A stretch of 64,000 nt of DNA from Alkalidesulfovibrio alkalitolerans DSM 16529 (GTDB taxonomy: Bacteria; Desulfobacterota; Desulfovibrionia; Desulfovibrionales; Desulfovibrionaceae), in contig NZ_ATHI01000032.1 in the NCBI RefSeq assembly GCF_000422245.1, positions 62,001 to 126,000 of the forward strand, written 5' to 3'. Shown piece after piece: positions 1 through 64,000 of this stretch (position 1 is its first letter; each line of letters starts with the position of its first letter). The notes below the pieces were generated by a model. It was not told the origin of the DNA. It did not search any database and saw only the letters and a list, made by a program, of their open reading frames with translations. Position numbers and translations under genes: made by a program.

Positions 1-205
1 CCAGGTCATCGACCTGAACCTGCCGCCGAGCCTGGTCTTCGAAATCGTCCAGACCGAACCCGGCGTGCAGGGCGACCGCGTGGGCAACACCACTAAGGCC
101 GCAACCCTCAATACGGGCATCGTGGTCCAGGTGCCTTTGTTCATCAACGAAGGCGAACAGATCAAGGTCGACACCCGCAGCGGCGAATACATCAGCCGGG
201 CGTAG
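1..205 (+). CDS. efp: Elongation factor P, C-terminal part (cut by window edge)
   Basis: The last 67 residues of an elongation factor P, read in the frame starting at base 2 and ending at TAG 203-205. EF-P binds the ribosome next to the P-site tRNA and relieves stalling at polyproline stretches. The visible part holds the final OB-fold domain, with the typical [13 protein letters not shown] and [23 protein letters not shown] signatures of that domain. The start, including the lysine that is modified in many species, lies outside the window. The stop is immediately followed by the AGGAGGG ribosome binding site of ftsK, so the two genes are probably co-transcribed. Confidence 0.95.
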
Positions 206-220
206 GAGGGTAGGGCTACG
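204..220 (+). promoter_or_regulatory. Strong ribosome binding site upstream of an in-frame ACG (ftsK start)
   Basis: AGGAGGG at 204-210 overlaps the efp stop codon and is followed after 7 bases by ACG 218-220, in frame with ftsK. No ATG, GTG or TTG lies in this frame between the efp stop and GTG 269. The spacing is ideal for an initiation codon at 218, so this site decides the proposed start. Confidence 0.6.
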
Positions 221-2644
221 CAGGGACGCACTTTCCTGCGCGAACTGCTGGCCCTGGCCGCCCTTTTCGTGGCGGCCTTCCTGGGGCTCGCCCTGGCCAG
301 CTACTCGCACCTGGACCCGAGCATCAACCGCGTCGTTAGCCAAGGGCATGAGCTTGGCAACATGGCGGGGCTCGTCGGAGCCTACGCCTCAGGTTTGCTC
401 GTGGACTTTTTCGGCGTGGCCGCGTGGTTTTGGCCGCTTCTTTTCCTTTACTTCGCGGCCGCCAGCCTCACGGAACGGGTCTCCCTCGCCTGGTGGCGCT
501 GGGTGGGCATCGTTCTCGTGACCGTGAGCGTCATGACCTGGGCCGAGTCGGCCACGTTCAAGGCCTCCCTGGCCCTTGGCGGCGTGGTCGGGGGTGGTCT
601 GTTCGGCACGCTGCTGTTCGGCGTTTCGCAGACGCTTTTGCGCCCCTTGGGTGCTGGACTCGTCTGGCTTTTCCTTTTTCTTTTCGGCCTGCAACTGGCC
701 ATCGGGGTGTCCTGGTCGAACGCCTTGCGAAGGCTGCGCGACAATATGCAAGGCGCGGCTCAAAGCCCCAAGGAGCGAAGCGTGCGCAAGGGGCGAAAGC
801 CCCTCGCGTCAGACGACGACGAGACCATCGACGTCGCGCCCGTGGGCGGCAGGCGCGTGACAGGCATCCCGCCGCCTCCGGAGGCCGACACCCCAGTGGT
901 ATTCGATGCGCCCGGGCTTTTGGGCCGCACGGCGCGCGAGGTTTCGCGCGTTCCATCGGGCGAGGGCGGTTCTTCCCGTGGTGGCGACGACCTTTTTTCC
1001 TTCCCTTCGCTGTTCGGGCGCGAACGCGACGAGGAGAAGATGGAGGAGCCAAGTTTTGCCTTCGAGAACGAGGAAGCACCCTCTATTGAATCCGTTGCAG
1101 ACGATTTTGCCTTCGAAGACTTCGTTGAAGAGCCCAGGGAGGCTTCCGACGCGTCCGCGCCTGCGGCCGTCAAGGCGAAGTCCAGGCCTTCGAAGTCACG
1201 CCCGGCCAGGACTCCTGCGCTTCCGCGCATCGACCTGCTGAGCCCGGTCGTGCAGACGCGTTCCCCCTTGGACAAGGAACGCCTGAAGGCCATGGCGCTC
1301 GATCTGGTGAGCTGCCTGTCCGACTTCGGAGTCAAGGGCGATGTCACGGCCATCAAGCCCGGCCCCGTGGTGACCATGTTCGAGGTCAAGCCCGCGCCCG
1401 GCACCAAGATCAGCCGCATCGCGGGGCTGGCCGACGATCTGGCCCTGGCCATGAAGGCCCTGGCCGTGCGCATCGACGCCATTCCCGGTTCGGACGCCGT
1501 GGGCGTGGAAATCCCCAACGAGACGCGCGAGGGAGTGGCCCTGCGCGAGATATTCGAGTCCGAGGCCTTCAAGGGCGCGCCCTCCAAGCTCGCCCTGGCC
1601 CTGGGCAAGGACATCCAGGGCCGGGCCTACGTGGCCGACCTCGCGCGCATGCCCCACCTGCTCGTGGCGGGCGCCACGGGCGCGGGCAAGTCCGTGAGCC
1701 TGAACACGATCCTGCTCTCCCTTCTCTACAAGGCCACGCCCGACGAGGTGAAGCTCCTGCTCGTGGACCCCAAGCGCATCGAGCTTTCCGTCTATGCCGA
1801 CCTGCCGCATCTGGTGCATCCGGTGGTCACAGAGATGCCCCTGGCCAAAAGCGCCCTGGAGTGGGCCGTGGCCGAGATGGACCGCCGGTATCAGGCCATG
1901 GCTCTTCTGGGCGTGCGGAACATCGAGAGCTACAACCAGAAACTCCCCCAGGCGGACATCGAAGCCAAGCCCCAACTGGCCGAACTCGCTCCCATTCCAT
2001 ATCTGGTTATCATCATCGACGAGCTTGCCGACTTGATGATGACCGCAGGCAAGGAAGCCGAGATGAGCATCGTGCGCCTGGCCCAGCTCGCCAGGGCGGC
2101 CGGAATCCATCTCATCCTGGCCACGCAGCGGCCCAGCGTGGACGTGGTCACGGGCCTCATCAAGGCCAACTTCCCCACGCGCCTGTCTTTTCAGGTCACG
2201 AGCAAACACGACTCGCGGACCATCCTGGACATGGGCGGGGCCGAACGGCTCCTGGGCAGGGGCGACAGCCTTTTCAAGCCCAGCGGCGGCAAGGTGGTGC
2301 GCGTGCACGGCGCTTACGTGGACGAGGAGGACATCGCGCGCGTGGTGGACCATTGGCGTGCGCAGTGCCCGCAGAGCTTCGAGGTGGATTTCGAGGCCTG
2401 GGCGCAGGAGCAGGCCGGGGAGGCCGTGGAGGGCGAACCAGGGGCTATGGATGCAGACCCCATGTACAGGGAGGCCGTGGAGTTCGTTTCGGCCCAGGGA
2501 AAGGCCTCCATTTCACTGCTCCAGCGGCGTTTCCGCATCGGCTTCAACCGTGCGGCCCGCTTCATCGAGCAGATGGAACTCGATGGCATGCTCGGTCCCC
2601 AGGAAGGCGCAAAGCCCCGCGCCGTGCTGCGAGGCCGGGAATAA
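218..2644 (+). CDS. ftsK: DNA translocase FtsK (start probably a non-canonical ACG)
   Basis: Septum-anchored DNA pump that clears and aligns chromosome ends at division and activates XerCD recombination at dif. The N-terminus is membrane-embedded with about four hydrophobic segments. A charged linker of roughly residues 185-350 follows, then the RecA-like motor with Walker A GATGAGKS (coded near 1667) and Walker B IIIDELADL (near 2010), and a C-terminal winged-helix gamma domain (RRFRIGFNRAARFIEQME). The first ATG/GTG/TTG in frame is GTG 269, but that start cuts into the first membrane helix (FLRELLALAALFVAAFLG, coded from 233). AGGAGGG at 204-210 lies 7 bases before an in-frame ACG at 218, which would give 808 residues. 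I therefore place the start at ACG 218. GTG 269 (791 residues) is the fallback. Confidence 0.93.
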   Translation, partial: TQGRTFLRELLALAALFVAAFLGLALASYSHLDPSINRVVSQGHELGNMAGLVGAYASGLLVDFFGVAAWFWPLLFLYFAAASLTERVSLAWWRWVGIVLVTVSVMTWAESATFKASLALGGVVGGGLFGTLLFGVSQTLLRPLGAGLVWLFLFLFGLQLAIGVSWSNALRRLRDNMQGAAQSPKERSVRKGRKPLASDDDETIDVAPVGGRRVTGIPPPPEADTPVVFDAPGLLGRTAREVSRVPSGEGGSSRGGDDLFSFPSLFGRERDEEKMEEPSFAFENEEAPSIESVADDFAFEDFVEEPREASDASAPAAVKAKSRPSKSRPARTPALPRIDLLSPVVQTRSPLDKERLKAMALDLVSCLSDFGVKGDVTAIKPGPVVTMFEVKPAPGTKISRIAGLADDLALAMKALAVRIDAIPGSDAVGVEIPNETREGVALREIFESEAFKGAPSKLALALGKDIQGRAYVADLARMPHLLVAGATGAGKSVSLNTILLSLLYKATPDEVKLLLVDPKRIELSVYADLPHLVHPVVTEMPLAKSALEWAVAEMDRRYQAMALLGVRNIESYNQKLPQADIEAKPQLAELAPIPYLVIIIDELADLMMTAGKEAEMSIVRLAQLARAAGIHLILATQRPSVDVVTGLIKANFPTRLSFQVTSKHDSRTILDMGGAERLLGRGDSLFKPSGGKVVRVHGAYVDEEDIARVVDHWRAQCPQSFEVDFEAWAQEQAGEAVEGEPGAMDADPMYREAVEFVSAQGKASISLLQRRFRIGFNRAARFIEQMELDGMLGPQEGAKPRAVLRGRE

Positions 2645-2657
2645 TGCGGGATTTCCC

Positions 2658-3131
2658 TCAGGTCCGCCAGGTGAAGCGAAATACGCACGAAGGAGCGCCA
2701 CGGCTGATGGTCTGCGTGCGCTCCATGGAGAGGCAGGGAGAGTAGGCCTGGGCGAAAGCGCCGTCGCGGGCGCAGGACAGGCAGTAGATGAGATCGTCCG
2801 CAAGGCCCATCTCGCGGTAGCGCTCCACGTAGACGCACCGGGTGACCTTGAAGGAGAAGGATTTTTCTTCAAGTTTAACTTGAGCGATGCGCAGCGCGTC
2901 GCCCGCACTCCAGAAATCAAGAATCGTGGCGAAATGTTCCAGGCTCGGTCCATCGGGAGCGGTCCTGGCGTAAGCCGCACCGAAATCGAATGCGCTTCGC
3001 TTCGTGGATTCGCAGATCACGGACAGAGCCTGTTCCCGGTCCAGGCGCGCGCACAGGATATCAAAGACCGATGACAAGGCTTTGGCCTCGATGATCCTGC
3101 GTTCGAGATTGGTCAGGTTCTGCGCGGCCAT
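2658..3131 (-). CDS. Predicted L-2-amino-thiazoline-4-carboxylic acid hydrolase-like protein
   Basis: A 157-residue cytosolic protein with no signal peptide or membrane segment. The C-terminal half, with CLSCARD, a central AYSPCLSMERT and the end SRGAPSCVFRF, resembles the ATC-hydrolase-like family. That family has a conserved Cys/Asp pair, an Arg-Thr pair after a predicted turn and a final C-x-F/R-F strand. In Pseudomonas the founding enzyme converts 2-amino-thiazoline carboxylate during L-cysteine formation, but most relatives have unknown substrates. It converges on ftsK with 13 bases between stops and diverges from lolA. The family call is from motif memory and the function is not established here. 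Confidence 0.55.
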   Translation of the reverse strand: MAAQNLTNLERRIIEAKALSSVFDILCARLDREQALSVICESTKRSAFDFGAAYARTAPDGPSLEHFATILDFWSAGDALRIAQVKLEEKSFSFKVTRCVYVERYREMGLADDLIYCLSCARDGAFAQAYSPCLSMERTQTISRGAPSCVFRFTWRT

Positions 3132-3141
3132 TTCGCTCCCC

Positions 3142-3169
3142 TTGCTTTTTTCCAGGGCACGGTTAGCAT
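3142..3169 (+). promoter_or_regulatory. Possible sigma70-type promoter for lolA
   Basis: TTGCTT at 3142-3147 and TAGCAT at 3164-3169 are separated by 16 bases, about 45 bases before the lolA start. The match is partial (4 of 6 in the -10 box). It lies in the short divergent gap between lolA and the minus-strand gene ending upstream, which must contain a promoter for lolA. Confidence 0.35.
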
Positions 3170-3214
3170 TCCTTCCGTGTCAATTCCATGGAACACGAAG
3201 AGAGAGACAAAACT

Positions 3215-3868
3215 ATGATAATTTCGCGGATCGCCGCCTTTTTTTCGCTTATTTTCCTTGTGCTCCTCGCGGGGGCTCCGGTCAAGGCCGAGTCGGTCAC
3301 TGCCGCCATCCAGCGGCAGTACGAATCGCTCGATTCGTTCCAGGCCGACTTTCTGCAGCAACTCAAGAACGCCACCACGGGGCGGGTTGAGGAGCGTGAG
3401 GGCTCCATCGCCTACCTGAAGCCGTCCTTGATTCGTTGGGAGACCGTGACCCCGGAAAAGGAACTGCTCGTCGTGGGCAGCGACGCGGTCTGGAACTACG
3501 TGCCTGCCGAGAAGACGGCCATCAAGAATCCGCTGGCCACGGTCCTGGGCTCCAAGACCATGATCCGCTTCATCTCCGGCCAGGCGCGCCTGGACGAGGA
3601 CTTCATCGTCGAGGAACAGGGCAGCGAGGCCGGATTGACCAAGCTCGCCTTGACTCCGAAGGAACCGGAGCCGTCGCTTGTCCAGGCCTTCGTTTGGGTC
3701 GATCCGGCCACGAACATGCTGAAGAGCATCCTGTTGATCGATTTTTACGGCAATGCGAACCGGGTCGGGCTGGATAATCTGGTGCTCAACCCGAGGCTTT
3801 CCTCCGATCTTTTCACATTCACTCCGCCCTCGGGCGTGACCGTGCAGGACAACACCGTCAGGCAGTAA
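3215..3868 (+). CDS. lolA: Outer-membrane lipoprotein carrier protein LolA
   Basis: Periplasmic chaperone that takes lipoproteins released by LolCDE and delivers them to the outer membrane. At the chosen ATG 3215 the protein has 217 residues and begins with a clean signal peptide (MIISRIAAFFSLIFLVLLAG, cleavage after PVKA). An ATG at 3188 would add nine charged residues before the hydrophobic core and is less likely. The mature part has the family's F-x-Q-x-F-like start (SFQADFLQQLKNA), the GSIAYLKPSLIRWET segment and the WVDPATNMLKSI strand. The gene ends inside the 3' end of rluB, an 11-base convergent overlap. It matches the several lipoproteins coded in the window. Confidence 0.92.
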   Translation: MIISRIAAFFSLIFLVLLAGAPVKAESVTAAIQRQYESLDSFQADFLQQLKNATTGRVEEREGSIAYLKPSLIRWETVTPEKELLVVGSDAVWNYVPAEKTAIKNPLATVLGSKTMIRFISGQARLDEDFIVEEQGSEAGLTKLALTPKEPEPSLVQAFVWVDPATNMLKSILLIDFYGNANRVGLDNLVLNPRLSSDLFTFTPPSGVTVQDNTVRQ

Positions 3869-4658
3869 GGCCGAGCGCCGAGCGCAGGCGGCCGATTTCG
3901 CCCCTGGTGAGTTCGCGAGCTTTGCCAGGGCCGAGGTCGCCGAGCGCGAGCGGCCCGATGGCCGTGCGTTTGAGTTTTTGCACGGTCAGGCCCAAATCGC
4001 GACACATGCGCCGTATCTGACGGTTCACCCCCTGCCTGAGCACCAGTTCGAGCAGTGTGGATTCTCGCGTGCGACCGACGATCCTGGCCTCGACGGGCGC
4101 GAGCTTTTCGCCTTCGGCCAGACGCATGCCCCTGCGCATGGTCCCAAGCGCCGCCTCGTCCACCGCCCCACGCACGGTCAGGGCGTAGGTCTTGGGCACG
4201 TGGTGGCGGGGATGGGTCATGCGGTTGACCAGTTCCCCGTCGTCAGTCAGGAGCAAAAGCCCTTCGGACATGACGTCGAGCCGCCCCACGGGCACGATCC
4301 GGCGCTTGCGCATGCTCGCGGGAAGCAGGGCAAGCACTGTGGGTCGTCCCTCGGGGTCGGAAAGGGTGGTCACCACGCCCACTGGCTTGTGCAGAAGAAC
4401 GTAGACGTGGCGCGGCGGCGGTGCGGCCAGCGGACGGCCGTCTACCGCCACGCGGTCCGTGCCGGGATCGACGCGGCGGCCGGGCTCGGTCACGGTCTCG
4501 CCGTTCACGGTCACGCGGCCCGCGAAGATCAGGTCGTCGGCCGCGCGGCGCGAACAGACCCCGGCCTGGGCCAGGGCCTTGTTCAGCCGCAACGCGGTCG
4601 AGCCATCCTCATTGTCGGCCGCGCGGCCGCGCTTGGCCGGTTCGCGGGGAGCGGGCAT
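3858..4658 (-). CDS. rluB: Pseudouridine synthase of the RsuA/RluB/RluE/RluF family
   Basis: Converts a specific uridine in rRNA to pseudouridine. The 266-residue protein begins with a short basic tail, then an S4 RNA-binding domain (residues about 22-70, LNKALAQAGVCSRRAADDLI). The catalytic domain carries the family motif GRLDVMSEGLLLLTDDG, whose Asp is the catalytic residue. The exact target (large-subunit 2605 as in RluB or another site) cannot be fixed from sequence alone, so the symbol is the best family guess. It lies one base downstream of the YedF-like gene on the same strand, so the two form an operon. Its 3' end overlaps the 3' end of lolA. Confidence 0.88.
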   Translation of the reverse strand: MPAPREPAKRGRAADNEDGSTALRLNKALAQAGVCSRRAADDLIFAGRVTVNGETVTEPGRRVDPGTDRVAVDGRPLAAPPPRHVYVLLHKPVGVVTTLSDPEGRPTVLALLPASMRKRRIVPVGRLDVMSEGLLLLTDDGELVNRMTHPRHHVPKTYALTVRGAVDEAALGTMRRGMRLAEGEKLAPVEARIVGRTRESTLLELVLRQGVNRQIRRMCRDLGLTVQKLKRTAIGPLALGDLGPGKARELTRGEIGRLRSALGLTA

Positions 4659-4659
4659 C

Positions 4660-5283
4660 TCAGACCTGAATGACCTTGGCGGCCAGTTGCAGGCTCGTGA
4701 CTACGTCGAGCATGTTGGTCGTCTCGCCCACCTGGCGTTTGTCGAGCAGGCCGTAGAAGTCGAGGCAGGTGCCGCAAACCAGGATGGACACGCCGCGATT
4801 GGCCAGGATATTGAGCTTTTCGAGGCACGGGTGCCCCGCGCAGGCCAGCTTGACCCCGCCGTTGACCAGCACGATGCGCCACAACTCGTCGCCCATCTCG
4901 TTGAGCGTGGCCAGGAAATTCAGCATCAACTTGCCGCCGAGTTCGTCATCGCCGCGGCCGATGGTGTCGGCGGTGACGAAGACGGTCACCGAGCGGGCGA
5001 GCGGGGCGGCGTGGGCCGCGATTTCATCCTGGCCCATGACCTCGCAGTCGCAGGGCTTGGCGTCGGAGCCGCGCGAGCCCACGATGAGCCAGCCCGAGCC
5101 CAGAGCGTCCACGGCCACCGCGTAGCCCTTCGCGGCCAGAAAGCGGCTCACGTTCTGCACGGCTGCTTCGTTGTCCACTGTCACCCTGATCCCCTCGGGC
5201 TCGTCCTTTTCGATGCACTGCTTGCAGCGCAACACGGGTTCGGGGCAGGGAAGCCCCTGGCAGTCCAGGTCGAATTCAGGCAT
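4660..5283 (-). CDS. yedF: YedF-like sulfurtransferase-family protein (TusA/SirA domain plus DsrE-like domain)
   Basis: A two-domain protein of 207 residues. Residues about 1-75 form a TusA/SirA fold with the redox/sulfur site CPEP (QGLPCPEPVL). The C-terminal half (from about residue 95) is a DsrE/DsrF-like domain with a conserved Cys pair (LVCGTCLDFYG). This architecture is annotated as selenium-metabolism YedF in many selenium-using or sulfur-reducing anaerobes; a role in sulfur or selenium transfer is inferred. The start is ATG 5283, with AGGAG about 7 bases upstream. An upstream ATG at 5334 lacks a ribosome site. It sits directly before rluB. Confidence 0.82.
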   Translation of the reverse strand: MPEFDLDCQGLPCPEPVLRCKQCIEKDEPEGIRVTVDNEAAVQNVSRFLAAKGYAVAVDALGSGWLIVGSRGSDAKPCDCEVMGQDEIAAHAAPLARSVTVFVTADTIGRGDDELGGKLMLNFLATLNEMGDELWRIVLVNGGVKLACAGHPCLEKLNILANRGVSILVCGTCLDFYGLLDKRQVGETTNMLDVVTSLQLAAKVIQV

Positions 5284-5396
5284 GATGCATCTCCTGTCTG
5301 GGTGATTGGGATGTGGCACATTTCGTGGAACCACAGCCAGGGCGACTGGTCAAATAGATTAAACCTATCGCCTTGCCAAGATGGATAGGAGCGTAC

Positions 5397-5417
5397 ATGG
5401 AACGTCTCGCTCCATGA
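5397..5417 (+). other. Tiny leader ORF with strong ribosome site upstream of msbA
   Basis: ATAGGAG at 5385-5391 lies 5 bases before ATG 5397, which opens a six-codon frame (MERLAP) ending in TGA 5415-5417. The stop overlaps ATG 5414, which is in frame with msbA. It could couple translation into a longer msbA product or act as a leader. It could also be chance. Confidence 0.3.
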
Positions 5418-5497
5418 CGCTTGCCAAGCGGATGGATGCGCAGTATCTCCGCCCCCGACGCACCGACGCAAAGCACTCTCACGAAGGATTTCCCCTG

Positions 5498-7303
5498 GTG
5501 GAAGAAAAAAAGCCCCATCTTCAAAACTGGTACCTCCTCAAACGCTGTCTCCGGTACTTCAAACCTTACACCTGGCGCATCGTCCTGGCCTTCGCATGCA
5601 TGGGGGTCGTCGCGGCGGCTACCGGAGCGGCCGCCTATCTCGTCAAACCTGCCCTGGACGAAATATTCATCAACAAGCAAAGTCAGGCGCTGTATTTTCT
5701 GCCACCGCTTTTCGTGCTCGTCATCGCGGCCAAGGGACTGGGGCGCTTTCTGCAAAACTACATCATGCAGTCTTGCGGACTCGAAGTTTTGGAACAGATC
5801 AGGCGGGAGCTTTACGCCAAGATGGTCCGTCTGCCGCTTCGCTTCTTCGAGGACAACCAGGTGGGCATGCTCATGTCGCGCATCATCTACGACGTGATGT
5901 CCATCCGTAACTCCATGCCCGCCGTGGTCATGATCGTCCGCCAGGCGTTGACCATGCTTTTTCTCATCGGCGTGGTATTTTATCAGAACGCCTTCCTTGC
6001 CTTTTGGGCCGTGCTCGTCCTGCCGCTGGCCTTCTACCCCTTCGTGTATTTCGGAAAAAAACTCAGGGGGTTGAGCCGCAAGAACCAAGTCAAGCTGGCC
6101 GACATTTCCGTGTTTCTCCAGGAATCTTTCAGTGGCATCCGGGTGGTCAAGGCCTTTGCCAACGAGGATCGGGAGAAGGGACGGTTCGAGCAGGAAAACG
6201 GACGCCTGATCCGCATCTTCCGAAAGGAGATGATCTACAACGAGCTTTCCTCGCCGATCATGGAGCTCGTCGGCGCGCTAGGCATCGGCCTGGTCATCTT
6301 CTACGGTGGCATGCAGGTCATCAGCGGTGAATCGACTCCCGGCACCTTCTTCTCCTTTTGCGCCGGGCTAATCATGCTCTATGAGCCCATCAAGAAGATG
6401 AGCGAGTCGAACAAGGAGATCCAGCGTGCCCTGGCCGGAGCCGAGCGCGTCTTCGAAATTCTTGATTCCCCGGAGATCAGCGTCGAGCGCGATGGCACGC
6501 GCGTCTTTTCCGGACCGCTGCAGGAACTGCGTTTCGAAAACGTGACCTTCCAGTATCCCGGTTGCGACGGGCCCGCGCTCGACAAGGTCTCGTTCACCGT
6601 GCGCGCGGGGGAGACGCTGGCCCTGGTTGGCCCGTCGGGCTCCGGAAAATCGACCCTCGTGCACCTTATCCCCCGCTTTTACCTGCCCAGCGGCGGTACG
6701 ATCATGCTCAACGGCCACGCGCTGGACGAGTTCACCCTCGACAGTCTGCGGCTGAACATCGGCATGGTTTCGCAGGACACCTTCCTTTTCAACACCTCGG
6801 TGGCCGAAAACATCGCTTACGGCCGCGAGGCGCTGGACATGGACAAAGTCCAGGAGGCGGCCAAGGCGGCCTATGCCCACGAATTCATTCTGCAACTGCA
6901 GCAGGGGTACGAAACAATCATCGGCGAGCGAGGCGTCAAGCTCTCTGGCGGTCAGAAGCAGCGGCTGACCATCGCCCGGGCCCTGCTCAAGAATCCGCCG
7001 TTGCTCATTCTTGACGAGGCCACTAGCGCCCTGGACACCGAGTCCGAACGCATCGTGCAGAAGGCTCTGGAAAACCTTATGCGGAACCGGACTAGCATCG
7101 TCATCGCGCACCGCCTGTCCACCGTGCTCGGCGCGGACCGCATCCTGGTGATGGAGAAGGGCAGGGTCATCGCCGAGGGGCGCCACGACGAGCTTCTTGC
7201 ATCGTGCCCTCTGTACCGGCGACTGTATTCCATGCAATTTATGGATATGACCGAAGACGGTCCCAGGACCTGCGACCAAGCCGTCCAGGCGGCGTTGGGT
7301 TAG
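5498..7303 (+). CDS. msbA: Lipid A export ABC transporter MsbA (fused permease and ATPase)
   Basis: Homodimeric inner-membrane flippase that moves core-lipid A to the periplasmic face. It has six membrane segments in roughly residues 20-300. The nucleotide-binding domain follows, with Walker A GPSGSGKST (near residue 378), signature LSGGQKQR and Walker B LLILDEATSALD. At GTG 5498 (AAGGA upstream, 9-base spacing) the protein is 601 residues and begins 22 residues before the first helix, typical for the family. In-frame ATGs at 5381 and 5414 would add a polar extension. The gene heads a lipid A operon with two acyltransferase genes and a deacetylase gene, with spacings of 4 bases or overlap. 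Confidence 0.93.
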   Translation: MEEKKPHLQNWYLLKRCLRYFKPYTWRIVLAFACMGVVAAATGAAAYLVKPALDEIFINKQSQALYFLPPLFVLVIAAKGLGRFLQNYIMQSCGLEVLEQIRRELYAKMVRLPLRFFEDNQVGMLMSRIIYDVMSIRNSMPAVVMIVRQALTMLFLIGVVFYQNAFLAFWAVLVLPLAFYPFVYFGKKLRGLSRKNQVKLADISVFLQESFSGIRVVKAFANEDREKGRFEQENGRLIRIFRKEMIYNELSSPIMELVGALGIGLVIFYGGMQVISGESTPGTFFSFCAGLIMLYEPIKKMSESNKEIQRALAGAERVFEILDSPEISVERDGTRVFSGPLQELRFENVTFQYPGCDGPALDKVSFTVRAGETLALVGPSGSGKSTLVHLIPRFYLPSGGTIMLNGHALDEFTLDSLRLNIGMVSQDTFLFNTSVAENIAYGREALDMDKVQEAAKAAYAHEFILQLQQGYETIIGERGVKLSGGQKQRLTIARALLKNPPLLILDEATSALDTESERIVQKALENLMRNRTSIVIAHRLSTVLGADRILVMEKGRVIAEGRHDELLASCPLYRRLYSMQFMDMTEDGPRTCDQAVQAALG

Positions 7304-7307
7304 CGCC

Positions 7308-7946
7308 GTGGCCGTCAAGCTCGATCCGAAGCTGCTCGGCAGGCTGATCGCTTGGGTGTACCGTTTGTGGTGCGCCACGCTCCGCTACGAGCCGATCGGC
7401 CAGGAGGCGTTGGCCGCCCACCAAGCCCAGGGAAAGAGACTCGTCTATTGCCTGTGGCACGACGAGCTTTTCGCTCTGACCGGACTCGGCATCCGCCAAC
7501 AGCATCGTCTCGTGACCGTGGTCAGCCAGAGCAGGGATGGTGAGTTCCTGGCCCAGATCATCAACCGCCTGGGGTATGCCACAGCGCGCGGTTCGAGCCG
7601 TCGGGGTGGTCTTCAGGCCATGCGCGAGGCGATTCAACTCATGCGTGACGACGGGCGCGATGCGGTGATCACCGTGGACGGACCAAAGGGACCGCGTCAC
7701 AAGCCCAAGGAAGGGGCCATCTACATCGCCTCGAAGGTCGGGGGACTCATCGTCCCGGTGCGGCTCGTCATGCATACCCGCTTCGTCTTCACGAAATCCT
7801 GGGACCGTTTTCAGCTCCCGCTGCCGTTCTCGCGCGTGACCATACATTTCGGCGAGGCCTACGCTCCCAAGGAAGGGAAACTCGACGCCGCGGCCATGGC
7901 CGAGGAATGCACGCGCCTGGAGGAGCGCCTTGGCGCTCTTGTCTGA
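7308..7946 (+). CDS. DUF374-family lysophospholipid-type acyltransferase
   Basis: A 212-residue membrane-associated protein starting at GTG 7308, four bases after msbA. It matches the DUF374 family, distant relatives of the LpxL/PlsC acyltransferases. Recognisable blocks are the catalytic-type LWHDELFAL (His51, Asp52), the SRDGEFLAQIINRLG block, GSSRRGG and VDGPKGPRHKPKEG. A short hydrophobic N-terminus may anchor it at the inner membrane. Its place between msbA and an LpxL-like gene suggests acyl transfer in lipid A or core assembly, as proposed for relatives in other Gram-negatives. The actual substrate is unknown. Confidence 0.85.
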   Translation: MAVKLDPKLLGRLIAWVYRLWCATLRYEPIGQEALAAHQAQGKRLVYCLWHDELFALTGLGIRQQHRLVTVVSQSRDGEFLAQIINRLGYATARGSSRRGGLQAMREAIQLMRDDGRDAVITVDGPKGPRHKPKEGAIYIASKVGGLIVPVRLVMHTRFVFTKSWDRFQLPLPFSRVTIHFGEAYAPKEGKLDAAAMAEECTRLEERLGALV

Positions 7947-8859
7947 GTTCACTCCTGGGCGGTCCTCGGTTCCGGTGCTGTGCTACCACAACATCGGCGG
8001 CAACGGGGTTCCCGAAGAGAGCTTCGCCGCCCAGATGGACTGGCTGGCCGCGCGCGGCGTGCGCAGTCTGACCCTTGCCGGGGTCGAGGCCTTTTTGCGC
8101 GGCGAGCCACTTCGGGAGCCCTCGGTTCTCTTGACCTTCGACGACGGGTTTCGTGACCTCTATACCCGTGCCGCGCCGATTCTGCGCCGCCATGGATTCT
8201 CCTGCCTGGCCTTCGTCGTGCCCAACCGCATCCGCGAGGACCATGAGCCGGGAACCGGCGAGCCGATTATGGCCGATGCCGCGCACGAGGCCTTTGTCCT
8301 GCGGGGTGACCGCTCGGCCTGGATGTCCTGGGCCGAGATCGCCGAATTGCAGCGGGAAGGGGTGGTCGAGGTCGGCTCGCACTCCCTGACGCACCGTATG
8401 GCCCCGGTGAGCGAGGCGCAGGCGGGCGAAGTCCCGGCGCACTGGGCCTATGCCCCTTGGCGTGGTCAGAAGACCTTCCCACGCCTCGCCCCGGAACTGG
8501 CAGCGCCAATTCGAGTCGAGGAGCAGGGGAGGCTGGAGACGATCGAGGAACTTAAAGCAAGGGTTGAGGAAAATATTCTGAAAAGCCGGGATGAACTGGA
8601 ATCCAGGCTTGGCTGCGAGGTGCGTTCCTTGGCCTGGCCCTGGGGCGCTTGGCGGCCGGAAGGGCTTTGGGCTGCGCACAAGGCCGGGATTCGCCTCTGC
8701 TTCACCTTGGAACGCGGGCCACTTTCGCCTGGGACGGACCTCATGCGGCTGCCGCGCCTTGAGGTGCGGCGCGCAAAGGGACTCTCCTGGTTCGCCACGC
8801 GCATGCACATCTACAGCCGGGCGGTTTTTGCGCGCCTGTACTCGGCCATGAGGTTTTGA
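7930..8859 (+). CDS. Polysaccharide deacetylase (NodB homology) family protein
   Basis: A 309-residue protein of carbohydrate esterase family 4. The NodB domain shows the metal/catalytic Asp pair in LTFDDGF (Asp71, Asp72) and the metal-binding HSLTH after VGS. The HNIGG block and a Trp-rich end (SLAWPWGAW) also fit the fold. The start is TTG 7930, inside the previous gene, with AGGAG at 7921-7925. The 17-base overlap suggests translational coupling. No signal peptide is obvious, so a cytoplasmic or membrane-associated sugar deacetylase is likely, for example acting on a lipid-linked LPS sugar. The link to lipid A is inferred from its position between acyltransferase genes. Confidence 0.85.
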   Translation: MALLSEFTPGRSSVPVLCYHNIGGNGVPEESFAAQMDWLAARGVRSLTLAGVEAFLRGEPLREPSVLLTFDDGFRDLYTRAAPILRRHGFSCLAFVVPNRIREDHEPGTGEPIMADAAHEAFVLRGDRSAWMSWAEIAELQREGVVEVGSHSLTHRMAPVSEAQAGEVPAHWAYAPWRGQKTFPRLAPELAAPIRVEEQGRLETIEELKARVEENILKSRDELESRLGCEVRSLAWPWGAWRPEGLWAAHKAGIRLCFTLERGPLSPGTDLMRLPRLEVRRAKGLSWFATRMHIYSRAVFARLYSAMRF

Positions 8860-8860
8860 C

Positions 8861-9754
8861 GTGCGCGACGCGCTCTACGAATTCGCGGCGCTGATCGGCG
8901 GAAAGCTGAACGTGGCGAGCGCCTCCCGTCTCGGTGACCTTCTTGGCCGGGGCATGTGGCGGATGCTTCCGTCGCGCCGAGCCCTGGCCGTCTCAGCCAT
9001 CGCCGAACGCCTCGGCGTGGAGCCGGACGAAGCGTTGCGTCTGGCCCGGGAGAGCTTTCGCCACAACGCCCGATCCTTTATCGAGATCATGCTTACGCGG
9101 CGCATGGATCTGCGCTTCATCCGCGAACGGCTGACGTTCGCGGATCCCGAACGCGTCCGGTTTCTGGCCGAAACGCCGCGTCCCGTGGTCTTTGCCACGG
9201 CGCATCTTGGCGCATGGGAGCTTCAGGCCGGATCGCTGAACGTCTATCCGGGCAAACGCAAGGTCATCGTGGTGCGCCGCCCTAAGGACAGGGCTCTGCA
9301 TGAAGTCATGACCCGGCTGCGCACCCGTCCACAGGTGGACGTGGTTCCGCATCGTCAGGCCGTGATGCCCGTGCTGCGCACCCTGCGCAAGGGCGGCATG
9401 GCCGCTTTTCTGGTGGATCACAACTGCACCCGCGATGAGGCCGTCTTCCTGCCGTTCCTCGGGCGGCTCGCGGCCGTGAACGTGGGGCCGGCGCTCCTGG
9501 CCGTGCGCGCGGGCGCTCTGGTGGTTCCCGGTTTTTTGGTCAGATCGACCGGCAATGGCTACGTGCAACATTTCGACGAGCCTTTGGACACTGAAACGCT
9601 CCAGGGAGACCGCGACGCCCGGATCGCCGCCACGGCGGCGTTTTACACAGAGGCGGTGGAGCGATACGTGCGCCGCTTTCCCGAACAGTGGTTCTGGATG
9701 CACCGCCGCTGGAAGACCCGCCCTCCCGAAGAGGACGCCCTGTCTCCCTCCTGA
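8861..9754 (+). CDS. lpxL: Lipid A biosynthesis (lauroyl-type) acyltransferase, LpxL/HtrB family
   Basis: Adds a secondary acyl chain to lipid A at the inner membrane. The 297-residue protein has the family's catalytic H-x4-E motif (HLGAWE, His115 and Glu120), the following conserved RRPKDRALHE block and the FLVDHNCTRDEAVFLPFLGR segment, and ends with the PEQWFWMHRRWKTRP signature. It starts at GTG 8861, one base after the deacetylase stop, so it is translationally linked to the operon begun by msbA. Whether the donor is lauroyl, myristoyl or another acyl-ACP cannot be told from sequence. Confidence 0.9.
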   Translation: MRDALYEFAALIGGKLNVASASRLGDLLGRGMWRMLPSRRALAVSAIAERLGVEPDEALRLARESFRHNARSFIEIMLTRRMDLRFIRERLTFADPERVRFLAETPRPVVFATAHLGAWELQAGSLNVYPGKRKVIVVRRPKDRALHEVMTRLRTRPQVDVVPHRQAVMPVLRTLRKGGMAAFLVDHNCTRDEAVFLPFLGRLAAVNVGPALLAVRAGALVVPGFLVRSTGNGYVQHFDEPLDTETLQGDRDARIAATAAFYTEAVERYVRRFPEQWFWMHRRWKTRPPEEDALSPS

Positions 9755-9784
9755 TTTTTCGCCAGTCGAACGCCTTCGGCTACG

Positions 9785-11887
9785 TCAGAACAAGGCCTCT
9801 GGCCGCTTTTGGCCGTTTCGCGCTCCTGATCTGGCGGCTGCGCGGCTGCGCTCTTCGATCTGCTTCAGGCGCTGTTCGGCCTGTTCCTTTTGGCTGGCGC
9901 GGTCGGAGTTGGCGATCACGATTTTGAGCAGCCCGCGCGCCGCTTCTCCGCGTCCCGAATTTTCTAGGATCAGAGCGGCCCGGTACATGGCCGTGACCGC
10001 CCATATGTTCTGGGCCGGGTATCCCCAGGCCACCCGGAGATAGGCGTGCAGGGCTTCGTTGTCCTCGCCCATGGCCTCGGCGCTTTCGGCCAACCAGAAC
10101 AGCGTCTCGGCCTGCTCGGCCTCGGTTAGAGCTTCCTTGTGACTCCATAATTCCCCCAGGATCTCGCGGGCAAACCCATGGTTGCCCATGCGTTGCGCCA
10201 AGAGCGCGAGCTTCAGCCGTTGCAGTGGCAGCAGGCGTGCCCTGTCTTCGCGATACAGGGTGGAGTAGGTGGCTAGGGCCTCTCGTTCAAGCCCCAGTTC
10301 GATTTCAAGCGCTCCCTTGGCCTTGAGCCAGTCGAGGCGAACCGGGCCGTGCAGCTTGCCGGGGTCGAGGCGGCCGAGATAGGTCGCCGCAGCCTCGACC
10401 GCTCCGGCCGATCCGGCCTCGTTCGCGAGCAGGACCAGGGCTGCCGCGCCGGTGGTGCTCAAGGGGAACAGATAGCCCACCCGCCTGGCCAAGGTGGAGG
10501 AGGGGGCGCGGGCGAAGGCGGCGTCGAAACCGGCCAGCAAAAGGGCCTGGTCCAGGGGGCGTGATGCGCTTTCAAGCTCGACGTCATCCGGTGCGAGCGC
10601 GGACCAGAAGGGCAGGGTTTCGCGCCCCAGGGCCGAATATCCAGCAGCGGCGGCAAGCCAGCAGGAAAGTTCGAGAAACCCTGAATCCTCGGCGTTTTGC
10701 TCGAAGAGGAGGCGGGGGTGTTGTCCGGATGAAAAACTAAAGTGAAGCTTGAGGGGGAGGGGGAGGCGCTTTTGGTCCACTTCTGCAAGATACGCGGCGG
10801 CGCGTTCCAAGTCGCCAGCGGCAAGCGCCTGCGCCGTGGCCAAATGCCGCAAACGCTCCGTGGTCAGCGGGTCGAGCCCGGCGTTGTCCAGTTCGCGTTC
10901 GATGATGTCCATGGCGCTTTCCGGCGTAGCCACGGCCAATCTCCCACGGATTTCCGGCCAGTTCACGAGCCGTGGCTCGCGCACCTGCCATGCCTCGGGA
11001 GAGTAGGGGCCAAGACCGGCGGCGATGCCGTCTGCAAAGGCCGAAGCCAGGGGATACCCGGCCTGGGAATAGGCAGCGGCGGTGAAGCGAGGGGCTTTTG
11101 CGATGAGCGAGTCCGCCAAGTCGGTGAAGAACCGTCGCACCGTGGGATCGCTCACCGGCGTCAACGCGGCCCTCGCCTCGCGTAACCTGCCAAGGGCTGC
11201 AAAGCCCAGGAAAGACGAAATCGCCTTGCGGTCGTCATCGCTCAAACGCGCGCCCATGGCGGGCTGGTGATCGACCAAGCGGGGAACGTCTCGGCTTTCT
11301 CTGAGCGCCACGGCCGCTGCATCCCAAAAAGGCGATCCCGGCCAGACGGCGCGCCCCGTGTTCAAGGAGGCGTTGAGACGTGTGAGCACGGCAAAGGCGA
11401 GATCACGGTCCACCATACGGGTGTACTGCCAGTACCATTGCCGCCAGACGTCCTCGAAGGCGTCCGGGAACCCCGGCTCCTGCCTGAGATTTTCCGCGTC
11501 GGCTTTGTTTGGGGGAGCCCCGAGCGCAAGACTCCAGGCGAAAACGGCTTCGGAGAGCGAGCCCGCTCGTCTGGCTGCAACTGCGAAAAGAAGCAGGCGT
11601 GCCCGTTCCTGGGAGGCGTCCGCAAAGGGAGCGGCATCGCGTAGAATGGTGTACGCTTCTTTTAACTGCCCAGAACCGAGAAGCAGCTTGGCGCGTTCGA
11701 GCACGATCTCCGGAGTCTGCTCATCCTGGGCGAGTTCCCGTTCCACGATTTCGTGGATGCCGTGCTTGCTCAACCACTGGATGAAGTCCTGGTTGGCAAA
11801 GGCAGAACACGGGAGCAGGATAAGGAGAAAGGCGGCGGCGAAAAGTAGGGCCGCACTGGTTGCAAGGCGGGTTGAGCTGAGGTGCAT
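9785..11887 (-). CDS. Large secreted helical-repeat (TPR-like) protein of unknown function
   Basis: A 700-residue protein starting at ATG 11887 with CGGAGA upstream. The N-terminus is a signal peptide (two basic residues, then a long Ala/Leu core ending CSAFA), so the protein is periplasmic or anchored outside. The rest is almost all alpha-helical repeats with TPR-type spacing (for example AKLLLGSGQLKEAYTILRDA, and near the C-terminus SAEAMGEDNEALHAYLRVAW). I recognise no enzymatic motif. Such repeat proteins scaffold envelope or secretion complexes. It converges on the LpxL gene (30 bases apart), and its upstream region is the gene-free stretch 11.9-13.0 kb. Confidence is high for a real gene, low for function. 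Confidence 0.8.
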   Translation of the reverse strand: MHLSSTRLATSAALLFAAAFLLILLPCSAFANQDFIQWLSKHGIHEIVERELAQDEQTPEIVLERAKLLLGSGQLKEAYTILRDAAPFADASQERARLLLFAVAARRAGSLSEAVFAWSLALGAPPNKADAENLRQEPGFPDAFEDVWRQWYWQYTRMVDRDLAFAVLTRLNASLNTGRAVWPGSPFWDAAAVALRESRDVPRLVDHQPAMGARLSDDDRKAISSFLGFAALGRLREARAALTPVSDPTVRRFFTDLADSLIAKAPRFTAAAYSQAGYPLASAFADGIAAGLGPYSPEAWQVREPRLVNWPEIRGRLAVATPESAMDIIERELDNAGLDPLTTERLRHLATAQALAAGDLERAAAYLAEVDQKRLPLPLKLHFSFSSGQHPRLLFEQNAEDSGFLELSCWLAAAAGYSALGRETLPFWSALAPDDVELESASRPLDQALLLAGFDAAFARAPSSTLARRVGYLFPLSTTGAAALVLLANEAGSAGAVEAAATYLGRLDPGKLHGPVRLDWLKAKGALEIELGLEREALATYSTLYREDRARLLPLQRLKLALLAQRMGNHGFAREILGELWSHKEALTEAEQAETLFWLAESAEAMGEDNEALHAYLRVAWGYPAQNIWAVTAMYRAALILENSGRGEAARGLLKIVIANSDRASQKEQAEQRLKQIEERSRAAARSGARNGQKRPEALF

Positions 11888-12229
11888 GCGGTCTCCGGGG
11901 CATATGGTTGCGGATAGGCTCGCATCAGGAACTAACAGCGGCGAAGGGCAAAAACAAGCAACGCTTCGTCTACCCATGGCGCCGGTTCTCGGAGCCAGTG
12001 CCGCGGGGACAGGGAGCGTCTTGGCGTACGGGCTGACCCGCCCCGAACTATTGCCCGGGCAGACGAGGTTGAAGGTTTGGAGCGCTCGGATCGAAGCGGC
12101 CTTGACCCGGCTGGGAAGAGTGGCGGCAAATAAGATATGAAAAGTATGCTATTTCGTCTACGTTTTGCAATCATGACTTTGCGGATCACTGTCCTGGAGT
12201 GTCGGGCGGATCGCGAGCGTGATTTTGAA

Positions 12230-12260
12230 GCGTTTTTCAAGAGGCAGCCTTGAAAAACGC
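12230..12260. repeat. Perfect 12-base inverted repeat with 7-base loop
   Basis: GCGTTTTTCAAG at 12230-12241 is exactly complementary to CTTGAAAAACGC at 12249-12260, with loop AGGCAGC. There is no T-tract after either arm, so a normal terminator is unlikely. It could be a protein-binding operator or the end of a decayed mobile or repeat element at the border of the AT-rich stretch. Confidence 0.7.
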
Positions 12261-12811
12261 GAGTTGCGACGAACTGCTTGGCGGTTCGTTTTGGCGCACA
12301 TCAAAGGCGGCTGCACCTAAATTGCTGGAACAATTGCTTTATGATCGTGAGATGTGAATGAGTAGAGCCAATCCGACCAGCACATGAAGAGGCCAAAACG
12401 ACAGGAAGGGAATCTCATCATATTTTAAAGTTAACATAATTTACATTATGAGACACTAACACACGGGGCCGACTTTGCTATTCTAAGTAGCCAGGAATGA
12501 ATATGTTTCTTTTTGGGATCATTTGGTGTTCTAATCAGATTGCCACTTTAACGACTTATCAAGCTATTGATATGGAGTCTTTTTGTCATTCAATTTGAAT
12601 TACTATTGAATTTCCAAAGCTTCGTTCCCTGATTCTCCTGATGACGATTCATGGAAGGCGGACGCGGAACAAAGGCCGTGCTCATGGGCACGGCCGCACT
12701 CCTCACGCTTCATCAACGGATATTAAAACGAAAGATTCAGGCAGAAAGCCTGTCTGAATGCGACGGAGAAATGCGGCTCGACGTAGCGAACCCTGCAATT
12801 TCAGCGCAAAG

Positions 12812-12841
12812 GAAAAAGAAAAGGCCGGGTCGCCCCGGCCT
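12812..12841 (-). terminator. Intrinsic terminator downstream of talC
   Basis: On the minus strand an 8-base stem AGGCCGGG / CCCGGCCT with a 4-base loop is followed by TTTTCTTTTT. It lies about 190 bases beyond the talC stop, past the large palindrome, and would end the dapL-folK-YHS-talC transcript. Confidence 0.75.
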
Positions 12842-12866
12842 GAGATTGTTGACAAACCCCTTTTTT

Positions 12867-12989
12867 CAGGCTGTTCAAAAAGCCCAGATGCAAGGCGCAA
12901 GAAAAGCTCAAGGCCGACGCGTATTTGCAATACGCGAGGATTTGAGCTTTTCGCAGCAACGCAGCAAATGGGACTTTTTCAACAGCCTG
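12867..12989. repeat. Imperfect palindromic repeat, copy 1 (~123 bases)
   Basis: A long hairpin whose outer arms are CAGGCTGTTCAAAAAG and the complement of CTTTTTCAACAGCCTG. The middle arms hold AAAAGCTCAA and TTGAGCTTTT, and the tip is CGCGTATT-TGC-AATACGCG. GCGTTGC/GCGCCTTGC-type segments lie in the shoulders. The same architecture recurs at 38455-38572 and, more diverged, at 58484-58600. Here it sits just past the 3' end of talC. It is too long and imperfect to be a plain terminator and looks like a dispersed REP/BIME-type element. Confidence 0.75.
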
Positions 12990-13029
12990 CACGCGGTGCG
13001 GCTGGCTCTGCCGGGCGGGGCTTCTTGCC

Positions 13030-13680
13030 CTACCCGTCCGGAAAGACCTTTTTCCAGTCCGTCAGGAAGCTCTCGATGCCAAGATCGGTCATGGGGTGCT
13101 TGGCGAGGTCGAAGAGCACCTTGAAGGGAACGGTGGCCACGTCAGCTCCAGCCAGAGCGGCTTCCACGACGTGCAGCGGATGCCGGATCGAGGCCACCAG
13201 AACCTCGGTCTCGAAGTCGTAGTTGCCGTAAATGGCCACGATCTCTTCGACCAAGTCCATGCCTCGCTGCGAGAGATGGTCCAGGCGACCGATGAAGGGA
13301 CTGATGTAGGCGGCGCCGGCCTTGGCGGCCAAAAGGGCCTGGGCAGCCGAGAAGCAGACCGTGACGTTGGTTCGCACACCCATGTCGGCCAAGTGACGAA
13401 CCGCCTTCATGCCTTCCATGGTCATGGGGATTTTGACCACGACATTGGGACCGTACTTGACCAGTTCCCGGGCCTCTTCGATCATTCCATCGGCCTTGAG
13501 GCCGATGACTTCAAGCGAGACCGGGCCGTCCACTTCCTTGCAGATGAGTTCCATCTGCTTCTTCCAGTCCGCGCCCTCTCGAGCCAGAAGCGTTGGGTTA
13601 GTGGTCACCCCGTCGATGAGGCCATATTCCTTGGCTTTGCGAATCTCTTCCAGGTTTGCGGTATCGATGAAGAATTTCAT
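13030..13680 (-). CDS. talC: Transaldolase of the small TalC/fructose-6-phosphate aldolase type
   Basis: A 216-residue (beta/alpha)8 enzyme, the short form of transaldolase. It transfers a dihydroxyacetone unit in the non-oxidative pentose phosphate pathway, or cleaves fructose 6-phosphate in some relatives. The N-terminal [13 protein letters not shown], the TTNPTL block and the Schiff-base lysine Lys83 in VVKIPMT are diagnostic, followed by the typical SPFIGR segment. The ATG overlaps the stop of the preceding YHS gene (ATGA), so translation is coupled. It is the last gene of the dapL-folK-YHS-talC run, and a palindromic repeat and a terminator follow. Whether it acts as transaldolase or aldolase cannot be settled here. 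Confidence 0.92.
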
Positions 13681-13970
13681 TGTTGCTTTTCATCCTGGTT
13701 GGGTTCGGCGTGCAGGGCCTCAAGACGCTTGATGAATTTGTCGCGGCAGTCGTAGCTACAGAAATGGTGCACGTTCTCGCCCTCGCGCACCCGGATGTCG
13801 CCGTCGAGAGGCACGAAAGCCCCACAGATGGGGTCCTTGACCATCTGGCCGGTGGCGGCCTTTTTCTCGGTTTCCTTCTTCTTGTCCAGATCCTTTTTCT
13901 TCTTGTCGCCCATGAACATTTTATAAAGAACGAATCCGGCAATCAGCAAAATTATCAATTTCCACATCAT
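13677..13970 (-). CDS. Small membrane-anchored YHS/TRASH-type metal-binding protein
   Basis: A 97-residue protein with one N-terminal membrane helix (residues about 3-20, [15 protein letters not shown]), a Lys-rich linker, then a treble-clef-like domain. That domain has Cys49 in [10 protein letters not shown] and Cys71-x3-Cys75 in [12 protein letters not shown], the spacing of YHS/TRASH metal-binding domains found in metal sensors and trafficking proteins. The start is ATG 13970, with CGGAG 6 bases upstream; an ATG follows directly. It overlaps the talC start by 4 bases and follows folK. The function is unknown; a metal or redox role at the inner face of the membrane is inferred. Confidence 0.78.
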
Positions 13971-14026
13971 TCGGCTCCGACGTTTTCTTTTTCGCTTTCC
14001 CTACGCCCTTTGAGGGGAAATGACAA

Positions 14027-14536
14027 TCAAGGCTCCTGATAGATGCGCCGCCCTTCGCACCTGTGTGCAAGGCGCGAGAGCGCCTCCGTCGCCGTCTCCC
14101 CCCAGGGAAGCCGCAGATCGGGAGCGATCTCGGCTAGCGGGGCGAGCACAAAGGCCCGCTGCCGCATCCTCGGGTGCGGGATGGTCAGTTCCTCGTCCTC
14201 GACAGCGAGATCGCCGAAAAGCAGGATGTCGATGTCCAGGGTGCGTGGCCCGAAGCGGACCGTGCGTTCACGTCCGAATTCGTCCTCGATGGACCGCAAC
14301 GACCGCAACAGGTCATGCGGTCCGATGTCCTCGCCGCAGAAGACCTGAAGCACGCAGTTGGCGAACCAGGGCTGCTCGCGTACGTCCTGCGGCTCGGTCT
14401 GGAACACGGACGAAACCATCCCCGGCGTAATGCCGGGGATGGCTGCGATCCGCTCCATGGCGCGGGAAAGAAGGGTCTCGGAATCGCCGATGTTCGATCC
14501 CAGGCCCAGATATGCCGCTACAGGGCCGCGATGCGT
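14027..14536 (-). CDS. folK: 2-amino-4-hydroxy-6-hydroxymethyldihydropteridine pyrophosphokinase FolK (start probably ACG)
   Basis: Transfers pyrophosphate from ATP to hydroxymethyl-dihydropterin in folate synthesis. The family signature AYLGLGSNIGD lies upstream of the first in-frame ATG (14458). The pterin/ATP-site motifs RFGPRTLDIDIL and IPHPRMRQRAFVLAPL follow. Starting at ATG 14458 would delete the essential N-terminal strand. The only good initiation site is GAGGAGG at 14550-14544, 7 bases before an in-frame ACG at 14536-14534, giving 169 residues, a normal FolK length. No ATG, GTG or TTG lies between that site and 14458. The start overlaps the dapL stop by 19 bases. Confidence 0.9.
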   Translation of the reverse strand, partial: THRGPVAAYLGLGSNIGDSETLLSRAMERIAAIPGITPGMVSSVFQTEPQDVREQPWFANCVLQVFCGEDIGPHDLLRSLRSIEDEFGRERTVRFGPRTLDIDILLFGDLAVEDEELTIPHPRMRQRAFVLAPLAEIAPDLRLPWGETATEALSRLAHRCEGRRIYQEP

Positions 14537-15684
14537 GATACGGCCTCCTCCAGCCTGTCGCTGGGCACGGTCAGCGAGATGCGGAAGAAGCCCTCGCCCG
14601 GCGCGCCGAAGCCGTTGCCCGGCGTAACCACCACGCCGGTCTTCTCCAAGACCTCCGTGCAGAAGGACGTGGAGGTCTTGCCCTGCGGCACCTTGGCCCA
14701 GACGAAGACCGAGGCTTTGGGCACGCGATGCTCAATGCCGACCTTGGACAGGGCCGCGCACACGCTGTCGCGCCGCTCCCGGTATATCTTGCGGAACTCG
14801 GCGACGTAGGGCGTGCCCTTGGAGAGCGCGGCGATGCCCGCTTCCTGCACGGCCTGGAACGCGCCGGAATCGACGTTCTCCTTGACCTTGCCCAGTCCCT
14901 GCACGAGCGAGGGGTTGCCGACGGCCATGCCGATGCGCCAGCCCGTCATGTTGAAGGTCTTGGAGAGGGAGTGGAATTCGATGGCCACGTCCTTGGCCCC
15001 TTCGAACTCGAGGATCGAGCAGGGCTTGTCCTGCTCGTCGAAGTACATCTCCGTGTAGGCCGCGTCGTTGACGATGATGGTGTTCGTCTCCCTGGCCCGG
15101 GCGATGAGCTTCTTGTAGAACTCGGGCGTGGCCGTGGCGGCCGTGGGATTGTTGGGATAGTTGACGAAGATCATCTTGGCGCGCTGCCAGGATTCCTCGG
15201 AGATGGCGTCGAGATCGGGCAAGAAGTCGTTGGCGTCGGTCAGGGGCACGAATTCGACCTGACCGCCCGCGAAATTCACGGCGATGTTGTAGACTGGATA
15301 GTTGGGCGTGCAGACCAGGGCCAGATCGCCGGGATTGATGAAGGCGATCGGAAAGTGGGCGATGCCTTCCTTGGAACCGATCAAGGTCAGGACTTCGTTT
15401 TGCGGGGCAAGTTCGACGCCGAAGCGCTTGCCGTACCATTCGGCCACGGCCTCGCGGAAGCTGAGCATGCCGATGTAGGAGGGGTACTGGTGGTTGGCGG
15501 GCTTTTTCGCGGCTTCGTGCAGCGCTTCGATGATGAAGTCGGGGGTCGGCATGTCGGGATCACCGATGCCCAGGCTGATGATATCCACTCCTCTCGCCTT
15601 GACGGCCGCCTTGGCCTTGTCGATGGCGGCGAAGAGATAGGGAGGCAGCGTGGCGAGTCTGTCAGCGAACGGGAAGTCGGCCAT
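14518..15684 (-). CDS. dapL: LL-diaminopimelate aminotransferase (class I/II PLP aminotransferase)
   Basis: Converts tetrahydrodipicolinate directly to LL-diaminopimelate with glutamate as amino donor, a shortcut in lysine and peptidoglycan precursor synthesis. The 388-residue protein starts MADFPFADRLATLPPY. It shows the fold-type I motifs SLGIGDPDMPTP, NYPNNPT, the PLP lysine in SLSKTFNMTGWR (about Lys242) and the phosphate-binding Arg of FFRISLT. This form is common in deltaproteobacteria and fits lysA and lysC elsewhere in the window. A related alanine- or aspartate-type transaminase is the alternative. It leads the run with folK, the YHS protein and talC, and a good promoter lies 54 bases upstream. 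Confidence 0.85.
   Translation of the reverse strand: MADFPFADRLATLPPYLFAAIDKAKAAVKARGVDIISLGIGDPDMPTPDFIIEALHEAAKKPANHQYPSYIGMLSFREAVAEWYGKRFGVELAPQNEVLTLIGSKEGIAHFPIAFINPGDLALVCTPNYPVYNIAVNFAGGQVEFVPLTDANDFLPDLDAISEESWQRAKMIFVNYPNNPTAATATPEFYKKLIARARETNTIIVNDAAYTEMYFDEQDKPCSILEFEGAKDVAIEFHSLSKTFNMTGWRIGMAVGNPSLVQGLGKVKENVDSGAFQAVQEAGIAALSKGTPYVAEFRKIYRERRDSVCAALSKVGIEHRVPKASVFVWAKVPQGKTSTSFCTEVLEKTGVVVTPGNGFGAPGEGFFRISLTVPSDRLEEAVSRIAAL
14534..14550 (-). promoter_or_regulatory. Strong ribosome binding site upstream of an in-frame ACG (folK start)
   Basis: On the minus strand GAGGAGG (14550-14544) is followed by 7 bases and ACG (14536-14534), inside the end of dapL. It is the only plausible initiation site that keeps the conserved FolK N-terminus. 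The arrangement mirrors ftsK. Confidence 0.6.
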
Positions 15685-15737
15685 GTGGTCTTGCTCCTTA
15701 TTGGGATTGGGATGATGTTCTTACGATCAGGACCGCT

Positions 15738-15766
15738 GGTGTAAATTGCCTGCCGTGGTCTGTCAA
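15738..15766 (-). promoter_or_regulatory. Sigma70-type promoter for dapL operon
   Basis: On the minus strand a perfect -35 TTGACA (15766-15761) is followed after 17 bases by TACACC (15743-15738) as a weak -10. The start codon is about 54 bases downstream. The position in the divergent gap with xerD fits. Confidence 0.5.
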
Positions 15767-15832
15767 ATTCTGCAAAATGCCCTCCTCCTGCCTCTTGCCT
15801 GCGGGCTCAAGCGGCGCTAAAGGAGCCCGGAT

Positions 15833-16750
15833 ATGACGACGCACGCGCGCGCCAACCGTTCCCCTGCCCTCCACCATCCGTGGGTGGATGCCTACCTGCA
15901 GCGTCTCACCGTCGAAAAGGGGTTGGCCGAGAACTCCCTGTGCGCCTATTCCACTGATCTGGCTGACTTTCTCCATTTCCTGGCCGACAACGGCGGACGG
16001 CTGGAGGACACCAGCAAGGACACCCTGTTTCTCTATCTGGTCACCATGCGGGCGCGGGAACTGAAGAGCCGCACCATCTCCCGGCATCTCTCCGCCCTTC
16101 GCGGCTTGTTCGCCTATCTCGTCGAAGAGGGACTGGTCAGCGGTAATCCAGCGGAACTGCTTGAAAACCCAAAACTTCCCCGGCAGCTTCCCGAATTTCT
16201 GAGTCGTGAAGAGGTCGAGCGCATGCTCGCCTTGCCGCTGCTCACCGACAAGCTCGGCTTCCGCGACCGGGTGATGCTCGAACTGCTCTACGCCGCCGGA
16301 CTGCGCGTCTCCGAACTCGTGGGACTTCGTCCCTTGGACTTCGATCCCCAGACCGGCGTCTTGCGCATCTGGGGCAAGGGCGGCAAGGAACGTCTCGTGC
16401 CCATCCACGCGACCGCCCAGACATTTCTCTCCGATTGGCTTACGTCCTGGCGTGGCCTGTTCTCGCCTCGCGATCAGGAAGTCTTCCTCAACCGCTCCGG
16501 GCGAAAGCTCACCCGTCAAGGGGTGTGGAAGATCATCAAGCGCTACGCGGAGAAGGCCGGGATCACCCGACACATCTCGCCGCACACCCTGCGGCACAGC
16601 TTCGCCACCCACTTGCTCGAAGGCGGGGCGGATCTGCGCAGCGTCCAGATGCTCCTCGGCCACGCGGACATCAGCGCCACGGAGATATACACTCATATCC
16701 AATCTGGCAGACTCAAGGCCGTACACGACCGATTCCACCCCCGTTCCTGA
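15833..16750 (+). CDS. xerD: Site-specific tyrosine recombinase XerD/XerC type
   Basis: Resolves chromosome dimers at dif together with its partner recombinase and FtsK. The 305-residue protein has the N-terminal SAM-like core-binding domain (residues about 15-100). The catalytic domain has Arg in AAGLRVSEL, the H-x2-R of HTLRHSFATH, His in LLGHADI and the nucleophile Tyr286 in EIYTHI. It starts at ATG 15833 with AAGGAG. XerD fits slightly better than XerC, but the two cannot be separated with certainty by eye. There is no sign of a mobile element around it, so this is the housekeeping recombinase and not a phage integrase. Confidence 0.9.
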   Translation: MTTHARANRSPALHHPWVDAYLQRLTVEKGLAENSLCAYSTDLADFLHFLADNGGRLEDTSKDTLFLYLVTMRARELKSRTISRHLSALRGLFAYLVEEGLVSGNPAELLENPKLPRQLPEFLSREEVERMLALPLLTDKLGFRDRVMLELLYAAGLRVSELVGLRPLDFDPQTGVLRIWGKGGKERLVPIHATAQTFLSDWLTSWRGLFSPRDQEVFLNRSGRKLTRQGVWKIIKRYAEKAGITRHISPHTLRHSFATHLLEGGADLRSVQMLLGHADISATEIYTHIQSGRLKAVHDRFHPRS

Positions 16751-16804
16751 ATCCCGCGCACGATTCTTTTGTCATGCGGCCGAAAATCCACTAGAAAGAA
16801 CCGC

Positions 16805-19510
16805 ATGGGCCAGACTACACCCCCTCCCGTTCAGGTCGAGACAGTCATCACCGGACACACCAGCGCCGACTTCGACTGCCTGGCCGCGATCATTGCGGCT
16901 GCGCGTCTATATCCCGGCGCGGCCCTCGTTTTTCCCGGCTCGCAGGAGAAGAACCTGCGCGATTTCTACATCCAAAGTGCGATGTATCTTTTCAATTTCG
17001 TCTCGGGCAAGGACATCGACCCGGCGTTCGTCAAGCGTCTGGTTGTGGTGGACACCCGACAGCGCGGGCGCGTGCCGCACGTCCAGCATCTTTTAGACAT
17101 CCCCGGGCTTGAAATCCATCTCTACGACCACCACCCCGACTCGCCGGACGACCTACCTGCAACCGTCTCGACGGTGCGCAATTGGGGATCGACGGCCGCT
17201 ATTCTGGTGCACGAGATGATGGGCAAGGACATCTCCCTCACCCCCGAGGAGGCCACGATCATTTCGCTGGGCATTTACGAAGACACGGGCAGTTTCGTCT
17301 ATCCCTCCACCACGCCGCACGACCTACGAGCCGCGGCTTGGCTGGTCGAACACGGGGTCGAACTGAACGTTGTCGGCGATTTGCTTTCGCGCGATCTGAC
17401 CGCCGAGCAGGTGCGCGTCCTCAATGCCTTGCTCAAACTCGCGGAAACTCATGACATCAAAGGCATCAAAGTGGTCATTACTCAAGCCACCATGGACCAC
17501 TACGTGGGCGATTTCGCGGTCCTGGCGCAGAAAATGATGGAGATGGAAAGCATCCGCGTCCTCTTCGCCCTGGGCCGCATGGACGACCGTATAACCGTGG
17601 TGGCCCGCTCGCGCACGGCCGAGGTGGACGTGGGGCGCATCTGCGAGTCCCTCGGCGGTGGCGGACATCCTTACGCGGCCTCGGCCTCAGTCAAGGATCG
17701 CACCCTGCCCCAGGTGCGCGACGAGATATTCGCTCTGCTCTACTCCGAGGTTAATCCGCAGCATCTTGTGACCAACTTCATGTCTAAGTCTCCTGTCACA
17801 GTGCGGCGCGATGCCTTGCTCGGCGATGCCGCGGCCGTCATGTCCCGCTACGGCCTGAAGGCCGCGCCTGTGGTGGACGAGGATGGAAAGCTTGTCGGCC
17901 TTTTAGAGCACGAGTTGGCCGATAAGGCCGTAACGCACGGCCTGCACGCAGTGCAGGTACGTGAATACATGGCCCGTGAAATCACGGCAGTGGCCCCTGA
18001 TTCCGATCTCTACCGTGCCATGGAGATCATTCTCGGTCACCGCCAGCGATTGGTGCCCGTCGTCGAGGATGGGAGAGTCGTGGGCGTGATTACCCGCACA
18101 GACCTAATCCACATCCTTGTGGAAGAGCCGGCTCGCATTCCCGAAAGCCTTCCCGGCCGCAAGCGCGAGCGCAGCGTTGTTTCCATTCTCAATGAAAGAA
18201 TTCCTAAAGATATGCTTGATGTTTTGCGGCGGGCGGGCGAAATCGCCGAGGAACTGGGGGTCGAGGCCTACGTAGTCGGGGGGTTCGTTCGGGATTTGCT
18301 CTTGGCACGGCCCAATCTGGACATGGATATCGTTATCGAGGGCGACGGAATCGCTTTTGCAAACCGCTTGGTCCAGGAATACGGCGGCCGGGTCAAGGAG
18401 CACGACAAGTTCCGCACGGCCGTCGCCATCTTGCCCGATGGTCGCCGCATCGACGTGGCCACGGCGAGGCTCGAATATTACGAATATCCCGCTGCCTTAC
18501 CCACGGTGCAATTGTCCTCTATCAAAATGGACCTTTTCCGTCGCGACTTCACCATCAATGCCCTGGCCGTGCGCCTCAATCCAAAGTCGTTTGGCAAATT
18601 GGTAGATTTCTTCGATGCCCAGCGCGACCTGAAAGACAGAAACATCCGAGTTTTGCACTCCCTATCTTTTGTCGAAGACCCCACGCGCATCATCCGGGCC
18701 ATCCGCTTCGAACAGCGCTTCGGATTCCGCATCGGCGGACAGACTGAGCGGCTGATTAAAAACGCCGTGCAGATGCAGTTCTTCCAGCGGCTGACCGGAA
18801 GTCGTATCTTTAACGAATTCAAATTATTGTGCGAAGAGAAAAATGCCTCGCGCTGCATCGTCCGCCTGGAGGAGTTCAAACTCCTGGGCCAACTGCACCC
18901 AGGTCTGGAATTGAACGCCAAAAAGATCGGGTTGCTGGAGAAGATCGACGAAGTTCTCGACTGGTACAGGTTGCTGTTTTTGCCTGAGCCTGAACCCGAC
19001 CCTTGGATGATCTATCTGCTCGGGCTGTGCTCGGAGATGAATGACGCGGAAGTCGCCGATCTCACGGACAGACTCAATTTCTCCAAACGCGATCAGCGCG
19101 AGTTTTTGTCGCTACGCGAGTCCGTGAGCACGGCTTTCAACCGCATCGGGGGCTGGATATCGCGCTCCGGTCCTCTTTCCGAGCTGTGTCTGGCCATCGA
19201 AACGCTGCCCGCGGAGGGGCTTTTGTACCTCATGGCGCGCAGCACCCGCGAGGAGGTGCGCAAGGGCATTTCTCTGTATCTCACCCGACTGCGAGACGAA
19301 GGCATCGCCATCACCGGGCAGGATTTACGGCGTCTCGGGCTCACGCCCGGCCCAGCATACGGGGAGATTCTGCGCATCGTGCGAGCCGCGCGCATAGACG
19401 GACAGGCCGAGGCTCGCGAGGAGCAGCTTGCTTTGGCTCGGAGGCTGGTCAAAAAAGTGCTGCGCAAGAAATCCGCCGACATGCCGCCCGCGTCGCGAAA
19501 AGGTGGCTGA
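16805..19510 (+). CDS. Fused DHH phosphoesterase-CBS-poly(A)polymerase/tRNA nucleotidyltransferase
   Basis: A 901-residue multidomain protein. Residues about 10-330 form a DHH/DHHA1 nanoRNase-like module (HTSADFDCLAA, VVVDTR, YDHHPDS, LGGGGHPYAAS). Two CBS domains follow (about 340-450; FMSKSPVTVRRDALLGDA, YMAREITAV). The C-terminal half is a class II nucleotidyltransferase head and neck (YVVGGFVRDLLL, the DMDIVIEGD Asp pair, DFTINALAVRL, DPTRIIRAIRFEQRFGF). In bacteria with this fusion the enzyme is often the A-adding half of a split CCA-adding system; the adenine specificity and nucleotide sensing by CBS are inferred. ATG 16805 is chosen because an upstream ATG at 16769 adds 12 non-conserved residues. 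Confidence 0.9.
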   Translation: MGQTTPPPVQVETVITGHTSADFDCLAAIIAAARLYPGAALVFPGSQEKNLRDFYIQSAMYLFNFVSGKDIDPAFVKRLVVVDTRQRGRVPHVQHLLDIPGLEIHLYDHHPDSPDDLPATVSTVRNWGSTAAILVHEMMGKDISLTPEEATIISLGIYEDTGSFVYPSTTPHDLRAAAWLVEHGVELNVVGDLLSRDLTAEQVRVLNALLKLAETHDIKGIKVVITQATMDHYVGDFAVLAQKMMEMESIRVLFALGRMDDRITVVARSRTAEVDVGRICESLGGGGHPYAASASVKDRTLPQVRDEIFALLYSEVNPQHLVTNFMSKSPVTVRRDALLGDAAAVMSRYGLKAAPVVDEDGKLVGLLEHELADKAVTHGLHAVQVREYMAREITAVAPDSDLYRAMEIILGHRQRLVPVVEDGRVVGVITRTDLIHILVEEPARIPESLPGRKRERSVVSILNERIPKDMLDVLRRAGEIAEELGVEAYVVGGFVRDLLLARPNLDMDIVIEGDGIAFANRLVQEYGGRVKEHDKFRTAVAILPDGRRIDVATARLEYYEYPAALPTVQLSSIKMDLFRRDFTINALAVRLNPKSFGKLVDFFDAQRDLKDRNIRVLHSLSFVEDPTRIIRAIRFEQRFGFRIGGQTERLIKNAVQMQFFQRLTGSRIFNEFKLLCEEKNASRCIVRLEEFKLLGQLHPGLELNAKKIGLLEKIDEVLDWYRLLFLPEPEPDPWMIYLLGLCSEMNDAEVADLTDRLNFSKRDQREFLSLRESVSTAFNRIGGWISRSGPLSELCLAIETLPAEGLLYLMARSTREEVRKGISLYLTRLRDEGIAITGQDLRRLGLTPGPAYGEILRIVRAARIDGQAEAREEQLALARRLVKKVLRKKSADMPPASRKGG

Positions 19511-19666
19511 TGGTTGCTCTACGGGCGTTTGGCGTGTAAAGACGATGGCGCGCAACCATGAACGAACATGACCGGCGAACGCCATGTGGCCGTCACCGGG
19601 AACGAGTCGGTCACCACTTTGACCAGGCGGTTTCTATGGCCGGGAATTTCTTCGAATGAGGCTGGT

Positions 19667-20155
19667 GTGAGCGTCAGAGAAGTCTTGTGGGCGCCGTGGC
19701 GCCTTGAATATATCCTCGGGCCCAAGCCCGATGAATGCGTTTTCTGTCTCCCTTCGGACACGGGAGAAGATGAGGAACGACTCGTCGTGCATCGTGGCCG
19801 CCTGTCCTATGTAATAATGAACAAATTCCCCTACAATAACGGGCATCTCATGGTCGCACCCTACCGCCATGTGAGTTGCCTGACCGACCTCGATGACGAC
19901 GAGGCCATCGAAATCATGCTTTTGGTCCGAAAGTCAGTGGCAGTGCTCCACAGGGCCTTCAGGCCGCACGGCGTGAACGCCGGGTTGAATTTGGGCGAGG
20001 CCGCTGGTGCGGGCATCGCGGCGCATCTTCATTTTCAGATCGTTCCCCGCTGGAACGGGGACAGTTCTTTCATGGCCGTGTTCGGAGAAACCCACGTCAT
20101 TCCCGAACACCTCCGCTCAACCTACACCCGGCTGTTACCGCTCTTCGCCGGCTGA
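19667..20155 (+). CDS. HIT-family nucleotide hydrolase/transferase
   Basis: A 162-residue cytosolic protein of the histidine triad superfamily. A Cys pair near the N-terminus (CVFC) fits the zinc site of the Ap4A phosphorylase-like branch. NKFPYNNGHLMVAPYRH and the active-site HLHFQ (residues about 120-124) are diagnostic; the third triad position is Gln and not His, as in GalT/Ap4A phosphorylase-type enzymes. The chosen start is GTG 19667 with GAGG just upstream, giving the common family start VREVLWAPWRLEYI. TTG or ATG codons further upstream would add a non-conserved leader. It precedes lapA by 20 bases. Confidence 0.85.
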   Translation: MSVREVLWAPWRLEYILGPKPDECVFCLPSDTGEDEERLVVHRGRLSYVIMNKFPYNNGHLMVAPYRHVSCLTDLDDDEAIEIMLLVRKSVAVLHRAFRPHGVNAGLNLGEAAGAGIAAHLHFQIVPRWNGDSSFMAVFGETHVIPEHLRSTYTRLLPLFAG

Positions 20156-20175
20156 GTCAGGGCAAAGGAGTCCGC

Positions 20176-20544
20176 ATGCGCTACATCAAGGTTCTTTTCA
20201 TGGCCGTGGCCTTCGTGATCGCCATGATTTTCTTCATCCAGAACACACCAGTCTTCTCCGAGATCATCCAACTCAAGCTCGAGATATTCGATTGGCGCTG
20301 GACGTCCCTGGAAATGCCCATCTATCTCGTCGTCCTGATCGCATTCCTGGCCGGAGCAGTCCTTGCCACGATCTATTTCTTCTTCGAGAAGGTTCGTTTG
20401 GCCTCGCAATTACGCGCTGCCAACAGCAAGAACCGCAAGCTCGAGGACGAAGTCCGCACGCTGCGCTCCGAAAAGGAGCAGGCCGGAGCCGCCCCCACGA
20501 CCTACGGTTCCGGAACCGAGGAATCCCAGAGCACCGCTTCCTGA
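20176..20544 (+). CDS. lapA: LapA-family (DUF1049) inner-membrane protein
   Basis: A 122-residue protein with two membrane helices (residues about 5-22 and 47-70) and a charged, coiled-coil-like cytoplasmic tail (residues 75-105, rich in Arg/Lys/Glu), ending in a polar Ser/Thr stretch. This is the layout of LapA (lipopolysaccharide assembly protein A, DUF1049). The AAAGGAG ribosome site is well placed before ATG 20176. It is followed by a LapB-like repeat gene, so the pair is complete. In Enterobacteria LapA/LapB help assemble LPS and promote FtsH-dependent turnover of LpxC; the same role here is inferred. Confidence 0.85.
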   Translation: MRYIKVLFMAVAFVIAMIFFIQNTPVFSEIIQLKLEIFDWRWTSLEMPIYLVVLIAFLAGAVLATIYFFFEKVRLASQLRAANSKNRKLEDEVRTLRSEKEQAGAAPTTYGSGTEESQSTAS

Positions 20545-20566
20545 GGGGAGCGCGCGCGGGTGTCCG

Positions 20567-21694
20567 ATGCCGTCGTGGTCCTGGCTGCGTGATTTGTTCG
20601 GCGATAAGCCGGACCAAGGCGGCCTTGGCCTCGATCTCGACCAGGAAGGACATGCCCCGCCCTCCCGCGATACCCTCGCCGCCATCGGCGAACTCAGCCG
20701 TGCCGTCCGCAACAATCCGGACGCCATCGAGCCTTATCTTGCCCTGGGCAATCTCTATCGTGCCCAGGGCGAGATAGAGCGAGCCGTGGAACTTCGCGCG
20801 AACATCATCGACCGCAAGGGCATTCCTCCAGCGCTTAAGGCCAAGGCGCTCTTCGAACTGGGCCGGGACTACAAACGTTCGGGATTTATGGACCGGGCTC
20901 TTGGCGCGCTGGAGAAAGCCCGCGAACTGGTGGGAAACGAACCCGCCATTCTCGGCGAAATGGCGCGGCTCGCAGCTGAAACAGGAGAATACGCGGCGGC
21001 CGCCGACCTCTATGCCCGGCTCGGTCATCCTCAGGCCCAGGCGCATTATCTCGTGCGTCTGGCTGTGGAGGGTCTGGCGATCCAGGAGGTGGAGACGGGA
21101 AGGCAACTTATTTCCCAGGCCCTTGCCGTTCACCCCGGATCCCCCGAAGCGTGGGCCGAGACGGTCATCCTCGATCTGCAGGCGGGATTTCCGCCGGGCT
21201 CCGAGGAGCGGTTGGCCGAGGCGCTCGATGCGATCGAGCCCGGGCTTCGTTTTGTGGTTCTGGAGATGCTTCTTGGCTCCTTGCCACTGGGAGTGTTCGA
21301 GCCTCCCGACAGGGCCTTCGGCCCGCAGGGACTTGCCGCGCGGCTCTTGCGCCCCTTGGCCGATCACGAACCCGACGTACTGCTTCAATATTACGGGGGC
21401 CGCCTGCGGCAGGCGCTTGGAGACGAAGCTGGGGCTGAGGTCTGGTTCGAAAGGTGCGTACGGCTCAATCCGGATTTTTGGCCCGCTCGCCTTGAACTGC
21501 TGGACCGAGCCCGGCACAGAACCCCGCCCGAGTCGTCCCTCGACGTGCAATTGGAATATTTCGTCAGCAAGGCTCGCGAGGTGAAGCGGTTCGCGTGCCG
21601 CGTTTGCGGGCTGAAACGCGACCATGTCTTCTATCTCTGCGTGCGGTGTCAAAGCTGGCATTCCATAGGCTATCGCATGCGTCTGACTGAGTGA
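20567..21694 (+). CDS. lapB: LapB/YciM-like TPR protein with C-terminal rubredoxin-type zinc knuckle
   Basis: A 375-residue cytoplasmic helical-repeat protein. TPR units fill roughly residues 35-320 (for example LGNLYRAQGEIERAVELR and ELGRDYKRSGFMDRALGALEKA). A C-terminal four-Cys domain (Cys344-x2-Cys347, Cys358-x2-Cys361) matches the rubredoxin-like metal knuckle of LapB, which docks on the TPRs and is needed for LpxC control in E. coli. The start is ATG 20567; the best ribosome site GGGGAG lies rather far upstream, so the start is less certain. An N-terminal membrane helix, present in E. coli LapB, is missing here, and LapA may supply the membrane anchor. Confidence 0.82.
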   Translation: MPSWSWLRDLFGDKPDQGGLGLDLDQEGHAPPSRDTLAAIGELSRAVRNNPDAIEPYLALGNLYRAQGEIERAVELRANIIDRKGIPPALKAKALFELGRDYKRSGFMDRALGALEKARELVGNEPAILGEMARLAAETGEYAAAADLYARLGHPQAQAHYLVRLAVEGLAIQEVETGRQLISQALAVHPGSPEAWAETVILDLQAGFPPGSEERLAEALDAIEPGLRFVVLEMLLGSLPLGVFEPPDRAFGPQGLAARLLRPLADHEPDVLLQYYGGRLRQALGDEAGAEVWFERCVRLNPDFWPARLELLDRARHRTPPESSLDVQLEYFVSKAREVKRFACRVCGLKRDHVFYLCVRCQSWHSIGYRMRLTE

Positions 21695-21706
21695 GGCCTG
21701 TTTTCC

Positions 21707-24352
21707 ATGTCCAAAGCCGTTGTCGGGCGTATCACGCCCATGTTCGAGCAATATCTGAGGATCAAGGGTGAGAATCCGGACTCCCTGCTCTTCTTTCGCA
21801 TGGGGGATTTCTACGAACTGTTCTTCGAAGACGCCGAGATCGCGGCGCGCGAACTTCAGATTGCCCTCACCTGCCGCAATCCCAATCAGGAGACTCCGGT
21901 TCCCATGTGCGGCGTGCCGCACCATGCCGTGGAGAACTACCTCGGTCAGCTTCTTGAGAAAGGCTACAGGGTGGCCATCTGCGATCAGGTTGAGGATCCG
22001 CGCCAAGCCAAAGGGCTGGTCAAGCGCGAGGTCACCCGGGTGCTCACGCCCGGCACCCTGGTCGAGGACGCGAGCCTTTCCGCCAAGACCCACAACTACC
22101 TTGCCGCCCTGCTCTTCGATTCAGGCAAGGGCCTTGGCGCCCTGGCCTGGATAGACGTCTCCACGGGTGAATGGAGCGGTTTCGAGGCCAAGAGCGAGCC
22201 CGCCCTGTGGCAGTGGCTGGTCAAGATCGGGGCGCGCGAGGTGTTGCTGCCGGGAGGCGTCAAGCCGCCGCACCAGTTCGCGGACCTCAAGGGGTTGATC
22301 ACGCCCGTGCCCGAGCTTTTCTTCGATCACCGCGCCGGGCGCGATCGTTTGCTGTCCGCCCAGGGCGTGGCCGGGCTCGACGCCCTCGATCTGCACGATA
22401 AGCCGTTCCTGACCCGTGCCTGCGGAGCGCTCCTGGCGTATCTCGTCCAGACCCAGCGCCAGGAGATGAGGCACCTCGGCCAGTTCAGGCCCCTCAACAT
22501 GGGGCGCTACATGATTCTGGACGAACTCACGGAGCGCAATCTCGAGATTTTCCGCACCCTGGATGGCCGCAACGGTCGGGGGGTGCTGCGTACTGTGATC
22601 GACAGGACCATGACGCCCATGGGCGGGCGCTACCTCGAACACCGCCTGCGCCATCCCTGGCGTGAGGCTGTTCCCATCGAGCGGACCCAGGCGGCCGTGG
22701 CCTTTCTCGTGGTGCGCCACGAGACGCGTGAGGCCCTGGCCGCGCTGCTGCGCGACGTTCACGACCTCGAGCGCCTTTCGACGCGCATCTCCATGGGTCG
22801 CGCCTCTCCCCGGGATCTGGCCGCCCTCAGGCAGAGTCTCGCCGTGCTGCCGCGCATGGCCGGGCTCTTGCGCGCGGCGGTGGACGAGACGGGCGACGCC
22901 CCCGAGGCCGTGGTCAAGATCCTCGACGGCTGGGACGATCTTTCCGACCTGCATGCCGTGCTCACGGCCGCCTTGGTCGATTCCCCTCCCCTCGCGATCA
23001 CCGATGGCGGGCTCTTCCGGACGGGATTTCGCCCTGAGCTCGACGAACTGCTGGAACTCGCCGAACACGGCGAAAGCCGCATGCAGGAGCTTCTGGAGTC
23101 CGAACGCCGGAGCCTGAACCTGCCGCGCCTCAAGCTCGGCTTCAACCGGGTCTTCGGCTATTATTTCGAACTCTCGCGCACAGCCGGACAGGAATCTCCG
23201 GCGCACTTCATCCGCCGCCAGACCCTGGCCAACGCCGAGCGCTTCGTGACCGACGCGCTCAAGGAACTCGAGGACAAGATACTCCATGCGGCCGAGCGCC
23301 GCCGCGACCTCGAACACCGCCTGTTCCTCGAACTGCGCCAGGAGATGGCTCAGGCCCGGCCGCGCTTCATGGACGCCGCCGCCCGTCTGGCCCGGCTCGA
23401 CTACTGGCAGGCGCTGGCCGAGACGGCTGTGCGGCACGAGTGGACCCGGCCCGAACTGCACAAGGATCTGCGCCTGCGCATCCGGGCCGGACGCCACCCG
23501 GTGGTCGAGGCCGTGCAGGGGCAGGCCAACTTCATCCCCAACGACCTTTTCATGGACGAGGGGGCTAGGCTTCTCCTGATCACCGGCCCGAACATGGCGG
23601 GCAAGTCCACGGTCCTGCGCCAGGCGGCGATCATCGCCATCCTGGCACAGATCGGCTCGTATGTTCCGGCGGCCGAGGCGCAGATCGGCCTCGTGGACCG
23701 TATATTCTCGCGCGTCGGAGCCTCGGACAATCTGGCGCTCGGCCAGAGCACCTTCATGGTCGAGATGATGGAGACGGCCCGCATTTTGCGACAGGCCACC
23801 CGCAAAAGCCTCGTCATTCTCGACGAGATCGGCCGGGGGACCGGAACCTACGACGGCATGGCCCTGGCGCGGGCCGTGGTCGAGGAACTCGCCCGGCGTG
23901 CGGGCGGCGGCATCCGCACGCTTTTCGCCACTCACTATCACGAATTGACGAGCCTTGAAGGACACATCGAGGGACTGCGCAACCTGAACATTGCGGTCAA
24001 GGAATACAAGGGTGACATCGTATTCCTGCGCCGCCTCGTACCCGGTCCTTCGGACAAGAGCTACGGAATCGAGGTTGCAAAACTGGCCGGAGTGCCGCAA
24101 AACGTTGTGCAGCGAGCCAAGGAGTTGTTGACCGATCTGGAGCGTTGCCGCGATGGTGTGCAACGTCCCGCTCACTCGCGGCAGGAAACGTTGCCGGGGC
24201 TTGTCCCGGCAACGGATGCGGAGCGAGCCCCCCAGATTGCTTCGCATCCCGTTCTCGCTGCATTGCAGGCGCTCAAGCCCGACAGCCTGACGCCCATGCA
24301 GGCCCTGCAACGGATATACGAATGGAAAGACAGCCTGGAGAACGACACGTGA
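21707..24352 (+). CDS. mutS: DNA mismatch repair protein MutS
   Basis: Recognises mismatches and small loops and starts repair with MutL. The 881-residue protein has the mismatch-wedging F-x-E motif (GDFYELF, Phe35 and Glu37) in domain I, the connector and lever/clamp domains, and an ABC-type ATPase with Walker A GPNMAGKST (about residue 627), ILDEIGRGT and TLFATHYHEL. A helix-turn-helix and an acidic C-terminal end follow. It starts at ATG 21707, 12 bases after lapB. Its TGA stop overlaps the GTG start of a lipoprotein gene by four bases. Confidence 0.97.
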   Translation: MSKAVVGRITPMFEQYLRIKGENPDSLLFFRMGDFYELFFEDAEIAARELQIALTCRNPNQETPVPMCGVPHHAVENYLGQLLEKGYRVAICDQVEDPRQAKGLVKREVTRVLTPGTLVEDASLSAKTHNYLAALLFDSGKGLGALAWIDVSTGEWSGFEAKSEPALWQWLVKIGAREVLLPGGVKPPHQFADLKGLITPVPELFFDHRAGRDRLLSAQGVAGLDALDLHDKPFLTRACGALLAYLVQTQRQEMRHLGQFRPLNMGRYMILDELTERNLEIFRTLDGRNGRGVLRTVIDRTMTPMGGRYLEHRLRHPWREAVPIERTQAAVAFLVVRHETREALAALLRDVHDLERLSTRISMGRASPRDLAALRQSLAVLPRMAGLLRAAVDETGDAPEAVVKILDGWDDLSDLHAVLTAALVDSPPLAITDGGLFRTGFRPELDELLELAEHGESRMQELLESERRSLNLPRLKLGFNRVFGYYFELSRTAGQESPAHFIRRQTLANAERFVTDALKELEDKILHAAERRRDLEHRLFLELRQEMAQARPRFMDAAARLARLDYWQALAETAVRHEWTRPELHKDLRLRIRAGRHPVVEAVQGQANFIPNDLFMDEGARLLLITGPNMAGKSTVLRQAAIIAILAQIGSYVPAAEAQIGLVDRIFSRVGASDNLALGQSTFMVEMMETARILRQATRKSLVILDEIGRGTGTYDGMALARAVVEELARRAGGGIRTLFATHYHELTSLEGHIEGLRNLNIAVKEYKGDIVFLRRLVPGPSDKSYGIEVAKLAGVPQNVVQRAKELLTDLERCRDGVQRPAHSRQETLPGLVPATDAERAPQIASHPVLAALQALKPDSLTPMQALQRIYEWKDSLENDT

Positions 24353-24798
24353 CGATCAAGCGCTTTCAGCTTTTCGCGGCGCTTTTGCTGCTCGCCTTCG
24401 CCGTCTCCTGCGGCAGCAAGGCCCCTCCCTCCCCGCAAGTGTCCGAGGACGTTTTCGTCCTGACCAAGGCACAAGGAAACATCTCCAGCGGCTGCATCGT
24501 CGTGGAGGCCACCGTCGAAGGCAATCGCGCCATGCTCGATCATTTCAGCCTTCAGATCGAGGATATGACGCTTGATTGCCCGCAATGCCCCTTCGCCCCG
24601 CAGCACCGCGTCGAATTCGGACTCGAGGACCAGCGCGTGCGTTTTAAAGGGGACAGGGTGCAGATCATCCATTGCGACATTTCCGGTGCGAGGAGCTACC
24701 GGTTCAGGCTCTTGGGCCACAACCGCATACGGTCCATGGCGCCCGCGCAGACCCCGGTGCTTCCCCGTCCCGAAAATCCACGCCTGACCCAGGAGTAA
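24349..24798 (+). CDS. Predicted small lipoprotein of unknown function
   Basis: A 149-residue protein starting at the GTG (24349) that overlaps the mutS stop (GTGA), with GGAG 7 bases upstream. The N-terminus is a lipoprotein signal (FQLFAALLLLAFAVSC) with Cys at about residue 22 as the lipidation site. After the Cys come a short Ser/Pro linker and a beta-rich, Cys-containing middle (MTLDCPQCPF, a C-x2-C motif), then IIHCDIS. I recognise no family. Its position between mutS and lysA with tight spacing looks like operon membership without functional meaning, and it would depend on the Lol pathway for export. Confidence 0.75.
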   Translation: MTIKRFQLFAALLLLAFAVSCGSKAPPSPQVSEDVFVLTKAQGNISSGCIVVEATVEGNRAMLDHFSLQIEDMTLDCPQCPFAPQHRVEFGLEDQRVRFKGDRVQIIHCDISGARSYRFRLLGHNRIRSMAPAQTPVLPRPENPRLTQE

Positions 24799-24804
24799 CA
24801 GCGC

Positions 24805-26052
24805 ATGAATCATTTCGAGTACCGCAACGATCGTCTCTTTGCCGAGGACGTACCGGTCGAAGAGATCGTCGCCCGTTTCGGCACGCCCACCTACGTCTAC
24901 AGTTCAGCCACGTTCCGTCGCCATTTCGAGGCCTTTGATTCGGCCTTCGCACGCCTTCCGCACATGGTCTGCTATTCCGTGAAGGCCAACTCGAACATCC
25001 ACATCCTGAGGCTTCTGGCCGAAAAAGGCGCAGGAGTGGACATCGTCTCGGGTGGCGAGCTGTATCGCGCGCTCAAGGCCGGGGTGCCCGGTGGACGGAT
25101 CGTCTTTTCTGGCGTGGCGAAGACGGCCGACGAGATTGAGGACGCCCTCAAGGCGGGCATCCTGATGTTCAACGCCGAATCTCTGGACGAATTGAAAGCC
25201 ATCGATGCCACGGCCGCCAGGCTTGGCAAGAAGGCCCGGGTAGCCTTGCGCATCAACCCCGACGTCGATCCCAAGACCCATCCCTACATTTCCACGGGGA
25301 TGAAGAAGAACAAGTTCGGCCTGGACATGGAGACCGCACTCGTTGGATACGAAATGGCCCGCGACATGACCAACGTCGAGCCTGTGGGCATCGATTGCCA
25401 CATCGGTTCGCAACTGACTACCCTGGAACCTTTCCTCGAAGCGTTGGACAAGGTTTTGGGCTTCTATCGCCGCCTGAAGGACATGGGCATCGAGGTCACC
25501 TATCTGGATCTGGGCGGGGGACTTGGCATCACCTACAACGAGGAAGAGCCGCCCCACCCCTCGGCCTTCGGCGAGGCGCTGACAGAGCGGTTGAAGGATC
25601 TGCCGCTGACGCTGATCCTCGAACCAGGCCGGGTTATCAGCGGCAACGCAGGTATTTTGGCCTTCAGGACGCTGTACACCAAGACTACGCCGGTCAAGAA
25701 ATTCCTCATCGTGGACGCGGCCATGAACGATCTCGTGCGGCCCTCGCTCTATGGATCGTACCACCGCATCGAGGAAGTGGCTAAAATGGGCCGTCCGGTC
25801 GAGATCGTGGACATCGTGGGAGGCATTTGCGAATCCACGGACTTCCTGGCCCGCGACCGCGAAATGCCCGCCGTCGAGCCTGGAGAGTATCTGGCCGCTT
25901 TTTCTGCCGGCGCTTATGGCATGACCATGTCCTCGCAATACAACTCGCGCCGCAGGGCCGCCGAAGTACTGGTGGACGGCGCAAAAGTCCGTCTCATCCG
26001 CCGCCGTGAGACCTATGACGACATCATTGCGCCCGAGATGGAGAGCGAATAG
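24805..26052 (+). CDS. lysA: Diaminopimelate decarboxylase
   Basis: PLP enzyme that makes L-lysine from meso-diaminopimelate, the last step of lysine synthesis. The 415-residue fold-type III protein has the PLP lysine Lys60 in CYSVKANSN, the phosphate-binding Gly-rich GGGLGITYN segment, the HIGSQ block, EPGR and the active-site GGICESTDFL of the second subunit. It starts at ATG 24805, six bases after the lipoprotein stop. A strong bidirectional-type terminator follows 25 bases after its stop. Confidence 0.95.
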   Translation: MNHFEYRNDRLFAEDVPVEEIVARFGTPTYVYSSATFRRHFEAFDSAFARLPHMVCYSVKANSNIHILRLLAEKGAGVDIVSGGELYRALKAGVPGGRIVFSGVAKTADEIEDALKAGILMFNAESLDELKAIDATAARLGKKARVALRINPDVDPKTHPYISTGMKKNKFGLDMETALVGYEMARDMTNVEPVGIDCHIGSQLTTLEPFLEALDKVLGFYRRLKDMGIEVTYLDLGGGLGITYNEEEPPHPSAFGEALTERLKDLPLTLILEPGRVISGNAGILAFRTLYTKTTPVKKFLIVDAAMNDLVRPSLYGSYHRIEEVAKMGRPVEIVDIVGGICESTDFLARDREMPAVEPGEYLAAFSAGAYGMTMSSQYNSRRRAAEVLVDGAKVRLIRRRETYDDIIAPEMESE

Positions 26053-26076
26053 CCTTTTGCGGACATCACGAAAGGC

Positions 26077-26113
26077 AAAGGCCCTGTGGGTTCTCCACAG
26101 GGCCTTTTATTTT
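26077..26113 (+). terminator. Intrinsic terminator after lysA, probably bidirectional
   Basis: A 13-base stem (AAAGGCCCTGTGG and its complement) with a 5-base loop is followed by TTTTATTTT on the plus strand, ending the xerD-to-lysA direction. On the minus strand the stem is followed by T-rich TTTGCCTTTC, so it may also end the FlgM-like gene. Confidence 0.85.
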
Positions 26114-26142
26114 GCAGTGGCAGCAAAAAAGAGCGGAGCAGA

Positions 26143-26403
26143 TCATTCTTCGTGGTCAAAGCTCAGGTGCCCCCCACACAGGAGTTCGTCCGCCACGGCG
26201 ACGAGCGAGGGACGATAGGAACCGTCCTGGACAAGGCGCTTGAGCGCTTGAATGCGCTTGGCCCTGTCCTCCGGGTTTTCACGGGGCGTCACCGGAATTC
26301 CTTGCCCGGTCGCCTGCTCGTCTTGCCTGCCACTGTCCATGTGACTTCTTCTCCGTCTTCTGGTCCTTATCGGTTCCCAGTCTCCGAGGTCTTTAGCTGT
26401 CAT
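26143..26403 (-). CDS. Small FlgM-like (anti-sigma-28-type) protein
   Basis: An 86-residue, highly charged protein with no membrane segment. The N-terminal half is basic and probably disordered. The C-terminal half has RAKRIQALKRLVQDGSYRP and VAVADELL, the helix-turn-helix-like pattern that FlgM proteins use to bind the flagellar sigma factor FliA (ERVxxLKxxIxxGxYxxDxxxIAxxLL). The FlgM call is by pattern only. There are no flagellar genes next to it, so it could be an orphan regulator. ATG 26403 has AGGA about 10 bases upstream; ATG 26340 is a possible shorter start. Confidence 0.55.
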   Translation of the reverse strand: MTAKDLGDWEPIRTRRRRRSHMDSGRQDEQATGQGIPVTPRENPEDRAKRIQALKRLVQDGSYRPSLVAVADELLCGGHLSFDHEE

Positions 26404-26495
26404 GTCGAGAAAATCCTGGTCGACAACCTAATACCCTGGAAAGAAAGCCATTAAATTATCTTTTCCGTTTAGCCCCTCGTCTCGTGGCGTTGACA

Positions 26496-26530
26496 AAAAA
26501 GAAGCGGCCCGAAGCATCGCTTCGGGCCGC
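26496..26530 (-). terminator. Intrinsic terminator after tRNA-Leu
   Basis: On the minus strand a perfect 12-base stem (GCGGCCCGAAGC and its complement) with a 3-base loop is followed by TTCTTTTTT. It lies 7 bases after the tRNA 3' end and ends that transcript. Confidence 0.9.
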
Positions 26531-26537
26531 CGATATA

Positions 26538-26623
26538 TGGTGCGGAAGGGGGGACTCGAACCCCCACGGCTTTTGGCCACTACCCCCTCAAGATAGCGTG
26601 TCTACCAGTTCCACCACTTCCGC
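26538..26623 (-). tRNA. tRNA-Leu (anticodon GAG)
   Basis: 86 bases on the minus strand including an encoded CCA end. The acceptor stem GCGGAAG pairs with CTTCCGC. The D-loop holds the class II GGTAGAC, and the anticodon stem CTATC/GGTAG carries loop TTGAGGG with anticodon GAG. A long variable arm (TGGCCAAAAGCCGT region) and the T-arm GGGGGTTCGAGTCCCCC complete a type II leucine tRNA reading CUC/CUU. It lies 18 bases after secG on the same strand and is followed by a strong terminator. Confidence 0.95.
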
Positions 26624-26641
26624 GAACCGTCTTGTCTGAAT

Positions 26642-26989
26642 CTATTGCTCTCCCTGCGGCTTGGCCGGGGCGGGCTCCTCGAAGATGACCTCGGGCTTGG
26701 CCGCCTCGGGCACCTTGGGCTCGGGAGCCGGGACGCTCATCATGATCGAGTCCCTGGTCACCGCCTTGACGCCCGTGAGCTTGTTGTACGTCAGGGAAGT
26801 GAGCAGGAAGAGGACCGCCAGAACGGCCGTTGCCTTGACCAGGACCCCACCCGCGCCGGAGCTGCCGAACACGGACGAGCTGCCGCCGCCGAAGATGACT
26901 CCCATGCCTTCCTTGCCCGACTGCAAAAGGACCAGTCCCACGAGCACGATGCAGGCGATGATGTGTATGGTCAGAACAATTCCGCTCAA
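26642..26989 (-). CDS. secG: Preprotein translocase subunit SecG
   Basis: Small inner-membrane partner of SecYE that assists protein export. At TTG 26989 (GGAGAG about 6 bases upstream) the protein has 115 residues. Helix 1 covers about 3-22, followed by the family loop LLQSGKEGMG and the GGGSSSVFGSSGAG stretch. Helix 2 covers about 50-70. A Pro/Ala/Glu-rich cytosolic tail is longer than in E. coli SecG. The in-frame ATG at 27049 lies inside tpiA and adds a non-conserved leader. The gene follows tpiA, a common arrangement (pgk-tpiA-secG), and precedes tRNA-Leu. Confidence 0.93.
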   Translation of the reverse strand: MSGIVLTIHIIACIVLVGLVLLQSGKEGMGVIFGGGSSSVFGSSGAGGVLVKATAVLAVLFLLTSLTYNKLTGVKAVTRDSIMMSVPAPEPKVPEAAKPEVIFEEPAPAKPQGEQ

Positions 26990-27017
26990 CGTCTCTCTCC
27001 AGAAATTCCCTTCGGGT

Positions 27018-27766
27018 TCATGCCAACGCGATCCGGCTAAAGCTCTCACCCGTCAGGCTTGCGCCACCTACCAGCACTCCGTTCACGTTGTCAAGCGACA
27101 AAATTTCGGAAGTGTTCTCGGGTTTCACGCTGCCGCCGTATAAAATGGGGGTGGCGGCGGCTTTTTGCCCCAGCAGCCGCACGATTTTTTCTCGCGTGTG
27201 AGTGTGCGCGTGGGCTATTTCCGTCGGCCCCGCCACTTCGCCCGTGCCGATGGCCCAGACTGGCTCGTAGGCGATGGCCAGGGTTTCGGTCGCAAAGCCC
27301 CTGGAAAGGCCTGCTAGGCCCTTCTCAAGCTGCCGGTCGAGCACCTCCTCGACCTTGCCCGCACGTCGCTCTTCGATCTTCTCGCCGATGCACAGCACCA
27401 TGCGAAGCCCCGCCGCAAGACCGAAGGCGACCTTTTCGCCGACCAACTCGTCGCTTTCGCCCATTACCCAGCGGCGTTCGGAGTGTCCAGCCAGGGCCCA
27501 GGAGCACCCCAGGTCGGCCAGCATGCGCGCCGAGACCTCGCCGGTAAACGCCCCCTCATCCTTGGGCCAGAAGTTCTGGCCTCCGACCGCAAAGGCCGCT
27601 TGCCCCTCGAAAACCTTGGCCACGGCCTCGATGGCTGTAAACGGGGGAAACACGAGCACCTGCCGGTCCTTGGGGATATCCGGCCCTATCAGACGCAACA
27701 TGTCACGCGCCGTGGCCTCGGCCTCGCCGCGCGTCTTGTACATCTTCCAGTTGGCCGCCATCAGTT

Positions 27767-27770
<4 letters not shown>
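27018..27770 (-). CDS. tpiA: Triosephosphate isomerase
   Basis: Interconverts dihydroxyacetone phosphate and glyceraldehyde 3-phosphate. The 250-residue TIM barrel has AANWKMYK (Asn and Lys of the active site), LAGHSERR (catalytic His), AYEPVWAIGTG (catalytic Glu) and LYGGSVKPEN. The ATG at 27770 overlaps the pgk stop (ATGA), so translation is coupled; this fixes the start, although the frame is open far upstream on the minus strand within pgk. It forms a pgk-tpiA-secG run. Confidence 0.96.
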
Positions 27771-28940
<1,170 letters not shown>

Positions 28941-28954
<14 letters not shown>

Positions 28955-29492
28955 CGTCTCTCCCCTGGTTGCCGTGTCTGGGCCACGCTGGTTGGCCGCT
29001 TTGCCCGGACGGGGCGTGCGGCATTTCAAGGGTCATGACCAGCGCGTCTTCATTCGTATCGGGATAATATCGCGTGCGCACTCCCGTCCGCGCGAAGCCG
29101 TGGGCCTCATACAGCCCGATGGCCGCGGCGTTGGACCGGCGCACCTCCAGAAACACGCGATTTATGCACAGTTCGGCCGCGTTTTGCAACATGGCGCCGA
29201 GCAGCGTGCGGCCAAATCCCATGCGCCGCAACTGCGGAATCACGGCGATGTTCACGATCTCCGCCTCGTCGGCCACGGCATAGAACGAACAATATCCTAC
29301 GAGTTCGCTGCCGCTCTCCCGAAGTCCGAACACGTGCAGCACCCGTTCGCGCAGGCCGTAGGCGAGTTGCTCCTCGGTCCAGGGGTGGGAGAAGCAGGCG
29401 CGTTCGAGCCGGGCGAGGTCCGGCGCGTCCTCGGGCGTCAGCCGGACGACGGAGGCTTTCGGGCGGACGTCGTGCTGCGGTGTTGTGACCAT
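28941..29492 (-). CDS. rimI: Ribosomal-protein-alanine N-acetyltransferase RimI
   Basis: GNAT-fold enzyme that acetylates the N-terminal alanine of ribosomal protein S18 in E. coli. The 183-residue protein has the acetyl-CoA-binding motif A region QLRRMGFGRTLL, the upstream strand EAEIVNIAVIP, the FLEVRRSNAAAIGLYE motif and the GFARTGVRTRYY ending typical of RimI. About 30 extra hydrophilic residues follow at the C-terminus, beyond the usual length of about 150. Its 3' end overlaps pgk. The ATG at 29492 has no clear ribosome site, so the start is less sure. It is divergent from the Nudix gene. Confidence 0.87.
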
Positions 29493-29529
29493 GCGTCATG
29501 TCGGGTAGGAGGTTTCCCAGGAGTCGGCC

Positions 29530-30126
29530 ATGGCCAGAAAAAGCAGACGACGCACGCTTACGCCTTCGGACCACGCCCCCCGGGACGTCGAGTATATCGA
29601 GGTCGTGGACGAAGGCAATCGCCCTCTTGCCGTCATGGGCATCGACGACGTGCATGCCCAGACGCTCATGCATCGCTCGGTGGTCGTCCTCGTCTACAAC
29701 GCGCAGGGGAAGGTCTACCTGCAACGGCGAAGCGCATCAAAAAGCCGTTTTCCCGGGCGCTGGGACCTTTCGGCCACGGGGCACGTCACGGCCGGGGAGG
29801 CTGTGGAGGACGCCGCCGCGCGCGAACTGGCCGAGGAATTGGGAATCACTGGAAAGCGCCTGCGGCGCGTGGGTGAGGCTTCACCCTCCCCCGCCACCGG
29901 GTACGAGTTTGTGACCGTATTTTCGGCGGGCGTGGTCCAGGAGACGCCGGTGCCCAATCCCGATGAGGTGGACGGCGGCTATTTCGTTGATCGAACCGAG
30001 CTTTCCTGCTTGATCGACCAGTTTCGGGAGTTGTTGACCCCCACGCTTCTGCATTTCTGGGAAAACAACCTGCTTTTCTCTCACCCGCTCGAAAGCGGTG
30101 GGCAGACGTTGGGGCCGACAGCCTAA
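29530..30126 (+). CDS. Nudix hydrolase, IPP-isomerase-like branch
   Basis: A 198-residue cytosolic protein with a complete Nudix box (GHVTAGEAVEDAAARELAEE followed by LGI), whose Glu residues bind Mg2+. The upstream SKSRFPGRWDLSATGHV and the N-terminal VVDEGNRPLAVMG match the branch of Nudix proteins related to isopentenyl-diphosphate isomerase and YfcD, not MutT. The substrate is unknown; pyrophosphate-linked metabolites are probable. AGGAG lies 7 bases before ATG 29530. It is convergent with suhB, with 6 bases between stops. Confidence 0.85.
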   Translation: MARKSRRRTLTPSDHAPRDVEYIEVVDEGNRPLAVMGIDDVHAQTLMHRSVVVLVYNAQGKVYLQRRSASKSRFPGRWDLSATGHVTAGEAVEDAAARELAEELGITGKRLRRVGEASPSPATGYEFVTVFSAGVVQETPVPNPDEVDGGYFVDRTELSCLIDQFRELLTPTLLHFWENNLLFSHPLESGGQTLGPTA

Positions 30127-30132
30127 AATGTG

Positions 30133-30933
30133 TCAGCCGTCGCCTTTCTCCATGTCCAGGAGTAGCAGCCGGGAGAGGACTTCGTGCACGAGGCCGTTGC
30201 TGGCCAGGATGCCGTCCGCGCCGAGATCGTACGGCACATTTGCGTCAAAGGCGCTCACGCGGCCGCCCGCCTCTTCCACCAGGAGCCAACCTGCCGCCGT
30301 GTCCCAGGGCTTGAGCGCGTACTCGTAAAAGCCGTCGTAGCGTCCTGCGGCCACATAGGCCAGGTCGATGGCCGCGGCTCCCGGCCTGCGCACGCCCTGC
30401 GTGGCCAGGAGCATGCGGCGCATGTGGGCCAGGATGCGTTCAGCGTAGCGTTCGATGGCGTAGGGAAAACCCGTGGCCACGATGCTGTCGACGAGCGCGT
30501 CGCAGTTTGAGACGCGTATGGGGAGGCCGTTGCAAAACGCCCCTCCCCCCCGCCGGGCGTGGTAGGTTTCGCCGAGCATGGGCGCCTCGACCACAGCAAG
30601 TTCGCTACGCCCTTCGCGCCAAAGCGCCACGGATACGGCCACGAAAGGAATTCGGTGCGCGAAGTTGGTGGTGCCGTCGAGCGGATCGACCACCCAGGCC
30701 AGCTCGCCCGGCCCCGAGCCGTCCGATGACTCCTCTCCGTAAAAGGACGCTTCGGGCAGCAGCCGCGCAAGCTCCTCGCGCAACAATGCCTCGCAGTGAA
30801 GGTCCGTGGCCGTCACCAGGTCGATGCGGCCCTTGTTGACGATGTCGCGCTCCTGGTTCCAGTCGGCGCGGATGACGTCGGCGGCCTTGGCCGTGGCGGC
30901 CATGAGCCCGTCCATGAGATCCTTTGATATCAT
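30133..30933 (-). CDS. suhB: Inositol-1-monophosphatase family protein (SuhB-like)
   Basis: A Mg2+-dependent phosphatase of 266 residues. Metal-binding motifs are present in order: GEES (Glu67/Glu68), VVDPLDGTTNF (Asp83, Asp86) and WDTAAG near the C-terminal third. These define the inositol monophosphatase fold, whose bacterial members include SuhB (also a transcription antitermination factor in E. coli) and CysQ-like enzymes; this one is closest to SuhB. The start is ATG 30933 with GGGAGA upstream; an ATG at 30993 lies within the mreB terminator region and is unlikely. mreB terminates just upstream, so suhB may rely on read-through or its own promoter. Confidence 0.9.
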   Translation of the reverse strand: MISKDLMDGLMAATAKAADVIRADWNQERDIVNKGRIDLVTATDLHCEALLREELARLLPEASFYGEESSDGSGPGELAWVVDPLDGTTNFAHRIPFVAVSVALWREGRSELAVVEAPMLGETYHARRGGGAFCNGLPIRVSNCDALVDSIVATGFPYAIERYAERILAHMRRMLLATQGVRRPGAAAIDLAYVAAGRYDGFYEYALKPWDTAAGWLLVEEAGGRVSAFDANVPYDLGADGILASNGLVHEVLSRLLLLDMEKGDG

Positions 30934-30945
30934 CGTCGTTCTCCC

Positions 30946-30980
30946 AAAAAACGGAAAGGCGGCCCGCGGACCGCCTTTCC
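30946..30980 (-). terminator. Intrinsic terminator after mreB
   Basis: On the minus strand an imperfect GGAAAGGCGG / CCGCCTTTCC stem is followed by GTTTTTT. It lies 30 bases after the mreB stop and just before the suhB ribosome site. Confidence 0.85.
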
Positions 30981-31009
30981 CGTGTTGAAACATCCGGCGC
31001 GCCGGACGA

Positions 31010-32035
31010 TCAGTTGATGAACACGGCCTTGAAGGTCGTCTCGTCGGCCATGGTTTTGCCTGTGCCGCGCACCACGGTCGTCAACGGATCCTCGTCGATG
31101 ATGACGTGCAACTGTGTCTCCTTGGCAATGAGGCGGTCCAGTCCTTTCAGTAACGCCCCTCCGCCCGCGAGCAGAAGGCCGTTGCGGGCGATGTCCCCCA
31201 CGAGTTCCGGCGGCGTCTTCTCCAGGGCGGTCCTGGTGGCGCGCACGATTACCGACACGGGTTCCTGGATGGCTTCGCGGATGTGGCCATCCGTGACCGT
31301 GATGGAGGTCGGCGTTCCGTTAACCAGGTTCTTGCCCGAGACTTCCATGGTCAATTGTTCGGACAACGGCCAGGCCGAGCCGATGGCGATTTTGATGCGC
31401 TCAGCCGTGTTCTCGCCAATGAGCATCTGAAATTGATCTTGAAAATATCGTTGGATGGATTCGTTCAGTTCATCGCCCGCCACGCGGACGGATTCGGCGT
31501 AGGCCACGGCGGAAAGAGAAATGACGGCCACTTCGGTGGTGCCGCCGCCAATGTCCACGACCATGTTGCCTATGGGTTGCTCGATGGGCAGTCCCGCGCC
31601 GATGGCTGCGGCCATCGGCTCCTCGACGAGTCTGACCTCGCGTGCTCCGGCCTGCTGTGCAGACTCGATGACCGCTCGCTTTTCCACCTGAGTGATGCCG
31701 GTGGGCACGCAGATCACGATTCTCGGCTTGACGATGTTCAGACCGGTTATGACCTTGCGTATGAAGAAGGAGATCATCTCCCGCGTGACTTCGAAGTCGG
31801 CGATGACGCCGTCCTTCAGGGGCCTGATGGCGCGGATCTTCCCCGGCGTACGGCCCATGTACTCCTTGGCTTCCCTGCCCACGGCGATGATTTTGCCTTC
31901 CCGGTTGTCGATGGCCACGACGGACGGCTCATTGAGCACGATGCCGTCTTTGGCGGTGTAGAGCAGCGTGTTGGCCGTGCCCAGGTCCATGGCCAAGTTC
32001 TTGCCGAGAAAGCCGAAAAGTTTGCTCAGGAACAT
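31010..32035 (-). CDS. mreB: Rod shape-determining actin homologue MreB
   Basis: Forms membrane-bound filaments that organise lateral wall synthesis. The 341-residue actin-fold protein has the phosphate-1 loop AMDLGTANTLLY, the phosphate-2 loop VVDIGGGTTEVAV, VPTGITQVEKRAV and the adenosine motif LLAGGGALLKGL. The N-terminal MFLSKLFGFLG is the amphipathic membrane-binding helix, which supports ATG 32035 over the ATG at 32092. mreC and mreD do not follow here; a terminator does. Its partner RodZ is coded at 50.8-51.7 kb, and a GAF-domain gene lies directly upstream. Confidence 0.96.
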   Translation of the reverse strand: MFLSKLFGFLGKNLAMDLGTANTLLYTAKDGIVLNEPSVVAIDNREGKIIAVGREAKEYMGRTPGKIRAIRPLKDGVIADFEVTREMISFFIRKVITGLNIVKPRIVICVPTGITQVEKRAVIESAQQAGAREVRLVEEPMAAAIGAGLPIEQPIGNMVVDIGGGTTEVAVISLSAVAYAESVRVAGDELNESIQRYFQDQFQMLIGENTAERIKIAIGSAWPLSEQLTMEVSGKNLVNGTPTSITVTDGHIREAIQEPVSVIVRATRTALEKTPPELVGDIARNGLLLAGGGALLKGLDRLIAKETQLHVIIDEDPLTTVVRGTGKTMADETTFKAVFIN

Positions 32036-32103
32036 AGGTCTCGTCACGCCTCTGTTTGGAAGGAATTCCGGCGAAAACGCCGCACACATCACCGCTCGAA
32101 CAA

Positions 32104-33075
32104 TTATTCTGTTCCCGCCTGGGAGGTCAAACGATTTCTCAAGTAAAGGTTTTCAAGAAAGAGGGCCAAGTTATCCGCGACCAGCCCCAGGAATTCCTTG
32201 AGTGGGTCGTTAATGTTCAGCGAACGCTCGTCGGCCAGGACGAGCACCCCTCTGGTCTTCTTGTGGACCAGGAGAGGCAGACAGACGATCGTGGTGAACG
32301 GCGGCGTGACGACGTCCCTGCCGAAGAGAGGCATGCGCGAGGGTGACTCTCTCTCGCCGGAAAAGACCGGCACGCCGTTGTTGAAGACCCAGCCGATGAC
32401 CCCGCTGCCCATGGCGAACCCGTGCGCTCCCGTATCCCCCCGCATGGGCGGCCTGGTGGCTCCTTCCATGTGGAAATGGGTGCCTGTTTCGCCGCGCACG
32501 GTCAAAAAGCACGTGGTCATTCCGCTGGCCTTGGCCACGATCTCCAGGAAGCCGTCCAGGAAGCGCGACCAGCGCGGAGTCTTCAGGCGCATGGCCTGCA
32601 CGGCCCGAAGGGCGTTGTAATAGGTGAAGCAGGATCCGTCCGTGGCGCATTGGCGCCGCTCCCTGTCCAGGGAGACGATGAATTGCCCGAACTGGTGCAG
32701 GATCTTCTGATCCTTGGCGCTGAAGGAATAGGTGCGCATGCTGTCCAGACACAACGCTCCCATGCCGTTTTCGAGCGGGCAGCCCATGAAGGCCCTGATG
32801 CGCGTTTCCTCACCGTTTTGGTAGTAGCCGAGCACTCCGCGCTTCTGGTCGAAATTGTTGATCAGAAGAGGCTCCCCGTTTCGGATGATCCAGCCTGCCA
32901 GCCCTTGACCCGGAGCGATGGCGATGTCCGTGACGATCTTGTCGGAAAGGCTGAAGCACCCTGCCATGCGGAATGTTCGGCCGTCTTCGCCGGGCATGAA
33001 GAGCACGGCGGAATGCGCGTCGAAAACGTTGCAGATGATGCTCAAGAGCTGCTGGTTGACGAGATGTTCTGCCAT
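32104..33075 (-). CDS. Protein with two GAF domains, unknown signal
   Basis: A 323-residue cytosolic protein with two tandem GAF folds: residues about 10-140 (NVFDAHSAVLFMPGED, LAGWIIRNGEPLLINNF, FMGCPLENGMGALCLDS) and about 165-310 (GVIGWVFNNGVPVFSGE, TIVCLPLLVHKKTRGVLVLAD). There is no kinase, GGDEF or HTH output domain, so it would act by binding a small molecule and a partner protein. It starts at ATG 33075 with no strong ribosome site and ends 68 bases before mreB on the same strand, so the two may be co-transcribed. A role linked to cell shape is only suggested by position. Confidence 0.85.
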   Translation of the reverse strand: MAEHLVNQQLLSIICNVFDAHSAVLFMPGEDGRTFRMAGCFSLSDKIVTDIAIAPGQGLAGWIIRNGEPLLINNFDQKRGVLGYYQNGEETRIRAFMGCPLENGMGALCLDSMRTYSFSAKDQKILHQFGQFIVSLDRERRQCATDGSCFTYYNALRAVQAMRLKTPRWSRFLDGFLEIVAKASGMTTCFLTVRGETGTHFHMEGATRPPMRGDTGAHGFAMGSGVIGWVFNNGVPVFSGERESPSRMPLFGRDVVTPPFTTIVCLPLLVHKKTRGVLVLADERSLNINDPLKEFLGLVADNLALFLENLYLRNRLTSQAGTE

Positions 33076-33380
33076 GTATCGTTTTATCGCCGCATGCCCG
33101 AAGGCCGATTGGCCAGGGGCGGGCGTCCGGTCCGGGCGGTTGAGGGGGAAAGGGGGGTGGCGATATCCATGGCTGCGTCGTCTCCGGTGGGGAAGATTCG
33201 GGCGGCCTTGGTCCGCCTCCAGTGTCTAGTAGGAAAAGCAGCCTGACGTGTCAATCGGACGAGGCTTCGCGGTTCCTTGGAGATGGTTGCGGAGATGACC
33301 GTCAAATTCGTGTGCGCGCTTTGACAATCTTGCGCATGTTGCCGTAGAGATCGGGAAATGAATAGCCCCTGCGAGACCGT
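33076..33380. promoter_or_regulatory. Divergent intergenic region with a candidate promoter
   Basis: About 305 bases between the minus-strand GAF gene and the plus-strand 583-residue protein. On the plus strand a perfect TTGACA at 33321-33326 is followed after 18 bases by TAGAGA at 33345-33350, about 30 bases before ATG 33381, a plausible sigma70 promoter. I see no conserved RNA element or small gene in the rest of the stretch. Confidence 0.5.
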
Positions 33381-35132
33381 ATGACCTTCGACTGGACCGA
33401 GGCTTTCTCCAAGCTCCCCCACCTGCGCTGGACAGCCGCCGAGGAGGTCGAGTCGAGCAGGCGCCTGGACACCCTCGACAAGCTCAAGGATTATCTCGAC
33501 TGGGTGCACATTAAGCAATGCATCCTCAAGCCGTTCGCCGAGCTTCCCGATTATCCCCTGGTGGAGGCACGGAGCCTTCTGCCCTCTTTCGAGCCTGAAC
33601 TTTTCGAGCACAAGGAGCTTCCGGGCTTTCTCCTCGTGGCCTTCGACCGACCGGTCGTCCCCTTCGAGGAGGTCTTTCAGTTCGACCGCCTCTACAATAT
33701 CATGGATGCCGGAGACGGAAGCCAGGCACTCTCCTGTCCTCTTGAGAACAACGTGGTGGAGCAGAACATCCACACCGTTCGTTCCCGTCTTCCAAAGAAA
33801 TTTCAGGAAGATTTTCTCAAGCGCTTCGGCAGCAAGGACATCACCTACCTAGAAAACTACGCTCCGCTCCTGCGTTATCTTCTGGAAATGGATCGCGCTC
33901 ACGTCATCTCCAAAGACGCCTACGGCGAGTTCCATCTTTCAGGCATCTATGCCTCGCTGCCAGCCGACCTCGATTCGGAGATCAAACGCTTTGGCCTGCG
34001 CACCGGCAAATTTGCGCCCGGCGACAACGCCCGTTACGAACGCAACAGACTGTTCGTCTATCAATTCCTTATGGAGCTTTACGGCTTCTCCATCGTCTCC
34101 GAGAGACGCACGGCCGCGGCACTCTTCTCCCGTCGGCTCTTTCGCATGGGCGAGCGTTTTCTCGTCCGGGTCATGGGGCAGTCGGACCGGACCATCACCA
34201 CGCTTTCCTCACATCCCCAGGCGAAGACGTACCCACGCGTGGAAAAGGTCGCCCTGGTGCGCGTGGACGAAGACCAGAAGGAGGCGATCGAGCAGCTTGA
34301 AAAAGGCGGATTTTTTGTCGACCGGAAGCGCAATGCCGTGCTGCTGCGGGCTGTGTACCGCCAGCACAAGTTCAACCCCAAGAACGTGCGCCAGGACCGC
34401 GCCTTGTCCACCACCCGTCAGGAGGTCATCCACCCCCTGACCGGAGAGATCCGTACCGACATCAATATCCTCAAGGATTCCTATAACATGATCCTGCGCT
34501 TGAACGATATCGTGCGCGGAGAGTATCTGGGCGCGGTGACCTATAAGCGGCGCGAGGTGCTTTTCAACACAGAAACGCACGAGAAGCGGCTCAAGTTCCT
34601 CTTCACCTGGTTGACCAAGCACCAACGCAGGATCATCGGCTATTCGGACGAGTTCTACGCCAAGGTCATCAAGGTCTTGGACAGCTATCTGCTCGCGCCC
34701 GACAATTTCGAAACCTTCAGCGCCATGCACGACCTCTATCAAGAGGTCTGGAGCCGCTACAGCTACATCCAGCAGGCCCGCAAGGTGAAGCTGCTCGAAG
34801 ATCTGGCCGAGCGTCGGGGCAAAAGCGGCCAGGCGCGCAGTTATCTCGACCAACTGCGTGGCATCAACGAGATTCTCGGCGACCTCAAGTTCGAGATCGT
34901 CAACTATTTCGACGAATTGGTCATTGGTGTCCTGGCGATCGGCGAGCGCGTGGCCTCGGACAGCTACCTGAGGAGAACCTATGTGGAGCCCCCCGAGGAC
35001 AGCCTGACCCCCTACGGCAAGGACATCCGCCGTCAATACCGCAGGCTGGTCGGCCAACTCGACGAGTTCGCGGGCATCCGCAAGGCGCGTCAGGAGCGAA
35101 GTCCGTTGCCGCAACTCTCGGCCGTCCTGTGA
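33381..35132 (+). CDS. Uncharacterised 583-residue cytosolic protein
   Basis: A long open frame with codon usage like its neighbours and a promoter-like TTGACA element just upstream. The protein has no signal peptide, no membrane helix and no motif I recognise. It is strongly charged, with an Arg-rich middle (residues about 230-300, SRRLFRMGERFLVRVMG), a region rich in Asn/Arg (about 310-345), and long predicted helices in the last third (for example KLLEDLAERRGKSGQARSYLDQL). It does not look like a fused known enzyme. It stands alone, divergent from GAF/mreB and followed by gcvT after 195 bases. Confidence 0.8.
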   Translation: MTFDWTEAFSKLPHLRWTAAEEVESSRRLDTLDKLKDYLDWVHIKQCILKPFAELPDYPLVEARSLLPSFEPELFEHKELPGFLLVAFDRPVVPFEEVFQFDRLYNIMDAGDGSQALSCPLENNVVEQNIHTVRSRLPKKFQEDFLKRFGSKDITYLENYAPLLRYLLEMDRAHVISKDAYGEFHLSGIYASLPADLDSEIKRFGLRTGKFAPGDNARYERNRLFVYQFLMELYGFSIVSERRTAAALFSRRLFRMGERFLVRVMGQSDRTITTLSSHPQAKTYPRVEKVALVRVDEDQKEAIEQLEKGGFFVDRKRNAVLLRAVYRQHKFNPKNVRQDRALSTTRQEVIHPLTGEIRTDINILKDSYNMILRLNDIVRGEYLGAVTYKRREVLFNTETHEKRLKFLFTWLTKHQRRIIGYSDEFYAKVIKVLDSYLLAPDNFETFSAMHDLYQEVWSRYSYIQQARKVKLLEDLAERRGKSGQARSYLDQLRGINEILGDLKFEIVNYFDELVIGVLAIGERVASDSYLRRTYVEPPEDSLTPYGKDIRRQYRRLVGQLDEFAGIRKARQERSPLPQLSAVL

Positions 35133-35201
35133 TCTTCCGTTGCCCTTCCCTGTATTTTGCCGCATATTGCCGGGAGCGCACAGCATTTGACTTTGCATCC
35201 A

Positions 35202-35285
35202 CGCGGCTCCGCCGCGCAGGCCCGCTCTAGGCGGGCCGTGTTGATAGCCCGGAGAAGGAGAATATTGCATGCTTCCCTCTCCGGG
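35202..35285 (+). other. Cluster of three small hairpins upstream of gcvT
   Basis: Three stems in a row: CGCGGC-TCC-GCCGCG (35202-35216), GGCCCGC-TCTAG-GCGGGCC (35219-35237), and CCCGGAGA (35248-35255) with TCTCCGGG (35278-35285). None is followed by a clear T-tract. They could form a weak terminator for the upstream gene plus a structured leader of gcvT. I see no convincing glycine-riboswitch core. Confidence 0.35.
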
Positions 35286-35327
35286 TAATAATCTCGCGTC
35301 ATCGCGCCAACGACAACGGAGGATGGC

Positions 35328-36413
35328 ATGTCTCCGCTCAAGGAAACCCCGCTTAGCCAGTGGCACGCGCAGCACGGCGCCAAGATGGTCGATTTCGCCG
35401 GCTGGTCCATGCCGGTGCAATACGAGGGCATCATCAAGGAGCACGAACACACCCGCACACAAGCCTCGATCTTCGACATCTGCCACATGGGCGAGTTCCT
35501 GATCTCCGGACGAGGCGCGCGCGACGCACTCGACCAAATTCTGACCCACAATCTCGCGACCTTGGAACCGGGGAAGTGCCGCTACGGTTTCATGCTCAAC
35601 GAACGCGCCGGGATTCTCGACGACCTCATCATCTACTGTCTGGCCCCAGACAACTACATGCTCGTGGTCAACGGAGCATGTGAGGCAAGCGATTTCAAGT
35701 GGCTCGAGGAGCGTCTTCCCGAAAGCGTGCACATCGCCAACATTTCTTCCTTCACGGCTAAGATCGATCTGCAGGGCCCCGAATCCCTCAAGGCTCTGGA
35801 GCAGGTTCTCGGCGGGAAATGGGGACACCTGAAGTATTTCAATTTCGAGGAGACTACCTACGAAGGCGACAAGCTCTACGTCTCGCGCACCGGTTACACG
35901 GGCGAACTGGGGTACGAGTTCTATCTGACCTGGAACAAGGCTCAGGCCCTTTGGGAGGCGCTTGCCGCAGTGCCGTTTGTTCGCCCGGCCGGGCTTGGCG
36001 CACGCGACACATTGCGCCTCGAACTGGGGTATCCCCTGTACGGCCAGGACCTCGACGAGGATCATACCCCCGTCGAGGCGGGCTATGGCTTTCTTATGGG
36101 CAAGGAGACGCCTTTCGTCGGCAAGGAGTCGCTTCGCGCGGTGCGCGAAAAGCTCGTGGCTCTGGCCATCGACGGCCGCCGCGCCGCTCGCCACGGCGAT
36201 GCGGTGCTCACCGTCGGCGGCAAGGAATGCGGCCTGGTGACCAGCGGCGCGTTTGCGCCGTCCCTGGGCCATGCCGTGGCTCTGGCCTACGTCTCGGCCG
36301 AATTCGCCGAACGCGAGGCCTTCGTCATCCGCGCCGCGCGGGCCGAATTGCCCGCCAAGAGGACCGAGTTGCCCTTCTACCGCAACGGCACGGCGAGGGC
36401 CAAGACCTCCTGA
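35328..36413 (+). CDS. gcvT: Aminomethyltransferase, glycine cleavage T protein
   Basis: Transfers the methylene group from the glycine-loaded H protein to tetrahydrofolate. The 361-residue protein has the N-terminal KMVDFAGWSMPVQY, FDICHMGEF, LTHNLATL, RTGYTGELGYE and GLGARDTLRLE blocks of GcvT, which contact folate and the lipoyl arm. GGAGG lies 6 bases before ATG 35328. The other glycine cleavage genes (gcvH, gcvP) are not in the window. It precedes rsmE by 7 bases. Confidence 0.94.
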   Translation: MSPLKETPLSQWHAQHGAKMVDFAGWSMPVQYEGIIKEHEHTRTQASIFDICHMGEFLISGRGARDALDQILTHNLATLEPGKCRYGFMLNERAGILDDLIIYCLAPDNYMLVVNGACEASDFKWLEERLPESVHIANISSFTAKIDLQGPESLKALEQVLGGKWGHLKYFNFEETTYEGDKLYVSRTGYTGELGYEFYLTWNKAQALWEALAAVPFVRPAGLGARDTLRLELGYPLYGQDLDEDHTPVEAGYGFLMGKETPFVGKESLRAVREKLVALAIDGRRAARHGDAVLTVGGKECGLVTSGAFAPSLGHAVALAYVSAEFAEREAFVIRAARAELPAKRTELPFYRNGTARAKTS

Positions 36414-36420
36414 CGTCGCC

Positions 36421-37152
36421 ATGGCCCGGATCGACGGCTTCCATCTCCCGCCCGAGGCGTGGCGCGAGCCCTACACCCTCGAAGGTGGCGAGGCGCGCCA
36501 TCTGCTGACCGTGCTCAGGGCGCGGCCCGGCACGCGGGTGCGGCTTTTCGACGGCTGCGGCCGAGAAGGCCTTTTTGAACTGATCTCGGGCCGAAAGGAC
36601 GTCGCCCGGCTCGCGCCTCTCGAAATCCGCAACGTCGAGAGACCGACCTCGCGCCTGACGATCGCCCTGGGATTCTCCAAAGCGGGCCGCCGGGACTGGC
36701 TCCTAGAGAAGGCCGTGGAGCTTCAGGTCGGCGAGATCGTCTTCTGGCAGGCCGCGCACAGCCAGGGACGCCTGCCGGAAACGGTCAAGCGGACCTGGCG
36801 GGAGACGTGCATCGCCGCAGCCAAGCAGTGTGGCGCAGTCTGGCTGCCGGAGATCACCCTTCTTTCCTCGGGCGCGGCCGCCGTGGCCGAGGCGGGCAAG
36901 GTGCACGGCTCCCGGTTGCTGCTTTGGGAAAAGGAAACGAAGATCGTCCTTTCGCAGGACGACCTCGCAGGCAGCGTTTTCGCCGTCATCGGCCCGGAGG
37001 GTGGGCTTGCCGAGGCCGAGGCCCGGACATTCATGGATGCGGGCTTCGCCAGTCGGCACCTCGGCCCGTCCATTCTCCGGCTTGAGACGGCCGCCCTTCT
37101 CGTCATGGGACTTCATTACCATGCGCGCATTGTGCAGCCGGAAACATCATGA
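36421..37152 (+). CDS. rsmE: 16S rRNA m3U1498 methyltransferase RsmE
   Basis: SPOUT-fold methyltransferase acting on uridine 1498 of 16S rRNA. The 243-residue protein has an N-terminal PUA-like RNA-binding part (GGEARHLLTVLRARPG) and the trefoil knot with the SAM-site motifs VIGPEGGL and HLGPSILRLETAAL. The start is ATG 36421, 7 bases after gcvT; the frame is open upstream, but family homology begins here. Its TGA overlaps the rarA ATG (ATGA), so the two are translationally coupled. Confidence 0.94.
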   Translation: MARIDGFHLPPEAWREPYTLEGGEARHLLTVLRARPGTRVRLFDGCGREGLFELISGRKDVARLAPLEIRNVERPTSRLTIALGFSKAGRRDWLLEKAVELQVGEIVFWQAAHSQGRLPETVKRTWRETCIAAAKQCGAVWLPEITLLSSGAAAVAEAGKVHGSRLLLWEKETKIVLSQDDLAGSVFAVIGPEGGLAEAEARTFMDAGFASRHLGPSILRLETAALLVMGLHYHARIVQPETS

Positions 37153-38420
37153 AGATCGAACTCGCTTCCGACGCCCCCCTGGCCGAACGCCTCCGCCCGA
37201 AAAGCGTCGAAGAATTCATCGGGCAGAAGCATCTGCGCGGCAGACTTTCGACCATGGCCGCAGGCGGGCGGCTGCCGAGCATGCTGCTCTTTGGCCCTCC
37301 GGGCTGCGGCAAATCGACCATCGCCATCCTCCTGGCCAAGGCCACGGGGCTGCCGTTTCGCCGCCTCTCTGCGCCCGAGACCGGGCTTGCCGCCCTGCGC
37401 AAGGAGATCCAGGGCTTCCGCGTCCTCATCCTGGACGAATTGCACCGCTACTCCAAGGCGCAGCAGGACTTCTTCCTGCCCATCCTGGAATCCGGCGAAC
37501 TGACGCTTCTGGCCACGACCACGGAGAACCCGTCGTTCTCGGTCACGCGCCAGCTCCTTTCCCGGCTGCACGTACTCAAACTGCGCGCCCTGGAGCAGGA
37601 CGAACTCCTTGAAGTCGCCAAGCGCGGCGCGGCAGCCTTGAACCTCGATCTTTCCGAGGAGTCGCTGGAGCTTCTGGCCAGCATGTCCGGCGGCGACGCG
37701 CGCACGCTCCTCAATCTCATCGAATACGCGGCCAAACTGCCGCCTGAGAAGCTGGTCCCCGCGGAACTGGCCAAGACCCTGCCGGAAATGGTCATCCGGG
37801 GCGATCGGGGCGGCGATTCGCACTACGAACTGGCCTCGGCCATGATCAAGTCCATACGCGGCTCGGACCCGGACGCTGCCCTGTATTATCTGGCCTGCAT
37901 GCTGGAGTCGGGCGAAGATCCGCGCTTCGTCTGCCGCCGTCTGATCCTTTCGGCCTCCGAGGACATCGGGCTGGCCGACCCCTACGCCCTGCCGCTGGCC
38001 GTGAGCACGCAGCAGGCTGTGGAAATGGTGGGCATGCCCGAGGGGTTCATCCCCTTGGCCGAATGCACGGTCTATCTGGCGCTCGCGCCCAAGAGCAATT
38101 CCACCTACGCGGCCTATCTGGCCGTGCAGCAGGAGGTGCGGCGCGACGGGCCCCGGCCGGTGCCCCTGCATCTGCGTAACGCCGCTACAAAGCTTCAAAA
38201 AGACTGGGGGTTCGGCCGGGGCTACAAGTATCCCCACGCCTTTCCCGAAGGCTGGGCCGACCAGGAGTACCTGCCCCAGGACATCTCCGGCCGCCGCTTC
38301 TACCACCCCAGGGAGCACGGCATGGAGCCCAAGATCAATCTCTGGTATCAGAAGGTGCTGAAGATGAAGGCCGGGCGCGGCAAGCCGCCCTCCCCGCCGG
38401 ACAAGGGCCGGTCCTCGTAG
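37149..38420 (+). CDS. rarA: Replication-associated recombination protein RarA (MgsA/WRNIP1 family)
   Basis: AAA+ ATPase that acts at stalled replication forks, related to clamp-loader subunits and to RuvB. The 423-residue protein has Walker A GPPGCGKST (residues 49-57), a Walker B-type LILDELHRYSKAQQD, sensor 1 LATTTENPSF, the sensor 2 Arg in GGDARTLLN and the C-terminal tetramerisation domain (DDRKHYELASAMIKSIRGSDPDAAL-type region, here SHYELASAMIKSIRG, then LPLAVSTQQAVEMVGMPEG). It begins inside rsmE. Its 3' end faces the glycosyltransferase gene across a repeat-bearing gap. Confidence 0.95.
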   Translation: MKIELASDAPLAERLRPKSVEEFIGQKHLRGRLSTMAAGGRLPSMLLFGPPGCGKSTIAILLAKATGLPFRRLSAPETGLAALRKEIQGFRVLILDELHRYSKAQQDFFLPILESGELTLLATTTENPSFSVTRQLLSRLHVLKLRALEQDELLEVAKRGAAALNLDLSEESLELLASMSGGDARTLLNLIEYAAKLPPEKLVPAELAKTLPEMVIRGDRGGDSHYELASAMIKSIRGSDPDAALYYLACMLESGEDPRFVCRRLILSASEDIGLADPYALPLAVSTQQAVEMVGMPEGFIPLAECTVYLALAPKSNSTYAAYLAVQQEVRRDGPRPVPLHLRNAATKLQKDWGFGRGYKYPHAFPEGWADQEYLPQDISGRRFYHPREHGMEPKINLWYQKVLKMKAGRGKPPSPPDKGRSS

Positions 38421-38745
38421 CAAACAGGCGATGATTTCGATGCGAGGCAAGCGAGGCGTGAAAATCCCGCGCTGGCTGCGTTGCCGCAAAGAATCCAACC
38501 CCCTCGCGTATCTGTAATACGCATCGGGTGTGGATTCTTTTTGCGCCTTGCCCTCGCGGTTTTTGACGCCTCGCCTGAAAGACAACTCCAGCAGCGGAAT
38601 AAGCAAGTAATTTTGGATTGATAAGCATCACGAGCTTGTTGACAAACCCTTTTCCAGCCTGGTTTCATCGTCGCACCGGCGTCGGTTTTGCCAGCTATGA
38701 TTTTGATGCGAATCGCGGGGTCCAGGGGCCCCAGCGGCGCTTTTT
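38421..38745. other. Repeat-bearing convergent gap between rarA and a glycosyltransferase gene
   Basis: 325 bases without a gene. The left half is palindromic repeat copy 2. The right half contains TTGTTGACAAACCC followed by a T-rich run and CAGCCTG (38636-38661), which is nearly the same as TTGTTGACAAACCCC-T6-CAGGCTG beside copy 1 (12847-12874). A further stretch ends with TTTTTTCAACGGCCCGCC at about 38740-38757. The gap thus holds parts of two repeat units and probably the termination signals of both genes. Confidence 0.6.
38455..38572. repeat. Imperfect palindromic repeat, copy 2 (~118 bases)
   Basis: A long hairpin with arms GCGTGAAAATCCCGCG and CGCGGTTTTTGACGC, inner arms GAATCCA and TGGATTC, and tip CGCGTAT-CTGT-AATACGC. 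CTGCGTTGC and GCGCCTTGC shoulders are shared with copy 1 at 12867-12989. It lies between the converging 3' ends of rarA and a glycosyltransferase gene. Confidence 0.75.
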
Positions 38746-40026
38746 TCAACGGCCCGCCAATCCGTACTGCTTACGCCATTCGTCCAGGAAGAGGATCGTC
38801 GTGTCCAGCGGCGAGAGCTTTCCCTGCTGCCCGCGCACGGCCCATACGAGATCATCGAAGGACGCCTCGCCCGAGAGCCCGAGGCGTTCGCGCAGCGCGG
38901 CGAGTTCGCGACGCAGATCCTCGGGCAGCGCGGCCTCCACTGCGTCGCCAGGCCGTTCGCGCTCCTTGGGCCAGCCGGTCAGGCGTTCGGCGCAAAAATC
39001 GAGCAGCGTTTGCATGCGCGCGTCGTAGGTGTGCTCGGCCAGGACCCGCGCCCTGGCCCGCGCGGCGATGGCTGTCCGTTCGTCCTCGTGGGCCAGGTAA
39101 TGGACGATTTTTTCTTTCATCTCCGCCAGTGAGGCGAAGCGGACCACCTCGTCGACCGCGAATGCCTCGTCCATGAGCGAGCGGCTATCCGTGAGTTGGA
39201 ACGCCCCGCAGGCGGCAAGCTCAAAAGTCCGGGGATTGACGAAGTCGCCGTTTGTCACCAGCCGTTCGGGATCGATGCTGGAGTGCAGGTTCAGGTTGAT
39301 CTTCGAGGCGTTGAAGATCTTCACGCACTCCTCGGAACTCACCCGGCGGCCGCCTTCCTGCACGTACGGGGCGAGCACGGGGTCGCCGTCCCATTCGTTG
39401 CCCCAAATCTTAAAGTCATGGTTCAAGAGTTGCCGAAAAGCCACGCGCCGATTGGGATAGCCCGCTCCCATGAAGGACAGGTCCGAGCCGAACCTGCGCC
39501 GTTCCTGGGGTGTGAGGTCGAGCGGCGCGTGAAATGTGGGATCGGCGGCCAAGGGCAGGTAGAGGTGGTTCGGCTGGCCGATCTTCTCCAATTCCTCGCC
39601 GAAAGGCTCTTTCTGGATGACTGCGAAGACATCGTAGAGCGGCGCGAAGGCCTGCCAGTAGGTGAAGAGACGAAAATCCTCCACAAACCACATGGCCGTG
39701 GGGATGCCCAGGCTCTTGAACTTTTTCAGGGCCTGGCGGGAGAGCGGCGCCTGGGCCATGGCCAGCACCATGTCAGGAGCGAAGGTCTCGGCCTTGGCCA
39801 CCACGGCTTGGGCCACGAGTTGCAAATAGGAGTTCTGGAGATAATCCAGCTTGTCGCCCGCGACCTTCAGGTTGCGCAGGGCGAGGTAGGTGGGCTGGAA
39901 ATCCGGCGACTCCACCGTCTCCACCAGATGCCCCAGGCGGGAGAGCGCCGAGGCGCAGAAGCGGCCCACGGGCAGGGAGCCGCCGTACAGCGGCAGGACG
40001 AGCAGGATGCGCAACGATCGGTTCAT
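38746..40026 (-). CDS. CgeB/DUF3880-type glycosyltransferase
   Basis: A 426-residue GT-B-type glycosyltransferase. The N-terminal part (LRILLVLPLYGGSLPVG, then DMVLAMAQAPLS and TAMWFVEDFR) matches DUF3880. The C-terminal part has the CgeB-like donor-site region KIFNASKINLNLHSS and NPRTFELAACGAFQLTD. Such proteins occur in LPS, flagellin and spore-coat glycosylation clusters. The ATG at 40026 is one base after the stop of the GT9 gene, so the two form an operon. It has no signal peptide and acts in the cytosol. The acceptor is unknown. A long charged C-terminal tail follows the fold. Confidence 0.85.
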   Translation of the reverse strand: MNRSLRILLVLPLYGGSLPVGRFCASALSRLGHLVETVESPDFQPTYLALRNLKVAGDKLDYLQNSYLQLVAQAVVAKAETFAPDMVLAMAQAPLSRQALKKFKSLGIPTAMWFVEDFRLFTYWQAFAPLYDVFAVIQKEPFGEELEKIGQPNHLYLPLAADPTFHAPLDLTPQERRRFGSDLSFMGAGYPNRRVAFRQLLNHDFKIWGNEWDGDPVLAPYVQEGGRRVSSEECVKIFNASKINLNLHSSIDPERLVTNGDFVNPRTFELAACGAFQLTDSRSLMDEAFAVDEVVRFASLAEMKEKIVHYLAHEDERTAIAARARARVLAEHTYDARMQTLLDFCAERLTGWPKERERPGDAVEAALPEDLRRELAALRERLGLSGEASFDDLVWAVRGQQGKLSPLDTTILFLDEWRKQYGLAGR

Positions 40027-40027
40027 G

Positions 40028-41278
40028 TCACTCGCTCGCAAGAGGTCGGTTCATATCCGGGCCACCGAGCCAATCGCGCTCGAGCAGCATCTCGCCCGCC
40101 AGGCCGTGCGCCGATGGTTCGCCTGACGCGTCGAGGCCAGCGTGGCGGGCCATGAAGGCGCGAAAGGCTCTTCGCTCCGCGGCCTGGGGAATCCGTCCCG
40201 AGAAGGACGCGAAGTCCACGCCCAAGGGGTCGAGCACGGAGCGCAGCCCAACGAGACCGGGCAAGGGCTCTGCCTCGTGCCGCACCAGGGCCTTGAGAAA
40301 CGACGGATCGGCAAAGGGAGAACGGCAGGCCACGTTTTCGTGGCAGGGCCGCGACTCCACGCAGGGCGAGCAGTCGGCCACGGCCTGCCAGACCGTGTGC
40401 CCCTCGCCGTAGGGCCCGGTCTCGAAGGCCCAGGCTGAGGACAGGAACGTGGCCGTGACCGGCGTGCCCAGGTGCGCGGCCAGGTGCATGGTCCCGGTGT
40501 CCGGGGTCAGCAGCGTGTCGAGCCCGGAGACGATCTCGATCAGCCCGGCCCAATCCGTCCGGCCCGCGAGGTTTTGGGCCGCGCCGCGCGCGATCCTCGG
40601 GATGTGGGCCAGAACTTCCTCGCCCGCTCGACGTTCGCCCGGTCCGCCCAAAAGCACCAGCCGCCCCCTGCCCTTGGCGCTCCACAGCGCCCCAGCCACG
40701 GGACCGAGGATTTCGGGCGGCAGGGAGCGACGCTGACTCCTGCCCGCGAGCACCACGCCCACGCCGCCGCCCTTGGGCTCGGCGGGCGGGTTGACCTCGG
40801 CGGGCGGAAGCGGGCACGGCGCGTGCATGGCCCAGAAGTCCACCAGATTCAAGCCGTGGGTCGTACGCCGCCGCGCGGCGCGAAAGGCCATGTCCGCCCA
40901 GGCGTCTCGCGTCTCCTGGCCGTTTTGCGCCGCATAGCCGCGCACACGGCCAGGGTCGAAGAGCCGGGCCAGGGCGAAGTTGAGTCCCGAGAAGTTCAGA
41001 TTGAAGACGGCATCGAAATCGAGCCCCGCAAGGCCTGCCATGACCGGCAGGTTGAAGGCCGCGATCTCGGCCGCCCCCTGGCCCCTGGAAAGACCCGTTG
41101 CGTGCGCCCGGACCGGGTGGGTCGCGACGCCGGGAAAGACGAGCCCGGCCAGCTCGTCGAGCGAACGGTCCAGGCACAGATGCACCTCGCCGCGCCGCAT
41201 AAGCGTCGCGATCAGGCGCTTGGTCTGCACGAGATCGCCGAAGCGGGCGAGCTGGATGACGAGGAATCGTTGCTTCAC
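40028..41278 (-). CDS. Glycosyltransferase family 9 (heptosyltransferase-like)
   Basis: A 416-residue GT-B enzyme of the ADP-heptose:LPS heptosyltransferase family. The N-terminus FLVIQLARFGDLVQTKRLIATL is the hallmark P-loop-like start; the donor-side motif TPDTGTMHLAAHLGTPV is complete. A Cys-containing stretch (SPCVESRPCHENVAC) may bind metal or form disulphides. The start is GTG 41278; a TTG at 41335 adds 19 residues. An eight-residue leader frame with TAGGAG overlaps this GTG. It is followed by the CgeB-like gene and probably extends LPS core or a surface glycan. Confidence 0.85.
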   Translation of the reverse strand: MKQRFLVIQLARFGDLVQTKRLIATLMRRGEVHLCLDRSLDELAGLVFPGVATHPVRAHATGLSRGQGAAEIAAFNLPVMAGLAGLDFDAVFNLNFSGLNFALARLFDPGRVRGYAAQNGQETRDAWADMAFRAARRRTTHGLNLVDFWAMHAPCPLPPAEVNPPAEPKGGGVGVVLAGRSQRRSLPPEILGPVAGALWSAKGRGRLVLLGGPGERRAGEEVLAHIPRIARGAAQNLAGRTDWAGLIEIVSGLDTLLTPDTGTMHLAAHLGTPVTATFLSSAWAFETGPYGEGHTVWQAVADCSPCVESRPCHENVACRSPFADPSFLKALVRHEAEPLPGLVGLRSVLDPLGVDFASFSGRIPQAAERRAFRAFMARHAGLDASGEPSAHGLAGEMLLERDWLGGPDMNRPLASE

Positions 41279-41301
41279 GTCCGGGAGGGGCTGAGGTTCA
41301 T
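41275..41301 (-). other. Tiny leader ORF with strong ribosome site upstream of the GT9 gene
   Basis: On the minus strand TAGGAG is followed after 5 bases by ATG 41301, opening a nine-codon frame (MNLSPSRT, stop TGA 41277-41275). The TGA overlaps the GTG start of the heptosyltransferase-like gene (GTGA). It may couple translation into a gene that otherwise has no good ribosome site, or be chance. Confidence 0.35.
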
Positions 41302-41389
41302 CGGAACTCCTACCGCATTCGCCCGGCCTGGGCAAGAAAGCACGGTTTCATTTACTCCCGGCGCGCCTTCTGGTAAGGGGAATACCCTT

Positions 41390-42067
41390 ATGCGCTACTA
41401 CCCCATCTTCGTTAATCTGACGGACAAGGACTGCCTGGTCGTGGGCGCGGGCGGCGTCGGCCGCCGCAAGATCGCCTCCCTGGCCGAGCGCGGACCCCGC
41501 TCCGTGCTCGTGGTGGATACCCGTCCTCCTTCCGAGGAGATGGCCTCCCTGCTCGACAACCCCGTCATCCGCTACGAGACGCGCGGGTTTCGCGACGAGG
41601 ACGTGGAGGGCAAGTTCATCGTCATCGCCTCCACGGACAACGAGGAGCTGAACTGGCGCGTCTCTAACCTCTGCCGCGAGCGCGGCATCCTGTGCAACAT
41701 CGTGGACCAGCCGGAAAAGTGTAGCTTCATCGTCCCGGCCGTGGTGCAGAAGGGCGACCTGACCCTGGCCATCTCCACCGGCGGATCGAGCCCCGCCCTG
41801 GCCAAGAAGATCCGCCGCGACCTGCAGGATTATTTCGGCTCCCACTACGGCGACTTCCTGATCCTCATGGCCCGCCTGCGGCCGCACGTCCTGGGGCTGG
41901 CCCGGGGCACGGAGCACAACACCGCCCTGTTCCGCGACATCGTGGGCTCACCGCTCATGGAATGCCTGGAGAGCGGGGACGAAGCACAGGCCAGGAGCAT
42001 CCTCGCAGCCCATCTGCCGCAGGAACTGCACGGCCGCATCGACGAGGTGCTCGATGGCCTTTTTTGA
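41390..42067 (+). CDS. Precorrin-2 dehydrogenase (CysG N-terminal/Met8p type)
   Basis: Oxidises precorrin-2 to sirohydrochlorin with NAD+, and in some members also inserts iron, towards siroheme. The 225-residue protein has the Rossmann nucleotide motif VVGAGGVGRRKIA (residues 17-29), the IASTDNEELN block, the CNIVDQPEKCSFIVPAVV dimer/active-site strand and ISTGGSSPALAKKIR, all diagnostic. GGGG is 5 bases before ATG 41390. It overlaps the start of the CcsA-like gene by 14 bases and lies upstream of hemA, a tetrapyrrole cluster. Siroheme supplies sulfite reductases and, in sulfate reducers, the alternative route to haem. Confidence 0.9.
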   Translation: MRYYPIFVNLTDKDCLVVGAGGVGRRKIASLAERGPRSVLVVDTRPPSEEMASLLDNPVIRYETRGFRDEDVEGKFIVIASTDNEELNWRVSNLCRERGILCNIVDQPEKCSFIVPAVVQKGDLTLAISTGGSSPALAKKIRRDLQDYFGSHYGDFLILMARLRPHVLGLARGTEHNTALFRDIVGSPLMECLESGDEAQARSILAAHLPQELHGRIDEVLDGLF

Positions 42068-42881
42068 TCTCATGCATTGGATCGTCTTCGTCTGCTATCT
42101 GGCGGGCACGATCAGCGTTATCGCGGGCTTCGTCGGGCAAAAGCCCTCGGCCCTGCGGTTTTGCGCCCTGATCACGGGCCTTGGGCTTTTCGTGCACACG
42201 CTCGATCTCGGCGTCTGGCTTTCGGGCGACTTCAAGAGCGCCCCGGCGGCCTTCTATATGAGCCTCTTGTCGTGGGTCGTGCTGGTGGTCTTCGCTACCC
42301 TGTGGCGGCTCGTTCGAGTCTCGTTCCTGGGGCTTGCGGCCACACCGCTGGCCTTCCTTCTCTTTTCGGCATCCTTCGCCTTCAGCGGCCTGACCGTGGC
42401 CGTTCCCAAGCAATACGCCACCTTCTTCTGGATCGTGCATATCGGCTCGCTCTACATCTCCATGGGCCTTCTGGCCATGGCCTTCGGCGCGGGGCTGGCC
42501 TTCCAATACATGGAGCAGGCCATCAAGTCGAAGGCCAAACTCTCGGGCTTCACGCACCAGATGCCGAGCCTAAATACTTTGGACGGCGTCAACCGGCTGG
42601 CCTCCCTGCTCGGCTTTCCACTCTACACCATGGGGCTGCTCTCCGGGTTCGTTTGGTCGGCCATGGCGCGCAAGATCGTCTTTACGGGCCACCCGCGCGA
42701 GATCCTGGCTCTGGCAGCCTGGCTGCTTTTCGCCTTCCTTTTCCATCAACGCTTCGTCCAGGGCTGGCAGGGCAAGAAACCAGCCCGTCTGGCCATCTGG
42801 CTCTTCGTCTTCATCGTCGGCTCCATGCTGGCCGTGAACTGGCTTTTTCCCATGCACCACAGCCTCGTCGATCCAACGTAG
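42054..42881 (+). CDS. CcsA/HemX-type inner-membrane cytochrome-assembly-like protein
   Basis: A 275-residue polytopic membrane protein with about eight hydrophobic helices. It matches the cytochrome c assembly (CcsA/HemX) family, with VHTLDLGVWL, the HIGSLYISMGLLAMAFGAGLA helix and conserved His residues, but no obvious complete WWD haem-binding motif. Relatives next to hemA (HemX) influence glutamyl-tRNA reductase level in some bacteria, while CcsA proteins transport haem for c-type cytochromes; its position between precorrin-2 dehydrogenase and hemA suits the HemX side. It starts at ATG 42054, inside the preceding gene. Confidence 0.82.
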   Translation: MAFFDLMHWIVFVCYLAGTISVIAGFVGQKPSALRFCALITGLGLFVHTLDLGVWLSGDFKSAPAAFYMSLLSWVVLVVFATLWRLVRVSFLGLAATPLAFLLFSASFAFSGLTVAVPKQYATFFWIVHIGSLYISMGLLAMAFGAGLAFQYMEQAIKSKAKLSGFTHQMPSLNTLDGVNRLASLLGFPLYTMGLLSGFVWSAMARKIVFTGHPREILALAAWLLFAFLFHQRFVQGWQGKKPARLAIWLFVFIVGSMLAVNWLFPMHHSLVDPT

Positions 42882-42887
42882 CAAGCC

Positions 42888-44246
42888 GTGAAACACGATA
42901 TCCACCTCATAGGGCTGAACCACAAAACCGCGGCCGTCGAAATCCGCGAACGTTTCGCCCTTTCCGACAAGCCGGATTTCGCCCGCACCCTGGTCGACGG
43001 GCCGGTCAGCGAGGCCATGGCCCTGTCCACCTGCAACCGTGTCGAAATCCTGGCCGTAGGGCAGGAAGGCACGGACATCGTCGGCCACGTTCTCGCACAC
43101 TGGGCCGGGGTCTGCGGCCAGCCAGTCGATGATCTTCGCTCCGCCGTCTATACCCACACGAACCTCGGGGCCGTGCGCCACATCTTCACCGTGGCCTCAA
43201 GCCTCGATTCCATGGTCGTGGGCGAGCCGCAGATCCTTGGCCAACTCAAGGACGCCTACCGCGCCGCCCTGGCCCAGGGAACGGCCCGGGTCATCGTCAA
43301 CCGCCTGCTGCACAAGGCGTTTTTCGTGGCCAAGCGCGTCCGTTCCGAAACCGAAATCGCCTCCAGCGCGGTCTCCATCAGCTACGCGGCCGTCGAACTC
43401 GCCAAGAAAATCTTCGGCGAGCTTTCGGGCATGCGGGCCATGCTCGTGGGCGCGGGCGAGATGGCCGAACTGGCTGCCCAGAATCTGTTGAACGCGGGCA
43501 TCGCGCACATCACGGTGGCCAACCGCACCCTCGCGCGAGCCCAGGAACTGGCCACGCGTTTCAAGGGCACGCCCATCGCCATCGAGGAGATGTACGACCA
43601 CCTCCCGGACACGGACATCATCATCAGTTCCACGGGCTCGCCCACGGCCGTGATCCGGGCGAAGGACGTGCGCGAGGTATTGCGCAAGCGCCGCAACCGC
43701 TCCATGTTCTTCATCGACATCGCCGTGCCGCGCGACATCGACCCCGACGTGAACCAGTTGGACAACGTCTATCTCTACGACATCGACGACCTGAAAGAGG
43801 TCGTGGAGGAGAACATGGCCCAGCGCCAGGGAGAGGCCACGCGCGCCTTGACCATCGTGGATGCGGAGACGTCGGGCTTCGCCCTTTGGCTGGCCTCGCT
43901 CGACCTGCATCCCACCATCCGCGACCTCATGGCGCAAGGCGAGGATCTGGCCCGGCGCGAACTGGCCAAGACCCTGCGCCGCCTGGGGCCGGACACGGAC
44001 GAACGGGTCGTGCGATGTATCGAGACGCTGGCCCTCTCCGTGGCCCAGAAGCTCTACCACGAGCCCATCTGCTTCCTGAAACGCCGGGCTCAGGAAGAAG
44101 GCGGGGCCGAACATTTCATCGACCTCTCGCGGCGCATGTTCAACCTGGACAGCGAGCGCGTGCCGCCCGACGCCCACGCCGACCGCAAACCGAAATCCAT
44201 AGATGACGACAACGGCGCGTGCGCCTCAGACGAGACCGAGGATTGA
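42888..44246 (+). CDS. hemA: Glutamyl-tRNA reductase
   Basis: NADPH-dependent first enzyme of tetrapyrrole synthesis, making glutamate 1-semialdehyde from Glu-tRNA. The 452-residue protein begins at GTG 42888 and has the N-terminal GLNHKTAAVEIRERFA, the catalytic Cys49 in LSTCNRVEI, AYTHTNLGAVRHIFTVASSLDSMVVGEPQILGQLK-region motifs (here YTHTNLGAVRHIF and MVVGEPQILGQ), the NADPH site VGAGEMAELAA and a C-terminal dimerisation helix. A Glu/Arg/Asp-rich tail ends the protein. It follows the CcsA-like gene by 6 bases and leads into a small unknown gene and tilS. Confidence 0.95.
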   Translation: MKHDIHLIGLNHKTAAVEIRERFALSDKPDFARTLVDGPVSEAMALSTCNRVEILAVGQEGTDIVGHVLAHWAGVCGQPVDDLRSAVYTHTNLGAVRHIFTVASSLDSMVVGEPQILGQLKDAYRAALAQGTARVIVNRLLHKAFFVAKRVRSETEIASSAVSISYAAVELAKKIFGELSGMRAMLVGAGEMAELAAQNLLNAGIAHITVANRTLARAQELATRFKGTPIAIEEMYDHLPDTDIIISSTGSPTAVIRAKDVREVLRKRRNRSMFFIDIAVPRDIDPDVNQLDNVYLYDIDDLKEVVEENMAQRQGEATRALTIVDAETSGFALWLASLDLHPTIRDLMAQGEDLARRELAKTLRRLGPDTDERVVRCIETLALSVAQKLYHEPICFLKRRAQEEGGAEHFIDLSRRMFNLDSERVPPDAHADRKPKSIDDDNGACASDETED

Positions 44247-44247
44247 G

Positions 44248-44586
44248 ATGCGTTGGTACGTGATCGACGAGTTGACGCGCGAGGACGCCTCGCGCATCGA
44301 CCAGGCTTTGAGCGCCAGGGAAGACATGAAGAGCCCGCTCGAAGGGCTGTACTACCTGAGTGTGCCGCATGAACTGCTCTCCGAGGAGCAAAAAGCCCAC
44401 GCGGACGAATGCGGCCCGCACGTCATGGGCCTTGAGACGGACACGGACTTCGTGCGCTTGGAGCTTTTGGTGCGCGCCCGAGGCCGCATGCGCTGCTCGT
44501 GCGTGCACTACGCAAGCCCCGAGGCCCGCGCCTGGGCCATCAACTACGTGGACGCCTTCATCCGGGAGTTGGACATCCCGGTTTAG
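44248..44586 (+). CDS. Conserved-looking small protein of unknown function
   Basis: A 112-residue cytosolic protein starting at ATG 44248 (GAGGA about 8 bases upstream), one base after the hemA stop. It has no membrane helix or signal peptide. It contains a helical N-terminal half with acidic and basic pairs, a cluster MRCSCVHYASPEA with two Cys that could bind metal, and an acidic C-terminal helix (NYVDAFIRELDIPV). I do not recognise the family. The tight spacing with hemA and tilS argues that it is a real, translated gene. Confidence 0.75.
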   Translation: MRWYVIDELTREDASRIDQALSAREDMKSPLEGLYYLSVPHELLSEEQKAHADECGPHVMGLETDTDFVRLELLVRARGRMRCSCVHYASPEARAWAINYVDAFIRELDIPV

Positions 44587-44602
44587 CAGGCCGGGAGGCC
44601 TT

Positions 44603-45649
44603 GTGCCCCTTTTCCCCGATCCGCCCGCAACACTTCAGGAACTGGCTCCGCGCTGGGCGCACTTTTGCCTTGGCGTGCAGCGGTTCGTCGAGGAGGAACT
44701 CGGCGCAAGGCTGCGCGGCAAGACGCTTCTGATCGCCTTTTCCGGGGGACTGGATTCCACCGCCCTTCTGGCCTGCTTCTCCTTTCTCGCGCCCAGGCTC
44801 GACGCGGCCCTGCGCGCCGTCCACCTGGACCACGGCCTGCGCGCGGCCTCGGCCGACGACGCGGCCCATTGCCGCGCGGTCTGCGAGGCCTTCGGCGTTC
44901 CGCTTCATGAGGCCTGCGAGGAAGTGGCCGCTTTGGCCGCGCGCGAGAAGCTGGGCATCGAGGACGCCGGACGCCGCGCCCGGCTGGCGCTTTACGAACG
45001 AGTGCGCCGCGAGACCGGCGCGGCCTTCGTGCTCCTTGGCCACCAACTCGACGAACTGGCCGAGGATCAAGTCATGCGCCTCATGCGCGGCGCGGGCTGG
45101 CCCGAACTCGGCGGCATGCCCGCCATCGACCCCGAACGCGCCCTCCTGCGCCCTTTGCTCCTGACGCCCAAGGCGGAATTGCGGGCCTTTGCGCAATACC
45201 TGGACGTGCCTTGGCGCGAGGACGAGAGCAACGCCGACCAAGCCTTTTTGCGCAACCGCGTGCGGGCGCGCATGCTGCCACTGCTTGTGGAGGAGAACCC
45301 CAGCTATCTGGAGGCCGCAGCGCGGCTGTGGCGGCTGGCCCGCCTGGACCAGGGCCATCTCGCCGGGCTGATGGCGGATCACGAGGCGCATGCCCTGTCC
45401 GACGGCGAGAGTCTGCTGCTGTCCCGTGCCTCCCTCGACGCGCTTCACCCTTCCCTGCGCCTGCGTTTGTGCAAGCGGGCCTTGGAGCGCCTCGGGCCAG
45501 GGCAGGCGCGCATGGACAATTTGCTCGACCTCGAACGCGCCTACGCCGAGGGCCGCATTGGGGCCGCGGTGCGCTTTCCCGGCGACAAGGAAGCTCTCGT
45601 CACGCGCGAAGGCATCGCCTTTGGTCGCGTGCGTCGGGAAGGCGGCTGA
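44603..45649 (+). CDS. tilS: tRNA(Ile)-lysidine synthetase TilS
   Basis: Attaches lysine to C34 of the tRNA-Ile CAU anticodon so that it reads AUA. The 348-residue N-type ATP pyrophosphatase has the P-loop SGGLDS (residues 47-52), the VHLDHGLR block, LGHQLDELAEDQVMRLMRG and the FLRNRVRARMLPLL segment of TilS. It starts at GTG 44603 with GGGAGG 6 bases upstream. The C-terminal extension is short compared with E. coli TilS. It is the last gene of the precorrin-2 dehydrogenase to tilS run; a separate promoter serves adk downstream. Confidence 0.92.
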   Translation: MPLFPDPPATLQELAPRWAHFCLGVQRFVEEELGARLRGKTLLIAFSGGLDSTALLACFSFLAPRLDAALRAVHLDHGLRAASADDAAHCRAVCEAFGVPLHEACEEVAALAAREKLGIEDAGRRARLALYERVRRETGAAFVLLGHQLDELAEDQVMRLMRGAGWPELGGMPAIDPERALLRPLLLTPKAELRAFAQYLDVPWREDESNADQAFLRNRVRARMLPLLVEENPSYLEAAARLWRLARLDQGHLAGLMADHEAHALSDGESLLLSRASLDALHPSLRLRLCKRALERLGPGQARMDNLLDLERAYAEGRIGAAVRFPGDKEALVTREGIAFGRVRREGG

Positions 45650-45707
45650 CGTTCTTGTGAAGAGCGGCACGTCCTTCGACTCCTTCTCTTTACACACGTT
45701 CGCGACG

Positions 45708-45736
45708 TTGACAGGGAGGGAGTGAAGGAGTAGACA
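45708..45736 (+). promoter_or_regulatory. Sigma70-type promoter for adk
   Basis: A perfect TTGACA at 45708-45713 is followed after 17 bases by TAGACA at 45731-45736. The adk start is 36 bases further down, with AGGAGG as ribosome site. Position and spacing make this one of the best promoters in the window. Confidence 0.6.
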
Positions 45737-45771
45737 GAACCACTTTGTGAAAATTTCCACAGGAGGACGCG

Positions 45772-46443
45772 ATGAATATCCTGATCTTCGGCCCCAACGG
45801 CAGCGGCAAGGGAACGCAGGGTTCCCTGGCGAAGAAAAAGTACGATCTCGACCACATCGAGTCCGGGGCCATCTTCCGTCAGCACATCGGCGGCGGCACC
45901 GAACTGGGCAAAAAGGCCAAGGAATACATCGACCGCGGCGAGCTGGTGCCCGACGACATCACCATCCCCATGGTTCTCGACGTGCTCAAGCAGTCCGGCG
46001 CGAAGGGCTGGCTGCTCGACGGCTTCCCCCGCTCCATCGTCCAGGCCCAGAAGCTGTGGGATGCCCTGCAGAAGGACGGCGTGAAGCTCGACTACGTCAT
46101 CGAGATACTCTTGCCCCGCCAGGTGGCCAAGAACCGCATCATGGGCCGCCGCATCTGCAAGAACGACCCCAACCATCCCAACAACATCTTCATCGACGCC
46201 ATCAAGCCCAACGGCGACAAGTGTCGCGTCTGCGGCGGCGATCTCTCTGCCCGCTCCGACGACCAGGACGAGGGCGCCATCGACAAGCGCCACGACATCT
46301 ACTACGACACCAAGACCGGTACCCTGGCCGCCAGCTACTTCTACAAGGATCTGGCTCCCAAGGCCGGCTTCACCTACATCGAGCTCAACGGCGAGGGCTC
46401 CATCGACTCCATCAAGGATACCCTGCTCAAGCAGCTGGTCTAG
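45772..46443 (+). CDS. adk: Adenylate kinase
   Basis: Interconverts ATP+AMP and 2 ADP. The 223-residue protein has the P-loop GPNGSGKGT (residues 7-15), the AMP-binding GAIFRQHI and LLDGFPRS blocks, and a long LID with a possible zinc site formed by Cys129, Asp132, Cys151 and Cys154 (C-x2-D, 18 residues, C-x2-C). Gram-positive enzymes use C-x2-C and C-x2-D in that order, so the order is reversed here. AGGAGG is well placed at ATG 45772. It is monocistronic, with its own promoter and a strong terminator. Confidence 0.94.
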   Translation: MNILIFGPNGSGKGTQGSLAKKKYDLDHIESGAIFRQHIGGGTELGKKAKEYIDRGELVPDDITIPMVLDVLKQSGAKGWLLDGFPRSIVQAQKLWDALQKDGVKLDYVIEILLPRQVAKNRIMGRRICKNDPNHPNNIFIDAIKPNGDKCRVCGGDLSARSDDQDEGAIDKRHDIYYDTKTGTLAASYFYKDLAPKAGFTYIELNGEGSIDSIKDTLLKQLV

Positions 46444-46495
46444 CCTTTTCGGACAAAGCCGTGCCGAATCTTCCGGGTTTCCGGGGGCATGAGGC

Positions 46496-46541
46496 AAAGA
46501 ACGGTCCGCGACGCCACATGCGTCACGGACCGTTCTTTTTG
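46496..46541 (+). terminator. Intrinsic terminator after adk
   Basis: A long stem of about 18 base pairs (AAAGAACGGTCCGCGACGC and its near-complement, one mismatch) with a 5-base loop is followed by TTTTT. It lies 52 bases after the adk stop. Confidence 0.92.
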
Positions 46542-46612
46542 TGTGACTTGTTCCGGCTATCCTGGAGCCTTAAAACGGCAGTGCGGCAGAAGGGAGTTTC
46601 CAGGGGAAAGAG

Positions 46613-46649
46613 CAAAACGAAAAGCCCGCCATGCGTATGCATGGCGGGC
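46613..46649 (-). terminator. Intrinsic terminator after rpsT
   Basis: On the minus strand an 11-base perfect stem (GCCCGCCATGC and its complement) with a 4-base loop is followed by TTTTCGTTTT. It is 25 bases past the rpsT stop and ends the minus-strand transcript. Confidence 0.92.
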
Positions 46650-46674
46650 GGAATATCTATTCAGACGATCCGGC

Positions 46675-46938
46675 TCAGCCCAGCTTGGACACGGCGACGC
46701 TCAGGCGGGACACCTTGCGTCCGGCGTTACGCCAGTGGATGACCTTCTTGGTCGCGGCCTTGTCCAGCACGGACGTGGCGGCCTTGAGGGCGACGGTCGC
46801 CTTTTCCTTGTCGCCCAGGGTGACGGCTTCGCGAACGGCCTTGATGGCGTTCTTGACCCTGGTTTTCATGGCGCGGTTGCGGGCGTTGCGAACCAGGCTC
46901 TGCTTGTGCCTCTTGAGCGCGGACTTGTGATTGGCCAA
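46675..46938 (-). CDS. rpsT: Ribosomal protein S20 (UUG start)
   Basis: Small-subunit primary binding protein at the base of the 30S body. The 87-residue, Lys/Arg/Ala-rich helical protein reads [12 protein letters not shown] at the start and ends with [12 protein letters not shown]. The only in-frame start is TTG 46938, with AAGGGAG about 8 bases upstream. UUG is also the start of rpsT in E. coli, where the weak codon takes part in translational self-control by S20; the same control here is inferred. It has its own promoter (47008-47036) and terminator. It lies downstream of glyS on the same strand. Confidence 0.95.
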
Positions 46939-47007
46939 AATATGTCTCCCTTGTGTCTGGTCTGATCGTTATCTTCGAAATTCACGCATTACCTGCGGGA
47001 ACGCTGG

Positions 47008-47036
47008 CCTTTACACCCAAGTCGCGCTGGTGTCAA
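47008..47036 (-). promoter_or_regulatory. Sigma70-type promoter for rpsT
   Basis: On the minus strand TTGACA (47036-47031) is followed after 17 bases by TAAAGG (47013-47008). The rpsT start codon is 70 bases further on, leaving a leader where S20 or other control could act. The promoter begins 22 bases past the glyS stop. Confidence 0.55.
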
Positions 47037-47058
47037 CCCCTCCCCGCTGCACCTGCCG

Positions 47059-49149
47059 CTAAACCTGCAAGGCCGAGAAGTCGGCCAGCCGCCCGAGCAT
47101 GCCGGTCAGGGCGGCGAGCAGGTTCAGGCGGTTGGTGCGCAGCGCCTCGTCGTCGCACATGACCATGACGTTGTCGAAGAAGGCGTCCACCGCAGGGCGA
47201 AGTTCCGCCAGCAGGCCGAACAGCGCCTCGAAGTCGTCCGCCTTCCAAAGCTCCTCGAAGCGCGGGGCTGCTTTTTCCATGGCAGCCGCCAGGGTGCGCT
47301 CGGCCTCGCTCTCGAACAGGGCGGAATCGTAGATGCCGCTCAGAACGCGGCCGCCCTCCTGGCCCTGCTTGCGGATGATGTTGGCCGCCCGTTTGAAGGT
47401 CAACACGGCCTGATCGAAGCCAGGCGAGGCGCTGAAGGCCGAAAGGGCCGCGAGCCGGGCGGACAGTTCGCGCATGTCGGCGAATCCGGCCCCGAGCGCC
47501 GCCTCGACCACCAGAGTCTCCAGGCCTCGCCCGGTGAACCAGGCCTTGAGGCGCTGGCCGAAGAACTCCTTGAGCTTGGCAGTGGCCTCCTCGCGGGAGA
47601 GCTTCCAGGCGACTCCCTCGTAGCCCGCAAATCCCAGGCTGATGAGTTCGTCCAGATCCAGGCGCAAAGAGTGCTCGGTCACGATGCGAATCACGCCCAG
47701 GGCCTGACGACGCAGGGCGTATTGATCCGCGCCGCCAGTGGGGATCATGTTCAGGCCGAAGCAGCCGCACAAAGTGTCCATCTTGTCCGCGATGGAAAGG
47801 AGCGCCCCGGCGCGGCTCGCGGGCACGGGCGTGTCCGGCCCGGCGGGCAGGTAGTGCTCGGCCACGGCCGTGGCGATGGTTTCGGAAAAACCTTTGCGTT
47901 GCAGGTAGATGCCGCCCATGATGCCTTGCAGGCTGTCGAACTCATAAACCATCTCCGAGACGAGGTCGGCCTTGCACAGGCGGCCTGCGCGCGGCAGATC
48001 GGCGGCAAGCGCGGGCTCGGCCATGGCGGCCAGATGACCGCACAGCGCCTCGATGCGCCGCGTCTTGGCGCCCATGGAGCCAAGGGGGGCCAGGAAGGTC
48101 ACGTTGTCGAGCTTGGCGAGCCAGGCGTCCACCTCGGCGGCGGTGTCGGCTTCCCAGAAAAAGCGGGCGTCCTCGAGGCGCGCCTTGAGCACGCGTTCCC
48201 AGCCCTTGCGCACCAGACCGGGCTCGACGGGCTCGATGTTCAGGACCGTGAGGAAGCGGTTCATGAGCTTGCCGTCTGCCCCTTCCACGCCGAAGCTCTT
48301 CTGGTGGCTCTGCATGCTGGTCAAAAGCACCTGGCGCGGCAGTTCGAGGTAGCGCTCCGCAAAGCTCGCAAGCATGGGCCTGGGCCATTCCACGAGCCCC
48401 ACCACTTCGTTTTCCAGCGCCTCGTTCCAGACGATGCGCCCGCCCGCCTCAGCGGCCAGGCGTTCGCCCTCCTCGCGCACGATGCGCCTGCGCTCCTCGG
48501 GGTCGAGCACGACCTTGCAATCATTGAAAAGCACGGATTCGTAGGCATCGGCCGAGGGCACGTCGAAGGGGCCGGGGCCCATGACGCGGTGCCCCCATGT
48601 CTTGCGGCTGGAGGCGATGTCTTCCAAGGCGAAGTGCACCACGTCCTCTCCGAAGAGGGCCAGCAGCCAGCGCACAGGACGGCCAAAACCGACTTCGCGG
48701 CTGCCCCAGCGCATTTTTTTGGGGAAGGACAGGGATGCGACCGCGGTGCGACATATCGCGGGCAGGATGTCGATGGTGCGGCCGCCGCCCGTGAGCTTCT
48801 TGCAGGCCACGTAGAGGCCCTTGTCCGTGTCCATGGTGAACAGGCTCTCGGGCTCAACTCCCTGGCCGCGCGCGAAGCCCAAGCCAGCCTTGGTGGGCGC
48901 GCCGTCCGCGTCGAAGGCGACCTTGGCGGGGGGGCCGGTGATGATCTCTTCCTCGCTGCGCTGTACCTCGGCCGCGTCCAGGACCTGGACGACCAGGCGG
49001 CGCGGAGTTCCCTGAGCGAAAATGCGGTCGAAATCAATCTTGGCGGCGATCAGTTCTCCCGCCACCACCCGCTGCAGTTCTTCGGTCAGTCCGGGAAAGA
49101 AACGGGCGGGCATCTCCTCGACGCCGATCTCGAGAACAAAACGGGGCAT
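47059..49149 (-). CDS. glyS: Glycyl-tRNA synthetase beta subunit
   Basis: Larger subunit of the alpha2beta2 bacterial glycyl-tRNA synthetase; it binds the tRNA and carries the anticodon-binding end. The 696-residue protein begins FVLEIGVEEMPARFF and has the typical TPRRLVV, GFGRPVRWLLALFG and LTSMQSHQKSF blocks, an HD-like region (LCKADLVSEMVYEFDSLQGIMG) and a C-terminal DALR-type helical domain (VMVMCDDEALRTNRLNLL). The start is ATG 49149 with GGGAG upstream. It follows glyQ by 2 bases. The start in-frame upstream at 49377 lies within glyQ and is not conserved. Confidence 0.95.
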   Translation of the reverse strand: MPRFVLEIGVEEMPARFFPGLTEELQRVVAGELIAAKIDFDRIFAQGTPRRLVVQVLDAAEVQRSEEEIITGPPAKVAFDADGAPTKAGLGFARGQGVEPESLFTMDTDKGLYVACKKLTGGGRTIDILPAICRTAVASLSFPKKMRWGSREVGFGRPVRWLLALFGEDVVHFALEDIASSRKTWGHRVMGPGPFDVPSADAYESVLFNDCKVVLDPEERRRIVREEGERLAAEAGGRIVWNEALENEVVGLVEWPRPMLASFAERYLELPRQVLLTSMQSHQKSFGVEGADGKLMNRFLTVLNIEPVEPGLVRKGWERVLKARLEDARFFWEADTAAEVDAWLAKLDNVTFLAPLGSMGAKTRRIEALCGHLAAMAEPALAADLPRAGRLCKADLVSEMVYEFDSLQGIMGGIYLQRKGFSETIATAVAEHYLPAGPDTPVPASRAGALLSIADKMDTLCGCFGLNMIPTGGADQYALRRQALGVIRIVTEHSLRLDLDELISLGFAGYEGVAWKLSREEATAKLKEFFGQRLKAWFTGRGLETLVVEAALGAGFADMRELSARLAALSAFSASPGFDQAVLTFKRAANIIRKQGQEGGRVLSGIYDSALFESEAERTLAAAMEKAAPRFEELWKADDFEALFGLLAELRPAVDAFFDNVMVMCDDEALRTNRLNLLAALTGMLGRLADFSALQV

Positions 49150-49151
49150 CG

Positions 49152-50033
49152 TTACTCCCCCCTCGCGGTGTTCAGAAGCGGATGATTCATTTCCTTGCGC
49201 TGCTCGTCGTAGAGGCGGGCGACGCGGCCGGCCAGGTTGCGGACGCGGTGGATGTAGCCGGTGCGCTCGGTGATGGAGATGGCCCCGCGCGCGTCGAGCA
49301 GGTTGAAGGTATGCGAGCACTTGAGGGTGTAGTCGTAGGCTGGCCAGGGCATCCTGGCTTCGGTCAGGCGCAGACATTCCTTCTCGAAGGCGTCGAAATT
49401 GGCGAAGAGCATGGCGGTGTCGGCCAGTTCGAAGTTGTAACGTGACTGCTCCACCTCGTTCTGGTGGTGCACTTGACCGTACGTCACACGCTCATTCCAG
49501 GCGAGGTCGTAGACCGATTCCTTCTCCTGGAGGTACATGCAGATGCGCTCCAGGCCGTAGGTCAGCTCCACGCTCACAGGCGAAAGATCAATGCCGCCTA
49601 CCTGCTGGAAATAGGTAAACTGTGTAACCTCCATGCCGTTCAGCCAGACCTCCCAGCCAAGACCCCATGCACCGAGCGTGGGCGACTCCCAGTCGTCCTC
49701 CACAAAGCGGATGTCGTGGCGCGCCGGATTGACTCCCAGGGCGCGCAGGCTTTCGAGGTAGAGTTCCTGCACGTTGTCCGGCGAGGGTTTGAGGATCACC
49801 TGGAATTGGTAGTAGTGCTGCAGACGGTTGGGGTTCTCGCCGTAGCGGCCGTCTGTGGGCCTGCGCGAGGGTTCCACGTAGGCCACGTTCCATGGCTCGG
49901 GACCGATGACCCGAAGGAAGGTGTGCGGGTTGAAGGTGCCCGCACCCACTTCGATGTCGTAGGGCTGGCCCACGAGACAGCCCTGTTCTGCCCAGAAGCG
50001 TTGCAGCGTCAGGATGACATTTTGAAAGGTCAT
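49152..50033 (-). CDS. glyQ: Glycyl-tRNA synthetase alpha subunit
   Basis: Catalytic class II subunit that activates glycine. The 293-residue protein starts [14 protein letters not shown] and has [28 protein letters not shown]-region motifs (here [10 protein letters not shown] and [20 protein letters not shown]), [20 protein letters not shown] and ELTYGLERI. The start is ATG 50033 with GGGAGAG upstream; the open frame extends further up within recO but is not conserved there. It lies 23 bases after recO and 2 before glyS. Confidence 0.96.
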
Positions 50034-50056
50034 GCTCTCCCCTCTTTTCGCCGGGC

Positions 50057-50803
50057 TCAGGCGCGGCGATAACGGCCCGCGTCCCACGCGAGGCCGAGAT
50101 GGTATTCGATGAACCTGTCCACGGCGGCGAAGCATTCGCGCCGCGCCGTGGGCGAGACGTCCAGGTCGGGCCAGCCGCCGGGATCGCTCCGGGAAAGAAA
50201 ACGCAAGGTACTCACGGCTTCCTGGCCGAGCCGCAGCAGACTTAGATCGCCCCACCCGCAGGCGGGGCAGGACAGGCGACCGCTGTCGATAGCCAGAAAC
50301 GCCAAGGGCATGTCGTGTAAACCCTTGCCGCAGACATGGCAAGACTGAAGCTCAGGCCAGTAGCCCAGGGCGGCCAGAGCGCGAGTCCTGAAGAACATAG
50401 GCAGGCCTTCGGGGAGTCTTTCACCTACGTCCAGAAGATCGAGCGTTCCCAGGAGGGCGTCGAAGACGCTGCCCGCGCTCTGCGCCCCATCCTGGACGGC
50501 TTCGGCGAAGGCCAGGCAGTTGGCGGCCATGCCAAGACGCGCAAGGTCATGGCGAAGTCGGGGAAATGCGCGCACGAGGGTTGTCTCGCGCAGATGCAGG
50601 TAACGTCCGGCCCGATCGGTGGCCGCTGTGGCCATGACGAGGTTAAAGGTGTCCAGACAGCCCCCGAAACGACGACGGCTGCGGCATCCGCCGAAGGCGA
50701 AGGCCTGGAAGAGGCCGCGTGTGGGGCCGATCAGCCGAACCCACATGTCCGCCTCCCGAAAACGCCCGGTTCGCAGAACCAAGGCCCTTTCGGTGAACTC
50801 CAT
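50057..50803 (-). CDS. recO: DNA repair protein RecO
   Basis: Works with RecR (and RecF) to load RecA on SSB-coated single-stranded DNA. The 248-residue protein has an N-terminal OB fold ([23 protein letters not shown]), a helical middle and a zinc finger Cys155-x2-Cys158 / Cys179-x2-Cys182 (SCHVCG, SCPACG). The zinc knuckle is present in many, not all, RecO proteins. It lies between rodZ and glyQ, 23 bases from each, as in other Desulfovibrio-type genomes from memory. Confidence 0.9.
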
Positions 50804-50826
50804 GGGCGACTCCGAACGAAGGCTTC

Positions 50827-51741
50827 CTAAGGGAAGGTGAAGGTCTTGACGTCGCCGGAACCGGCCTCGAAGGACACAGGCGAGCCGTTGTGGAGCAGAG
50901 CGATCCCGCCTGCATTGCCCGCGCGCAACGTGAGGCCGGAAGAGTATTCGGCCGTGAGCCGTTCGCCGGGCTGTAGGAAATATTCGGTGGGGCTTTTGCC
51001 GTCCACCACGACCTCGAACCAGCAGGGCTCCACGGCCGTGACCACGAGAACGCCGGGCTGCGGCGATGCCGGACGCTCTACGATTTCGGGCGCGGGCGCG
51101 ACGGGATATTCCTCCGGCACCACGGCTGCTTGGGCGGACGCTGGTGCCGAGGACTGCCGAAGGGATGTTTCGGGCACGGGAGGCTGCGGCTGGGCTGGCG
51201 CTTCCGGAGGTGTAGGCGCAACGGGGGACTCCGCCGGAATTTCGGGCTGCTGTCCGGATGGGGCAGGTCCAAAAGGCTGCGAAGGTTGTTCGGAGGGAAC
51301 GTCAGGGGACGTCCGCGTCTCGATCTGCGGCGTTTTCCCGTTTTCGCCCGGCAGGAACCAGATGAAAAGAACGATCGCCGAGACGAGCAGTCCAAGGACC
51401 ACCGCTGCGGTCAGCAAGCGCGGTCCCCGCCCGCTTCGCCCTACATGCAGCCTCACGTCTCGCTGCACCTCAAGGGCAGCCTCTTCGTTTTCGTCGCTCT
51501 CGACGGGGAAGATTTCCACCAGGGATGCGTTGATCTCGTTCAGATCCAATCCGAGCACGTTGGCATAGTTTCGGATGAAACCTTTCGTATAGACCGGATG
51601 GGGAAGGTCTTCCAGGCGGCCGTGCTCGATGGATTCGAGAACGCGGCGGCTGATCTTGGTGCGCTCGACAACATCCGCTAGAGACAGTCCAGCCGTCTCG
51701 CGTCGCTCGCGCAGCAATGCGCCAAGTTGGTTAAGATCCAT
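50827..51741 (-). CDS. rodZ: RodZ-like cytoskeletal/helix-turn-helix membrane protein
   Basis: Bridges MreB and the wall machinery. The 304-residue protein has a cytosolic HTH domain (residues about 5-70, RERRETAGLSLADVVERTKI, IEHGRLEDLP, YTKGFIRNYA), a membrane helix (109-130), a Pro-rich periplasmic linker (about 135-215) and a C-terminal beta domain (about 220-304, AVEPCWFEVVVDGK, QPGERLTAEYSSGLTLRAGNAGGIALLHNG) of the DUF4115 type. This is the full RodZ architecture. It lies 15 bases after surA. The partner gene mreB is at 31.0 kb. Confidence 0.9.
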   Translation of the reverse strand: MDLNQLGALLRERRETAGLSLADVVERTKISRRVLESIEHGRLEDLPHPVYTKGFIRNYANVLGLDLNEINASLVEIFPVESDENEEAALEVQRDVRLHVGRSGRGPRLLTAAVVLGLLVSAIVLFIWFLPGENGKTPQIETRTSPDVPSEQPSQPFGPAPSGQQPEIPAESPVAPTPPEAPAQPQPPVPETSLRQSSAPASAQAAVVPEEYPVAPAPEIVERPASPQPGVLVVTAVEPCWFEVVVDGKSPTEYFLQPGERLTAEYSSGLTLRAGNAGGIALLHNGSPVSFEAGSGDVKTFTFP

Positions 51742-51756
51742 GCCTGCTCCCGCGTC

Positions 51757-52728
51757 CTACATCCTGATGTCGATGATAGCCCTGCTCTTCAGCCGTTCGA
51801 TGTAGTTCGAATAAACCTCTTCGTACTTGGGCTTGGCCAGCGTTTCGCGAATGCGCTCGGCCACGTCGGGTCCGGGGGCATCTCCGGTCGCCTCTCCGAC
51901 GAGCTTGAGCAGGGCAGTGCCCCCGGAAAGATCGAAGGGGGCACTGATTTCTCCCGGGGAAACGCTTTGAAGCGCGCTTTTCCATGCCGGGGCAAGCTGA
52001 TCGAAGGCGAAGGAACCGATATAGCCGCCGTCCTGGGCACCGGGGCCCCGGGAAAACTGTCTGGCCGCCTCGGCGAAATCGATCTCCTTGCGCTGGATGC
52101 GTTGCCGCAGCGTCTCGACATCCTCGCCGGGCGGCAGCAGAATGAGTTGGAGGTCGACCGTGCGGCCGCTTCCGAGATGCTTCATGTTTGCCTGGAAGTA
52201 TTCGGCGATTTCCTGGTCGCTCACTGCAATCTTGTTGTGTACCCTGGTGGAGATGAGGCGATTGATGGAAATCTCGCGGCGAAGTTCCGTCACGTACTGA
52301 GACCTGGTGATGCCCTGCTGGACAAGTTCTTCGCGGAAACGTTCCTCGCTCATGCGGTTTTGCTGCAGCATTTCCTTGATCTGGTCTTCGACTTCGGCGT
52401 CCGAGGCCCGCATGCCCAGACGTTCTGCCTCCTGCATCAGAAGGGTGTCCACCACCATGCGATCGAGGAGTTGCCGTTTCATGGCTTTCAGACGATCCTC
52501 ATCGGCAGCGCTGAGTGTTCGCCCTTCGAGTTGGCGCATGACCGGCTCGAAACGCCGGTTGAGATCGAAGAGCGTGATGATCTCGCCATTGACCACCGCC
52601 ACGATACGGTCGGCGACTTGGGCATGGACAGGAAGCGCCGCCGAAAGACAAATGGCGAACATCGTCAGCAAGGAGAGCGCGGCTCCGCCGAAAATCGATT
52701 GTATGCAACGACCGCAACGTATCCGCAA
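51757..52728 (-). CDS. surA: Periplasmic chaperone SurA (parvulin-type peptidyl-prolyl isomerase)
   Basis: Escorts outer-membrane proteins across the periplasm. The mature protein begins after a signal peptide (FGGAALSLLTMFAICLSAA, cleavage near PVHA). It has the SurA N-terminal helical domain (QVADRIVAVVNGEIITLFDLNRR) and one PPIC domain with DGGYIGSFAFDQLAPAW. The start is TTG 52728 with CGGAG 9 bases upstream, giving 323 residues and a clean signal peptide. In-frame ATGs at 52788-52797 would add a charged leader and have no ribosome site. It follows the lipoprotein-type parvulin gene by 119 bases. Confidence 0.87.
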   Translation of the reverse strand: MRIRCGRCIQSIFGGAALSLLTMFAICLSAALPVHAQVADRIVAVVNGEIITLFDLNRRFEPVMRQLEGRTLSAADEDRLKAMKRQLLDRMVVDTLLMQEAERLGMRASDAEVEDQIKEMLQQNRMSEERFREELVQQGITRSQYVTELRREISINRLISTRVHNKIAVSDQEIAEYFQANMKHLGSGRTVDLQLILLPPGEDVETLRQRIQRKEIDFAEAARQFSRGPGAQDGGYIGSFAFDQLAPAWKSALQSVSPGEISAPFDLSGGTALLKLVGEATGDAPGPDVAERIRETLAKPKYEEVYSNYIERLKSRAIIDIRM

Positions 52729-52847
52729 AACTTTACTCCGTGATCCTAGACGATCATCTTCGGACCGGTTTGTAGTCGCTTTCAACATCATATGCAATCA
52801 CTGTCCAAAATTTCCGAAAATATTCGGCGCTCAAAGGATGTCCACCG

Positions 52848-54017
52848 CTAGGGCGAGTCATCCGCCGAAGTGCCCCGTCTTTTTTCAGCGGCCACGACTT
52901 CGGGAGGAGCAAAATCCTGCGCCGAGAGTTCCGGTTGAACGGTCGGCCCCTCGATCCCGTCATCCCGACCGTTGCGATCCGCCCAAGCGTCCTCCTTCGG
53001 ATCGCCGTTTCCAGACGCCTCTTCGGGCGAAGGGGTGTCATGAAGCAGTCGCTCGGCTTCCAGGTTCCGGGTCGCTTGGTCCTGTTCCCCCTCGCCTTCC
53101 TCGGTCCGCAGAAGGTGGGCGCTGACTTTTATGGAGGCTGAGGTCAGAGCCTGATCGAGCCACGAGCTGAATTCCTCGGCCAGTTTGCGCTCAACGAGTA
53201 CTGTTTCCACCAACGGATACGCCTGGCTCGGGTCGAGCAACCTCCCGGGCACTTCCTCCAACACCATGATGCGGTTGACGACGTTTTTGTCCGTCCACAC
53301 TGGACTTAGTCCTTCCTTGTCCGTGCCTTTCAGGGCTTCCTTCCAGGCTGCGGGCAGACGATCCTCACGCAGTTTCACCAGCCGGACCGACACCTGGTTC
53401 AGCCTCGCCTCAATCTCCTCCGGCTCCTCCCCTGCCCGATACGCATCCGTGGCCTTGCGCACGAGATCCTGGGAAGGACCAGTAATCAGAACGACGGAAA
53501 CGCGGGGAGGCAGATAGAAATCCTGGATATTATCCCTGTAGAACTTCTCGGCCTCCTGGTAGTCGAGACGTACGCGCGGCCTAAGCACCAGATTGTGAAA
53601 TTTCTCCATGGACAGGCGCGCCTTTAGTTGTCCGCGCCAAGCCTCGATATCGATATACTCCTCGATCAGGACTTCCTCGAAAGTGCCTTCGGGATAGTCG
53701 GCGCGCACGGCTTCCTCGGCTTGACGCAATTCCTCTTCCGTGACCTCAAGGCCGCGTTTTTCGAGCTCTTGGGCTACCAGTTGCTGCACGATGAGGTCCG
53801 CCAGGGCGAGGCCGTGGTCCGCGCGCAATTGTTCGAGCGACGGGTTGAAATCCGCGAGCTGCTGCATCTGCATCATGTCACTCACGAATTCGAGTTGGGC
53901 CAGGGTGATGGGGCGTCCGTTGACCCTGGCCACCACGCCAGGCTCCTCGGAATCCCGGGCGCACCCGCCCATGAAGACTGCAAGGCAGAGCGTAGCGAGA
54001 AGAAGGTATTTTTTCAT
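52848..54017 (-). CDS. SurA-domain lipoprotein with degenerate parvulin domain
   Basis: A 389-residue lipoprotein: signal KKYLLLATLCLAVFMGGC with lipidated Cys at about 19. It has a SurA-type N-terminal domain (VVARVNGRPITLAQLEFV, then EELRQAEEAVRADYPEGTFEE) and a middle region that follows the parvulin pattern (VSVVLITGPSQDLVRK, DRLPAAWKEALKGTDKEGLSP) but lacks the DGG-x-x-G core seen in its neighbour. The C-terminus is long, acidic and probably disordered. It lies 5 bases after mfd and before surA, so it may be a specialised outer-membrane chaperone or scaffold, not an active isomerase. Confidence 0.8.
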   Translation of the reverse strand: MKKYLLLATLCLAVFMGGCARDSEEPGVVARVNGRPITLAQLEFVSDMMQMQQLADFNPSLEQLRADHGLALADLIVQQLVAQELEKRGLEVTEEELRQAEEAVRADYPEGTFEEVLIEEYIDIEAWRGQLKARLSMEKFHNLVLRPRVRLDYQEAEKFYRDNIQDFYLPPRVSVVLITGPSQDLVRKATDAYRAGEEPEEIEARLNQVSVRLVKLREDRLPAAWKEALKGTDKEGLSPVWTDKNVVNRIMVLEEVPGRLLDPSQAYPLVETVLVERKLAEEFSSWLDQALTSASIKVSAHLLRTEEGEGEQDQATRNLEAERLLHDTPSPEEASGNGDPKEDAWADRNGRDDGIEGPTVQPELSAQDFAPPEVVAAEKRRGTSADDSP

Positions 54018-54022
54018 GTCGT

Positions 54023-57000
54023 CTATACCTGAAGCTGAAGAGCGCCTGGCCGATCACCCTCGACGGGTGCCAGCGCCGCGAGTTCGTCGTGCAACCAAGC
54101 CAAGCCCTCGGCCGTGGCCGTGTGGTCTGGCAATCTGGTTTCGAGTTTTCCCGGCGGGAGAAGTCTGGCCCATTCGCGCCTGCTTTGCAACCAGGCGAAA
54201 ATTCTTTCCGGATCCGGTGCTCCGCCCTCGCCGGACCAGTGCACTGTCACACGGCCCGGATAGACGTCGGCCCGTGTCGCGCCGAGAGCGACGAGGATGC
54301 GCTTGAGATCCAGGGCGGCCAGGAAGTTTATGAGCGGCTCGGGCAGCTTGCCGAAGCGATCTTTGACCTCCATGGCCAATTCGCGCGCCTCGTCGGCGTT
54401 GCGCGCGGCAGCCAGGGCCTTGTACCAGTTCAGGCGATCCTGGGCGTCGGGAATGTAATTTTCCGGGATGTGCGCGGGGATCACGAAATTCATTTCGGTT
54501 TCGGGCAGGGACGTGGTCAGGTCGCCGCGCACGCGGCGCACCTCCTCCTCCAGCATCTCCAGGAAGAGGTCGAGTCCGACCTTGGCGATCTGGCCGGACT
54601 GGGACTCGCCCAGGATGTTGCCCGCGCCGCGCAGGCGCAAGTCCTCCATGGCCACCCTGAATCCCGCGCCCAGGAAATCCATGTCCAGGATGACCCGCAG
54701 TCGTTTGCGGGCGTCCTCGGGCACGGCGGCCATGCTGGGCACCACGAAGTAGGCGAAGGCTTGGCGTTCGGACCGCCCCACCCGGCCGCGAAGCTGGTAG
54801 AGTTGTCCCAGGCCGAACATCTGCGCCTGATCAACGACCAGGGTGTTGGCGTTGGGGAAGTCGAGACCCGATTCGACGATGGCAGTGCACACGAGCACGT
54901 CCATTTCGCCGTGCCAGAAGGCCCGCATGGCCTCTTCGAGGGCCGGGGCCGACATCTGGCCATGTGCCATGCCTACCCGTGCCCCAGGCACGAGGTTTCG
55001 GACGTATTCGACCACGCCGTCGAGGGTGCGCACCCGGTTGTGAACCCAGAAAACCTGCCCCTTGCGCTCCAGTTCTCGTTCGAGAATGCGCTTGAGCATG
55101 CCGTCGTCGCGTTCGATGAGAGCTGTTTCCACGGGTTTTCTGTCCAGTGGCGGGGTCTCGATGACCGAGAGGGAGCGAATGCCCGAAAGCGAAAGTTGCA
55201 AGGTGCGGGGGATGGGCGTGGCCGTGAGCGTCAGGCAATCGATGGTCCGCTTCATCTCCTTGAGTTTTTCCTTGTGCTTGACGCCGAAACGCTGCTCCTC
55301 GTCGAGAATCATAAGGCCCAGGCGCGGCATGGAGATGTCGGCCGAGAGCATGCGGTGGGTGCCGATAAGCACGTCCACGGAGCCGCGCGCCGCGGCCGAG
55401 GCGATGAGTTTCTGTTCGGGTTTAGGCACGAAGCGCGAGAGCATGGCCACTGACACGGCGAAATTGGCCATACGCGCCTTGAATGTATGGTAATGCTGCT
55501 CGGCGAGGACGGTGGTGGGACACAATAGGGCCACCTGCTTGCCGTCGGCCACGGCGCGAAACGCCGCGCGCAGCGCCACCTCGGTCTTGCCGAAGCCGAC
55601 GTCGCCGCAGACCAGCCTGTCCATGGGCTCGGGCTTTTCCATATCCTCGATCACGTCCAGGATGGCCCGGGCCTGATCCGGAGTCTCCTCGAAGCCGAAT
55701 CCGGCCTCGAATTCCCGGTAAAGTTCACCAGGCGGGGAGTACGCATACCCCTTGGCCACGCGGCGGTAGGCATACATTTCCACGAGTTCCTGGGCAATTT
55801 TTTCGATGGCTTTGCGGGCCCGCTCCTTGGCCGCTCGCCAGCGCGCGCCACGCAACGAATCCAGTGCGGGATTGGCGCCTTCAGGGCCTTTGTAACGTTG
55901 CACGAGGCGCATGCGGTCCACGGGCAGATAGAGTTTGTCTTCGCCGTCGAACAGGAGCAGCAGATAATCGTTGGCAACCTCGCCATGGGCCAGGCGGTGC
56001 AGTCCGGCGAATCGCGCCAGACCATAGTCGCGGTGCACGAGCAGATCGCCGGGCGTGATCTCGTCCGAGGTCGAGAGTCCCTTCCAGTCCTTGGCCCTTG
56101 GAGCGCGCACGGCCGATTCGCCCGGCTGCAGGATGTCCTCGGAAAGAATCCGCACCCCTGCCCAATCGAGCTCCATGCCGCGCGAGAGCGGGGATATCAG
56201 GGCGTAGAGCCCTCGCCTGTCTGGGGCGTATTCCGTATGCAGCGAAATGTCTTCCTGGGCGGCCATTTTCAAAAAGCGCGATCGCGACCTGGACGACTGG
56301 AAGCCGAGAAGCGTCTGGCCCTCCTCGGCGCCCCATTTGCGCAGGGCCGCTACCAGGGCCGTCCACGGCCGCTTCTGGTCGTCTGGCTTCCAGAACAGGT
56401 CGCCGAAAGAATCGAGCTGCCGCTCCGGCAGTTCCACGCCGTCCTTGGCCACACCGACAACCAATTCCTCGAAGGCGATGTGCCGCTTGCCCGCCCAGGA
56501 TTTGCGGGCGTCCTCTTCGGGCCAGAGAAGCAGGTCGTCGCGAAAGGAGATTCCTGCGTCGGTTCGTTGTTTCTGGCAGAATTCCTGCCAGTTCCACACG
56601 GCCTCCTCCATTTTCGTGCGCAGCACCGCTCCTCCGGTCAGGAGGTAGACGGCATCGCGGGGAAAATAGTCAGATAATCTGGCTGGCTCCTGGTAATATA
56701 GGCCGGGCAGGATGGATGCGTCGGTCTCGGTGATGGCCCTGCCGAAGCGCGAGAGAGCCTGAGCGTTGATCTGTCCCGTTGTCTTCAACCGAGAGAGCCC
56801 GGCCAGCGCCTGCTCGCCGAGTTCCGGCGAGAGGATCGCAGGAGCGGCAGGGACGAACGCGATCTCGTTGAGGTCGGCCTGTGAACGTTGGTTTTGAGCG
56901 TTGAAAAGACGGATGTCCTCAAGGGTGTCGCCAAAGAATTCGAGCCGAGCCGGGTGCTCGAACCCAGGCGCGAAGACATCGAGGATGTCGCCGCGCATGG

Positions 57001-57484
57001 CCATTTCGCCGGGTTGGGCGACCATGGCCGTACGCCGGTATCCCCACAGCACGAGTTGTTCGAGGACCATCTCGGAGAGAATCTCTTCGCCTCGACGCAG
57101 GCGAAGCTCGGCCCCCATGGCCGTCTCCACGGGCGGCCATTTGGGCAGGAGATTGTCGGCGGAGAGCACCACGGCCACGCGGCCCAAGCGGGCGGAAAGG
57201 CGCGACAGAGCGGCCCAACGCACGGCCCATTCGCGCGGGTCGGGCCAGCCAGCGCGGTATTCTGGCAGAAAGACGATCTCCTCGTCCCTTTCGCCGGAGA
57301 GAAGGCCAAGCAACGCTTTGGCGGATCGGGCGGAGCGTTCGTCGGGCAAAACCCATACCACGCTTTTCCCTTGGCGTCCGAGGGCGGCGGCGACCATGGC
57401 CTGCGAGGCGTGGCCGCTCTTGAAGACGCGCAGGTTCTCGCCGCGTCCGGATATGAATTCCTGGATTTTTCGAGGAAAATGCAC
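54023..57484 (-). CDS. mfd: Transcription-repair coupling factor Mfd
   Basis: Removes RNA polymerase stalled at lesions and recruits UvrA. The 1153-residue protein has the UvrB-like N-terminal region, the RNA-polymerase interacting domain (IPGDLLVHRDYGLARFAGL-type, here PGDLLVHRDYGLARFAG), the RecG-like motor with Walker A GDVGFGKTE (about residue 625), the DEEQRFGV box (about 728), the TRG/helicase VI region and the C-terminal TRCF domain (EMNFVIPAHIPENYI). GTG 57484 has AAGGTGA upstream. A cheW terminator lies only 50 bases before it, so its promoter must be in that short interval or transcription reads through. Confidence 0.95.
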   Translation of the reverse strand: MHFPRKIQEFISGRGENLRVFKSGHASQAMVAAALGRQGKSVVWVLPDERSARSAKALLGLLSGERDEEIVFLPEYRAGWPDPREWAVRWAALSRLSARLGRVAVVLSADNLLPKWPPVETAMGAELRLRRGEEILSEMVLEQLVLWGYRRTAMVAQPGEMAMRGDILDVFAPGFEHPARLEFFGDTLEDIRLFNAQNQRSQADLNEIAFVPAAPAILSPELGEQALAGLSRLKTTGQINAQALSRFGRAITETDASILPGLYYQEPARLSDYFPRDAVYLLTGGAVLRTKMEEAVWNWQEFCQKQRTDAGISFRDDLLLWPEEDARKSWAGKRHIAFEELVVGVAKDGVELPERQLDSFGDLFWKPDDQKRPWTALVAALRKWGAEEGQTLLGFQSSRSRSRFLKMAAQEDISLHTEYAPDRRGLYALISPLSRGMELDWAGVRILSEDILQPGESAVRAPRAKDWKGLSTSDEITPGDLLVHRDYGLARFAGLHRLAHGEVANDYLLLLFDGEDKLYLPVDRMRLVQRYKGPEGANPALDSLRGARWRAAKERARKAIEKIAQELVEMYAYRRVAKGYAYSPPGELYREFEAGFGFEETPDQARAILDVIEDMEKPEPMDRLVCGDVGFGKTEVALRAAFRAVADGKQVALLCPTTVLAEQHYHTFKARMANFAVSVAMLSRFVPKPEQKLIASAAARGSVDVLIGTHRMLSADISMPRLGLMILDEEQRFGVKHKEKLKEMKRTIDCLTLTATPIPRTLQLSLSGIRSLSVIETPPLDRKPVETALIERDDGMLKRILERELERKGQVFWVHNRVRTLDGVVEYVRNLVPGARVGMAHGQMSAPALEEAMRAFWHGEMDVLVCTAIVESGLDFPNANTLVVDQAQMFGLGQLYQLRGRVGRSERQAFAYFVVPSMAAVPEDARKRLRVILDMDFLGAGFRVAMEDLRLRGAGNILGESQSGQIAKVGLDLFLEMLEEEVRRVRGDLTTSLPETEMNFVIPAHIPENYIPDAQDRLNWYKALAAARNADEARELAMEVKDRFGKLPEPLINFLAALDLKRILVALGATRADVYPGRVTVHWSGEGGAPDPERIFAWLQSRREWARLLPPGKLETRLPDHTATAEGLAWLHDELAALAPVEGDRPGALQLQV

Positions 57485-57534
57485 GCATTCACCTTTCGGG
57501 CCGTGACCCTGAGCGGGCTGAGCCCCATGCAAAC

Positions 57535-57571
57535 GAAAAACCGCCCGCGGCCGCTCTCGCGCCACGGGCGG
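57535..57571 (-). terminator. Intrinsic terminator after cheW
   Basis: On the minus strand a stem CCGCCCG / CGGGCGG with further imperfect pairing is followed by TTTTTCG. It lies 21 bases after the cheW stop and 50 bases before the mfd start. Confidence 0.8.
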
Positions 57572-57591
57572 CGTTGTTCCCTTCGTCCGCG

Positions 57592-58068
57592 CTAGACTTG
57601 GGCGAGCACGTTCTTCTCTTCGCGGGAAAGCAGGCGATCGAGATCAAGCATGATGAGCAGGCGGTCGGCCAGCTTGCCCACGCCCTTGATGTATTCGGAT
57701 TCCAGACCGGCGACCACGGGCGGCGGCGGTTCGACCGTGTCGGCCGATATGCGCAGCACCTCGGACACGGAATCGACGACAAAGCCGACGATCATTTTGT
57801 TGATCTCGATGACGATGATGCGCGTGTCCTTGTCATGTTGCCGCGTCTCCATGCCGAAACGCTTGCGCAGATCAATGATCGGAATCACCTTGCCGCGCAG
57901 GTTGATGACGCCCTCGACGAACTCGGGAGCTCTGGGCACCTTGGTGATCTCCATGGTGCGGATGATCTCCTGGACCTTCAGGATGTCCACCCCGAACTCT
58001 TCGTCTCCGATGCTGAACGTGACCAACTGGAGCAGTTCGGCGTCCTGTCGCTTGTGCATGTCGTTCAT
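57592..58068 (-). CDS. cheW: Chemotaxis adaptor protein CheW
   Basis: Couples chemoreceptors to the kinase CheA at the cell pole. The 158-residue SH3-like beta-barrel protein has LVTFSIGDEEFGVDILKVQEI, the GVINLRGKVIPIIDLRKRF hinge and the VDSVSEVLRI strand of CheW. ATG 58068 is followed by a second ATG at residue 4. No other chemotaxis gene is nearby, so it is an orphan copy with its own promoter and terminator, upstream of mfd. Confidence 0.93.
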   Translation of the reverse strand: MNDMHKRQDAELLQLVTFSIGDEEFGVDILKVQEIIRTMEITKVPRAPEFVEGVINLRGKVIPIIDLRKRFGMETRQHDKDTRIIVIEINKMIVGFVVDSVSEVLRISADTVEPPPPVVAGLESEYIKGVGKLADRLLIMLDLDRLLSREEKNVLAQV

Positions 58069-58256
58069 TCAATACCCCCGGCAAGATGCGGTACCCCTGG
58101 ATGAAAGTTGTCCAGGCCAGGAAAATCTATAAATCCTAAGGGCCACAAGCGCAAGGGGTCTTTGTCCGACCTCGGCGGACACACTTGCCAAACCACTCCC
58201 CTTCCAATAAGTAAGGACGGCAACGCCCATCCCGTCACCCGGAGGAACCCTTTTTC
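58069..58256. promoter_or_regulatory. Divergent gap between cheW and a small acidic protein
   Basis: About 190 bases carrying promoters for both directions. I see AT-rich CTATAAATCC near 58128-58137 (reads GGATTTATAG on the minus strand) as a possible -10 region for cheW. No strong -35 partner is visible. Confidence 0.3.
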
Positions 58257-58475
58257 ATGGCCCACCTTCTCTCGCTCCCCGACAGTTTTCCCCTCGAAGA
58301 ACAACTGAAAACGCTGGGCGACGACGAGCTTTTGGACTTCTGGGAAGAGGCGCAGTTTCTCGAACGCTTCCTGCACGACGACTCCGTGCTCGTCGAACGT
58401 GAAGCGGATTACGAAGCCCTGATCCTCAAGGAATTACAGGTCCGCAGCCAGCGCAGGGGCCGGGCTTCTTTCTGA
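58257..58475 (+). CDS. Small acidic protein of unknown function
   Basis: A 72-residue protein starting at ATG 58257 with GGAGG about 10 bases upstream. It is rich in Asp, Glu and Leu (SFPLEEQLKTLGDDELLDFWEEAQFLERFL), ends with an Arg-rich tail (RSQRRGRASF) and has no Cys, signal or membrane helix. It looks like a short two- or three-helix protein, possibly a protein-binding regulator, but the family is unknown to me. It is divergent from cheW, and a palindromic repeat follows its stop. Confidence 0.65.
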   Translation: MAHLLSLPDSFPLEEQLKTLGDDELLDFWEEAQFLERFLHDDSVLVEREADYEALILKELQVRSQRRGRASF

Positions 58476-58483
58476 TTTTCAAT

Positions 58484-58600
58484 CGCTGAAAAAGCATCGT
58501 CTGCCGCGTTGCCGAAAAACGTTCAAGCCTTCGCAAAGGTTAAACGACGGGTCGGCCTTGAACTTTTCGCGTCCTTGCCTTTGGTGCTTTTTAAGCGGCC
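58484..58600. repeat. Imperfect palindromic repeat, copy 3 (diverged, ~117 bases)
   Basis: Outer arms CGCTGAAAAAGCA and TGCTTTTTAAGCGG, inner arms GTTCAAGCC and GGCCTTGAAC, with CTGCCGCGTTGCCG and CGCGTCCTTGCC shoulders like copies 1 and 2 (12867-12989, 38455-38572). The CGCGTAT/ATACGCG tip of the other two is missing. It sits between the converging 3' ends of the small acidic protein and ugd. Confidence 0.6.
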
Positions 58601-58627
58601 TGTGGAACTGGATTTTTCCCCGCCACC

Positions 58628-59971
58628 CTATTCCGGCCTAGCCGGTCTGCGGCCGATGCTGAAATAGGCGAATCCTTCCGACGACATGAACGACGGCGAA
58701 TAGAGGTTTCTGCCGTCGAAAACAATGGGCGCACGCAAGAAGCGCTTCATCCGCGTGAAATTCGGATTTCTGAACTGGTTCCATTCCGTGACCACGGCCA
58801 GGGCGTCGGCGTTCTCGAGCGCCCCGTACTGCTCGTCGAATATTTCCACGAGGGGATTGTCTTTGAACGTCTCTCGGGCCTTGTCTCCGGCCACAGGGTC
58901 GAAGGCGCGGATGCGCATGCCTTCGGCCGTGAGATCGCGGATGATGTCGATGGACGGGGCCTCGCGCATGTCGTCGGTGTTGGCCTTGAAGGCCAGGCCC
59001 CACATGGCGAGCGTGCGGCCTTTCACCCCGCCCTGGTCGGCGAAGTAGTTCTTGATCTTGTTGGAGAGCATGAGCTTCTGGCGCGAGTTAACCAGATCCA
59101 CAGACTCGATGAGCCGGGGCTTGTAGCCGTATTCCTTGGCCGTGTTGATGAGCGCTTTGACGTCCTTGGGAAAGCACGAACCGCCGTAGCCCACGCCGGG
59201 ATAGATGAAATGGTATCCGATGCGGTGATCCGAGCCGATGCCCATGCGCACTTCGCGCACGTCTGCCCCCACCATCTCGCAGATGTTGGCGATCTCGTTG
59301 ATGAAGGATATCTTGGTGGCCAGCATGCAGTTGGCCGCGTACTTGGTCATCTCGGCACTCTTCACACCCATCATGATCAGCTTTTCGCGGCTGCGCGCGT
59401 AAGGGGCGTAAAGCGCCTCAAGATGTTTGGCGGCTCGTTCGCTGTCCGTGCCCACGATGACCCTGTCGGGCTTCATGAAATCGTTGACCGCATCACCTTC
59501 CTTGAGGAACTCGGGGTTCGAAACCACGTCGAAGGGCAGATCGAGGCCACGCTTGCGCAGTTCCTGGGCGATTATCTCCCGCACTTGGTCGGCCGTGCCC
59601 ACCGGAACCGTGGATTTGTCGATGACGATCTTGTAGCTGGTCATGGCCTGACCGATCTGGGCCGCCACCTGGTGCACGTAGATCAGGTCGCAGGAGCCAT
59701 CGGGCTTTGAGGGCGTGCCTACGGTGACGAAGACGCATAGGGCGTCGGCCAAGCCCTCGGCGAGGTCGGTGGTGAAACGCAGGCGCCCGTCGCGGGCGTT
59801 GCGAGCCACCAGTTCTTCGAGGCCGGGCTCGAAAATGTGAACATATCCCTTGTTCAACATCTCCACGATGTGCGGGTTGACATCGACACAGACGACGTCG
59901 TTGCCCATTTCGGCGAAGCAGGCCGCGCTGACGAGACCGACGTAGCCGGTGCCGACGATACACACGTTCAT
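58628..59971 (-). CDS. ugd: UDP-glucose/GDP-mannose-type dehydrogenase
   Basis: Four-electron oxidation of a UDP-hexose (probably UDP-glucose to UDP-glucuronate) with NAD+. The 447-residue protein has the Rossmann motif GTGYVGLVSAACFAEMG, the substrate-binding GVGYGGSCFPKD with catalytic Cys266, and the C-terminal domain (GLAFKANTDDMREAPS). UDP-glucuronate feeds capsule, LPS or polysaccharide synthesis. GDP-mannose dehydrogenase is a less likely alternative. The start is ATG 59971 with AGGAGA about 10 bases upstream. It is divergent from pdxJ, across a 225-base gap. Confidence 0.92.
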   Translation of the reverse strand: MNVCIVGTGYVGLVSAACFAEMGNDVVCVDVNPHIVEMLNKGYVHIFEPGLEELVARNARDGRLRFTTDLAEGLADALCVFVTVGTPSKPDGSCDLIYVHQVAAQIGQAMTSYKIVIDKSTVPVGTADQVREIIAQELRKRGLDLPFDVVSNPEFLKEGDAVNDFMKPDRVIVGTDSERAAKHLEALYAPYARSREKLIMMGVKSAEMTKYAANCMLATKISFINEIANICEMVGADVREVRMGIGSDHRIGYHFIYPGVGYGGSCFPKDVKALINTAKEYGYKPRLIESVDLVNSRQKLMLSNKIKNYFADQGGVKGRTLAMWGLAFKANTDDMREAPSIDIIRDLTAEGMRIRAFDPVAGDKARETFKDNPLVEIFDEQYGALENADALAVVTEWNQFRNPNFTRMKRFLRAPIVFDGRNLYSPSFMSSEGFAYFSIGRRPARPE

Positions 59972-60196
59972 GTTTGCAGTGTCTCCTGGTTGATGAGAAA
60001 TTAGGATGCTAAGCGGGCGCATTCTGGTTACCGGAAGCGGTGTGGTGCGTCAACCGGGGGAGGCGAAACGGAAGGGACGAAAGCCGAGTGAAATCGCCGC
60101 CGCCCGCACCGAGTGTTGCTTTCCAGGCCCTAAAGACATACACCGGTTGTCCCGGAATCATGGCCGGAAATCACGATTCTTTTCAGGAGGCACGCC
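59972..60196. promoter_or_regulatory. Divergent gap between ugd and pdxJ
   Basis: About 225 bases, rich in purine runs such as GGGGGAGGCGAAACGGAAGG (60054-60073). No RNA family and no strong -35/-10 pair is recognised. It must carry promoters for ugd and for pdxJ, whose ribosome site AGGAGG lies at its end. Confidence 0.4.
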
Positions 60197-60922
60197 ATGC
60201 CCGTCTTGTCGGTCAACGTTGACCACGTGGCCACCTTGCGCCAGCAACGGCTGGGAATCGAGCCGGAGCCCGTCACGGCAGCCCTGATGGCCGAACTCGC
60301 CGGAGCGCGCGGGATTATCGTCCACCTGCGTGAGGACCGTCGTCACATCCAGGATCGCGACGTGCGCGTGCTGAGGGAAGCCATACAAACCCGGCTGCAT
60401 CTCGAAATGGCGGCCACCGAGGAGATGCGCTCCATCGCCCTCTCGGTCCGGCCGGACACGGTCTGCCTCGTGCCGGAAAAGCGCGAGGAGTTGACCACCG
60501 AGGGCGGCCTCTCCGTGGCCGGGCGCGAGGACTTCCTGCGGCGTTACCTTGAGCCGATCTGGGAGGCGGGCATCGCCTCAAGCCTCTTCATCGACGCCGA
60601 TCCCGCCCAGATGGAAGCGGCGGCACGCATCAAGACGCAGTTCATCGAAATCCACACCGGCCACTACGCCGACGCCAAGGACTCGGCCACACGCGACACG
60701 GAACTCAGGAAGATCGTCGCAGCCATCGCCCAAGGAAAAGAACTCGGCCTCAAGGTCAATCTCGGACATGGGCTGAACTACGTAAACGTGCACGCCTTCG
60801 GGCGCGTGCCCGGCGTGTGCGAATACTCCATCGGCCACAGCATCGTCTCGCGGGCCGTGCTCACGGGACTCTCCGAAGCCGTGCGGCGCATGGCCGACAT
60901 CGTGGAGAGCTTTGCGGACTGA
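60197..60922 (+). CDS. pdxJ: Pyridoxine 5'-phosphate synthase
   Basis: Condenses 1-deoxyxylulose 5-phosphate and aminoacetone 3-phosphate into pyridoxine 5'-phosphate (DXP-dependent vitamin B6 route). The 241-residue TIM barrel begins [16 protein letters not shown] and shows the [51 protein letters not shown] and [12 protein letters not shown] blocks. AGGAGG lies 7 bases before ATG 60197. It precedes acpS by 8 bases, the well-known pdxJ-acpS arrangement. Confidence 0.96.
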
Positions 60923-60930
60923 GCGTGGAA

Positions 60931-61305
60931 ATGATAGTGGGTATCGGCATAGACGTGGTGGAACTCGATCGCATCGAGAAAAGCCTCGCGCGCTTCAACG
61001 AGCGTTTTGTGGCCAGAATCTTGACCGAAGGCGAGCGACGGGCCATGCCGAAAAAGAACCCCGTGCCTTTTCTCGCGGCCCGTTTCGCGGCCAAGGAGGC
61101 CGCAGCAAAGGCCCTGGGGACCGGCTTCACCAAGGGCGTTTCGCTGACCACCCTCGAGGTCGTGGGCGGCGAGCGCGGCAAGCCGGAGATGGTCTTCCAC
61201 GGTTCGGCCGCCGAGCACGCCCATGAACTCGGAGTGACGCGCATCCACGTCAGCCTGACCCACGGCCGCGATACCGCCGCCGCCGTCGTGGTCCTGGAAC
61301 GCTGA
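60931..61305 (+). CDS. acpS: Holo-[acyl-carrier-protein] synthase
   Basis: Transfers the phosphopantetheine arm from coenzyme A to acyl carrier protein. The 124-residue protein reads [18 protein letters not shown] at the start and has [19 protein letters not shown] and the C-terminal [17 protein letters not shown]. The Asp and Glu of these blocks bind Mg2+. ATG 60931 gives the conserved start; the open frame runs upstream into pdxJ but is not conserved there. It is followed by the NAD(P)HX repair gene. Confidence 0.93.
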
Positions 61306-61322
61306 GCGCAAAGGAGCTCGCC

Positions 61323-62894
61323 TTGCACGCCCTCCTGCCCACTCCCGAGGAGATGGCCCGCTGGGACAAGGCCGCCGTGGCCTTAGGCATCAGGCCGGAA
61401 ATCCTCATGGAGAACGCCTCGCGCGAGGCCATGCACGTCCTGTGCGGACTCGTCGGCGACCTGGTGGGGCGAGGCGTGTTGCTCCTGGCCGGGCCCGGCA
61501 ACAATGGCGGCGACGCCATCGCCCTTGCCCGCCATTTGCACTGCGCGGGTGCGAAGGTTCTCCTCGCCCACGTCAAGCCGCTCTCGGCCTACAAAGGCGA
61601 GGCGGGCTACAACGCCCGACTGGCGCGAAAGCTCGGTCTTGCGGCCGAACTCGTCACGGAGCGAAACCTTGCCTCCAAGGCGCTCTCCTGGGAGCTTTCG
61701 AGGCCTTGCGTGGTTGTGGACGGCCTGCTTGGCACCGGCTTTTCCGGCCAGCTTTCGCCTTTCTTTCTTGAACTCGTCGAAACCGTCAACCGGCTCGGTC
61801 GGAATGCCCTGGTCCTGGCCCTGGACGCGCCCACGGGACTTTCGGCCCACACCGGCAGGCCGAACCCCACGGCCGTTCGCGCCGACGCCACCGTCACCTT
61901 CGAGGCGGCCAAGATCGGTCTGGCCCAGCCGTTCGCCGCGCCCTTCACGGGCTGGCTGCACGTGCGGCCCATCGGCATCCCGCCGGAGGTCAAGGACGCC
62001 CACCCGGCCTCGGCCGCCCTGCTCGGTCCGGAGACGCTCGGCCTTCTTCCGCGTCCCTCCCCGGAGGGGCACAAGGGCTCCTACGGCCACGTCCTGGTCC
62101 TGGGCGGCAGCTACGGCCTCACCGGCGCGCCCGTCCTGACCGCGCTGGGCGCGCTTCGCGGCGGCGCGGGGCTGGCCACCGTGGGCTGCCCTTCAGGGCT
62201 CTCGCTGCATCTGAAGGCCGGACAGCCGGACATCATGACTCTGCCCCTGGGCAAAGGCGGGGAGTGGAACGCCGGGTTCCTCGACGAATTGCTGCCGCAC
62301 GTCGGCCATTTCAACGCCCTGGTCGTGGGGCCTGGGCTCGGCCGCACCGAAGGCGCGCGGGATTTCCTGCGCGGGCTTTTGGCCGCATCCTCTCTGCCGC
62401 CCCTTGTGCTCGACGCAGACGCGCTCTACTGGCTGGCCCAAGAAGAGACCCCACCGCGCCTGCCCGAAAACGCTGTGCTCACGCCGCACCCCCGCGAGGC
62501 CGGACGCCTCCTGGGGCTTGATGCCGCCACCGTGCAGGCCGACCGCCCGGCCGCGATCCGCGCGCTCGTCGAACGCACCGGCGCTATGTGCGTGCTCAAG
62601 GGCGCAGGAACCCTGGTCGCCGCCCCAGGCCAGCCGATACACCTCTGCCCCGTGGACGCCCCTGCCCTCTCCGTGGGCGGCTCGGGCGACGTCCTGGCTG
62701 GGCTGCTCGGCGCGCTGCTCGCACAAGGGCTGTCCTGCTTCAAGGCCGCCCGCCTAGCCGTATGGCTGCATGCCTCGGCCGGACTGCATCTTGCCGAAAA
62801 TTTCCCCAACCGGGGCTGCACGGCCACCGAGATAGCCGCCGCCCTGCCACATGCCATGAAGGAGCAACCATGCGCACCGCGAAAGACATCATGA
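61323..62894 (+). CDS. nnr: Bifunctional NAD(P)HX epimerase / ADP-dependent NAD(P)HX dehydratase
   Basis: Repairs hydrated NADH and NADPH. The 523-residue protein has an N-terminal YjeF-type epimerase domain (residues about 10-215; LLLAGPGNNGGDAIALARHL) and a C-terminal ribokinase-fold dehydratase (about 230-510; GHKGSYGHVLVLGGSYGLTGAPVL, VVGPGLGR, LTPHPREAGRLLG and SVGGSGDVLAGLLGALLAQG). It starts at TTG 61323 with AAAGGAG upstream. Its 3' end overlaps the CBS gene by 25 bases. Confidence 0.94.
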   Translation: MHALLPTPEEMARWDKAAVALGIRPEILMENASREAMHVLCGLVGDLVGRGVLLLAGPGNNGGDAIALARHLHCAGAKVLLAHVKPLSAYKGEAGYNARLARKLGLAAELVTERNLASKALSWELSRPCVVVDGLLGTGFSGQLSPFFLELVETVNRLGRNALVLALDAPTGLSAHTGRPNPTAVRADATVTFEAAKIGLAQPFAAPFTGWLHVRPIGIPPEVKDAHPASAALLGPETLGLLPRPSPEGHKGSYGHVLVLGGSYGLTGAPVLTALGALRGGAGLATVGCPSGLSLHLKAGQPDIMTLPLGKGGEWNAGFLDELLPHVGHFNALVVGPGLGRTEGARDFLRGLLAASSLPPLVLDADALYWLAQEETPPRLPENAVLTPHPREAGRLLGLDAATVQADRPAAIRALVERTGAMCVLKGAGTLVAAPGQPIHLCPVDAPALSVGGSGDVLAGLLGALLAQGLSCFKAARLAVWLHASAGLHLAENFPNRGCTATEIAAALPHAMKEQPCAPRKTS

Positions 62895-63325
62895 CCATCG
62901 AGATCATCAGCGTGACCCCCGAACTGGACATTCCCTCGGCGGCGAAGATTCTGCTGGAGAACAAGATCAACGGCGTGCCCGTGGTCGAGGGCGGCAAGCT
63001 CGTGGGCATCCTTTGCCAGTCGGACCTCATCACGCAGCAAAAGGCCCTGAACCTGCCCAGCGTATTCACGCTTCTGGACGGGCTGGTGCCGCTCGGAGGC
63101 CTGGAGCGCCTGGAGCGGGAAATGAAGAAGATCACGGCCATGAGCGTGCGCGAGGCCATGACTCCCGATCCCGTGACCGTGACGCCCGACACACCCATGG
63201 ATACCGTGGCCGCGATCATGGTCGACAAGCGGCTGCATACCCTGCCCGTCGTGGACGGCGAACGCCTCGTGGGCGTCATCGGCAAGTCCGACGTGCTGCG
63301 CACTGTGATGCAGAGCAAGGGTTAG
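62870..63325 (+). CDS. Stand-alone protein with two CBS domains
   Basis: A 151-residue cytosolic protein made of a CBS pair (Bateman module): AKDIMTIEIISVTPELDIPSAAKILLENKINGVPVV and AMTPDPVTVTPDTPMDTVAAIMVDKRLHTLPVV-type repeats (here DIMTIEIISVTPELD and EAMTPDPVTVTPDTPM). Such modules bind adenine nucleotides and act as sensors. There is no effector domain. ATG 62870 is preceded by AAGGAG about 6 bases upstream. It is embedded between nnr and tsaE; what it regulates is unknown. Confidence 0.87.
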   Translation: MRTAKDIMTIEIISVTPELDIPSAAKILLENKINGVPVVEGGKLVGILCQSDLITQQKALNLPSVFTLLDGLVPLGGLERLEREMKKITAMSVREAMTPDPVTVTPDTPMDTVAAIMVDKRLHTLPVVDGERLVGVIGKSDVLRTVMQSKG

Positions 63326-63331
63326 CCAGAC

Positions 63332-63853
63332 GTGAAGAGCCTTTCGGTCGTTCTGTCCGATGCCAGGGCCACGGAAGAATTGGGGCGGGCCATGGCGGCC
63401 TCGCTCTCATCGAGGCCCGGTTTCGCCCTGCTTCTCGAAGGCGACCTGGGCGCGGGCAAGACCACGCTCGTGCGGGGGCTTGTCGGCGCCTTGCCCGGCG
63501 CGCACGCAGCCGAGGTGGCCAGCCCTTCGTTCACGATCTGCAATCTGTATCCCACGGAGCCGGCGATCGCCCATTACGATCTCTACCGGCTGGAGGGCCA
63601 GGCCCCCGGCGACGATCTCCTCGACGACCTCGAAACCGTCGACACCCTTGTCATTGTCGAGTGGGCGCAGTATCTAGTCGGACCCGGCCGCCCCGAGGAA
63701 CGGGTGGAGTGCCTGCTTTCTTCCCGCGAAAAAGGGCGAAAGGCCGTGTTTCGAGCGCAGGGACAAAAGGCCGAGGGATTTCTCGACAGCCTGGCGCGCA
63801 AACTGGTGGCGATGTCCGTTCCCTTTCAATCCCCCACGGGAGACGACACGTGA
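63332..63853 (+). CDS. tsaE: tRNA threonylcarbamoyladenosine biosynthesis ATPase TsaE
   Basis: P-loop ATPase required with TsaB and TsaD to form t6A37 in tRNAs that read ANN codons. The 173-residue protein has Walker A GDLGAGKTT (residues 37-45), the switch-like SPSFTICNLY and the HYDLYRL segment, and VIVEWAQY in a Walker B-like position. It starts at GTG 63332, 6 bases after the CBS gene. Its TGA overlaps the lysC GTG (GTGA). Confidence 0.93.
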   Translation: MKSLSVVLSDARATEELGRAMAASLSSRPGFALLLEGDLGAGKTTLVRGLVGALPGAHAAEVASPSFTICNLYPTEPAIAHYDLYRLEGQAPGDDLLDDLETVDTLVIVEWAQYLVGPGRPEERVECLLSSREKGRKAVFRAQGQKAEGFLDSLARKLVAMSVPFQSPTGDDT

Positions 63854-64000
63854 ATACGATGAAAATAACGGTGCAGAAATTCGGCGGAACTTCCGTCGCC
63901 GGACTGGAACGCATGAAGCGGGTCCTCGAGATTGTGAGCCGCGAATGCGCCAGGGGCAACAAGGTGGTGATCGTCCTTTCCGCCATGGCGGGCGAGACGA
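63850..64000 (+). CDS. lysC: Aspartate kinase, N-terminal part (cut by window edge)
   Basis: The first about 50 residues of aspartokinase, which phosphorylates aspartate at the head of the lysine/threonine/methionine pathway. VQKFGGTSVAG is the signature phosphate-binding start, and VVIVLSAMAGET follows. GTG 63850 overlaps the tsaE stop and has GGGAG 7 bases upstream; an in-frame ATG at 63859 has no such site. The catalytic remainder and the ACT domains lie beyond the window. Together with dapL and lysA it makes three lysine-pathway genes here. Confidence 0.93.
   Translation, partial: MNTMKITVQKFGGTSVAGLERMKRVLEIVSRECARGNKVVIVLSAMAGET

Follow-up and report, generated by a model that had tools for sequence, protein, structure and literature searches.

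Conserved AUC and ACG codons as putative near-cognate starts of folK and ftsK in the Desulfovibrionaceae

Introduction

Where does translation of folK begin when its reading frame offers no canonical codon ahead of the first strand of the enzyme? This is the question raised by the dapL/folK junction of Alkalidesulfovibrio alkalitolerans DSM 16529, which lies in the window analysed here, a stretch of 64,000 nucleotides (contig NZ_ATHI01000032.1, positions 62,001 to 126,000 of the forward strand). Near-cognate starts in bacterial chromosomes are known for a handful of genes, mostly with AUU or AUA. A preliminary description of the window proposed that folK and ftsK both start at ACG, and that the lineage may tolerate such initiation.

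Results

The putative folK start lies within the end of dapL

The features of the junction are as follows.

14027..14539, minus strand: coding region of folK (HPPK), taken to begin at the AUC candidate; a start at ACG 14536 gives 169 aa
14537..14539, minus strand: ATC, near-cognate start candidate of folK, conserved in 3/3 genus members and in 49/74 overlaps without a near canonical start
14534..14536, minus strand: ACG, second near-cognate start candidate of folK, in 51/74 overlaps and in 25/25 of those without ATC
14544..14551, minus strand: doubled Shine-Dalgarno sequence GGAGGAGG, inside dapL, with GGAGG at 14551-14547 and again at 14548-14544
14518..15684, minus strand: dapL, LL-diaminopimelate aminotransferase (NF006756 and TIGR03540 above cut-off), its last codons overlapping the folK start
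14520-14518, minus strand: dapL stop TAG, which reads GTA in the folK frame
14456..14458, minus strand: earliest ATG in the folK frame, from which the enzyme would be incomplete

Read at -1 relative to dapL, folK begins inside the last part of that gene and ends at 14027 on the minus strand. The open frame has 234 codons, 91 of which come before the first canonical codon, and it contains no ATG, GTG or TTG between the upstream stop and ATG 14458, so the earlier claim that folK lacks a canonical start ahead of its N-terminal strand is confirmed. A start at ATG 14458 had been expected to give a dead protein, and the match from there indeed begins only at HPPK profile position 30, with positions 1-29 and the AYLGLGSN strand gone. 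Counted from ACG, FolK has 169 residues and covers the HPPK model completely (profile 1-116 of 116), matching PF01288 with 124.2 bits (cut-off 25.7) and TIGR01498 with 122.5 bits (cut-off 54.1; positions 1-128 of 128). Of the 28 matching solved HPPK sequences 23 align from query residue 6-8 on, that is, a few residues past the proposed start. A search of the A. alkalitolerans genome found one folK.

On the minus strand the junction carries GAGGAGG (14550-14544), a 7-nt spacer CCGTATC (14543-14537) and then ACG (14536-14534), exactly as first described, including the resulting protein length. The full order is, however, GGAGGAGG CCGT ATC ACG. The ATC (14539-14537) sits directly 5' of the ACG, and GGAGG occurs in two overlapping registers, so that ATC 14539 and ACG 14536 each have one copy 7 nt ahead of them; the preliminary description named only ACG and missed both the ATC and the second register. 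No AUG, GUG or UUG in folK would give an intact protein, and both candidate codons are one mismatch from AUG and at Shine-Dalgarno distance. Which of the two is used then? In both same-genus genomes (G001 and G002) the ATC is kept and is followed by CCG and GCG in place of ACG, and since they keep ATC without ACG, we consider AUC 14539 at least as likely to be the folK start as ACG 14536. We therefore treat AUC as the conserved candidate in this organism and ACG as a second, possibly additional one.

Near-cognate codons at the putative folK start among relatives

FolK matches were found in 93/99 relatives and in 205/206 family genomes. The junctions compared cover part of these 205 genomes and were picked mainly from genera known to have the overlap. 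The sample of 183 loci was reduced to 99 distinct ones after removal of 64 without dapL found alongside and of 20 duplicates; one more (L169) lacked the dapL motif and was removed as well, leaving 98 scored loci, made up of 80 overlaps and 18 others. The FolK motif was positioned by eye in L226, L233 and L255. In genus g41, the FolK matches of G117, G142, G155 and G157 each contain one internal TGA, where the alignment probably runs past the stop.

All 80 distinct dapL/folK overlaps share the frame relation seen in A. alkalitolerans, and in 74 of them the stretch from the Shine-Dalgarno region to the FolK motif offers no canonical start, a proportion that is not a family-wide frequency, given how the junctions were picked. 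Every one of these 74 has ATC at the position of 14539, ACG at the position of 14536, or both: ATC alone in 23, ACG alone in 25 and both in 26. The pattern is complementary. Where ATC is replaced (by GTC in 18 overlaps and GTT in 7), ACG is present in 25/25, whereas among overlaps with ATC it is present in 26/49, and in the 23 ATC-only overlaps the second codon is free to be CAG, TCG, CCG or GCG. A folK start at ACG is thus supported for the overlaps that lack ATC, while within the genus of A. alkalitolerans it is ATC that is conserved and ACG that is not. The motif AGGAGGC is found in 67/74 of these overlaps; in the ATC-only ones the closest GGAGG is merely 4 nt from the codon, below the usual distance. 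Canonical codons elsewhere in the frame were not scored as starts, namely a GTG two codons inside the FolK motif in six of the 74 (L087, L102, L105, L109, L239 and L255) and, in 22 of the 74, some canonical codon at least 61 codons upstream, deep within dapL.

The 74 overlaps come from 21 coded genera, one of them from another family (f5) of the order, together with some named records possibly from genera already counted. ACG-only overlaps occur in nine coded genera and ATC-only overlaps in eight; the junction of Nitratidesulfovibrio oxamicus (L159) is ACG-only.

The frame relation allows for a different reading, in which programmed -1 frameshifting produces a DapL-FolK fusion and folK needs no start codon at all. 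The two genes overlap with folK in the -1 frame of dapL, and an internal Shine-Dalgarno-like GGAGG can stimulate frameshifting. Nevertheless, no slippery heptamer was noticed when the overlap sequences were read by eye, and an AUC-or-ACG rule is unlike the pattern of a slippery site. Moreover, relatives with canonical starts or with separate genes need no fusion, and ftsK (see below) would be left unexplained, so that we regard frameshifting as highly improbable.

What happens when a canonical start is available? Six overlaps have one: an ATG in L225, and in five others (L083, L093, L100, L259 and L262) a GTG overlapping a TGA dapL stop. Four of the six carry neither ATC nor ACG, and two carry one. 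Likewise, among the 18 loci without such an overlap, 16 have neither codon, L088 and L240 having ACG. In L259 (G234) and L262 (G230) the TGA stop gives folK its GTG with the ATC still kept, possibly a recent switch. Genus g26 keeps ACG where there is no near canonical start (L226, L231, L232 and L233) and has lost it where an ATG is present (L225, G251) or where folK lies away from dapL (L227, G250). In L091 (G007), folK lies ~257 nt past dapL, with no canonical start in the 24 codons before the motif.

The five GTG cases resemble the familiar GTGA/ATGA overlaps, the commonest coupling geometry (PMC10666635). They could suggest that FolK is made by termination and reinitiation at the codon overlapping the dapL stop. 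In A. alkalitolerans, however, the canonical start that these five relatives have there is absent, the TAG stop giving GTA. Neither GUA nor the CUA or AUA found at the same place in relatives is a usual start. Further, in contrast to GTGA/ATGA overlaps, 74 of the 80 have no near canonical start and show instead a near-cognate codon five or six codons upstream. Reinitiation leaves unexplained why ATC or ACG is present in 74/74 of these overlaps and yet absent from 4/6 of those with a canonical start, and we consider it very unlikely as the route to FolK.

Probable selection on the candidate codons

Two dapL codons provide, with their third bases, the A's of ATC and ACG, which allows the conservation to be set against codon usage. 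In the upstream dapL segments GTA makes up 12% of Val codons, TCA 8% of Ser codons and TTA 2% of Leu codons; despite the rarity of these synonyms, one of the two third-base A's is present in 74/74 overlaps. Across 90 neighbouring dapL codon pairs from these same sequences, used as a control, the corresponding frequency is on average 23% and at most 76%, against 100% at the folK start, and at most 34% when both codons are of the fourfold type. On the best dapL tree (95 rows, three of the 18 non-overlapping loci being from other phyla and left out; 96 columns, many forks unresolved) the near-cognate type changes at least 14 times, while the state with neither codon occurs in 0/74. Fisher values for the overlaps are descriptive and, since the sequences are related, overstate significance. 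A test on independent pairs typically gave 3 for and 0 against, too few pairs for significance (sign test p at least 0.25). Conservation of the near-cognate codons exceeds what codon usage and protein constraint would give, with the relatedness of the rows controlled in part only, and the codon comparison indicates that ATC or ACG at the putative folK start is preserved by selection.

Could the selection act on something else? Since both reading frames are constrained by the overlap, the conserved third-base A might serve an RNA element or a codon effect in dapL, with the near-cognate codons a by-product. This appears scarcely probable to us. The A shifts between two positions in such a way that ATC or ACG is always present, and 16/18 dapL genes that do not overlap folK lack both. 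RNA structure predicted at the junction is ordinary (z -1.23), not significantly stable, as is also the case at the ftsK start (z -1.54). Finally, ftsK has its ACG without any overlap with dapL.

The ftsK start

The second gene at issue is found at the beginning of the window.

218..2644, plus strand: ftsK coding region, counted from ACG 218-220, 808 aa
205..209, plus strand: GGAGG, Shine-Dalgarno sequence of ftsK, 8 nt before ACG 218
203..205, plus strand: in-frame TAG 5' of ftsK, which rules out an earlier start
218..220, plus strand: ACG, putative start codon of ftsK, found in 38/72 distinct loci

After TAG 203-205 the frame continues GAG GGT AGG GCT ACG, and the earliest canonical codon is GTG 269, a start from which would reduce the FtsK_4TM match to profile 16-170, against 3-170 from the ACG. 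The 7-base geometry that ftsK was said to share with folK holds: the distance to the ACG is 7 nt when counted from GAGGG and 8 nt when counted from GGAGG.

We compared 72 distinct ftsK loci (out of 100 entered, drawn from some of the 199 matching genomes). The aligned start column contains ACG in 38 of them, from 17 genera, and a Shine-Dalgarno-like motif precedes it in 37/38; downstream in ftsK, ACG accounts for 107/381 Thr codons. In 12 of the 38, A. alkalitolerans among them, there is no canonical codon from the upstream in-frame stop to the ACG, although three of these (L201, L207 and L210) have a TTG or GTG five codons downstream of it. The remaining 26 have some canonical codon further upstream, so there the ACG is assigned as the start on conservation and spacing. 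Where the column is Thr but not ACG (ACA in L204, ACT in L217), an ATG is close by. CTG occupies the column in four loci, of which L198 (G039) and L275 (G198) have no upstream canonical codon. L271 (G174) has AAG after a Shine-Dalgarno-like motif, with a TTG further upstream, and L065 (G063), from another family of the order, has ATG. The CTG of L198 and L275 and the AAG of L271 add to the near-cognate codons seen in this column. The other loci have some in-frame canonical codon upstream or close to the N-terminus. This distribution in a gene of its own independently supports ACG as a probable start.

An ACG in both genes brings to mind C-to-U editing of the mRNA as in plant organelles, which would turn ACG into AUG and so provide folK and ftsK alike with a normal start. 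Such editing cannot work on the AUC-only folK overlaps (23/74), nor on the CTG of ftsK in L198 and L275, and we know of no C-to-U editing of this kind in bacteria. We regard it as extremely improbable. The four alternatives considered here and above are weaker because none of them predicts the AUC-or-ACG rule, its frequent loss alongside a canonical start and the ftsK pattern together.

infC and a scan for further cases

The gene infC is the classical near-cognate case. It has an apparent AUA, AUC or AUU start in 22/28 loci, those placed by motif, A. alkalitolerans included, whereas 6/28 loci were not placed by motif. In A. alkalitolerans (L321, G000:C26, ~475.6 kb) an apparent ATA start follows GGAGGGATGAGCT, and relatives have ATA, ATC or ATT. 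The same way of reading the sequences therefore recovers a known kind of positive, and the lineage seems to use near-cognate starts.

Is this then a general property of the lineage? We scanned contig C32, minus a 2-kb gap, against stretches of the two same-genus genomes (128 conserved genes in the first pass, 123 in the second), and in addition 53 kb of C26 with 12 conserved genes. The first pass raised 42 flags and the second 35 in C32 and 1 in C26. They were sorted by eye, most being shadow frames or normal starts, and ftsK, folK, prfB and infC remained; the folK result is that of the first pass, as a shadow frame displaced the folK frame in the second. In prfB, for release factor 2 (L288, ~14585, G000:C32:140585), the PCRF and RF-1 domains were confirmed; the gene has what appears to be its customary +1 frameshift site at an in-frame TGA. 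Scanning turned up a single tRNA-Met (L287), which lacks the GGG/CCC anticodon stem and resembles an elongator when read by eye.

Among the ~135 conserved genes of C32 and part of C26, no near-cognate start beyond ftsK, folK and infC was judged real, in a scan that is blind to near-cognate starts with a canonical codon upstream in frame. Near-cognate starts therefore look gene-specific rather than due to a generally relaxed start rule and, within the limits of the scan, their use looks rare. The proposal that the lineage may tolerate ACG is accordingly supported for two genes (ACG in 38/72 ftsK loci, ACG alone in 25/74 folK overlaps), while the general relaxation that it might imply was not seen in the genes scanned.

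Discussion

Taken on its comparative evidence, it is very likely that folK starts at AUC 14539, at ACG 14536 or at both, following GGAGGAGG inside dapL, that ftsK starts at ACG 218, and that these codons are under selection across the Desulfovibrionaceae. The comparison shows open frames that lack a canonical start, the position of the Shine-Dalgarno sequences, and which codons are present, how well they are conserved and how they complement each other; from these we infer initiation itself, its weakness, an N-terminal Met and sensitivity to IF3. The initiator tRNA would pair imperfectly with AUC, at the third base, or with ACG, at the second, and the strong Shine-Dalgarno sequence would hold it in place there; translation of FolK and FtsK would begin with Met. 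Inefficient initiation may then result in low, steady amounts of both proteins. We propose that the near-cognate starts probably keep folK and ftsK expression low and that initiation at them is possibly sensitive to IF3.

Conserved near-cognate starts as a kind are already known. E. coli pcnB is reported to have an inefficient AUU start, thought to limit expression (Binns and Masters 2002, as cited in PMC13009471 and PMC9410913). As far as this goes, folK and ftsK may be alike in having an inefficient start codon of that presumed effect, while the codon and the genes differ. A close parallel is infC, also with a near-cognate start after a Shine-Dalgarno sequence; in E. coli it is autoregulated, IF3 reportedly restricting initiation at the AUU of its own gene (PMC9410913). 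There are two differences: infC has third-base mismatches only, whereas the folK and ftsK candidates include ACG with its second-base mismatch, and FolK and FtsK do not directly control the choice of start codon. In Staphylococcus aureus, ccpN (AUA) and cvfC1 (AUU) have conserved non-canonical starts with strong Shine-Dalgarno sequences, a likeness to the present cases; reporters gave ~10% of the AUG level in poor medium and, for ccpN AUA, up to 30% in rich medium (PMC13009471). Those two starts were demonstrated by ribosome profiling and reporters, whereas the folK and ftsK starts are predicted by sequence comparison. A start enclosed by the tail of a neighbouring gene and served by either of two codons, as proposed for folK, is not among the traits described for ccpN and cvfC1 in the passages considered, and the word ACG is absent from the main text of that paper (PMC13009471).

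According to an in vitro survey, IF3 accepts nothing but Watson-Crick pairing at the first two codon positions and also rejects the weaker pairs at the third (PMC10158994). This argues against efficient use of ACG and less so against AUC, and makes the ACG cases the surprising part. Another study (PMC10303841) concerns an artificial AUC mutation. Among the matches listed from openly licensed literature, none described ACG as a natural start in bacteria or dealt with folK or ftsK starts in Desulfovibrionaceae, and likewise none described a family-wide ACG start or an AUC/ACG start kept by the synonymous codons of an overlapping gene.

Why should these particular genes have such starts? It is conceivable that infC, folK and ftsK are on near-cognate codons so that their output tracks initiation fidelity. 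Scarce IF3 or plentiful formylated initiator tRNA would make near-cognate starts fire more and, since the folate made by FolK supplies the formyl group of initiator tRNA, folK would stand in a feedback loop with initiation, while FtsK would tie division to the same signal and ACG would be a regular, selected bacterial start. We consider this extended reading unlikely, in contrast to the start assignments themselves.

If the assignments are true, the conserved ACG in ftsK (17 genera) and AUC-or-ACG in folK (~21 genera) would widen the bacterial start-codon rule. NCBI table 11 does not include ACG among its start codons, so gene finders based on that table would probably misplace the starts of folK and ftsK. 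ACG starts would also fit poorly with the intolerance of second-base mismatches reported in the in vitro survey cited above (PMC10158994). The complementary AUC/ACG pattern, in which the codons of one gene may preserve the start of the next, would offer a clean comparative route to near-cognate starts in overlapping genes.
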